Part shown: in pieces, positions 1 to 33,627 of the stretch
How positions within the stretch are numbered: position 1 is the stretch's first letter
How the letters are laid out: each line of letters opens with the position of its first letter
Virus record (IMG/VR): IMGVR_UViG_3300029286_003727
Span: 1-33,627 of that record
Source of the DNA: a virus
Reading direction: 5' to 3' (one strand)
DNA length: 33,627 nucleotides
Made by a program: the position numbers and the translations under genes
Notes under the pieces: generated by a model
The model's input: only the letters and a program-made list of their open reading frames with translations
The model's database searches: none
What the model was told of the DNA's origin: nothing

Positions 1-732
1 ATGACCAAGTCACTCCTCAACCACATATTAGAGGGAACATATGAGCCAGGCAGGCACGGTGAGATATTAACTGAACACACGTGTGTACAATGCGGGGAAT
101 GGTTCGTGGTAGGAGGAAAACAAGGCCCTGTTCCCAAGTATTGTTCTGACAGGTGTCGCGATCGCTGGCACCATCAACACATTAAGAATAGGCCAGCCAA
201 CAAAGAATGTGTCATTTGCCATAAACCGTTCTTTGGATATAGCAGGGTAGAGTGTTGTTCCCTTAGTTGTTCGAGCAAAAAGTCTGCTCTTACTAACAAG
301 GCCAACGGAAGACAGATAACTGAAGATAAACAAAAGGTGTGTGTTGTTTGTGGGGGGTTATTCTGGGTAGATCACAGTCATCTGTATTCTAAAGGATGCA
401 GTAAGCGTTGTTATGATGCCTTGTATCGAAAGAATAACAGGGATAAATGCAGGGATAAATTACAGCGATATAACGCTAAGAAGCATGGCAATATAGTGGA
501 ACAGTTTAACCCATTGCTTATATATGAACGTGATAACTGGATTTGCCAAATATGCGGCAAGAAAGTTAAAAGGAATGGTAAAGCCCATCACCCATTGCAA
601 CCAAGCATAGATCATATCATTCCGATATCGTTGGGAGGGTCACATAGTAGGCTCAACGTGAGGTGTACCCATCTTAACTGCAATTTAACACGGGGTAATA
701 GAGGCCCAGCACAATTACTATTAGTTAATTAA
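1..732 (+). CDS. HNH endonuclease with three N-terminal zinc-binding modules
   Basis: A 243-residue protein whose C-terminal part is an HNH nuclease domain: Cys182-x2-Cys185, then the Asp204-His205 pair (SIDHIIPIS), Asn219 and Cys222/Cys227. Before it lie three similar modules of the form CxxC...CxxxC: C28/C31/C48/C52, C70/C73/C86/C90 and C114/C117/C133/C137. These look like treble-clef or ribbon zinc sites, probably for DNA binding. The family consists of free-standing homing-type nucleases or phage nucleases that nick or cut DNA. The gene is more A/T-rich than the trio downstream, which fits independent mobility. The ATG is base 1 of the window, so an upstream start cannot be excluded. The exact role (homing versus packaging-associated) is not known. 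Confidence 0.85.
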   Translation: MTKSLLNHILEGTYEPGRHGEILTEHTCVQCGEWFVVGGKQGPVPKYCSDRCRDRWHHQHIKNRPANKECVICHKPFFGYSRVECCSLSCSSKKSALTNKANGRQITEDKQKVCVVCGGLFWVDHSHLYSKGCSKRCYDALYRKNNRDKCRDKLQRYNAKKHGNIVEQFNPLLIYERDNWICQICGKKVKRNGKAHHPLQPSIDHIIPISLGGSHSRLNVRCTHLNCNLTRGNRGPAQLLLVN

Positions 733-756
733 GCAGATACACAGGGTGGGTCATAC

Positions 757-834
757 ATGTGGCAACTTTCACTCCTGCTACCGAAGGCCAGGGACGCGCA
801 AAATATCGCTAAATTGGACAGGGGGGGTAAATGA
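757..834 (+). CDS. Possible 25-residue leader peptide
   Basis: A short open frame runs ATG at 757 to TGA at 832-834. It has a purine-rich GGGTGGG six bases before the start, and its last codons overlap the ATG of the ParB-like gene (ATGA at 831-834). The peptide (MWQLSLLLPKARD...) resembles nothing I recognise. The overlap would allow translational coupling, but the ParB-like gene has its own run of seven G residues as a ribosome site. It could equally be chance or a remnant of a gene displaced by the HNH insertion. Apart from this frame the 98-base gap between the HNH and ParB-like genes shows no clear signal. Confidence 0.2.
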   Translation: MWQLSLLLPKARDAQNIAKLDRGGK

Positions 835-1541
835 ATTTAGAAACCATATCAATAGATCAAATTAACCCAGCAAAGTACAATCCGCGGCGCCCTTTACAGC
901 CAGGCGATCCGGAGTATGAAAAACTCAAAAAGTCCATAACAGAGTTCGACATAGTGGAACCGCTGATAATAAACAAGCGGGGAAATGTGCTGATAGGTGG
1001 CCACCAACGGCTGACAATTTTGAAGGACCTGGGTCGTACAGTGGTAGACGTTTCCATAGTTGACCTGCCCGAGGCAAAAGAGAAAGCGCTTAACCTGGCG
1101 CTGAATAAAACCGGCGGCCAATGGGATATGCCGATGTTAAAAGACCTGCTCCAAGAACTGGATACAGGTGAATTCGATATGGCCATCACTGGTTTTGACG
1201 AGGATGAAATCGAGGAGTTGATGACACAGGTTCATGCAGACGAGAAAGATTTAAAAGAGGCCATAGTATCTGAACGAGAATACGATGAGGCGGCCGACCG
1301 GGCCGACCGGATACTGCGTCGCATGACAGAGAAGATAAAAAACATATCGACCAGGAATCCCAGGGCGCTGAATGGAGCCATCGCAGTTATAGTGGACGCA
1401 GCCAAAGGCAACCAGATTCTATTCTTGGCGGATCCTAAACTCAATGACCTGGTAACAGAGATCCGCCGGCACGCTGAGGACGGCACCGCATCACCTATGG
1501 AACTCATACTCTATGAAACAGGCAATCGAAATAATAAATGA
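831..1541 (+). CDS. ParB/Srx-fold N-terminal domain protein
   Basis: The first about 110 residues of this 236-residue protein match the ParB/sulfiredoxin-like nuclease fold: 'INPAKYNPRRP' near 11-21, the substrate loop 'IGGHQRLTIL' at 55-64, and the 'LNKTGGQWD' segment at 91-99 that is typical of phage ParB-like proteins linked to DNA methyltransferases. The C-terminal 110 residues are charged and helical, with no domain I recognise. Such proteins act on or bind DNA; CTP binding or nuclease activity is known for relatives but is not shown here. Start at 831 is preceded by GGGGGGG. The gene overlaps the PAPS-reductase-like gene by 29 bases, so the two are probably translated together. Its ParB domain is a paralogue of the N-terminus of the methyltransferase at 2385. 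Confidence 0.8.
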   Translation: MNLETISIDQINPAKYNPRRPLQPGDPEYEKLKKSITEFDIVEPLIINKRGNVLIGGHQRLTILKDLGRTVVDVSIVDLPEAKEKALNLALNKTGGQWDMPMLKDLLQELDTGEFDMAITGFDEDEIEELMTQVHADEKDLKEAIVSEREYDEAADRADRILRRMTEKIKNISTRNPRALNGAIAVIVDAAKGNQILFLADPKLNDLVTEIRRHAEDGTASPMELILYETGNRNNK

Positions 1542-2388
1542 GGCATATAAGCGGCACCAGAATTCAGTCATCGCTTTCTCCGGGGGATCGGACTCCATAG
1601 TCCTGGTGGACATCATCTACAGACATACACCGCACCGGCCACCGCTGGTATTTGTGGACTCCGGCATGGAGCACCCGGCCACCCAGGACTTTGTTACTAA
1701 CGTTGCCCAGGCATACTCTACCGAGGTGAACATAGCCCGGCCGGCTAAACCTTACGCCGACCAATGGGCAGCTCAGGGCTGGCCGATGTTGGGAAAATTA
1801 GCAGCAAGGCAATGGATGCAAAAGCACAAAAGATTCGGTTACAAATTGGACGTATCATCCTGCTGCCGCAATATGAAGATATCGCCAGGACGCAAGTTGA
1901 CCAAACAACTTGGGGCAACCCTGCAATTCACCGGGCAACGCGGTGAGGCAGATGATGCACTCCGAGGACTGCGGGCACTAAAGGACACGGCAAACAAATA
2001 CCTGGAGGCGGATAAGTTAACGGTCTGCAATCCACTGCAGGGATGGACTGACACTATGATCAACCGATATAAAACAGAGAATAAATTGCCGCGGCACCCG
2101 TCCTGGGCAGAGGGAGCCATTACAATAGGCTGCCTTTATTGCGGAGGTGGCGCTCAATACACCAACTCAGGCTTCAAGATACTGAGGCATATACTGCCGG
2201 ATAAATGGAGAGAGTACATAGTGGGGATGAAGGCCGGCGAGATTATTTTATCGGTCAAGCACAATCGCCCACTGGATCACATCAGGGAAGCGGTTGAAAA
2301 GTTGGGAGGGCTTGATAAGTTAGCGGATACCCATCCTTGGATATTCGATTACCTATCATATCCCCCGCTCAAAGGTTACACCAAATGA
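1513..2388 (+). CDS. PAPS reductase/DndC-like PP-loop protein
   Basis: This 291-residue protein has the PP-loop ATP-binding motif SGGSDS at 23-28, the adenylylating-type 'TGQRGEADDALRG' segment at 140-152, and four cysteines arranged as Cys117-Cys118 and Cys207-x2-Cys210. That arrangement is known to ligate a [4Fe-4S] cluster in APS reductases and is also present in DndC, the phosphorothioation protein. The family either reduces adenylylated sulfate or uses ATP to activate a target for sulfur chemistry. In a phage, between two ParB-domain genes and a DNA methyltransferase, assimilatory sulfate reduction is unlikely; a role in DNA or nucleotide modification, or an IbrA-like regulatory role, is inferred. 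It overlaps both neighbours (29 bases upstream, ATGA downstream). Confidence 0.8.
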   Translation: MKQAIEIINEAYKRHQNSVIAFSGGSDSIVLVDIIYRHTPHRPPLVFVDSGMEHPATQDFVTNVAQAYSTEVNIARPAKPYADQWAAQGWPMLGKLAARQWMQKHKRFGYKLDVSSCCRNMKISPGRKLTKQLGATLQFTGQRGEADDALRGLRALKDTANKYLEADKLTVCNPLQGWTDTMINRYKTENKLPRHPSWAEGAITIGCLYCGGGAQYTNSGFKILRHILPDKWREYIVGMKAGEIILSVKHNRPLDHIREAVEKLGGLDKLADTHPWIFDYLSYPPLKGYTK

Positions 2389-3728
2389 ATGCACAGCTTA
2401 CCTGGCAAACTGAAAAACGAACCATCAACGATCTTGTTCCTTACCAGCATAACCCGCGGCGGTTAACCAAGGAGCAGGAGGACCAGCTGCGCAAATCCCT
2501 CGAGAAGTTTAACCTGGTGGAGATCCCTGCCATAAACACCAACGGAACCATCATAGCCGGGCATCAGCGCCTGGCCATCCTGAAGATACTGGGACGAGGC
2601 AATGAACAGATAGATGTCCGCGTGCCGAACAGGGAGCTGACGGAGCCGGAACTCAAGGAATATAACGTACGCTCAAACAAGAACACCGGCGAGTGGGACT
2701 TCCTGCTGTTGGCCAGCAACTTTGACCTGGACATGCTCAAAGATGTGGGATTCAATAGCGTGGAACTGGACCACATATTTAAACCAGGCTTCGGGTCGAA
2801 AGATGATGAGCTCCCGGAGTTAAGGCCCACCAACATAAAGCCAGGAGATATGTTCAAGCTGGGGAACCACCGTCTCCTATGCGGGGACAGCACCAACAAA
2901 GAACATATGGTGAAACTGATGGGAGGTGGTAAAGCCGAGATGATCTTTACCGACCCGCCTTACAACGTCGACTACAAGGGCGGGATGAACACCCACGGTC
3001 AGAATAAGCGTCATACCATAAAAAATGACCATATGGCACAGCCGGAATATTATCATTTCCTCTCGGCTTTCATAGAGCAGCTCATGCAAGTCTGCAACGG
3101 AGTGTTTTATATATGTATCGGCAATAGCCAGATGCACACACTCCGCAACGCATTTGAAAGCCAGGGCGGGCATTGGCAGACCTATATAATCTGGGTAAAA
3201 AACACATTCACCTTGAGCCGATCCGACTACCAGCATCAATATGAGGTGATTTTGTATGGGTGGAATAAGCAGATATCAAAGCATTACTTTATTGAAGACC
3301 GCAGCATCCCCACAGTATGGGAAGACCTGCGGGACATCAAAGCTAAATTCGATGGAGAGTACACAACAATAAAGTTCCAGGGTTTTGAAGTTAAGCTAAA
3401 GGGCCAGGTAGAAGGTGTGGTAAGCAAGAAAAAGCAGAAGACCGATATCTGGCGCTATGACAAACCCACCAAGAGCGCCGAGCACCCGACAATGAAACCC
3501 GTCATTATGATATGCGAGGCCATAGAGAACAGCTCGCACAGGGATGGCATTGTCTTGGACGTCTTTGGAGGTTCCGGATCGACACTCATAGCTTGTGAAA
3601 AGCTGGACCGCAAGTGCCTGATGATGGAACTGGACCCTGTTTATTGTGATGTGATAATTCAGAGGTGGGAGAACTTCACCGGTAAAACGGCAGAACAAAT
3701 TACAGAAGGCGTACCCGTCGAAGTGTAG
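2385..3728 (+). CDS. ParB-domain/site-specific DNA methyltransferase fusion
   Basis: Residues 1-130 form a ParB-like domain (HNPRRLTKEQ near 22-31, AGHQRLAIL at 58-66, SNKNTGEWD near 97-105). Residues about 145-435 form an amino-methyltransferase: catalytic DPPY at 190-193, the conserved HPTMKP segment, and the SAM-binding 'DVFGGSGSTL' at 392-401. DPPY before the SAM motif indicates a beta-class N6-adenine or N4-cytosine enzyme. The ATG at 2385 overlaps the previous stop (ATGA) and is preferred to an in-frame codon at 2337 inside the upstream gene; it gives 447 residues. No restriction endonuclease accompanies it, so it is probably a solitary phage methyltransferase protecting or marking phage DNA. 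Its 3' end overlaps the convergent zinc-ribbon gene. Confidence 0.9.
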   Translation: MNAQLTWQTEKRTINDLVPYQHNPRRLTKEQEDQLRKSLEKFNLVEIPAINTNGTIIAGHQRLAILKILGRGNEQIDVRVPNRELTEPELKEYNVRSNKNTGEWDFLLLASNFDLDMLKDVGFNSVELDHIFKPGFGSKDDELPELRPTNIKPGDMFKLGNHRLLCGDSTNKEHMVKLMGGGKAEMIFTDPPYNVDYKGGMNTHGQNKRHTIKNDHMAQPEYYHFLSAFIEQLMQVCNGVFYICIGNSQMHTLRNAFESQGGHWQTYIIWVKNTFTLSRSDYQHQYEVILYGWNKQISKHYFIEDRSIPTVWEDLRDIKAKFDGEYTTIKFQGFEVKLKGQVEGVVSKKKQKTDIWRYDKPTKSAEHPTMKPVIMICEAIENSSHRDGIVLDVFGGSGSTLIACEKLDRKCLMMELDPVYCDVIIQRWENFTGKTAEQITEGVPVEV

Positions 3729-3859
3729 ATCATTCCACCGGCTTTCATTTTGCGAGGTTTATCCCAATAGGGGCTGTTGCACTTAGGGCAAAACTTAGGC
3801 TTATTATCCGTGCGCGGTATCCAAACGTGACCGCATCGCAAGCATTCAAATCTCGGCAT
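3659..3859 (-). CDS. Small zinc-ribbon (rubredoxin-like) protein
   Basis: A 66-residue protein starts MPRFECLRCGHVWIPR and has two CxxC knuckles (Cys7-x2-Cys10 and Cys24-x2-Cys27, the second in FCPKCNSPYWDKPRK). This is a recognisable family of tiny zinc-ribbon proteins of unknown role found in bacteria, archaea and phages. AAAGGAG seven bases before the ATG supports the start. Residues after about 40 lack conservation cues and overlap 70 bases of the convergent methyltransferase gene, so the functional part is probably the first 38 residues. It is the last gene of the minus-strand cluster. Confidence 0.7.
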   Translation of the reverse strand: MPRFECLRCGHVWIPRTDNKPKFCPKCNSPYWDKPRKMKAGGMIYTSTGTPSVICSAVLPVKFSHL

Positions 3860-3931
3860 TACAAATCTCCTTTATTGGATTAACCTTGCCTGAACAGGGC
3901 AGGAACTGCGCTCCTGAACTGTGCTCGGTGG

Positions 3932-4114
3932 TTAGTCCGGTAGCCCGATAGAGTCGAGAAGCTTGGTCTCATGGGAAACGCTGTCGTACCCCATGCGGCG
4001 AATCTCCTCGAGCTTGGCCTGGGCTTCCTCTTTGGTGAAGGTGGACAGAACCCTGTGCCATTTGGCATTGTCCGTCCCACCGGTCTTGTAGATGATACTA
4101 TAGATTTTGGTCAT
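3932..4114 (-). CDS. Hypothetical 60-residue protein
   Basis: The start at 4114 is chosen because GGAGGGG lies four bases upstream; an in-frame codon at 4147 lacks this. The product begins MTKIYSIIYKTGG and contains a 'FTKEEAQAKLEEIRRMGY' helix, a pattern common in small phage proteins that combine two or three beta-strands with one helix. I do not recognise a specific family. It is part of the minus-strand string of small genes and separated from the next upstream gene by 25 bases, so it is presumably co-transcribed from the promoter at 5556-5584. Soluble and without cysteines. Confidence 0.65.
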   Translation of the reverse strand: MTKIYSIIYKTGGTDNAKWHRVLSTFTKEEAQAKLEEIRRMGYDSVSHETKLLDSIGLPD

Positions 4115-4139
4115 TGATCCCCTCCGTTTGGTTTGGTTA

Positions 4140-4373
4140 TTACGCATATTTCAAGTCACCGGGGAAAAGATAAACGCTGGTTTTTCCGGTTTGCATCCTG
4201 TAACCGTTGCCTTCTTCTTTTAACAACCAGGCGCCGGCCTTGCGGAATTTCTCGAGAGTTATTTTGGTAATGACAGTGCAGCGTGTATATGTGGGGATTA
4301 TCAACGTCCCGCCACATTCCAAGTGGTTAAAAGCCTGGACTAAGCTCTTTGGTGGTACTGGTTTGTATTCCAT
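4140..4373 (-). CDS. Hypothetical 77-residue protein
   Basis: Two in-frame ATG codons lie close together (4377-4379 and 4371-4373). AAAGGAG is two bases from the first and eight from the second, so 4373 is the better start. The protein begins MEYKPVPPKSLVQAFN and continues with a beta-rich segment (GGTLIIPTYTRCTVITK) and a basic 'LEKFRKAGAWLLKEEG' helix. No known family is evident. It belongs to the minus-strand small-gene cluster and shares its ribosome-binding cassette. Confidence 0.65.
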   Translation of the reverse strand: MEYKPVPPKSLVQAFNHLECGGTLIIPTYTRCTVITKITLEKFRKAGAWLLKEEGNGYRMQTGKTSVYLFPGDLKYA

Positions 4374-4409
4374 TCTCATGTCTCCTTTTATTATCCTTTT
4401 GCTTTGCAA

Positions 4410-4607
4410 TTACTCCAGCGTGACGGCGGGATACCCGAGCGACTCGTAGAAGTTGGCCAAGCATACCAGCGCTGTATTGACATTGGTCAAGAGGCGTCCT
4501 TCCTGAGATTGTGGCGGGACCCTGGCCATCAGTGCCGCGAGCTGAACCCGCATGTCTTCCTCGAACTTAAACCTTGTGTCAGTGGTGGCTTTCTTTTGGT
4601 CTATCAT
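4410..4607 (-). CDS. Hypothetical 65-residue helical protein
   Basis: The start at 4607 follows GAGGA five to six bases upstream and sits just inside the end of the previous gene's region (previous stop at 4619). The protein starts MIDQKKATTDTRF and is predicted mostly helical: a charged N-terminal helix, 'MRVQLAALMARVPPQSQEG', then 'NVNTALVCLANFYESLGY'. No domain recognised. Co-directional with seven other tiny genes. Confidence 0.65.
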   Translation of the reverse strand: MIDQKKATTDTRFKFEEDMRVQLAALMARVPPQSQEGRLLTNVNTALVCLANFYESLGYPAVTLE

Positions 4608-4618
4608 TACGTTCCTCA

Positions 4619-4825
4619 CTATTTCAAAATACGGTTATAAAGTTCAGCTTTAACGATGGTCTCTGTCAGCCCCGTGATCTTAGCCAGCATGCCGCTTTCG
4701 GCGTAGATAATATCGTCATAATCCGATCCGCCGAAACCATGCTCGATATAGGTGGCCGCCAGGTCAAGGATATCTTCGATAGCCAGTTTGTTGTTCTTGA
4801 TTTGATCGATTGATTTGTTGGTCAT
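4619..4825 (-). CDS. Hypothetical 68-residue acidic protein
   Basis: AAGGAGATATGGAAATG contains two possible ATG starts; the second (4823-4825) is eight bases from AAGGAG and is preferred. The product, MTNKSIDQIKNNKLAIED onward, is acidic and helical, with 'DYDDIIYAESGMLAKITG' in the middle. No family recognised. Its start cassette is identical over 17 bases to that of the gene at 5035-5280. Confidence 0.7.
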   Translation of the reverse strand: MTNKSIDQIKNNKLAIEDILDLAATYIEHGFGGSDYDDIIYAESGMLAKITGLTETIVKAELYNRILK

Positions 4826-4843
4826 TTCCATATCTCCTTAACC

Positions 4844-5017
4844 TTAGTCGGCGTATTCGTAACCCTGGCGATAGAGTCGTTCTGCGATGGCCGGTGTGCA
4901 TACCCAGAACTTGCCGTCGTCACCCAGGATTACCATGTGCATCTTGATGCAGTGGTAGGCGAACCCAAATGCGTTGCTCCTGCTGTTAAACCTGTAGACC
5001 TGATTCATAATTTTCAT
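4844..5017 (-). CDS. Hypothetical 57-residue protein
   Basis: A short minus-strand frame from ATG at 5015-5017 to TAA at 4844-4846 fills what would otherwise be a 200-base gap in the small-gene cluster. GGGAG lies eight bases before the ATG within the cassette GGGAGATGAGGAAATG that closely matches those of its neighbours. The protein starts MKIMNQVYRFNSRSNA and ends in RLYRQGYEYAD; it contains 'MVILGDDGKFWVCTPA', which resembles small phage proteins that echo a displayed value or modify a beta-hairpin. A second ATG at 5008 is possible. No family recognised. Confidence 0.65.
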   Translation of the reverse strand: MKIMNQVYRFNSRSNAFGFAYHCIKMHMVILGDDGKFWVCTPAIAERLYRQGYEYAD

Positions 5018-5034
5018 TTCCTCATCTCCCTAAT

Positions 5035-5280
5035 TTATTTAAAATACGGAAATTCAAGTACCTGTAATCCAGCCACGAACTCCTGGAGGTTGTATGACCT
5101 CTCAAGGAAAGCCGACAGCAGGATCGCTTCCGGTAAAGTAATCTGCTTGCTGTAAGCGCTATAGATGCGGTCGGTATCTGCGCCGTAGGAGTAGTAACCG
5201 GTGAAATCATCGCTGTTCTTAATCTCGTTGAAAATCCTTGCCAGTTTTTGTCCTTTTGTTTCTGCTAAATTCTGTTTCAT
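5035..5280 (-). CDS. Hypothetical 81-residue protein
   Basis: The start at 5280 is the second ATG of AAGGAGATATGGAAATG, eight bases from the Shine-Dalgarno core. The protein begins MKQNLAETKGQKLARIF and has the segments 'DDFTGYYSYGADTDRIY' and 'LPEAILLSAFLERSYNL'. No known domain. It is the second gene of the minus-strand transcript and has the same start cassette as the gene ending at 4825. Confidence 0.7.
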   Translation of the reverse strand: MKQNLAETKGQKLARIFNEIKNSDDFTGYYSYGADTDRIYSAYSKQITLPEAILLSAFLERSYNLQEFVAGLQVLEFPYFK

Positions 5281-5304
5281 TTCCATATCTCCTTTCTCAT
5301 TGTA

Positions 5305-5523
5305 TTAGGGCAGAACTATTATCCGGGCATGGGTTGCAAAGCCAACGGCCTGGCTTTCCTTGTCGCTCTTGGCAGCCTCTTGGCGGGCCCGTTTGCAGCA
5401 CTCGGCATAAGTTCCGCTGAATTGCCACTCGGTATTGCCTACCATGAAGAACCAAAGGCCGTGCCCTTTCGGTGATTTTCCGTGGCTGCCCTGGTATTTG
5501 ATTGTATCTATTTCCCGTTGCAT
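5305..5523 (-). CDS. Hypothetical 72-residue protein, first gene of minus cluster
   Basis: The start at 5523 follows AAGGAGATAAGGAAATG with eight-base spacing. The product begins MQREIDTIKYQGSHG and contains 'GLWFFMVGNTEWQFSGTY' followed by a helical 'AECCKRARQEAAKSDK' segment, a beta-beta-beta-helix look typical of very small phage proteins. No family recognised. It is the gene closest to the strong promoter at 5556-5584 and has a 5' untranslated leader of about 25 bases. Confidence 0.7.
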   Translation of the reverse strand: MQREIDTIKYQGSHGKSPKGHGLWFFMVGNTEWQFSGTYAECCKRARQEAAKSDKESQAVGFATHARIIVLP

Positions 5524-5536
5524 TTCCTTATCTCCT

Positions 5537-5548
5537 TAGATTAATCTA
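5537..5548. promoter_or_regulatory. Perfect 12-bp palindrome at the transcription start (operator candidate)
   Basis: TAGATTAATCTA is a perfect palindrome. It lies directly downstream of the -10 box of the minus-strand promoter, at the expected transcription start, which is a common place for a repressor site. A second inverted repeat, TAGC-ATA-GCTA, occupies 5560-5570 inside the promoter spacer. Binding is inferred only from symmetry and position. Confidence 0.4.
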
Positions 5549-5555
5549 TACGAAG

Positions 5556-5584
5556 ATAATAGCATAGCTATATAGGTATGTCAA
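5556..5584 (-). promoter_or_regulatory. Consensus sigma-70 promoter for the minus-strand small-gene cluster
   Basis: On the minus strand TTGACA (5584-5579) is separated by exactly 17 bases from TATTAT (5561-5556). Transcription would begin near 5549 and run through the eight small genes down to 3659. The -35 is a perfect match and the -10 matches five of six, so this should be a strong promoter active with host RNA polymerase without phage factors, suggesting early or lysogenic expression. On the plus strand of the same gap, TATAAT at 5596-5601 could be a -10 for the packaging genes, but no good -35 is present. Confidence 0.8.
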
Positions 5585-5642
5585 TAGGTTTATCGTATAA
5601 TTATTATTTATTTTTAAATACAAACAAGGCAGAGCTGATCAA

Positions 5643-6155
5643 ATGAAAGGACGTAAACCAAAGCCCACAAAGCTAAGAATAATTGAAGGCAACCGCGAGC
5701 ACCGGCCGATACCTGATAGGGAGCCAACCCCGGATCCAACCATCCCGACCTGCCCAGCATGGTTAAGGGCAGAGGCCAAGCAGGAATGGAAGCGCATGTG
5801 CCCGCTGCTGCAAGGGATGGGATTACTAACGCGGGTGGACCGTGCCGCCCTGGCCGGGTACTGCCAGTCCTATGCCAAATGGCAGGAGGCAGAGGAATTC
5901 ATATCCAAGCACGGCATGACGTATCAGTTCCCTAAGAAGGACGAAACCGGGAATATCGTCTCGATGTATATCGCTCCTTTTCCACAGGTGTCGATTGCCC
6001 GGGCCTGCCTGGAGCAGATCAGATCCTTCTGCTCGGAGTTCGGATTGACCCCCAGTTCGCGGGCACGTATGACCTTACCGAGTGACAAGCAATCCGATTC
6101 CTTTGATGCCTTACTTAAATTCTGCAACGAAAAACCGCTAAAAGCTGGCGTATGA
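5643..6155 (+). CDS. terS: Terminase small subunit, P27 family
   Basis: A 170-residue protein with the hallmark opening of the P27-type small terminase (MKGRKPKPTKLRIIEGN), the 'CPAWLRAEAKQEWKRM' segment at about 38-53 and 'LGLTPSSRARM'-like sequence near 145. It recognises phage DNA at the packaging site and loads the large subunit. It overlaps the large subunit gene by the usual ATGA. The Shine-Dalgarno is weak (AAGGCAG some distance upstream); the leader is A/T-rich and contains a TATAAT at 5596-5601. It is the first gene of the late structural operon. Confidence 0.93.
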   Translation: MKGRKPKPTKLRIIEGNREHRPIPDREPTPDPTIPTCPAWLRAEAKQEWKRMCPLLQGMGLLTRVDRAALAGYCQSYAKWQEAEEFISKHGMTYQFPKKDETGNIVSMYIAPFPQVSIARACLEQIRSFCSEFGLTPSSRARMTLPSDKQSDSFDALLKFCNEKPLKAGV

Positions 6156-7696
6156 TAAACCATGACAGGGCCAACATTGCCAAGACGTTCATTGAGCTAC
6201 TCAAACATACCAAAGGGGAATACGCCGGTAATAACTTCAAGCTAACCGAATGGCAATGGAAGGATATAATCCAACCACTGTTCGGGACAATCAATAGTGA
6301 TGGCACCAGGCAATACCGGACCTGCTTCATTGAGCTGCCGCGTAAAAACGGGAAGTCAACGCTGGCAGCGGCGATCGCCCTGCTGCTGACATTTGCTGAC
6401 GGGGAAGCAGGTTCTGAGATCTACGGGGCCGCCAATGACCGTGACCAAGCGTCTCTGGTTTTCAACGAGGCGGCGGCCATGGTGCGCCAGGCGCCAGGGT
6501 TATCCAAGATCTCAAGGGTGATTGATTCCACAAAACGCATTGTCTATTACGCCAGGAATTCCTTTTACCGGGCCATCTCAGCCGAGGCCTATACTTCCTG
6601 GGGTTACAACGCCCATGGAATAATTTATGACGAACTCCATGCAGCGCCGAATCGCGAACTGTGGGATGTGTTGACCACGTCCCAGGGCGCCAGACGTCAA
6701 CCGCTAATCGTAGTTATCACAACCGCGGGATATGACCGGAATTCTATTTGCTGGGAGTTGCACGATTACGCTTGCAAAGTCAAGAAAGGAATCATTAAAG
6801 ACAAAACCTTCTTGCCGGTGATTTATGCAGCCGAGGAAGATGATAATTGGCTGGATGAAAAGGTATGGAGGAAGGCCAATCCCGCCCTCGGTGACTTCCG
6901 GCAAATCTCTGAAATTCGCATGCTTGCCAAAAGAGCCCAGGAAACGCCAGCGCTCGAGATGACCTTCAGGAGGCTCTATTTAAATCAGTGGGTCAACTCA
7001 GCCGAACGATGGCTGTCGATGGATGCCTGGGACGCCTGCAACGGCCAGGTGGACATGGAGAGCCTGCAGGGCCGCACCTGCTACGCCGGCCTTGACCTGG
7101 CCAGCACCACGGATTTGACTGCACTGGCACTGGTTTTTGCAGCAGATGATGGAAGCTGTGACGTCTTAACTTATTTCTGGATTCCCGGAGATACGGCGGT
7201 CCAAAAGGAAAGAAAGGACCGTGTACCTTACCAGGCCTGGGCCAAAAAGGGACTGATCACACTGACCGATGGCAATGTCATTGACTATAAATACATTCAA
7301 CACACACTCGAACAGTTAAGGGAAAAGTACGATATCGCCGAGATAGCCTTCGACCGCTGGGGTGCCACCAAGTTGAGCCAGGACTTAACGGACGCAGGAT
7401 TTCTAATGGTGCCCTTCGGCCAGGGATTCGCGTCGATGTCAGCACCGACCAAGGAACTGATGAACTTAGTCTTGAGCAAGAAGATCAGACACGGCGGCAA
7501 TCCAGTTCTTAGATGGAACTGCGACAACCTGGTGGTCAGGACTGATCCGGCCGGCAACATCAAGCCGGACAAGGAGAAATCCACCCAGAAGATCGATGGC
7601 TGCGTTAGCCTTATTATGGCCATTGACCGGGCCAGCCGACACAGCAAACTGGTTGATACTTCTATTTATGAAGATCAGGGCATGGTTACCCTTTGA
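6152..7696 (+). CDS. terL: Terminase large subunit
   Basis: A 514-residue packaging motor. The ATPase domain has Walker A RKNGKST at 64-70, Walker B 'GIIYDELH' with Asp160-Glu161, and the coupling motif 'VVITTAGYD' at 187-195. The C-terminal RNase H-like nuclease shows three acidic positions: Asp315 in AGLDLAS, Asp401 in IAFDRWG and Asp482 in KIDGCVS. It belongs to the Terminase_1 group used by HK97-like phages. It cuts concatemeric DNA and drives it through the portal. The start overlaps terS (ATGA) and the stop overlaps a TTG start of the following HNH gene. Confidence 0.96.
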   Translation: MINHDRANIAKTFIELLKHTKGEYAGNNFKLTEWQWKDIIQPLFGTINSDGTRQYRTCFIELPRKNGKSTLAAAIALLLTFADGEAGSEIYGAANDRDQASLVFNEAAAMVRQAPGLSKISRVIDSTKRIVYYARNSFYRAISAEAYTSWGYNAHGIIYDELHAAPNRELWDVLTTSQGARRQPLIVVITTAGYDRNSICWELHDYACKVKKGIIKDKTFLPVIYAAEEDDNWLDEKVWRKANPALGDFRQISEIRMLAKRAQETPALEMTFRRLYLNQWVNSAERWLSMDAWDACNGQVDMESLQGRTCYAGLDLASTTDLTALALVFAADDGSCDVLTYFWIPGDTAVQKERKDRVPYQAWAKKGLITLTDGNVIDYKYIQHTLEQLREKYDIAEIAFDRWGATKLSQDLTDAGFLMVPFGQGFASMSAPTKELMNLVLSKKIRHGGNPVLRWNCDNLVVRTDPAGNIKPDKEKSTQKIDGCVSLIMAIDRASRHSKLVDTSIYEDQGMVTL

Positions 7697-8274
7697 GTGA
7701 TATTACAAGTGGACTTAATAAACAGTGCAATAAATGTAAATTAACCCTGCCGCTCGCCTCATTTTATAAGCACAAAACAGGTAAGTTTGGTGTTAGCCAC
7801 CTGTGTAAAGAGTGTCATAAGATAGCCGAAAAAAAGCGATATCACGACCAATACAGAAACTGTGAAGATTATAAAAAGGGGCGGAAAGCGTATGCCCACG
7901 AATATCATCGGTTAAATAGGAAACGGGAAAATTTACGCGTGTCTATGGACCATAGAAAGGAACGTGCTCTGTGTATTCAATATTACGGTGGGAAGTGCGC
8001 TTGTTGTGGTGAGAGTAGATTTGAGTTTTTGGCGATTGACCATGTAAATGGAGGAGGTTGCAAACATCGTGGGCAGGTTGGTGGGAAAGTAAGTCGCTGG
8101 TGTGTTAAGAATAATTTCCCTCTTGGGTTTAGGGTACTCTGCCATAACTGCAATATGTCGCTGGGTCTATATGGATATTGTCCGCATACAGAACCTGCAA
8201 AGCAAGTAATGGTCCCCGTGATATTGCTGGCACCGAAGAACACTAACTTCGGCACAACGACGCTGGTCATTTAA
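7693..8274 (+). CDS. HNH endonuclease between terL and portal
   Basis: A 193-residue protein with an N-terminal zinc site (Cys12-x2-Cys15, Cys38-x2-Cys41 in a 'QCNKCKLTLPLASFYKH' context) and a C-terminal HNH domain: Cys102-x2-Cys105, Asp116-His117 in AIDHVNGGG, and Cys150-x2-Cys153 in LCHNCNMSLGLYGYC. The start is a TTG overlapping the terL stop (TTGA); no other start fits and no good Shine-Dalgarno is visible, so translation is probably coupled to terL. The gene is more A/T-rich than its neighbours, as expected of a homing endonuclease. The last about 25 residues (hydrophobic) do not look conserved. HNH genes near terminases may also assist packaging. Confidence 0.8.
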   Translation: MSDITSGLNKQCNKCKLTLPLASFYKHKTGKFGVSHLCKECHKIAEKKRYHDQYRNCEDYKKGRKAYAHEYHRLNRKRENLRVSMDHRKERALCIQYYGGKCACCGESRFEFLAIDHVNGGGCKHRGQVGGKVSRWCVKNNFPLGFRVLCHNCNMSLGLYGYCPHTEPAKQVMVPVILLAPKNTNFGTTTLVI

Positions 8275-8308
8275 GAAGGCTATGATTGCCAACTATTAGG
8301 TGCTTTGA

Positions 8309-10282
8309 ATGAAGAACCCGTTATTAACGTGGATTGAAAAGAGATTTAATTTAACCCGCATGGATCCATGGCGACCGTTGATCTCGTACGGAAGCGCCAC
8401 CGGCATCCATGTTTCAGAGAACACCGCGCTCAGATCGACAGCCGTGTGGGCCTGCGTGAAGCTCCTCTCCGAGACGATTGCCTCACTGCCGTTAATAGTC
8501 TACCGCCGGCTTACTCCCAGGGGGAAAGAGCGTGCAGTGGGTCACCCGCTTTACAAGTTACTGCATGATGCACCTAATCCTGAGATGACCTCCTATACCT
8601 TCCGCGAGGTCATGCAGGGACATTTAGTGACATGGGGCAACTGTTTTGCCGAGATAGACTACGGCAACGGTATCGGCGACGGTTATCCTCAAGCGCTCTG
8701 GCCTCTGTTGCCCAATAAGATGCAGGTTGGCAGGGATAAGGAAACCGGGAAGCTGATTTATAGCTACTTACTTCCTGATGGTACTACAGCCAAACTGGCG
8801 GCCTGGCAGGTTTGGCATATCCCAGGTTTCGGGTTTGATGGCATCGTCGGTTATTCGCCTATCCAGATGGCACGTGAGGCTATTGGCTTATCTTTAGCTA
8901 CCGAGGAGTTCGGTGCACGTTTCTTTGGCAATGGTGCGTCGCCGGGTGGCGTGCTGGAGCACCCCAACAAACTCTCGGTTGAAGCTCAGGAGAGGTTAAG
9001 GAAATCCTGGAATGAGATGCACAGCGGCCTGAGCAATCAGCACCGCATAGCCATCCTGGAAGAGGGCATGAAGTTCAGTAAGGTGGGCATCCCTCCAAAT
9101 GATGCCCAGTTCCTGGAGACCCGGAAATTCCAGATCAATGAGATAGCCCGGTTTTTCAATGTACCGCCCCACATGATCGGTGATCTTGACCGTGCTACCT
9201 TCTCCAACATCGAGCAGCAGTCCCTGGAGTTCGTTGTCTATACTATCCGGCCCTGGTTAGTGCGCTGGGAGCAGGCAGCCAGCCTGAAACTGCTGGGCGT
9301 AGCCGAGCGATCGGAATACTTCGTTGAGTTCCTGGTAGACGGGCTGTTAAGAGGTGATTCAGCTTCCCGGGCGGCCTATTACAGGGAGATGTTCTACATG
9401 GGAGCCATGTCGCCCAATGATATACGCGAAAAGGAAAACCTCAATCCGCTGGACCTGGGCGATGAATACTATATACCTCTGAACATGGTGCCCGTCGGGG
9501 CTCCCCGGGATGTCCAGCCGGCACCTGCAGATGAGCAGGTTCAGCTAACGCCGGTGGTGGAAGTCAGGCAGATATTTGAGCGGGCATCCAGAAATCAAGG
9601 GGCATTGTTAAGGCACAAAACGGCGCAGGCATACAAAAAGCTGTTCGAGACTGCCGGCGCTGAGATAGTCAAGCGAGAGAAAAGCCATGTACTCAAGGCA
9701 GCCAAAGAGCATTTAGCTCAAAGGTCTGTCATTACCTGGAATGAATGGCTGGACAGCTTTTACCGCGAGTACGGTAGTTTCGTCATGCGCAAGATCAAGC
9801 CGATAGTCCAGGAAATGATCGAAGCCATAACACCGCTGGCAGCCAACGAAGTGAACCAGGCTCCGGAACTTGTAGATAAACAGTTAGCCGATAAATATGT
9901 TGAGATATTCGCCAGGCAATATACGGGATCGTCGAAAGGACAGTTAAAACAAGTTGTAAAGAAAGCGTTCGATGACAATGTCGATCCGATAGGAGCCGTC
10001 AGCCAGAGGTTAGACGAATGGAGTGAGCGGCGTCCTGGCAAGATCGCCATGCATGAAACTGTAGCTTGCTCTAACGCTGTTGCTAAAGCCGTGTTTATCG
10101 GCTGCGGAATCACCCGGCTGGCCTGGTTCAGCATTGGCGATAAAATCTGCCAGGTGTGTGAAGAGATGGACGGGAAGGTAGTGGCAATTGAAAGTAGATT
10201 TTCAGAATCAAGCGGGAAGCTACAGTCTGTTGGCCATCCGCCGATCCATTATGGCTGTCAGTGCCAGATAGTCCCTGGTTGA
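8309..10282 (+). CDS. Portal protein fused to SPP1 gp7-like head morphogenesis domain
   Basis: Residues 1 to about 400 are an HK97-family portal ('ENTALRSTAVWACVKLLSET' near 37-56, 'NVPPHMIGDLDRATFSNIEQ' in the middle). Residues about 430-657 match the SPP1 gp7/Mu gpF head-protein family: a helical region, then the signature 'ICQVCEEMDG' (Cys614, Cys617) and 'HPPIHYGCQCQI' (His643, Cys650, Cys652). The portal forms the dodecameric DNA gate; gp7-like proteins are minor head proteins attached to it. These are usually separate genes; here they form one 657-residue polypeptide. Start ATG at 8309 lacks a strong Shine-Dalgarno. The next gene in the normal order (protease) is displaced 5.3 kb downstream. 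Confidence 0.93.
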   Translation: MKNPLLTWIEKRFNLTRMDPWRPLISYGSATGIHVSENTALRSTAVWACVKLLSETIASLPLIVYRRLTPRGKERAVGHPLYKLLHDAPNPEMTSYTFREVMQGHLVTWGNCFAEIDYGNGIGDGYPQALWPLLPNKMQVGRDKETGKLIYSYLLPDGTTAKLAAWQVWHIPGFGFDGIVGYSPIQMAREAIGLSLATEEFGARFFGNGASPGGVLEHPNKLSVEAQERLRKSWNEMHSGLSNQHRIAILEEGMKFSKVGIPPNDAQFLETRKFQINEIARFFNVPPHMIGDLDRATFSNIEQQSLEFVVYTIRPWLVRWEQAASLKLLGVAERSEYFVEFLVDGLLRGDSASRAAYYREMFYMGAMSPNDIREKENLNPLDLGDEYYIPLNMVPVGAPRDVQPAPADEQVQLTPVVEVRQIFERASRNQGALLRHKTAQAYKKLFETAGAEIVKREKSHVLKAAKEHLAQRSVITWNEWLDSFYREYGSFVMRKIKPIVQEMIEAITPLAANEVNQAPELVDKQLADKYVEIFARQYTGSSKGQLKQVVKKAFDDNVDPIGAVSQRLDEWSERRPGKIAMHETVACSNAVAKAVFIGCGITRLAWFSIGDKICQVCEEMDGKVVAIESRFSESSGKLQSVGHPPIHYGCQCQIVPG

Positions 10283-10312
10283 TAATATGGGCTGATTGTT
10301 AGCTTATCTTGG

Positions 10313-13300
10313 TCAGTAATACAATTTGCGCCTGGCAACCATGATCACCGCCAACATAAGGGAAAGGGCTATTAGCGACAGGCTGATAACTAAGATAATG
10401 TTAGGATCAATTGCATCGTCAACCATGAAGCTTCCGGCCTGGGTTCCACCTATGTAAACGGTATAAATTCCCGGCTCATTTCTGGTCACCGTGAAGTAAA
10501 CCGGCCGGTTGCCGCCGCTTTCCACCGTGATGCCCTGGCTGGATTCCTCCTCCCCATTGACATACAGCTTAATCCTCATTGTCCCGTTCACCGTCCCCCT
10601 GTTGGCTATGTCGGCGGTTACCGTTACAGGTGTCCCCGGTGCCACTTTTGACTCAGATAATGACGCGCTCTGAATTTGGATGTTGGGAAGTTGCACCGGT
10701 TGTGTCGTTATTGCAGTTCCTGCCACGGAAGAGCCGTGTGAGGTTGGCGCATTCGTGCCTATTAATGGGTTTGCCGGCGTGGGAATCGGTGTGGGTGTAG
10801 GTGTTGATGGAACAGCAACACCGCCCGGGTCTACTATTATCCCGTTAACCAGGCCGTCTGAGTCTCCCAGTCCCCCGTCCGTGATCTGTATGGTGATAGT
10901 CTTGTTATGGAGGCTGGTTATGGGTATTTGGAACCAGCCGCGGGCCAGCTGGTATTTTAAATATACTATGTTGGTTGGTAATTGTTGGGGGAAAGTCATT
11001 GTGATGGTCACGGTCGCTCCAGGCTCTATATCAGAGATGGTGAAACCGCAGAGGCCGTGTATGAAAATGTAGCCTCCAGGTTGGTTTGGAAAGCTGCCTG
11101 CTGGGACGGCAATAGCGGCGGTGAAATTGCCCCCGTCGCTTTCTAGTGTCAGCATACCTGAATTGGTTGAAGTCGTTATGCTAAATGGTTTGCCGGATGT
11201 TGTGAAGCTCTTCTCTTCTCCGTAAACTGTGTCGTCGCCAACTGCTTTAGCGCGGTAATAGTATGTGGTCCCGCGTGCCAGGCCTATAACCTTGTATTCG
11301 AAATTGCCCGGCTCAGTCAGCTCACTTACAGGCGTTTCGCCGGAATAGGTGTTTGGCATAATCCCATATTGGAAGGTGACGTTACAACTTGACGATGATC
11401 CCAGTGAATTCAAGACGCCATGTAGTTTGGCCGAATTGGTGGTGATATTGGTAGCGGGGTTGGTGGTAACTGAAGGTGGCATTGGCGTAAGAGATATGTT
11501 TAACGTTTCCCCCATTTCCTTATAAAGTTCTAAGTTCATTGGATCAATTGCGCCACACACCATGACGGCGTAGCCTGCCTTGATAACGCCCGTGACGACA
11601 AATTTAACTGATCCGAAAAGAGCGGAATAAATTATTTGAGTGGCCTGCGTCGTGCCATCGTCCAGTATTATCGTATTTTCACTATCAATGGAGGGCGTAA
11701 GTGCGGCCCCGCTGGCGGATAGCAAGTCAGTAACGAATTGGGTCGAGGCATCTTCAAAATTAGTGGCCGGCCGGACAGCTATATAAAGCCTGTCTCTGCC
11801 AGTTCCTATTGCATAGAAAACAACACCGGATACAGTTGATTGGGATATTGCCCATGCCGACGGAAACTTTACAGAAAAGCCATATAAATCGGATGTATAT
11901 GTTGCATATTCATATGGTGGATGTGGTGTCGGGGCAGTAGTGAAACTCACCTCAGCGCCGTATACTGTATTGCCATTGGCCGTAGCCTGGGCCCGGTAAT
12001 AATAGGTTTGTCCTGGCTTTAATACCGTCACGTTATAGGTGAAGTTGTCAGTAGCAGTCTTTAGTTGGGGAGTTGTATTATCGGTATAGGTCCCAGTAGA
12101 TACCCCCCATTGGAATGACACCGTGGCATTATCGAATGTGCCCAGAGATAGGGTGCCGTTTAATGTAGCCGAAGTAGTGGTGATATTGGTGGCCGGGTTG
12201 GTGGCTATTGTTAGCAGTGTGGTGTCCCAGAGCACCGCTACACCTCTGGTCAGCAATATTGGGATTTGTACATTAACGGAAGTCTGGCTGAGGGGATTGC
12301 CTCTCAGGTTCACACTATCTCCCGTAGCCAGTCCTGTATTATTTACCAGTGGAGTGATATCGCTTATCCTGTTATTCTGCAAATCGAGAGATATGAGGTT
12401 GGTAAGTTCGATCAGTGGTGTTAGGTCAAGGTCGTAAATCTGACTACCTGCTAGTTCAAGATTGGTTAAGTTAGTGAGTCTTGCCAGCGGCGCCAGTTCA
12501 CTTATCTGGTTGCCGCTCAGGCCAAGTATTGCTAGCTTGGTGAGTCCGGCCAGTGGCGTAAGGTTGCCTATCTGGTTATTGAACAGTCCGAGTTGTCGGA
12601 GGTTGGTGAGACCTGCTAGTGATGTCAGGTTGCTTATCTGGTTAGCATTTAGGCCGACATATGTAAGGTTGGTGAGACCCTCCAGCGGTGACAGGTCGCT
12701 TATCTGGTTGTCATCCAGATAGAGATATGTGAGGTTGGTGAGACCTGCCAGCGGTGTCAGGTTGATTATCTGGTTAGAATTTAGGCCGATATATGTAAGG
12801 TTAGTGAGGCTGGCCAGTAGTGTCAGGTCGCTTATCTGGTTGCCGCCCAGCCCGATATATGTAAGATTAATGAGGCCGGTCAGAGGTGAGAGGTCGCTTA
12901 TCCGGTTTTCGTATAAATGGAGAGCGGTAAGCTTGGTAAGACTGGCCAGTGGTGTCAGATTGCTTATCTGGTTGAGGGTTAGTTGAAGAAATGAAAGATT
13001 AATGAGGTCGGTCAGAGGTGCCAGGTCGCTTATTCGGTTTTCGTTAAGCTGAAGCGTTGCAAGGTTGGTGAGGCCGGACAGTGGCGCGAGATCGCTTATC
13101 TGGTTGGACCACAGTCCAAGATCTGTAAGGTTGGTGAGGCCGTCCAGCGGTGATAGGTCGCTTATCTGGTTATGGTGCAGGTAGAGAGTAGTGAGGTTGG
13201 TACAATACTCAAGTCCCGTAAGGTTGATGATTCCTTTAGTATTGGCATTCAACGACGTCAAACCGGTAAGGTTAGAGGCATAGATGTCCCCCGTCGGTTT

Positions 13301-15418
13301 GCTAATGGCCACTCTTATAGCAGCCTCCAGGTTGGCATCGGGAAAAGTGACAGTGGTATCCGTGGTAAAGCTCAATTCAGATCCATATACGGTATTGCCA
13401 TTTGCGGTGGCCTGTGCCCGGAAATAATAAGTGGCCGCAGGGGTCAAATCCGTAAGGTTGTGCGAGAATATGCCAATACCAGTCTTTAGCTGTGGAGTGG
13501 TATTATCGCTAAAAATTCCGGGAGAGGTTCCCCACTGAAATGATACTGTGACATTATCGAATGTACCCAATGAAGATAAGTTGCCGTTCAATGTAGCTGC
13601 AGTGGCAGTGATATTCGTGGTGGGGGTCGTTGAAACCCATGGTCCCAAGTTCCAGTCGAGCACGTTGCACTGGCCATAGTCGTTATTTCCCACGGCGACC
13701 ACGCGGCCGTCGATCTTGAGCCCAACGGTGTATGTGTCGTCAGCTGCCACTTGGGTGATGCTCGTCCAGGTTCCCACGTTGCACTGGCCGGCACTATTAT
13801 CTCCCACGGCGACCACGCTGCCGTCGGATTTCAGCCCCACGGTATGTGCCCCGCCATCCACCTGAGTGATGCCTATCCAGGAGCTCACGTCTCCCCCTCC
13901 CGTGGCGACCACGCTGCCATCCGACTGAAGCCCCAAGGTCTGTATGTATCCAGTGGCCACCTGGGTGATGCCTGTCCAAGTGCTCACGTTACACTCGTTC
14001 CACTCGTTACCTCCCACAGAGACAACGCTGCCGTCGGCCTTGAGCCCAACGGTGTGAACGCATCCTGCAGACACTTGGGTAATACCTGTCCAGGAGCCTA
14101 CGTTGCACTCGCCATAGGGATCGTTTAATCCCGTGGCGACCACGCTGCCGTCGGATTTCAGCCCCACTGTGTGATAATATCCTGCGGACACCTGGGTAAT
14201 GCCTGTCCAGGAGCCTACGTTGCACTGGCCATAGTCGTTCCTTCCCACGGCGACCACGCTGCCGTCGATCTTGAGCCCAACGGTGAAACTAAATCCTGCT
14301 GACACCTGGGCAATGCCTGTCCAGGAGCCTACGTTGCACTGGCCATAGTCGTTCCTTCCCACAGCAACTACGCTTCCGTCGGCCTTGAGACCCACAGTGT
14401 GCCCAGGGTAGCCTGCGGCCACCTGGGTGATGCCAGTCCAGGAGACTACGTTGCACTGAAGATAGTCGTTATCTCCCACGGCAACCATGCTGCCATCGGA
14501 CTTTAGTCCCACGGTATGTCCCCCGGGTCCCCCGTGACTCCCACCTTCGGCCGTGGCCACCTGGACAATGCCTGTCCATGCGCCTGTGTTACACTGGCCG
14601 TAGTTGTTATAACCCACGGCGATCACGCTGCCGTCGGACTTCAGCCCCACAGTGTAAATGTAGCCTGCGGCTACCTGGGTGATGCCCGTCCACGAGCTCA
14701 CGTCGCACTGGCCCCAGCGGTTATCTCCAGCAGCGACCACACTGCCGTCGGACTTCAGCCCTATGGTGTGCCCCCAATTTGCGGCCACCTGGGTGATGCT
14801 CGTCCAAGTGCCCACATTGCATTGGCCCTCCAAGTTCCTTCCGACGACGACTACGCGGCCGTCGGACTTGAGCCCTACGGTGTGTCTCCACCCTGCAGCT
14901 ACCTGGGTGATGCCTGTCCACGAGCTCACGTCGCACTGGCTTTCGTCGTTCTCTCCAACCGCGACCAAACTGCCATCGGATTTCAGCCCCACGGTGTATC
15001 GCCATCCTGCAGCCACTTGGGTGATGCCCGTCCAGGCCCCCACGTCGCACTGGCCGTAGGTGTTTTCACCCACGGCGATCACGCTGCCGTCGGACTTTAG
15101 TCCAACGGTGTAATACCATCCTGCGGCCACCTGGGTGATGCCCGTCCAGGAACTCACGTTGCATTGGCCCTCGCTATTCCGTCCAAAAGCTACCACAGTG
15201 CCATCGGACTTTAGCCCCACGGTGTGTTCCCCTCCTGAGGCTACCATGGGAGTATAGGGTACCCTAGTCGCAGAGAGCACCCTAGTCGCTGACGAGACAG
15301 CCCCACGGTCAACGTTGGCCTGGACGTAGCTTGGCGGCATTACGGCTGCTCCCATCCAGGCTATTACGACCACCGCCATCACTACCGAGAGGAATCTCCA
15401 TGCCCTTAACCCACCCAT
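10313..15418 (-). CDS. Giant secreted RCC1/LRR/Fn3 surface protein with C-terminal membrane anchor
   Basis: A 1701-residue protein, antisense to the phage late genes. From the N-terminus: signal peptide (hydrophobic 14-29, cleavage near 34); fourteen short RCC1-type repeats of about 38 residues at 56-589 (TVGLKSDGSVVAVG...QCNV); Fn3-like domain about 590-690; internalin-type LRR cap and thirteen 22-residue LRRs to about 1029; Fn3-like domain; PsbP-like domain ('YGFSVKFPSAWAI'); third Fn3-like domain; a domain like 'choice-of-anchor U'; Pro/Thr linker; CARDB-like Ig domain; one transmembrane helix and an ARRKLYY tail. ATG at 15418 with GAGGG eight bases upstream is preferred to TTG at 15433. 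It should be anchored outside the cell and bind proteins or glycans. No phage family contains it; it is probably host-derived cargo. A TACAAT at 15517-15512 is a weak promoter candidate. Confidence 0.88.
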   Translation of the reverse strand: MGGLRAWRFLSVVMAVVVIAWMGAAVMPPSYVQANVDRGAVSSATRVLSATRVPYTPMVASGGEHTVGLKSDGTVVAFGRNSEGQCNVSSWTGITQVAAGWYYTVGLKSDGSVIAVGENTYGQCDVGAWTGITQVAAGWRYTVGLKSDGSLVAVGENDESQCDVSSWTGITQVAAGWRHTVGLKSDGRVVVVGRNLEGQCNVGTWTSITQVAANWGHTIGLKSDGSVVAAGDNRWGQCDVSSWTGITQVAAGYIYTVGLKSDGSVIAVGYNNYGQCNTGAWTGIVQVATAEGGSHGGPGGHTVGLKSDGSMVAVGDNDYLQCNVVSWTGITQVAAGYPGHTVGLKADGSVVAVGRNDYGQCNVGSWTGIAQVSAGFSFTVGLKIDGSVVAVGRNDYGQCNVGSWTGITQVSAGYYHTVGLKSDGSVVATGLNDPYGECNVGSWTGITQVSAGCVHTVGLKADGSVVSVGGNEWNECNVSTWTGITQVATGYIQTLGLQSDGSVVATGGGDVSSWIGITQVDGGAHTVGLKSDGSVVAVGDNSAGQCNVGTWTSITQVAADDTYTVGLKIDGRVVAVGNNDYGQCNVLDWNLGPWVSTTPTTNITATAATLNGNLSSLGTFDNVTVSFQWGTSPGIFSDNTTPQLKTGIGIFSHNLTDLTPAATYYFRAQATANGNTVYGSELSFTTDTTVTFPDANLEAAIRVAISKPTGDIYASNLTGLTSLNANTKGIINLTGLEYCTNLTTLYLHHNQISDLSPLDGLTNLTDLGLWSNQISDLAPLSGLTNLATLQLNENRISDLAPLTDLINLSFLQLTLNQISNLTPLASLTKLTALHLYENRISDLSPLTGLINLTYIGLGGNQISDLTLLASLTNLTYIGLNSNQIINLTPLAGLTNLTYLYLDDNQISDLSPLEGLTNLTYVGLNANQISNLTSLAGLTNLRQLGLFNNQIGNLTPLAGLTKLAILGLSGNQISELAPLARLTNLTNLELAGSQIYDLDLTPLIELTNLISLDLQNNRISDITPLVNNTGLATGDSVNLRGNPLSQTSVNVQIPILLTRGVAVLWDTTLLTIATNPATNITTTSATLNGTLSLGTFDNATVSFQWGVSTGTYTDNTTPQLKTATDNFTYNVTVLKPGQTYYYRAQATANGNTVYGAEVSFTTAPTPHPPYEYATYTSDLYGFSVKFPSAWAISQSTVSGVVFYAIGTGRDRLYIAVRPATNFEDASTQFVTDLLSASGAALTPSIDSENTIILDDGTTQATQIIYSALFGSVKFVVTGVIKAGYAVMVCGAIDPMNLELYKEMGETLNISLTPMPPSVTTNPATNITTNSAKLHGVLNSLGSSSSCNVTFQYGIMPNTYSGETPVSELTEPGNFEYKVIGLARGTTYYYRAKAVGDDTVYGEEKSFTTSGKPFSITTSTNSGMLTLESDGGNFTAAIAVPAGSFPNQPGGYIFIHGLCGFTISDIEPGATVTITMTFPQQLPTNIVYLKYQLARGWFQIPITSLHNKTITIQITDGGLGDSDGLVNGIIVDPGGVAVPSTPTPTPIPTPANPLIGTNAPTSHGSSVAGTAITTQPVQLPNIQIQSASLSESKVAPGTPVTVTADIANRGTVNGTMRIKLYVNGEEESSQGITVESGGNRPVYFTVTRNEPGIYTVYIGGTQAGSFMVDDAIDPNIILVISLSLIALSLMLAVIMVARRKLYY
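12332..13186 (-). repeat. Leucine-rich-repeat coding tandem array (66-bp units)
   Basis: Thirteen consecutive units within the surface protein gene. Eleven are exactly 22 residues (66 bases) with the pattern LxLxxNQISDLxPLxGLTNLTx, followed by one of 24 and a terminal partial unit. The DNA repeats visibly (recurrent 'cttatctggtt' and 'gttggtgag' blocks on the plus strand). The array forms the curved internalin-type solenoid. Such near-identical units can expand or contract by recombination. Confidence 0.85.
13652..15253 (-). repeat. Fourteen RCC1-type tandem repeats (about 114-bp units)
   Basis: Fourteen units of 33-46 residues, mostly exactly 38 (114 bases), each with 'TGITQVAAG..HTVGLKSDGSVVAVG.N.YGQCNV..W'. 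Fourteen equals two seven-bladed propellers. All but unit 12 keep the Cys of QCNV or a variant; unit 7 carries a Gly-rich insertion of eight residues; unit 12 is shortened by five. Units 8 and 9 have the same 'VAVGRNDYGQCNVGSW' end, suggesting recent duplication. Confidence 0.88.
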
Positions 15419-15577
15419 AAACTTGTCCCTCAATTTGAATTGCGCCCAAGTAGCCAGACAGAAGTAACCAACAAAACCATAACCACGTCTATACGAATCT
15501 TAATGCCAAATATTGTACACCTTTTCGCAGAATAGCACGACACATAGCCAAGCCAAAACTTCTCTTAGGAGGTCACA

Positions 15578-16231
15578 ATGCAAATTACCATTGAACACAG
15601 GTCATTCAGCTTATCCGAGGTAAGGGTTGCCGGTGAAGGCAGGAAGATCTCCGGGCACGCCGCTGTATTCAACAAGCTCAGCGAGGACCTGGGCGGCTTT
15701 AGGGAGAAGATCGCGCCCGGCGCCTTTGCCAGCACCATAACTGCCGCCGATGTCAGGGCGCTCTTCAACCATGACCCCAACTACGTCCTGGGTCGCACCA
15801 AGTCAGGCACCCTGTCATTGACCGAGGATTCCAAGGGACTGGCCATAACCATCGACCCACCTGAGACGCAATGGGCCAACGACCTGATAGAGAGCGTCAA
15901 GCGCGGGGACATCTCGCAGATGTCGTTCGGTTTCAGGACTGTAAGCGATGAATGGGACGACGGCAAGAAGGTGCGCACGCTTAAAGAGGTAGAGCTCTTT
16001 GACGTTTCCGTTGTCACTTACCCGGCCTATCCCCAGACCGATGTAAAGATCAGGTCGCTGATTGCAAAGATCGGGGAAGATAAGGCCATTGAGATATTAA
16101 CATGCAGTTTAACCGCCGCTGAAAAGCCTGGCGGAGAAGAGGATAAACCGGGGACTCAAGATGAGGCCTTGGGAGATACTCCAAACCGACTTGACATAAA
16201 ACGGCGTCAACTGGAAATAGCATCAATCTAA
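15578..16231 (+). CDS. HK97-family prohead protease
   Basis: A 217-residue serine protease of the HK97 gp4 family. Conserved features: 'ISGHAAVFNKLSEDLGGFRE' at 24-43, the catalytic His65 in 'LFNHDPNYVLGRT', and the serine region 'GDISQMSFGF' at 110-119. 'FDVSVVTYPAYPQT' at 141-154 is also typical. It cleaves the delta domain from the major capsid protein during head maturation. AGGAGG five bases before the ATG gives strong initiation. Because the antisense surface gene separates it from the portal, its transcript must either read through 5.3 kb or begin in the 144-base gap 15434-15577, where I see no convincing plus-strand promoter. Confidence 0.93.
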   Translation: MQITIEHRSFSLSEVRVAGEGRKISGHAAVFNKLSEDLGGFREKIAPGAFASTITAADVRALFNHDPNYVLGRTKSGTLSLTEDSKGLAITIDPPETQWANDLIESVKRGDISQMSFGFRTVSDEWDDGKKVRTLKEVELFDVSVVTYPAYPQTDVKIRSLIAKIGEDKAIEILTCSLTAAEKPGGEEDKPGTQDEALGDTPNRLDIKRRQLEIASI

Positions 16232-16241
16232 CGGAGGTAAA

Positions 16242-17447
16242 ATGGAAAAAATCATCGAACTGCGCAAACAGCGCACTGCCCTGGCGGGCAAAGCCGAAGC
16301 CATCGTAAGCAAGGCCGAGGCCGAGAACCGCGGACTTACCCCCGAGGAGTCGGGCGACTACGACAAGATCCTGGCCGACGTGAGGGATAACAAGAGCCAG
16401 GAGACCCGCTACATCGAGCTGCACGGCCTGCAGGACGAACTGAAAGGCCATGAGCCGATCCGGCCTATCCCCGGCGCTGCCGTATCGGGCAGGAAATCCG
16501 TGGGCCGCCAGTTCATCGAGTCCCGTCAGTACCAGGACATGCTCAAGCGCGGCGTATTTGAGTCCGACACCTTTGAAGTCCGCGACATCATCTCCGGCAC
16601 TGACAGCGCTGCCGACCTGGTGGTACCCGACAGGATTGCCGGCATCATCACCGAGCCGGAGAAGCTGCTGCGCATCCGCGACCTTTTAGCCAAAGGCACC
16701 ACCGGCAGCAATACCATCGAGTATGTCAGGGAGACCGTCTACTCCAATGCTGCCGCGCCTGTGGCTGAGAGCAAGCAAGGCACCGAGGTAGCCAAACCCG
16801 AGAGCACGCTGGAATTTGAGAAAGACACCGCGCCGGTAGTGACCATCGCCCACTGGGTGCCCGCCACCCGGCAGATCATCGCCGATGCAGCCGTGCTCTC
16901 CAGCTACATCAACAGCCGCCTGGTTTACGGCCTCAAGCTCGAGGAAGAAGACCAGATCCTCAACGGCAGCGGCTCCGGCGGGAACGTCTCCGGCCTGGTC
17001 ACCGAAGCCACACCCTTCGATGACAGCCTGCGGAGCGTGGACGACAACCTGGTGGATATCATTCGCAAGGCAATCTTACAGTCCGGCCTGGCACAGTACC
17101 CGGTTACCGGCATCGTCCTGCACCCGACTGACTGGGCCAGCATCGAACTGCTCAAGGGCAGCGATCAGCGCTACCTCTGGGTTACCGTACCCGAGGGAGG
17201 CGTATCCCGGCTATGGAGGGTGCCCGTAGTGGAGACCACCACCATTGCCCAGGGCAACTTCCTGGTAGGCGCCTTCTCGCTGGGAGCCCAGCTCTTCGAC
17301 CGCGAGCAGGCCTCTATTCGCATCTCCGAGCACCACAGCGACTTCTTCACCAAGAACATGGTCGCCGTGCTCTGCGAGGAAAGGATAGCCCTGGCCGTCT
17401 ACCGGCCCCAGGCATTCATCTACGGCCCTTTTGAACAGGGCAGCTAA
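16242..17447 (+). CDS. Major capsid protein, HK97 fold
   Basis: A 401-residue protein. Residues 1 to about 90 are a charged, coiled-coil delta domain (MEKIIELRKQRTALAGKA...) that serves as scaffold and is removed by the protease. The mature part starts near 'GRQFIESRQYQDML' and includes 'VPDRIAGIITEPEKLLRIRD', 'ETVYSNAAAPVAESKQG', and the 'GSGSGGNVSGL' loop, all standard HK97-fold capsid signatures. GGAGG seven bases upstream of ATG; only ten bases separate it from the protease. It has more G/C-rich codons than neighbours, consistent with strong expression. It is followed by a strong hairpin. Confidence 0.95.
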   Translation: MEKIIELRKQRTALAGKAEAIVSKAEAENRGLTPEESGDYDKILADVRDNKSQETRYIELHGLQDELKGHEPIRPIPGAAVSGRKSVGRQFIESRQYQDMLKRGVFESDTFEVRDIISGTDSAADLVVPDRIAGIITEPEKLLRIRDLLAKGTTGSNTIEYVRETVYSNAAAPVAESKQGTEVAKPESTLEFEKDTAPVVTIAHWVPATRQIIADAAVLSSYINSRLVYGLKLEEEDQILNGSGSGGNVSGLVTEATPFDDSLRSVDDNLVDIIRKAILQSGLAQYPVTGIVLHPTDWASIELLKGSDQRYLWVTVPEGGVSRLWRVPVVETTTIAQGNFLVGAFSLGAQLFDREQASIRISEHHSDFFTKNMVAVLCEERIALAVYRPQAFIYGPFEQGS

Positions 17448-17452
17448 CCAAC

Positions 17453-17477
17453 GGGGGGCGGTGTTAAGCCGCCCCCC
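17453..17477. terminator. GC-rich stem-loop after the capsid gene
   Basis: A perfect 9-bp stem, GGGGGGCGG (17453-17461) with CCGCCCCCC (17469-17477), and a 7-base loop. It lies just past the capsid stop and between it and the convergent ATPase gene. No U-run follows on either strand, so it may be an attenuator, mRNA-stabilising hairpin or a Rho-independent terminator of weak type. It may set capsid mRNA apart from the downstream genes. Confidence 0.5.
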
Positions 17478-17524
17478 TATCAAACATTCAATTGTTCTTT
17501 GACTGGGCTATTTATATTGGTCCG

Positions 17525-18715
17525 TCAATACAGGTCGCCTTTATGTAGCAAATCACAGAATTTTTCATAGGGCATGACCTCCACTGCGCCAAACTGGTAA
17601 GAGCGATCACCAGAATATACACCGATTAGTCTATCTGCTTTCACTCCACTTGCGGAACCCAGCGAGACTAATGGCTTGTTCCAGGTGGTATTCCATTTAT
17701 CCGCCCGTTTCACTTCAACGGCCACTATGTGGGGGACGTTAGCTGAGGTACGCCGCGATGTTTCGATGATGAAATCCACTTCTACACCGGCAGGTGTCTT
17801 GTAGTAAAACAATGGCCGCTTTTTGCGGCTGACCTCGTTGTAAACACGCAGCTCATGATAAACCAGTGTTTCCATTGCAAATCCTTCCCAGGGGCGGTCG
17901 ACCGGATCATGCAGCCACCCTGCTGCCGCACGAGCAACACCGGGATCAAACCAATAGAATTTAGGGTGCGCTGCTTCACGTACTTTTACACCTGCCCGCC
18001 AGGAAGGCAGGAAATGTCCCAGCAACGTATCAACAATTATGGAAAAGTATGAATCCACTGTGCTGCGGGCTGTTGCCGCATCGCGGGCAATGTTCTGCAT
18101 ATTGACCACCTGACCATTGAGCTGGCCGGCAATGGACATAAACCGCATGAAAGGAGGTACATTGCGTAGCAAACCTTCCTGCCTGATTTCCTCGCGGATA
18201 TGTGTGTCAAGATATGCAGCAAGTATATCGGGCGCCTGTGCCGGTTCACGAAGGACCATGGGCAGTAAACCCCACTCCAGCGAGTTGGATAAATTGAAGG
18301 CCTTTCCCAACTCAACAGCGGAGAAGCTTTCCATATTCAATGTGATAGCGCGTCCGGCCAACAGGTTAGCGCCTCCTCGGCGCAACTTGCGGGCCGACGA
18401 TCCGCACAGGGCAAACCTCCAGTTACGAGATTCTGTCAATCTGTGTACCTCGTCGAGCAGGGCGGGTATTTTCTGTATCTCGTCCAGTACAATCCAGTCA
18501 CCATCAGGCCGGCCGGCGGCCATGGCCTCCAACCGGTGCGGGTCACGGGATAGCTCAAGAAATAGGGACGCATCAAGTAAATCCAGGTAGAGGGCATCAG
18601 GCAGTACATGCCTGAGCCAGGTACTCTTGCCTGTACCCCGTGGACCAAACAGGAAGAACGATACCTCCGGACACTTGAGCAATCTGCGTATATATGGCCT
18701 GCTTGTTGAACTCAT
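17525..18715 (-). CDS. AAA ATPase with DUF4143 C-terminal domain
   Basis: A 396-residue protein of the widespread ATPase/DUF4143 family. Walker A GPRGTGKST is at 24-32, Walker B WIVLDEIQ at 74-81, and 'CGSSARKLRRGGANLLAGRA' follows as sensor region near 104-123. The C-terminal half contains 'GVEVDFIIET' and 'VAVEVKRADKW', the E-V-D...E-V-K pattern of a PD-(D/E)XK-like nuclease fold. The family function is unsettled; members are scattered mobile accessory genes in bacteria and archaea. It is antisense between the capsid and methyltransferase genes and has its own palindrome-containing control region, so it is probably a moron expressed independently of the lytic programme. Confidence 0.88.
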   Translation of the reverse strand: MSSTSRPYIRRLLKCPEVSFFLFGPRGTGKSTWLRHVLPDALYLDLLDASLFLELSRDPHRLEAMAAGRPDGDWIVLDEIQKIPALLDEVHRLTESRNWRFALCGSSARKLRRGGANLLAGRAITLNMESFSAVELGKAFNLSNSLEWGLLPMVLREPAQAPDILAAYLDTHIREEIRQEGLLRNVPPFMRFMSIAGQLNGQVVNMQNIARDAATARSTVDSYFSIIVDTLLGHFLPSWRAGVKVREAAHPKFYWFDPGVARAAAGWLHDPVDRPWEGFAMETLVYHELRVYNEVSRKKRPLFYYKTPAGVEVDFIIETSRRTSANVPHIVAVEVKRADKWNTTWNKPLVSLGSASGVKADRLIGVYSGDRSYQFGAVEVMPYEKFCDLLHKGDLY

Positions 18716-18729
18716 ATAAAATCACACCT

Positions 18730-18778
18730 GTAATGTAATATTACAATGCATTATTACATTACTACAGTGATATTGCAA
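18730..18778 (-). promoter_or_regulatory. Promoter with overlapping inverted repeats upstream of the ATPase gene
   Basis: On the minus strand TTGCAA (18778-18773), 17 bases, AATAAT (18755-18750) make a fair sigma-70 promoter. An 11-bp perfect inverted repeat, GTAATGTAATA (18730-18740) and TATTACATTAC (18752-18762), spans the -10 box, and a 12-bp palindrome TGTAATATTACA (18734-18745) lies inside it. The repeated TGTAAT/ATTACA half-sites suggest cooperative binding of a repressor. The rest of the 153-base gap 18716-18868 is A/T-rich with no other clear signal. Confidence 0.5.
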
Positions 18779-18868
18779 GCATATATAGCATAAACAGGAT
18801 CAGGTAATTCAAAGGTAAAAGGGCTGAGTAGCATTATAAGGAAATATCACCCCTTTCTTTTTAAAATT

Positions 18869-19444
18869 ATGGACGTTTTAGTATTACCAGAAAGCAATAG
18901 CCTATATAAATTGGAGGGGCTAATCAGGTTCGGGGAAGGACTGCGCCTGTCCTACCTGGCATCCAAAGTTAAAAGCGGTGTGATCGTTGAGATCGGCAGC
19001 TTCAAAGGTAAATCAACCAGCTTCTTAGCGGCCGGCAGCCGGCACGGGAATAATATCCCCGTATATGCCGTGGATACCTGGGACCTCAGAGAACAGTATG
19101 GCCAGCAAAAGTACCAGGCTAAAGAAACCCTGGAGGCCTTTCATCGGCAGACACAGCCCTATTCCAAATTAATCACGGCTGTCAGGGGATTTTCCCAGGA
19201 GGTGGCCAAGACCTGGGATAAAGACATAGGTTTGCTGTTCATCGACGGCTGCCACTGGTACAAAGAGGCCTGGGCGGACTACCAGAGTTGGCAGAAGTTC
19301 ATCCCCGTAGGTGGAGTTATTGCCCTGCATGATTACCAGAACCCCAAAATCCAGGCGGTAGTTGAGCGTATAAAGAGCCATGAGCAATGGGTAAACTGGG
19401 AGGTTTACGGCAGGGTGATCTCAGCTCAGCGGGTTGCCAAATGA
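18869..19444 (+). CDS. Class I SAM-dependent methyltransferase (Methyltransf_24-like)
   Basis: A 191-residue enzyme with SAM-binding 'VEIGSFKGKST' at 40-50, the acidic strand-2 end 'VYAVDTWD' at 65-72, 'LLFIDGCHWYKEAWADYQSW' at 122-141 and 'GGVIALHDY' at 148-156. This matches small-molecule or sugar O-methyltransferases of the Methyltransf_24 type. No Shine-Dalgarno is obvious; an in-frame stop just upstream fixes the ATG. It overlaps the glycerophosphotransferase-like gene by ATGA, so the pair is probably one functional unit, likely decorating a virion or cell-surface polymer (inference). Confidence 0.8.
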   Translation: MDVLVLPESNSLYKLEGLIRFGEGLRLSYLASKVKSGVIVEIGSFKGKSTSFLAAGSRHGNNIPVYAVDTWDLREQYGQQKYQAKETLEAFHRQTQPYSKLITAVRGFSQEVAKTWDKDIGLLFIDGCHWYKEAWADYQSWQKFIPVGGVIALHDYQNPKIQAVVERIKSHEQWVNWEVYGRVISAQRVAK

Positions 19445-20457
19445 AACACCGGAAGATCGACTTCTATGCCAGGCAGCGCCACTTCATTGACCACCTGGTG
19501 CCGATCTACAGACAGATACCAGAAACAAACAGAGGTCAATTCATAGTCACCACAAATGAGCTGCTCAAATACGCTGCTTCCATAGACGTCCAGGCGATCA
19601 GACTCAGCTCTTACTTAGATACCATGACTCCTCCCGAACTAAGGGGGCCACTGGTGGTAGCCTCCATGGCCTTCCCCATCAAGATGCTGACACCCAGACG
19701 CAAACTTGTTTTACTCAACCACGGTGCCGGCCAATCCTTCGTCGACAACCGGCACGTCAGCTATGCCGGGGGTAAAGGTAGAGGGTTAACTTATTTATTC
19801 ATCGAGCCCGGAGAGCATCCGGCCTCAAAGGACGCCGAAGCCTATCCCGGGTCAAAGATAGCCATTGTGGGCTGTCCCAAGCTGGACAGTTGGCATTTGA
19901 AGCCTAAGAAAAAGCGTAGCAATCCTCCCGTGGTGGCCATTAGCTTTCACTGGGAGTGCAAGGTTGCCCCGGAGACGCGTAGCACGCTGTCGCATTACCG
20001 GGGCATCATCCCGCAGCTATCCCGCTGGAACAGGACAGACGAAGTAGAAATACTCGGCCACGGTCACCCCACCATATGGACCACACTGAGACCGATGTGG
20101 GAGCGTTACGGTATCGAGCCGGTAGCCAATTTCGACGAAGTAATGGAGCGAGCCGACGTCTATGTCTGTGACCAGATGTCCACCCTTTACGAGTTTGCCT
20201 CGCTGGACAGACCCGTAGTGGTGCTCAATGCGCCATGGTACCGGCGTGATATCGAGCACGGGTTGAGGTTCTGGGAATGCGCCGATGTTGGCGTTAACTG
20301 CAACCAGCCGGAAGATTTCATTCCATCCATCCAGAAGGCACTCAAGGATACACAAGCACAAAAGAGAAAACGGCATACAGCCGTTCAGAAAGTCTACAAA
20401 TATGCTGATGGCCGTGCTGCCGAGAGGGCGGCCCAGGCTATCATGGAGGTTCTATGA
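19441..20457 (+). CDS. CDP-glycerol glycerophosphotransferase-like transferase
   Basis: A 338-residue protein; the ATG at 19441 overlaps the previous stop and is preferred to an in-frame ATG at 19387 inside the methyltransferase. The fold is that of GT-B-type CDP-glycerol:poly(glycerophosphate) transferases: 'KLVLLNHGAGQSF' near 86-98, 'VVAISFHWECKV' midway, 'EVEILGHGHPTIW' and the donor-binding stretch 'ERADVYVCDQMSTLYEFASL' followed by DRPVVVLN. In bacteria this family makes teichoic-acid-like polymers. In the capsid-connector interval of a phage it may add glycerol phosphate or sugar to capsid, tail or host surface to alter adsorption; the substrate is unknown. Confidence 0.75.
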   Translation: MKHRKIDFYARQRHFIDHLVPIYRQIPETNRGQFIVTTNELLKYAASIDVQAIRLSSYLDTMTPPELRGPLVVASMAFPIKMLTPRRKLVLLNHGAGQSFVDNRHVSYAGGKGRGLTYLFIEPGEHPASKDAEAYPGSKIAIVGCPKLDSWHLKPKKKRSNPPVVAISFHWECKVAPETRSTLSHYRGIIPQLSRWNRTDEVEILGHGHPTIWTTLRPMWERYGIEPVANFDEVMERADVYVCDQMSTLYEFASLDRPVVVLNAPWYRRDIEHGLRFWECADVGVNCNQPEDFIPSIQKALKDTQAQKRKRHTAVQKVYKYADGRAAERAAQAIMEVL

Positions 20458-20654
20458 GAATACAGATACTGGTAACCATGATCACATCGAAAGGCACCTA
20501 TTACAAAGGCCAGGTTGCCGATGTCCCGCCTGAGATAGCCAAACAGTGGGTAAGCAAGGGCCGGGCCGCGTCACTCGAGCCTATTAAGGCCGTCAAAATC
20601 GAGGCCAAGCCACCTAAAGAAGCCAAGAAACGCGGGAGATCAAAGAAGAAATGA
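20454..20654 (+). CDS. Small basic phage protein, SH3-like
   Basis: A 66-residue protein overlapping the upstream stop (ATGA), with GGAGG four bases before the ATG. The N-terminal half ('TMITSKGTYYKGQVADVPPE') followed by 'IAKQWVSKGRAASLE' resembles the tiny beta-barrel proteins often found between capsid and connector genes in phages. The C-terminus is a Lys/Arg tail (AKKRGRSKKK), which could contact packaged DNA. It shares the P-x-x-x-A-x-x-x-V-x-x-G-x-A pattern with the next gene, so the two are probably paralogues. Role unknown. Confidence 0.65.
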   Translation: MRIQILVTMITSKGTYYKGQVADVPPEIAKQWVSKGRAASLEPIKAVKIEAKPPKEAKKRGRSKKK

Positions 20655-20875
20655 TCACGATTCGTTATAAGTCAGTCGTAATCAATGGCCTGGACCGGAC
20701 AAACAAGGTTGAAACCTTGCCTGACGGCGAGGCACTACGCCTGGTGAAAATGGGTTATGCCGAGATCGTCAGAGAGAACGCCTCGCTAAGGCCGCCGGAA
20801 ATACGTGCGGAAGTCACAACATTCGAAAATAGAGATGAAGCGCCGAACAAGAAGCGAGCTAAGAGATGGGGTTAA
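20651..20875 (+). CDS. Small phage protein, paralogue of upstream gene
   Basis: A 74-residue protein beginning MITIRYKSVVINGLDRT with 'LPDGEALRLVKMGYAEIV' in the middle and a basic end (NKKRAKRWG). It overlaps both neighbours (ATGA upstream; 10 bases downstream). The middle segment aligns by eye with 'VPPEIAKQWVSKGRAASLE' of the preceding gene, pointing to a tandem duplication. Function unknown; position suggests a capsid-associated or connector-associated part. Confidence 0.65.
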   Translation: MITIRYKSVVINGLDRTNKVETLPDGEALRLVKMGYAEIVRENASLRPPEIRAEVTTFENRDEAPNKKRAKRWG

Positions 20876-21438
20876 AGCAGACGGTTGCCCCGGCAGTTGA
20901 ACCCATCAGTCTGACTGAAGGGAAGCTTCATTTGAGGATTGATTCAACGGCTGAGGACGTACTGATAAGCTCCCTGATCAAAGCAGCCCGGCAGTATTGT
21001 GAAAGCTACCAGCGTAGGGCATATATAACCCAGACATGGGAGCTCTGGCTGGACCGCTTCCCGGACATAGATATTATCGATATCCCGCTGCCCCCGCTGC
21101 AGTCCATAACCTCGATCAAGTATTACGATACCGCAAACGTTGCACATACATTTGCCTCAAGCGAGTATTTCGTCGACAGCAAGTCACAGCCTGGGCGTGT
21201 GTCACTAGCCTACGGAAAATTTTGGCCTACGGACACGCTGAGGCCGACTAATGGTGTCTGCATCACCTTCGTTGCGGGATATGGATCCGCCTCATCCGCG
21301 GTGCCTGCGACGGCCTGTTACGCCATCTTACTGCTGGTGGCACACTATTACGAGAACAGAGAAGCTGCCAGCGCCACACAAGTCTATCCGGCCCCGTTGA
21401 GCGTTGATGCTCTACTCTGGCAGGAGCGCTGTTTTTAA
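20866..21438 (+). CDS. Head-tail connector protein (gp6/phiE125 gp8-like)
   Basis: A 190-residue protein of the head-tail connector family that forms a ring beneath the portal. Typical features: N-terminal 'EPISLTEGKLHLRIDSTAED' followed by 'LISSLIKAARQYCESYQRRA', a central 'LPPLQSITSIKYYDT' segment, and the helical C-terminus 'YAILLLVAHYYENREA'. It starts inside the previous gene and its stop abuts the next ATG. The order connector, closure, gp10, DUF3168 is that of HK97-like siphoviruses. Confidence 0.88.
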   Translation: MGLKQTVAPAVEPISLTEGKLHLRIDSTAEDVLISSLIKAARQYCESYQRRAYITQTWELWLDRFPDIDIIDIPLPPLQSITSIKYYDTANVAHTFASSEYFVDSKSQPGRVSLAYGKFWPTDTLRPTNGVCITFVAGYGSASSAVPATACYAILLLVAHYYENREAASATQVYPAPLSVDALLWQERCF

Positions 21439-21759
21439 ATGAGGATCGGTTTATTGCGGCAAAGGGTCATTATCGAGAAGCCGACCGAGGGCAAGAATGC
21501 CATCGATGAGGTTGTCTCGACGTGGAGTACGTTCTGCACCGTGTGGGCGGCTATAGAGCCGGCGGCCGGCAATGTCTATTATGCGGCCAAACAGCTGGAT
21601 GCCAGGGTAGACGGCCGTGTCAGGATACGCTACCGCGGCGACCTGGAGCCGACCATGCGCATTAAGTTCGGGGACAGAATACTCAGCATCGTGTCCATCG
21701 TACACCCCAAGGAAAATCAGAAGGAGTTGCATCTGATGTACGCGGAGAGTTTGGACTGA
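21439..21759 (+). CDS. Head closure protein
   Basis: A 106-residue protein of the phage head-tail joining family (SPP1 gp16/HK97 gp7-like): it begins MRIGLLRQRVIIEKPTEG, has 'STWSTFCTVWAAIEP' at 27-41, 'YAAKQLDARVDGRVRIRYR' and 'RILSIVSIVHP'. This beta-barrel protein closes the DNA channel after packaging. The ATG directly follows the previous stop codon, and its own stop overlaps the next ATG (TGATGG). Confidence 0.87.
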   Translation: MRIGLLRQRVIIEKPTEGKNAIDEVVSTWSTFCTVWAAIEPAAGNVYYAAKQLDARVDGRVRIRYRGDLEPTMRIKFGDRILSIVSIVHPKENQKELHLMYAESLD

Positions 21760-22187
21760 TGGATATCGATATTGAGATACAGGGCAAAGAAGCGTTTGAA
21801 AAAACCTTATTAGCCCTGGCCAAATCCTTACCCAACGACAAAGTCGAGCCCCTGATGATGGAGGGTGCCAAGGTAATCGCCGCCGTTGCCAAGGCCAAAG
21901 CGCCTCAGGGTCCCACCGGCAAACTCAAGAAAGCGGTCAAGGCCAAGATGTTGCGGCAGATCAGCAACTATCCGCGCTCTGCCGCAGCTACAGTAGACCG
22001 CAAAATTGCTCCCCATGCCTACATTATCGAGTATGGGACGAAGCCCCGCTACCAGAAGTCGGGACGTTACACCGGCATCGGCTCGGCCCAGCCTTTCTTC
22101 CGGCCTGCCGTTGATACAAACAAGGGGCGGATACAAGACGAGGTAATAACTAAACTCGGCAACTTGATAGACAGTGCAATGAAATGA
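21759..22187 (+). CDS. HK97 gp10-like head-tail protein
   Basis: A 142-residue protein with 'EIQGKEAFEKTLLALAKSLP' at the N-terminus, 'AKAPQGPTGKLKKAVKAKM' in the middle, then 'PHAYIIEYGTKPRY' and 'AQPFFRPAVDTNKGRI'; these are the conserved points of the HK97-gp10/minor-tail-component family. It joins the head completion proteins to the tail terminator. Overlaps both neighbours by a few bases. Confidence 0.88.
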   Translation: MDIDIEIQGKEAFEKTLLALAKSLPNDKVEPLMMEGAKVIAAVAKAKAPQGPTGKLKKAVKAKMLRQISNYPRSAAATVDRKIAPHAYIIEYGTKPRYQKSGRYTGIGSAQPFFRPAVDTNKGRIQDEVITKLGNLIDSAMK

Positions 22188-22576
22188 TTATTGAAAATGC
22201 CCTACACATTCACCTTCTGGCACAAACCGGGCTGACCGCCTTGATAAGCCAGAAACTCTACTATGTCACAGCGCCGCAAACCGTCGTTACGCCGTATGTC
22301 GTTTTCTTTAAGGTATCGGCGGTGCCGGAGTACTGCTTAACAGGGCATTGCGGTTTGATAAATGCCCGCTTTCAATTCTCAATCTTCGCCGATACCTATT
22401 ATGAAACAAAACTGGTAGCCCGGCAGATACAAATTGCCCTGCAGGATAAATGCAACGAAGTAATCGGCGGGGTAGGTGGAGTGAATGTGAGCATACAGTT
22501 TGAGAATGAGCAAGATATATATGAGTCAGGGATATTTCATTGTCCCGTTGAATATTTCATCCAATACAACGAATAG
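22184..22576 (+). CDS. Tail terminator/completion protein, DUF3168-like
   Basis: A 130-residue protein: 'LHIHLLAQTGLTALISQKLY' at the N-terminus, 'PQTVVTPYVVFFKVSAVPEY', 'INARFQFSIFADTYYETKLV' and a late 'IQFENEQDIYESG..HCPVEYFI'. This is the DUF3168 (HK97 gp10/lambda gpU region) pattern; the protein caps the tail tube at the head-proximal end. ATGA overlap with the preceding gene; it ends nine bases before the tail tube gene. Confidence 0.85.
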   Translation: MIIENALHIHLLAQTGLTALISQKLYYVTAPQTVVTPYVVFFKVSAVPEYCLTGHCGLINARFQFSIFADTYYETKLVARQIQIALQDKCNEVIGGVGGVNVSIQFENEQDIYESGIFHCPVEYFIQYNE

Positions 22577-22585
22577 GAGGGCACC

Positions 22586-23305
22586 ATGACCACAGCAGCA
22601 ATTATGGCCCAGGGCGTGGTTCTCGAAAGAGAAGGCGTCGCGATTGCGGAGATCACCAAGATCTCACCGCAGTCAAACAAACAGGACACTGTCGATGTAA
22701 CCACACTTTCCAGCGTGGGTAATTACAGGGAATTCATTGCAGGCTGGAAAGATGCCGGTGAGCTGCAAATAGAAGGGAACTTCGTGGCCGGTGATATTGC
22801 CGGCCAGCAAGCAGTCTTTGCCGACTTCGAGGCAGGTACCGTTTCCTCGTATGTACTCACCTTCCCGACTGCAATCACAGCAACGCTCACCTTTGCTGCC
22901 CTGGTAACAGAATTCGGCATTGGCGGCTTTGCTGTGGGCGATAAGGTCCCGTTCAACGCCACGCTGAAAATCTCCGGTGCGGCAACGCTGGCCATCAGTG
23001 CTTCAGACGGTTTAACCACGCCGTTCTTTGCCATATCGGAGAGCGCCGTTATTTCACCGGCTCCCTCTGCGACCAAGTATGACTATATCGCCACGGTACT
23101 CACGGCTATTTCATCAGTAACGGTTACTCCGACAGCAACCACGGGCGTTCTAACGGTGCAGGGCGGAACGGTTGTAAGCGGCGCGGCATCGACCGCTATT
23201 GCCCTTGGTGCGGCCGGCACAATCAAGGACATCGTGATCACCCAAAAGAACACAGGCAAGGTAGCCAAAACATATCGCATAAAGTTATTCAGAGCAGCAT
23301 CATAA
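22586..23305 (+). CDS. Major tail tube protein
   Basis: A 239-residue protein with GGAGG before the ATG. The N-terminal part ('QGVVLEREGVAIAEITKISP' and 'VDVTTLSSVGNYREFIAGWK') matches lambda gpV/HK97 tail tube subunits, which stack as hexameric rings. The region after about 95 is rich in Ala, Thr, Val and looks like an inserted or appended beta-sandwich (VTPTATTGVLTVQGGTVVSG), a decoration often found on tail tubes. It ends with 'KTYRIKLFRAAS'. The following gene is the tail chaperone, as in all siphoviruses. Confidence 0.85.
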   Translation: MTTAAIMAQGVVLEREGVAIAEITKISPQSNKQDTVDVTTLSSVGNYREFIAGWKDAGELQIEGNFVAGDIAGQQAVFADFEAGTVSSYVLTFPTAITATLTFAALVTEFGIGGFAVGDKVPFNATLKISGAATLAISASDGLTTPFFAISESAVISPAPSATKYDYIATVLTAISSVTVTPTATTGVLTVQGGTVVSGAASTAIALGAAGTIKDIVITQKNTGKVAKTYRIKLFRAAS

Positions 23306-23317
23306 AACAGGAGCCCT

Positions 23318-23644
23318 ATGGAAACTATTCCGATAATGTTAGACAAGCAAAGGAACCTTAAATGGACCATGGGTGGCATGGAGAAATTTCAAGAGGTCAC
23401 GGGCATCGACATTCTGTCCGGTGATGCCGACCCGGGCAAGTTCACTCCAAAGGAAATAGTGCCGTTCCTGTGGGCTTGCTTGCTGTGGGAGGACAGGGAC
23501 TTGAAACTGGACGATCTGAAATACCTGGTTGATATCGAGGTCATGACAGAGTTCATTCAGTTATTGCCCAGGATAATGAGCGCCGCCATGCCCAAAGGTG
23601 AGGAAAACCCGGACCCAAACCCGCAGAGCCTCTCGATTGGCTGA
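23318..23644 (+). CDS. Tail assembly chaperone, unshifted product (gpG-like)
   Basis: A 108-residue protein beginning METIPIMLDKQRNLKWTMGG with 'MEKFQEVTGIDILSG' and 'IVPFLWACLLWEDRDLKLDD'. Placement between tail tube and tape measure, plus the -1 frame extension, identifies it as the shorter tail assembly chaperone. It coats the tape measure during tail assembly and is absent from the finished virion. GGAG ten bases before the ATG. The zero-frame stop is TGA at 23642-23644; about the last 13 residues come after the first slippery site. Confidence 0.85.
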   Translation: METIPIMLDKQRNLKWTMGGMEKFQEVTGIDILSGDADPGKFTPKEIVPFLWACLLWEDRDLKLDDLKYLVDIEVMTEFIQLLPRIMSAAMPKGEENPDPNPQSLSIG

Positions 23645-23943
23645 CAATCTGGGCTATCGGGAGGTATGACCTCAACCTGTCTGAGGATGATCTCTGGGCG
23701 CTCACTTTAAAAGAATACTCTGCCCTGCTAAAGCGGCACACCTTGACCATAGAACGCCAGGACTACCACGCCGGGCTGATCTGTGCCGTGCTGGCGAACA
23801 TTAACCGTGACCCCAAGAGGTCAAAGGTTTTCACACCCCAGGACTTCATGCCCGGTAGCCGGCCCAAAGAAAGCAAGACACAATCCCCCGAGGAGATGTT
23901 CGGGATAATAAACCTGATTTACGGAGCACCTGATGGCAACTGA
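23602..23943 (+). CDS. Frameshift extension of tail chaperone (gpT-like part)
   Basis: The frame one base back (-1) is open from 23602, directly after a TGA at 23599-23601, to 23943. It encodes ...'EPLDWLTIWAIGRYDLNLSE', 'LWALTLKEYSALLKRH' and 'YHAGLICAVLANINRD', the recognisable second half of gpGT-type tail chaperones. There is no start codon until an ATG-less stretch well inside, so expression by -1 frameshifting from 23318 is expected, giving a fusion of about 208 residues. The fusion binds tail tube subunits through the T part. The 3' end overlaps the tape measure start by 11 bases. Confidence 0.82.
   Translation, partial: GKPGPKPAEPLDWLTIWAIGRYDLNLSEDDLWALTLKEYSALLKRHTLTIERQDYHAGLICAVLANINRDPKRSKVFTPQDFMPGSRPKESKTQSPEEMFGIINLIYGAPDGN
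23605..23664 (+). promoter_or_regulatory. Programmed -1 ribosomal frameshift signal
   Basis: Two canonical X-XXY-YYZ heptamers, both A-AAC-CCG in the zero frame, lie at 23605-23611 and 23617-23623. Five bases after the second, a 9-bp stem can form between CCTCTCGAT (23629-23637) and ATCGGGAGG (23656-23664), with one G-U pair and an 18-base loop. The distance is right for a stimulatory structure. Either heptamer leads into the -1 frame, which has no stop until 23943. Confidence 0.8.
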
Positions 23944-25786
23944 AAAAGCATTAGTGTTCGTCCTAAGGGCAAACATAAGTGACTTCAATAAGAAACTTGG
24001 CGATGTCGAGCGTAACTTTAAAAAGACGTTCGGTAATATCAGCAAGGAACTGCAGAATATCTCCAAGATTTCCTTCGGTATAGGTGCGGCCATTGTTGCT
24101 CCACTGGCCCTGGCCTTCAAAGACGCGGCAAGCTGGGGTGACGATATTGAAGAGCTGTCCTTAAAGATAGGTTTCACTATTGAGGAGACCCAACGCTGGT
24201 CAAACATGATGAAAATTGCCGGCGGCGACGGCAGTGACATAGCCATCATGGTCAAGAAAATGACCTCAGCCTATGATGCCGCGACCTCGGCCACGGGCAA
24301 GACAAATGATAAATATGATGAACTTAGCGATAAATACCAAAAGGCACTTACCAGCGGGAAGGCCACGACGGAACAGCTGGCCGATATGGTCGAGGAGCTC
24401 GAAGGCTCAGAAATAAGCGGAGACAAAGCGTCCCAGGCTTTCGCCAAGTTAAATATAAACCTTGAGGATTTTGGCAAGCTTGATACCGAGGGCCGGCTGC
24501 GGGCGATATTTGTCGCCTTGTCCAGTATATCGGATTCAAACGAACAACAGGGCATAGTCGGGGCCTTGCTGGGAAAGGGCGGGCAGAAAGCGCTTATAGC
24601 GGCATCCGGTGATGTAGAGGCGTTTCTGGCCAGCATGAATATAATGAGCGAAGAGACAGTCAGGAAACTTGCCAAAGCAAAGGACGCTATGGACAAGCTG
24701 GGGATTGCCTGGCAAAACACAATAGGGACCTTTGTGGCGGCTACATTCGGAGGGGATGCAACCAACTGGATAGACACCTTGACCAAAGAACTGGAAAAAC
24801 TATCCAAGTGGATGGAGGAGCACAAGGACGAGGTAAAGAACTGGGTGGACTCAGCTTTAACCATAGCCAGGATTGCCATTGTAATTGGGACTGTCACTGC
24901 TGTGGCCGACGCCATCTTAAAGATCAAACTGGCCTGTGATTTGGCCAAGGCGAGCTGGGTTGGATTACAGCTTATTATGGGAGTCGGCGGTGCGGTTACT
25001 ACCGCCGGAACCTGGGCAGCCGGCTGGAGCGGGTCAATAGGGATAGTCCTCGGTCTCATTGGTGGATTCTTACAGAGCTTGGCAGCAGGCTTGGTCACCT
25101 TCTTTGCCGGACTTGGGATAGGATTGATAGCCGCCTTTGTTGCCGCTCTTATAGGAGTGGGTTTCTTCATATGGACGATAGTATCCAATTGGAAGATTCT
25201 ATCTACGGCAAAATGGGATGAGGTTTGGTCTAATATCTGCGCGATCATAACCAACTGGATAAATATAGCGGTAAACAATATAAGAATGGCGTTTGACCAG
25301 GCGAAAACCTGGGTGATTGCCAAATGGAACGAGGTTATTGTTTGGTTTCAAAACCTACCGACAGCTATTCAAGCGGCATTTGCTAACCTGGTAACCTGGC
25401 TGACGCGACCCTTCGTTGATGCCTGGGCTGAAATCCAGCGGGTTGCCAATCAAATCAAGACGGCTTGGGACAATCTATTCAGCGGCGGCACTATAACGGT
25501 CACGGCCAATGCCGGCGTACAAAAATACGCCTCTGGCGGGATCTTTACCCGGCCTACTTTGGGGATAATAGGCGATGTTCCGGAGGCCGTTATTCCTCTG
25601 AGTAAGTTGGGCAACATGGGCGGAGGCAACTCAACAATCAATGTCAACGTCGGAAATTACATCGGAGATGACCTCAGTAAGCGCGCCCTGGTGCGTGACC
25701 TTCAGCGGATAATGAATGAGGAGACCCGGCGCAGCGTTCATAAGCCCAGTGAGACATCGTTCTACAGTGTGGGAGGTCATTTGTGA
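23933..25786 (+). CDS. Tail tape measure protein
   Basis: A 617-residue protein: helical N-terminus ('FVLRANISDFNKKLGDVERN', a typical tape measure opening), long coiled-coil-prone section to about 320, three or four hydrophobic segments between about 320 and 425 (Gly/Ala-rich, membrane-inserting), a Trp-rich region (WNEVIVWFQNLPTAIQAAF), and a C-terminal 'YASGGIFTRPTLGIIGDVPE' motif common to tape measure proteins. At roughly 0.15 nm per residue the tail would be about 90 nm long. GGAG six bases upstream; the stop overlaps the GTG of the next gene. Confidence 0.93.
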   Translation: MATEKALVFVLRANISDFNKKLGDVERNFKKTFGNISKELQNISKISFGIGAAIVAPLALAFKDAASWGDDIEELSLKIGFTIEETQRWSNMMKIAGGDGSDIAIMVKKMTSAYDAATSATGKTNDKYDELSDKYQKALTSGKATTEQLADMVEELEGSEISGDKASQAFAKLNINLEDFGKLDTEGRLRAIFVALSSISDSNEQQGIVGALLGKGGQKALIAASGDVEAFLASMNIMSEETVRKLAKAKDAMDKLGIAWQNTIGTFVAATFGGDATNWIDTLTKELEKLSKWMEEHKDEVKNWVDSALTIARIAIVIGTVTAVADAILKIKLACDLAKASWVGLQLIMGVGGAVTTAGTWAAGWSGSIGIVLGLIGGFLQSLAAGLVTFFAGLGIGLIAAFVAALIGVGFFIWTIVSNWKILSTAKWDEVWSNICAIITNWINIAVNNIRMAFDQAKTWVIAKWNEVIVWFQNLPTAIQAAFANLVTWLTRPFVDAWAEIQRVANQIKTAWDNLFSGGTITVTANAGVQKYASGGIFTRPTLGIIGDVPEAVIPLSKLGNMGGGNSTINVNVGNYIGDDLSKRALVRDLQRIMNEETRRSVHKPSETSFYSVGGHL

Positions 25787-26574
25787 ACATACCCACATAT
25801 AAGGTGATGGTAGACTGGGACTGCCCGGATTTTGCAGGTGTGCATGATTTCAGCGAGAGTATTGACGATATCACCGCCGATGTTAAGCATTTCCGTATCT
25901 CCAGGGGCAAGGACAAGGACTCCAACACTTACCCTGCGGCGACCCTGGAGATGGTGCTGGAGAACTCATCGGGTAAATACTATCCCACGGCCACGACCGG
26001 GGACCTGGTAGGCCTAGTTCGGCTATGGCTTCCTGTGAAGGTAACTGCCGTATATGGTGGCACGACCTATCCTTTATATTATGGATACATCAACCGGATA
26101 ACGGCCTATCCTATCAAGAACAAACAGGAAATCTATTTCTATGCCACGGACGGTATTGACCTATTGAGCAAGACAATCGTGGTGCAGGATATGGATCACA
26201 AAACTGTCATGGCTGACGGGGAGGCTGTTCATCAGGTATTGAACGCCGCAAACTGGAAGACAGCACCCGTATCTTGCACTTTTATTGGTGGAGCTACTTG
26301 CTCCATTCTTAAAGTGAACCATGGTCTATCTAATGGAGATTTGGTTCAATTCTCAGGTTCGATACCGGCTTTGATTGACCCGCTTGTAGTCTATTATGTC
26401 GTTTTTAGTTTGGATGATTCCTTTAAGATTTCCTTAACTGCAGGAGGGATGAACATTGGCTTTAACGAAGGTGGGCCAGGGTATTATTCTGCAGTTTTAC
26501 GCCGTTCCGTAGACGTTGATGGTGGGGATATAACTAATTTCCCTGATACGTTCGAATTTACAAAGCCGGTGTAA
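25783..26574 (+). CDS. Baseplate hub-like tail protein, N-terminal part with inserted module
   Basis: A 263-residue protein from GTG (GTGA overlap with the tape measure stop). Residues 1 to about 160 look like the first domain of a tail hub/distal tail protein: 'YKVMVDWDCPDFAG', 'FRISRGKDKDSNTYPAATLE', 'PVKVTAVYGGTTYPLYYGYI', 'FYATDGIDLLSKTIV'. From about 166 to 240 there is a module 'VNHGLSNGDLVQFSG...YYVVFSLDDSFKISLTAGG' known from other phage tail proteins as a mobile beta domain. The end, 'RRSVDVDGGDITNFPDTFEF', seems to resume the hub. The protein stops two bases before the next ATG, so hub function may need the following small proteins. Assignment rests on by-eye similarity. Confidence 0.6.
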   Translation: MNIPTYKVMVDWDCPDFAGVHDFSESIDDITADVKHFRISRGKDKDSNTYPAATLEMVLENSSGKYYPTATTGDLVGLVRLWLPVKVTAVYGGTTYPLYYGYINRITAYPIKNKQEIYFYATDGIDLLSKTIVVQDMDHKTVMADGEAVHQVLNAANWKTAPVSCTFIGGATCSILKVNHGLSNGDLVQFSGSIPALIDPLVVYYVVFSLDDSFKISLTAGGMNIGFNEGGPGYYSAVLRRSVDVDGGDITNFPDTFEFTKPV

Positions 26575-26575
26575 T

Positions 26576-26773
26576 ATGGCCTACACGTTTCTAACAGTAG
26601 AGAGTGCATTTCACAGGACATTCGATGGTGAGGGCAATCCGACCAATGAAGGTTATGACTATCAGACTGCGATGGAGTTATTAAACCGTATAGCAGACAC
26701 GGGCGAAGGCCGATTATATATCGATAGCAGTGGCAACGTGATTTACGAAAGCCGCTATCACAGGGAAACATAA
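26576..26773 (+). CDS. Small hub fragment
   Basis: A 65-residue protein with no clear Shine-Dalgarno, placed two bases after the previous stop and overlapping the next start (TAATG). Its sequence 'YDYQTAMELLNRIADTGEGR' then 'LYIDSSGNVIYESRYHRE' corresponds to the central part of phage tail hub proteins, where it is normally continuous with the N-terminal domain. It may be a split gene translated by coupling, or the result of a frame-changing mutation near 26570. A related segment occurs at the end of the next gene. Confidence 0.6.
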   Translation: MAYTFLTVESAFHRTFDGEGNPTNEGYDYQTAMELLNRIADTGEGRLYIDSSGNVIYESRYHRET

Positions 26774-28209
26774 TGCCTTATAGCTATACTGAGATTGGAG
26801 CAGTTCAATCCCGTCAGGATAGCGTTGCTATTTCACTTGGGCCCATAGTAGTCCATTCTGATGCGGAGGTTTTTTATGGTGCCCATTTCCCCTATGGACT
26901 GTCTGGTGTAGCGACTAATCTTATGAGTGCCGTCTACCACGGTGTCCTTGGAGGTGGTGGAGAGAAAACCATAGGGGCATGGACTTCAGGAAACTCAGTT
27001 GTCACCGGTTCTTCAGGAGCATCGTGCCGTTTAGCACAGTGGGCAAGAGGGATTTTTGGGACTGATGTAATTGAAGGTGCTTTTGCTTCGGCCGCAGGCT
27101 ATTCGGGGAAGTTCAGGTTTACTGTCCCTGAACCTCCTGAAGGGTGCGTTTTGGAGTCTGCTAAAGTAAGAATATGGAGTTCTGGATATAATGATGTGAA
27201 CGTAGAAACAGTAGAGGTCGGGGTAGGTACCTTTGAGTATGATTGCCCTATTTATTCTGGTACCGTAACGATTCATCCTTGCCATGAGCTGATTGAAAAT
27301 TACTTTTCTGGCGGCTGGTACGTGATGAACGGCTATCTTGATAGTCAGGGTTGGAATACTAACATTTGGGACGAGGGAGGGTCTTTGAGTTCATCGACCA
27401 AAACATTCTCTGCTCAGCTTGAAATATCTTATTCCTGTGAAGAGGACCCGGACAACGGCGAAGAAGCCACAGATATAACTGACACCGAGGCCGACCTTGA
27501 GGTTTATAACGATTGTGAAGAGGCCTGGTTTGAATACGGGATAATGGGGCAAGAGATAGTAGGCTTTTCTTCAACTCCGCACCAGTACACTCAAGGCCAT
27601 TTGACTTTCCATTTGACAGGATTAACGCCGTGTACTTGGTATTGGTACAGGTTCAAGCAGATATGCGGCGGGGTAGAAAAGACTGGCAAGACGTATTGGT
27701 TTAAGACGAAATGCACCAGCACGCTGGAGGCTATCACGCTTGGCGCAGAGGACTGGTGGTGGATGGGCGGGGGACAGGGGACAATTAGAGGACTAATAAA
27801 GCACACAGGTAATATGAATTTCTACGGCTACTTTGGTTTCCAATTTGGGACGAACAGCACCTTCACCGCCGCAGATACAGTATGGCTTGGTAATAGAGGC
27901 AATGAGTCCAGCAGTTGGATTCCACCAGATCCATATCTGTGGCCTTATCAGCACACATATAACCATCTATTGCCCGACAGGACGTATTATTACCGGGCAG
28001 TATGGCATCATGGCAGACCTCCGATGACGGTTGACCTGTACGGCGCAACGATGTCCTTTAGCGGGGTGCAATCTATAGCAGGTTTTGGATACAACCATGT
28101 CACAGCGAAAAAGGCCGAGGACGACATCAGCAAAATGGCCGCAGGTCGTTACTATATAGATAAGAGCGGCGTATTTCAGTATGAGAGTTACCAGAGGCGG
28201 TTAGCATGA
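26773..28209 (+). CDS. Tail protein with Fn3-like domains and duplicated hub segment
   Basis: A 478-residue protein. The N-terminal part is beta-rich ('GYSGKFRFTVPEPPEGCVLE', 'SAKVRIWSSGYNDV'), followed by two Fn3-like domains at about 225-318 (ending 'LTPCTWYWYRFKQICGG') and about 320-430 ('LLPDRTYYYRAVWHHGRPP'). The last 45 residues, 'GYNHVTAKKAEDDISKMAAG' then 'RYYIDKSGVFQYESYQRR', parallel the preceding small hub fragment. It is most likely a tail-tip or receptor-contact protein produced by insertion of carbohydrate-binding-type domains into a hub gene. A/T content is higher than in the connector genes. Overlaps next ATG (ATGA). Confidence 0.6.
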   Translation: MPYSYTEIGAVQSRQDSVAISLGPIVVHSDAEVFYGAHFPYGLSGVATNLMSAVYHGVLGGGGEKTIGAWTSGNSVVTGSSGASCRLAQWARGIFGTDVIEGAFASAAGYSGKFRFTVPEPPEGCVLESAKVRIWSSGYNDVNVETVEVGVGTFEYDCPIYSGTVTIHPCHELIENYFSGGWYVMNGYLDSQGWNTNIWDEGGSLSSSTKTFSAQLEISYSCEEDPDNGEEATDITDTEADLEVYNDCEEAWFEYGIMGQEIVGFSSTPHQYTQGHLTFHLTGLTPCTWYWYRFKQICGGVEKTGKTYWFKTKCTSTLEAITLGAEDWWWMGGGQGTIRGLIKHTGNMNFYGYFGFQFGTNSTFTAADTVWLGNRGNESSSWIPPDPYLWPYQHTYNHLLPDRTYYYRAVWHHGRPPMTVDLYGATMSFSGVQSIAGFGYNHVTAKKAEDDISKMAAGRYYIDKSGVFQYESYQRRLA

Positions 28210-28685
28210 CAGTAACTTTTACCGATGCAGAAATGACTGACCTGACCTACGAACTGAATGACGGCGAACTGGTCAACGACGTATTGATGATTGTTGGAGA
28301 ACCTGACCTTGAGGTATTAGTGCGGGGGTACGATGCTGGTTCAATAGCCAAATACGGGCGCAGATCATTCCGGCTGGACAACCCCATCGTGGCGAATGTT
28401 GCCGCGCTCTATGCAACACCTAAAGCACAGGTGACGGCTATACTTGACCGCAACGTAGAGCCGTACGCCAATCTGCAGATTACCTTGATATCGTCCACTG
28501 CCGCGCTAACAGTTAAGATCCTCGACCTGGAGATAAGCGACCTGGTACAGATAACCGAAACAATTTGTGGACTGAGTGCGGATTACTTCATTGTTGAGAG
28601 CATTGACTTGAGCGTTGACTTATCAGGATATATTACCGCAAGCATAGGACTGGTCCAGGCCCGGTCTACGGAGTATGCGCTGTGA
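28206..28685 (+). CDS. Tail hub C-terminal module A
   Basis: A 159-residue protein, MTVTFTDAEMTDLTYELN then 'DGELVNDVLMIVGEPDLEVL', 'SIAKYGRRSFRLDNPIVANV' and a final 'YFIVESIDLSVDLSGYITAS'. These features match the C-terminal part of hub/tail-tip proteins (segment following the '...DSSGNVIYESR' unit). By eye it aligns with the next gene at 'SI.KYGRR', so the two are tandem copies. It overlaps both neighbours by four bases. Confidence 0.55.
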   Translation: MTVTFTDAEMTDLTYELNDGELVNDVLMIVGEPDLEVLVRGYDAGSIAKYGRRSFRLDNPIVANVAALYATPKAQVTAILDRNVEPYANLQITLISSTAALTVKILDLEISDLVQITETICGLSADYFIVESIDLSVDLSGYITASIGLVQARSTEYAL

Positions 28686-29251
28686 CTATTATAACCGAGA
28701 TGGTCGACCTCAAAACTGAGATAAAAACAGATGATATCTATAACGACATCAGGGTGTTGGTCCCGTCATACGAATATACCTTAGTGGAGACAGCTCCCGA
28801 GGTGTGGTACAGATACCCAATAGCCATTAACGTGCGAGAGGTGGACAGCCTGTCCATTAACAAATATGGCCGCCGTACCAAGATCCAGAATAAGCACGTT
28901 ATCGGCTCAATGTTTGCCGAGACGTACTGCGCCGGGGAACTGGCGAAGTTGAAAGAACCCATTCAGCGGGTTAATGTCAAAATGATAGGCAATACGTCAG
29001 ACAATATTGTTAAGACGCTGACCTTAAAAGTAGCCCAGCAGGTTGACTATCTCTATGCGCCGGCAGGCTTGAGCGCGTGGGCATCGGTGGACAATTTGAC
29101 TCTGGACATCGACCTGGACGGCATCCCCAGGCTGGCCCTTAACCTAACTGATAACGAGGCGACATCGCCTGTTGACCCACCAGTACCCGTCACTGATTGG
29201 TTTAATGTGGGCATGGACAGAGTAGATAACACAACGGATTTAATAGGATAG
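28682..29251 (+). CDS. Tail hub C-terminal module B (paralogue of module A)
   Basis: A 189-residue protein starting at GTG (GTGA overlap). 'MVDLKTEIKTDDIYNDIRVL', 'LSINKYGRRTKIQNKHVIGS' and 'VAQQVDYLYAPAGLSAWASV' follow the same order as the preceding gene. It has a Pro-rich linker (SPVDPPVPVTDWF) and ends 'VGMDRVDNTTDLIG', a short tail not shared with module A. The likely role is in the tail tip or as an anchor for the fibres encoded just downstream. Confidence 0.55.
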   Translation: MTIITEMVDLKTEIKTDDIYNDIRVLVPSYEYTLVETAPEVWYRYPIAINVREVDSLSINKYGRRTKIQNKHVIGSMFAETYCAGELAKLKEPIQRVNVKMIGNTSDNIVKTLTLKVAQQVDYLYAPAGLSAWASVDNLTLDIDLDGIPRLALNLTDNEATSPVDPPVPVTDWFNVGMDRVDNTTDLIG

Positions 29252-29255
29252 AGAT

Positions 29256-29963
29256 ATGGCTTGGACGACACCACGAACGTGGGTAACCAACGAAGTATTA
29301 TCGAAGGCTCTACTCGATGAGCAGGTGCGGGATAATCTCGCGTACCTGAAGCTGAATATCGCGTTGGAGGCCGCTGGCGAACTGACCATATCCTCAGGAG
29401 CGGTCACTAAGTCCCGTTCGCATCACACTATCGATACCGAGGGGGATGCGGCCAGCGACGACTTGGTAACCATAAATGGCGGTAGCGAAGGCGATGTCCT
29501 ATTGATAAGGTCGGCTAATAGTGCCCGTGTAGTAGTCTTAAAGCATAATACTGGAAATATATGGAGCATGTCCGCTAAGGACATTATTCTCGACAACTCC
29601 TCCGATTACAGTATTCTCGCTTATTCCGGCAGTAAATGGGTGATGCTAAGCAGTGGGGGGACAGTCAATACGACCGGAGTACCAGAAAGTAACGAAATAG
29701 CCGTTTTTACCAATGCGGATACCCTGGGAGGGCGCAGTTACTCTGAATTGAGAGGCGACCTAGGGATCCTACCATCAATAGACGAAGATACGATGGTAAG
29801 CGATTCTGCGGCACATGTCCCGACTCAGCAAAGCGTAAAGGCCTATGTGTTTGCCAACAGGTCTTATGTAGAGAGACTGGCTGCGGTACCTCCTTTAACA
29901 CTGGGACGCATGTACCAAAACACCCTCAATGAGCGGATGTATATCTGTAAGGCGGGCGTATAA
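29256..29963 (+). CDS. Tail fibre-type protein with PTQQSVKAYV motif
   Basis: A 235-residue protein beginning MAWTTPRTWVTNEVLSKALL (the 'W.TPRTW..NEV..A.LLN' opening shared by many phage fibre or minor tail proteins). The central beta-rich region resembles repeats found in fibre shafts ('VTINGGSEGDVLLIRSANSA', 'VVVLKHNTGNIWSM'). Near 195 'VPTQQSVKAYVF' is a motif common to trimeric tail fibre adaptors, followed by a terminal 'LGRMYQNTLNERMYICKAGV'. AGGA seven bases before the ATG; TAATG overlap with the next gene. Confidence 0.65.
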   Translation: MAWTTPRTWVTNEVLSKALLDEQVRDNLAYLKLNIALEAAGELTISSGAVTKSRSHHTIDTEGDAASDDLVTINGGSEGDVLLIRSANSARVVVLKHNTGNIWSMSAKDIILDNSSDYSILAYSGSKWVMLSSGGTVNTTGVPESNEIAVFTNADTLGGRSYSELRGDLGILPSIDEDTMVSDSAAHVPTQQSVKAYVFANRSYVERLAAVPPLTLGRMYQNTLNERMYICKAGV

Positions 29964-32038
29964 TGGGTTGGCTAACAGGTTGGGCTTACAGAAAGGTACT
30001 ATTGATTGACCCGTCCGAAGATGGGGAGCAATCAGATTATCAACTTAACCTGGCTGTATGCAAAGCGGCCACAACATCGGTCTCTACAAGCCCTTACGCT
30101 ACTTCAGGAGGTTCTGAAGGACAAAGTCCATATACGGGACATGCGTGGGTAGACCCAGCGAATTCATATTCGGATACTTTAACCTTCTCCAGTATCACCA
30201 GTGGGTTTGATACTGGAGATCTCTCTGAAGTGCTGATAAATAAGGGGTACGCCAATCTCGCCAACGCATACACTGTTTCAGCAAAGACTATACCAGTTCA
30301 CGCCACAATTAAAGGGATTAAAGTTACGATTTATAGAAAATATGCAGTATCTATTGTTCGTGATGCGCTGGTGCAGCTCTCCAAAGATGGCGGGACTACG
30401 GGGGCAGGAGATAACAAAGCCTCCACGGATGATTGGCCTCTGGCATCAACTGCTAAAGTCTATGGTTCTTCAGCAGATTTATGGGGTACGACTTGGACTC
30501 CTGCCGAAATCAATTCAGCTAATTTCGGGATACGTGTCGCAGCTCAAGCTATGGGAGATGGGGCTCAAGCGTATATAAGCTTCATAGCAATCTCGGTATA
30601 TTATAATCTGGTCGACTGTGCCGACCTTGTGGCCGCTGACTTTGATGATTTGAGATTTACCGCCAATGACGGGACGACGCTTTTATCCTATTTTATAGAA
30701 AGAGTTTATTCTGGCTCTGCCTTTGTTTGGGTTAAGATACCTACTATCGCCGCTTCGCCTGCTCAGACTACCATCTACATGTATTATTCCGGAACCGAGA
30801 CCGCTGTGAGTAGTGTTGCAGACACCTTTGGAACTGGATTGGCAGACGATTTTGAACATGGGTCAGACGAGCAAGATGTGAGTGCTTCTGGAGGAAACAT
30901 CACCTGGTCGCAAGGGAATAGTGGGGGAAACCATGCAGGAAAAATAGACACAGCGGCGTATTATGGAGGTACAAGGGGGCTTAGGCTATATGGGAGTGAA
31001 TTCGTATATTTCACCAAAGCGGGGGCAGCAGGCTATGCAATAAGATTTATGCTTAGAAAAGCTGATAATACCCTTTTCACCTTTGGTCACGGAAATGCGA
31101 CAAAGGCACTGGTGCTTTATGTCGATGCTTACCGAGAGATAATGTACGTAACCACCTCTAATCAACATCTCAGCCCTGCCCAGTACATTAACCTGAGTGT
31201 GTTCTATTCAATAGAACTTAATAACATTAATTTTGATGCGGGTACGTTTGATATATGCAGAGACGTATCTCCCTGGTGGCCAGAAGGAAAAATAAAGACT
31301 GGCGCAACGATGAAAGCCACGAGTGCCTATCAAAACCTAATCAAGATGACCGTTTCGGTCACGTTGAATAACTGGATTGATAATATCCTGATCCGTAAAT
31401 TCACCCCTAACGAACCTGCTTGGGCCAGTTTCGGAGATCCTGTATATATTGTCCCGATTGTCACTACGCAAGCAGGAACAGAATTAGGGAAAGATTCCTT
31501 TACGGCAAACGGCAATATAACTAATGCGGATGGAGGTTATACAAGAAGAGGCTTTTGCTATATCGAGGGAGCAATAGGAGATCCCAGCACTGAAGACGCG
31601 GTAGTCTTTGAGGACATCGAGTCTTTCGACACGGGGGCTTATTCAGAGTTGGTTTCAGGGTTAAGTATAGATACTGCATATCGTGTCAGGGCTTATGTGA
31701 CCAATGATATGGGCACCAGTTACGGAGATTCAGTGACTGTCATTACAACAATAGACGCAACCTACGTTGAGATACTAACCTCAGATAGGGCGTTAGCTCT
31801 TGATAATACAACAGCATTCACACCGGATGCTGACTATGAGCCGGCTACCAAGAAGTATGTTGACGACGCCGTAGAAGGCGCTGGTGATATGCAGACCGCG
31901 ACCTATGACACTGACATCGATGGGGTTGTGGATAAAGCAGAGGGCGTAGTAACGGGGACGACTCTACCAGGTACCGCCTCGGACGGAGAACTATTCGGCA
32001 AAACAGACTCAAAGGAATTATACATTTGGTTCGATTAG
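29963..32038 (+). CDS. Large tail fibre-like protein with split DUF2341 domain
   Basis: A 691-residue protein. The opening 'GWLTGWAYRKVLLIDPSE' (2-19) and, after a roughly 185-residue interruption, 'FDDLRFTANDGTTLLSYFIE' then 'VWVKIPTIAASPAQTTIYMY' (about 225-275) form a DUF2341 domain. The interruption is a separate beta domain ('IKGIKVTIYRKYAVSIVRDA', 'SADLWGTTWTPAEINSANFG'). A concanavalin-like or jelly-roll region follows (about 290-490), then an Fn3-like domain (about 497-595) and a C-terminal 'EPATKKYVDDAVEG' fibre motif near 623. It is expected to bind a host-surface ligand. DUF2341 occurs in secreted proteins of environmental bacteria and archaea. Confidence 0.7.
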   Translation: MGWLTGWAYRKVLLIDPSEDGEQSDYQLNLAVCKAATTSVSTSPYATSGGSEGQSPYTGHAWVDPANSYSDTLTFSSITSGFDTGDLSEVLINKGYANLANAYTVSAKTIPVHATIKGIKVTIYRKYAVSIVRDALVQLSKDGGTTGAGDNKASTDDWPLASTAKVYGSSADLWGTTWTPAEINSANFGIRVAAQAMGDGAQAYISFIAISVYYNLVDCADLVAADFDDLRFTANDGTTLLSYFIERVYSGSAFVWVKIPTIAASPAQTTIYMYYSGTETAVSSVADTFGTGLADDFEHGSDEQDVSASGGNITWSQGNSGGNHAGKIDTAAYYGGTRGLRLYGSEFVYFTKAGAAGYAIRFMLRKADNTLFTFGHGNATKALVLYVDAYREIMYVTTSNQHLSPAQYINLSVFYSIELNNINFDAGTFDICRDVSPWWPEGKIKTGATMKATSAYQNLIKMTVSVTLNNWIDNILIRKFTPNEPAWASFGDPVYIVPIVTTQAGTELGKDSFTANGNITNADGGYTRRGFCYIEGAIGDPSTEDAVVFEDIESFDTGAYSELVSGLSIDTAYRVRAYVTNDMGTSYGDSVTVITTIDATYVEILTSDRALALDNTTAFTPDADYEPATKKYVDDAVEGAGDMQTATYDTDIDGVVDKAEGVVTGTTLPGTASDGELFGKTDSKELYIWFD

Positions 32039-32046
32039 GAGATGAC

Positions 32047-32289
32047 ATGAAAAAAATACTGGGATGGAAAACTGAACCCGCCAGGCCTGAGGTTATGGCT
32101 AAAGAGCCGGATGGCAAGGATGTGGAACTGAAATTCACGATGTCTTCAACCGTTTATGATGAATTGGATGGTATCGCTAGACTCCGGGGTTTCCCCGATC
32201 TTAAGGTGTTTGTGATCAACTTCATCAGCAAGCAAACCGCTCTTGAAAGGAAGGTCGATAAGAGCGAGGTTAATTTGAATATCAAGTAA
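32047..32289 (+). CDS. Small ribbon-helix-helix-like protein A
   Basis: An 80-residue protein; ATG at 32047 with AGGAG five bases upstream is preferred to an earlier in-frame codon at 32026. After an N-terminal 'MKKILGWKTEPARPEVMAKE' the sequence 'VELKFTMSSTVYDELDGIAR' and 'LRGFPDLKVFVINFISKQ' has the strand-helix-helix spacing of CopG-type DNA-binding proteins, though no function is proven. It aligns with the next gene at LRGFP....FI.....Q. Its presence among fibre genes is unusual. Confidence 0.6.
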   Translation: MKKILGWKTEPARPEVMAKEPDGKDVELKFTMSSTVYDELDGIARLRGFPDLKVFVINFISKQTALERKVDKSEVNLNIK

Positions 32290-32299
32290 GGGGGTGACT

Positions 32300-32485
32300 A
32301 TGGCAGATAAATTATCAATAGAACTCTCAGTGACCGGCAAGCAGTTCGAGGAACTGGGCAAAATGTCTGAACTGCGGGGCTTCCCTAATCAACGGGAATT
32401 CATAGCGGACCTGGTCAGACAGCAGATACGTGAGTATCGAGACAAAATCCTGAAACGGGACAGTGACCTTAACCAATTACAGTAA
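32300..32485 (+). CDS. Small ribbon-helix-helix-like protein B
   Basis: A 61-residue protein; ATG at 32300 has GGGGG five bases upstream and is preferred to GTG at 32294. 'LSIELSVTGKQFEELGKMSE' then 'LRGFPNQREFIADLVRQQI' parallels the preceding protein and fits a strand followed by two helices, as in ribbon-helix-helix folds, with a charged C-terminal extension. It may bind DNA as a dimer or act as a small structural/assembly factor. The pair is best explained by a tandem duplication. Confidence 0.6.
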   Translation: MADKLSIELSVTGKQFEELGKMSELRGFPNQREFIADLVRQQIREYRDKILKRDSDLNQLQ

Positions 32486-32499
32486 TGGAGGAATAAATA

Positions 32500-32904
32500 A
32501 TGGCAGCAACCTGGAAGAAAATTGCTTTCGAGGAGGATGTACTCCTCAAGTCTATTATCGCGGCAAAGGGTGACCTGATCGTAGGTTCAGCCAACGATAC
32601 GGCGACGGTCCTGAGCATCGGGACCGACGGCTACGTGTTAAAAGTTTCCACAGATACACCTGCCTGGGTTGACCCTGCGACCCTCGCTGTAGCAGATCAC
32701 GCATCGACCCACAAGAACAGTGGTTCAGATGAATTACTGCTAAGCGACTTCGGGGAACCCACCGCAGATGTTGAATTCAATGGCCAGGAGGCGCTCAACT
32801 TCTGCTTGCAGAATTCAGCCTCACCCCCGGCAACCGCGGTGCTGGGCAAACTCTATTATGATACCGACGACAACTGCGCCTACATTTGCACAGCGGTAGC
32901 CTAA
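32500..32904 (+). CDS. Fibre-associated protein, 'TWKK' type A
   Basis: A 134-residue protein with GGAGG eight bases before the ATG. It begins MAATWKKIAFEEDVLLKSII and 'AKGDLIVGSANDTATVLSIG', then has 'DHASTHKNSGSDELLLSDFG' (a His/Gly/Asp motif often seen in phage fibres at 65-95) and ends 'LGKLYYDTDDNCAYICTAVA', which resembles the end of the fibre protein at 29256. The opening is closely related to the gene at 33069. Likely part of a fibre or its adaptor. Confidence 0.6.
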   Translation: MAATWKKIAFEEDVLLKSIIAAKGDLIVGSANDTATVLSIGTDGYVLKVSTDTPAWVDPATLAVADHASTHKNSGSDELLLSDFGEPTADVEFNGQEALNFCLQNSASPPATAVLGKLYYDTDDNCAYICTAVA

Positions 32905-33068
32905 TGGCAGACCCCAACGAAGAGATGATGGCTGATTGTAACAACGACTTGAGCGCTGTCATACAAAAGTACACCGGCACGCTCAAGTCGTCAGACCTTT
33001 ACCTGGTATTGTTCAAGCTGGCCGATGACATGTACCGACACTGGAGAAAGACCTTGCCGGAGGAATAA
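32904..33068 (+). CDS. Hypothetical 54-residue protein
   Basis: Start at 32904 overlaps the preceding stop (TAATG) with no clear Shine-Dalgarno, so translation is probably coupled; an in-frame ATG at 32886 lies within the upstream gene. The protein (MADPNEEMMADCNNDLSAVI, then helical 'DLYLVLFKLADDMYRHWRKT') is acidic, helical, and without a recognisable family. It ends exactly where the next gene begins, and its end codes for the GGAGG used by that gene. Confidence 0.55.
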   Translation: MADPNEEMMADCNNDLSAVIQKYTGTLKSSDLYLVLFKLADDMYRHWRKTLPEE

Positions 33069-33299
33069 ATGGCAGTAACCTGGAAGAAAGTAGCCTTTGA
33101 AGATGATGTGATACTGAAGTCCGTGTTGACTGAGCGTGGTAGCATCATTTTTCGGAATGCTACCGGCCCCGCTGAATTGCTTCATGGTACTGCTGGACAG
33201 ATATTGACCAGCGGGGGCAATGGGGCAGACCCGTCATGGGTGGATGCCTCCGGCGGAGCTGACATAACCGCTCAAACATTGACATGGTTAGGGATATAA
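33069..33299 (+). CDS. Fibre-associated protein, 'TWKK' type B
   Basis: A 76-residue protein starting MAVTWKKVAFEDDVILKSVL with GGAGG five bases before the ATG. The first 45 residues are a paralogue of the 32500 gene (same W-K-K, 'AFE.DV.LKS' and 'G.I...G...' spacing and a later 'P.WVD' motif); the DNA upstream also agrees (GGAGGAATAAATG). It lacks the second half of that protein and ends 'ADITAQTLTWLGI'. Probably a truncated or shorter module of the tail fibre apparatus. Confidence 0.55.
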   Translation: MAVTWKKVAFEDDVILKSVLTERGSIIFRNATGPAELLHGTAGQILTSGGNGADPSWVDASGGADITAQTLTWLGI

Positions 33300-33300
33300 A

Positions 33301-33627
33301 ATGGGAAGTTTCACAATTAAAAACCTTGGTAATGGGCAGCTCCCCAATTCCATCGGAGATCTCTACACGGTCCCTGCTTCCACGACCACGGTTGTCCGGT
33401 CAATCGTTTTGATCAATACCAACACCACCGCTGAGACCGTCAACCTTTATTATCTCAAATCCGGTGGGACTGCCAGAAGGATAATACCCAAATCGTTGTC
33501 CCTGGCCGCCAACAATTCCCTGGTTTTTGACAGCCCATTGACCCTGGGTGCCGCCGACAAGATACAGGGAGATACGACGACCGCCTCCAAGGTTGACTAT
33601 GTTATCAGCGGCGCGGAGTACGCATAA
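33301..33627 (+). CDS. Beta-rich virion-type protein
   Basis: A 108-residue protein, MGSFTIKNLGNGQLPNSIGD then 'LYTVPASTTTVVRSIVLINT', 'NTTAETVNLYYLKSGGTARR' and a final 'DKIQGDTTTASKVDYVISGA'. The alternating pattern suggests a jelly-roll/beta-sandwich fold found in tail or fibre proteins of many phages ('P..TT.VV.SI.L.N..' is a recurrent motif). The stop is the last codon of the window, and anything downstream is not visible. Two bases separate it from the previous gene. Confidence 0.6.
   Translation: MGSFTIKNLGNGQLPNSIGDLYTVPASTTTVVRSIVLINTNTTAETVNLYYLKSGGTARRIIPKSLSLAANNSLVFDSPLTLGAADKIQGDTTTASKVDYVISGAEYA

Follow-up and report, generated by a model that had tools for sequence, protein, structure and literature searches.

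Eight small antisense genes in a variable methyltransferase-terminase slot of an uncultured tailed phage: a probable accessory operon

Why does a tailed phage carry a row of very small genes between a DNA methyltransferase gene and its terminase genes, on the strand opposite to both, and what might their products do? The question is raised by a window of 33,627 nucleotides, which is a whole IMG/VR record (33.6 kb), classed as linear and possibly a fragment. The first-pass annotation had placed eight minus-strand ORFs of 57-81 codons in the methyltransferase-terminase interval at 3659-5523 and read them as an accessory cluster under a consensus-type promoter. The eight ORFs were found exactly there and are listed, together with the borders of the slot and the candidate regulatory sites, in Table 1.

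Table 1. Genes and candidate regulatory sites of the methyltransferase-terminase slot in the window
Feature	Coordinates	Strand	Remarks
ParB-like/DNA methyltransferase gene (ParB-methyltransferase fusion)	2337..3728	+	left border of the slot
g8	3659..3859	-	66 aa; zinc ribbon
g7	3932..4114	-	60 aa; without known family
g6	4140..4379	-	79 aa; homologue on a Methylobacterium plasmid
g5	4410..4607	-	65 aa; without known family
g4	4619..4825	-	68 aa; without known family; phrog_26146 at E=0.005 only
g3	4844..5017	-	57 aa; family motif GDDG(R/K)FWV...GYE(Y/W)AD
g2	5035..5280	-	81 aa; without known family
g1	5305..5523	-	72 aa; opens the operon; without known family
12-bp perfect palindrome TAGATTAATCTA	5537-5548	.	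over the expected transcription start; possible operator
Promoter-like site TTGACA-17-TATTAT, TG before the -10	5556..5584 (5584..5556)	-	sequence match
18-bp dyad, one mismatch	5563-5580	.	in the promoter spacer; possible operator
TerS (terminase small subunit) gene	5643..6155	+	right border of the slot; followed by TerL

The genes are tightly packed, and each of the eight is preceded by a Shine-Dalgarno-like site of the AGGA/GGAG/GAGG type. When ORFs must reach 57 aa, have such a site and not overlap, the minus strand of the cluster region contains eight and the plus strand one; dinucleotide shuffles (n=1000) contained 0.48 such ORFs on average and three at most, compared with the eight observed on the minus strand. 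Codon usage, scored with the record's long genes as training set and compared with false frames, is coding-like in g1-g7, where 0-5% of the false frames reach an equal score, and atypical in g8, where 33% do so. The latter was accepted as a gene on the strength of its 13 viral homologues, in place of codon usage; it converges with the methyltransferase gene, and the two share 70 nt at their 3' ends. No paralogy was detected among the eight proteins, acidic and basic small proteins adjoin one another in the cluster, and the window gave no hit in searches with Rfam or for tRNA genes.

None of the eight proteins reaches a curated family cut-off in Pfam, PHROGs or NCBIfam, and the earlier remark that only the zinc ribbon resembles a known family proved correct, with g8 alone resembling such ribbons. 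This protein has two CxxC knuckles and a CNSPYWD(K/R)PR tail, which together give the motif CxxCG..W.P..C..CNSPYWD(K/R)PR, and no Pfam model reaches its cut-off with it. The 13 matching viral loci are 46-88% identical over the matched part; conservation covers residues 1-41, and the overlap with the methyltransferase 3' end falls in the remaining part. In the relative L009, a g8-like zinc ribbon lies beside two BRO-N antirepressors and two HTH regulators (locus L184, 8190-12267). A homologue of g6 (53% identity) is a hypothetical protein adjoining a ParB-family gene on the Methylobacterium indicum plasmid pVL1_3 (L183, 3989-4231), and an AlphaFold model of g6 alone had a pLDDT of 45. For g7, a weak match was obtained in Rhizobium phage RHph_I4 (35%, E=0.02). 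Scans of IMG/VR with g1, g2, g4, g7 and a g6 profile returned no homologues, and blastn of the cluster region against phages returned no matches. Pooled tblastn of all eight proteins against phages and plasmids gave only one weak g7 and one g6 match, and the pooled proteins found nothing but one weak zinc ribbon in 299 genomes of the phylum of Syntrophomonas.

Homologues of g3 occur in the same slot of the relatives L002/L003 (65% identical) and in the unrelated phages L164 and L165 (52-55%). A dN/dS of about 0.3 against L003 indicates that g3 is under purifying selection. In L164, which has a GpA-type terminase and is otherwise unrelated to the window, the homologue lies in an antisense methyltransferase-terminase block; this block (4191-7404) contains amidoligase, GATase, g3-homologue, DUF6900 and HARE-HTH genes. 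In L165, the homologue is the first in a block of small genes that diverges from the portal gene and is preceded by TTGACA-17-TAGTAT. Structure prediction, proposed by the first-pass annotation for comparison with anti-defence proteins, gave a confident AlphaFold model of g3 (pLDDT 90, beta-alpha-beta-beta-alpha), to which a fold search of PDB and BFVD found no significant match. PrimPol occupied the top PDB fold rows at E>1 and was not used. The protein represents an uncharacterised small family whose recurrence in such blocks of unrelated phages, and beside domains associated with modified DNA, recommends it for functional tests.

The content of the slot was compared among relatives, defined as fetched loci with a TerL 75-82% identical to that of the window. 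The portal, protease and capsid proteins of L002/L003 and L004 are 95-98% identical to those of the window (capsid 98% and portal 96% in L002/L003, which carry a RAMA-domain gene and the g3 homologue); at the DNA level, these flanking head genes on the right-hand side of the slot show 89-93% identity to L002. To the left of TerL, the block has been exchanged relative to the same phages, with 38-42% identity for the methyltransferase and 44% for TerS. The exchanged module spans 2337-6200, and left of about 6200 there is no DNA alignment with L002 except at g3. In L003, the slot holds, antisense, a gene for a 152-aa RAMA-domain protein, whose tail appears zinc-ribbon-like by eye (CxxC pairs), and the g3 copy; in L007, it holds one antisense RAMA/DUF2924-like gene; in L005 and L009, it measures 8 nt and contains no genes. 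The comparison of related phages that had been suggested earlier, made here by a slot survey and by aligning the DNA with that of L002-L009, reveals different cargo or none: close relatives lack the cluster genes or have others in their place, and the content is not conserved in the manner of virion components. For most of the eight cluster proteins, no relatives showing the exchange directly were found. It was possible to place both the methyltransferase and TerS in 56 loci, and among these a wholly antisense cargo is confined to the window, L002/L003 and L007. The closest terminase relatives outside this clade are Firmicutes prophages (51-56% identity in a genome scan), and the cargo of the Firmicutes prophages in the survey is mostly co-directional with the late genes.

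The consensus-type promoter reported by the first-pass annotation, TTGACA-17-TATTAT, is present as a sequence match and is the best and sole 11/12 sigma-70 match in the whole 33.6-kb record, which would provide the cluster with a promoter of its own. The -35 element of the window, CTATTGAC.T, is common to L002, L003, L004, L007 and L008, and CTATTGAC(A/T)T stands 58-61 nt before the first antisense start codon in all six carriers, with differing cargo; the relatives that share the element lack a good -10. A cargo slot whose antisense promoter element stays while the cargo changes makes it simple to gather accessory genes from uncultured phages. The palindrome that had been noted at the transcription start, TAGATTAATCTA, is indeed present and perfect, at about +2 to +13 relative to the expected start, but such a sequence is easily met by chance: 12% of composition-matched 120-nt shuffles hold a 12-bp palindrome, and six others occur elsewhere in the record. 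Because of this chance frequency, it was dropped as a strong argument, and it may be regarded as a possible, statistically weak, operator. The 18-bp spacer dyad occurs in 7% of shuffles and both dyads together in 3%. No intrinsic terminator for the cluster was found in the window; a terminator of its own is usual for a moron, not obligatory. In L003 and L007, the RAMA gene is followed by a strong, terminator-like hairpin.

Other genes of the record also differ between these phages. Compared with L002 and L004, the window has three single-gene insertions (HNH, RCC1/LRR and AAA/DUF4143 genes). The HNH/endonuclease VII-like gene, probably a homing endonuclease, directly follows TerL (7693-8274, plus strand) and is absent from both relatives. 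In the portal-protease interval, an antisense gene (10313-15433, minus strand) encodes a 1706-aa RCC1/LRR/CARDB-repeat protein with an apparent signal peptide and a C-terminal membrane segment (by eye); in L002 and L004 there is a short spacer instead, with flanks of 89-93% DNA identity. Another antisense gene, encoding an AAA_14/DUF4143 ATPase, follows the major capsid gene (17525-18715, minus strand) and is likewise an insertion when compared with L002 and L004. Methyltransf_24 and CDP-glycerol glycerophosphotransferase-like genes occupy the interval from capsid to head-tail genes (18869-20457, plus strand). Upstream of the slot, a PAPS-reductase-like gene (phrog_424; 1513-2388, plus strand) is flanked by ParB-like and ParB-methyltransferase genes and has a 63% identical copy in L005.

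We consider it probable that the eight genes form an accessory (moron) operon, lying antisense in a variable methyltransferase-terminase slot of a tailed phage. The accessory character suggested by the first-pass annotation is supported by the variability of the slot, the orientation against the late genes, the promoter match and the non-virion content. Apart from the cluster, the record has two clear minus-strand genes, the RCC1/LRR and AAA/DUF4143 genes; both are cargo as well, which supports this reading. Loci antisense to lytic genes and equipped with their own promoter were characterized by RNA-seq as typical of prophage morons (PMC7067206). Judging by the gene order in L009, the slot probably lies at the junction of early/modification and late modules. 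With a sigma-70-type promoter of its own and a direction of transcription opposite to that of the late genes, the cluster could be on while the late operon is off, which makes the earlier proposal of expression in early infection or lysogeny plausible; a repressor bound at the promoter dyads would perhaps damp it. No integrase or repressor was recognised in the record, which may be a fragment. L009 carries a Gp3-like recombination directionality factor, BRO antirepressors, Cro/CI-like HTH genes and a DnaB helicase, and this content makes temperate kin likely, so that a temperate lifestyle of the window phage is suggested only through this relative. The predicted products are eight small, unrelated and probably soluble proteins, a cargo that related phages would exchange and whose most likely targets are the host cell, competing phages or host defences.

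A role in host takeover, anti-CRISPR or anti-restriction had originally been proposed. We regard as a possibility, and a tentative one, that the cluster is an anti-defence island, several of whose small proteins would block CRISPR, restriction or abortive-infection systems at an early stage of infection. The proteins are small, unrelated and fast-diverging, they stand behind a strong-looking promoter and adjoin a DNA methyltransferase, and relatives place in the same slot a RAMA domain, which is associated with restriction/modification proteins; clustering is, moreover, a known habit of anti-defence genes (PMC7648647). On the other hand, the originally proposed role gained no support from searches of PHROGs, Pfam, NCBIfam and PDB sequences, which matched no known inhibitor (PHROGs and PDB sequences no known Acr homologue), and PADLOC, with its defence-system models, returned nothing for the cluster proteins. 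Acr proteins often lack homology. An HTH (aca) gene marks acr loci; no Aca-like HTH family was found in any of the eight proteins, and g3 is without a fold match. From position and size, an anti-defence role is a reasonable guess, and no result is specific to it.

It is rather unlikely that the cluster serves self-regulation of the phage, with the zinc ribbon and its partners controlling late transcription or packaging and the divergent g1/TerS promoters acting as an early/late switch. Zinc ribbons are often nucleic-acid-binding, the g8-like ribbon of L009 has BRO antirepressors as neighbours, the cluster and TerS diverge from an intergenic stretch that contains dyads, and a weak plus-strand promoter match overlaps the minus-strand -35. 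However, close relatives whose head genes are nearly identical lack these genes or have others in their place, and the slot of L005 and L009 is 8 nt long and devoid of genes, which makes an essential switch unlikely there. Toxin-antitoxin or superinfection-exclusion pairs, which are common moron cargo, would fit the adjacent acidic and basic small proteins, but no toxin or antitoxin domain was recognisable in the eight proteins with Pfam, NCBIfam or PADLOC, and we judge this explanation improbable. Lower still we place a counter-defence slot linked to DNA modification, in which the small proteins and the phage methyltransferase would together protect or read phage DNA, and in which phages of unrelated terminase types would keep antisense g3-family blocks beside a ParB-methyltransferase. 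This proposal stems from the recurrence of RAMA and HARE-HTH, putative readers of modified DNA, in the slot adjoining the methyltransferase; the cluster of the window itself has neither domain. Despite the few homologues and the atypical codon usage of g8, it is hardly credible that the ORFs are artefacts of a stretch that does not code or has decayed, for the shuffle test, the codon usage of the other genes and the dN/dS of g3 speak for coding, and for g3, g6 and g8 homologues already refute it.

The preferred reading, an accessory operon, can be set beside several known systems. Like anti-defence clusters (acr-aca loci), the window has small unrelated genes behind a strong-looking promoter on a mobile element, replaced between relatives; unlike them, its cluster includes neither a known inhibitor nor a gene for an HTH regulator. 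Prophage morons of the ST64B STMMW_20121 type (PMC7067206) share with it their own promoter, the direction opposite to the late genes and a cargo not common to close relatives, whereas the window differs from them in its eight tiny genes in a row, in having no terminator found and in encoding no known moron protein. Firmicutes prophages of the HK97 type use the same methyltransferase-terminase slot, likewise with variable content, such as, by eye, an amidoligase-like and a gamma-glutamylcyclotransferase-like gene in L011, and four small ORFs in L012; their cargo mostly runs with the late genes, that of the window against them, and no recognised family is held in common, none of the eight cluster proteins matching an amidoligase. 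The cluster of L164 belongs to a different phage, with a GpA-type terminase and with enzymes and larger genes as cargo, yet like that of the window it is an antisense methyltransferase-terminase block that includes the g3 family.
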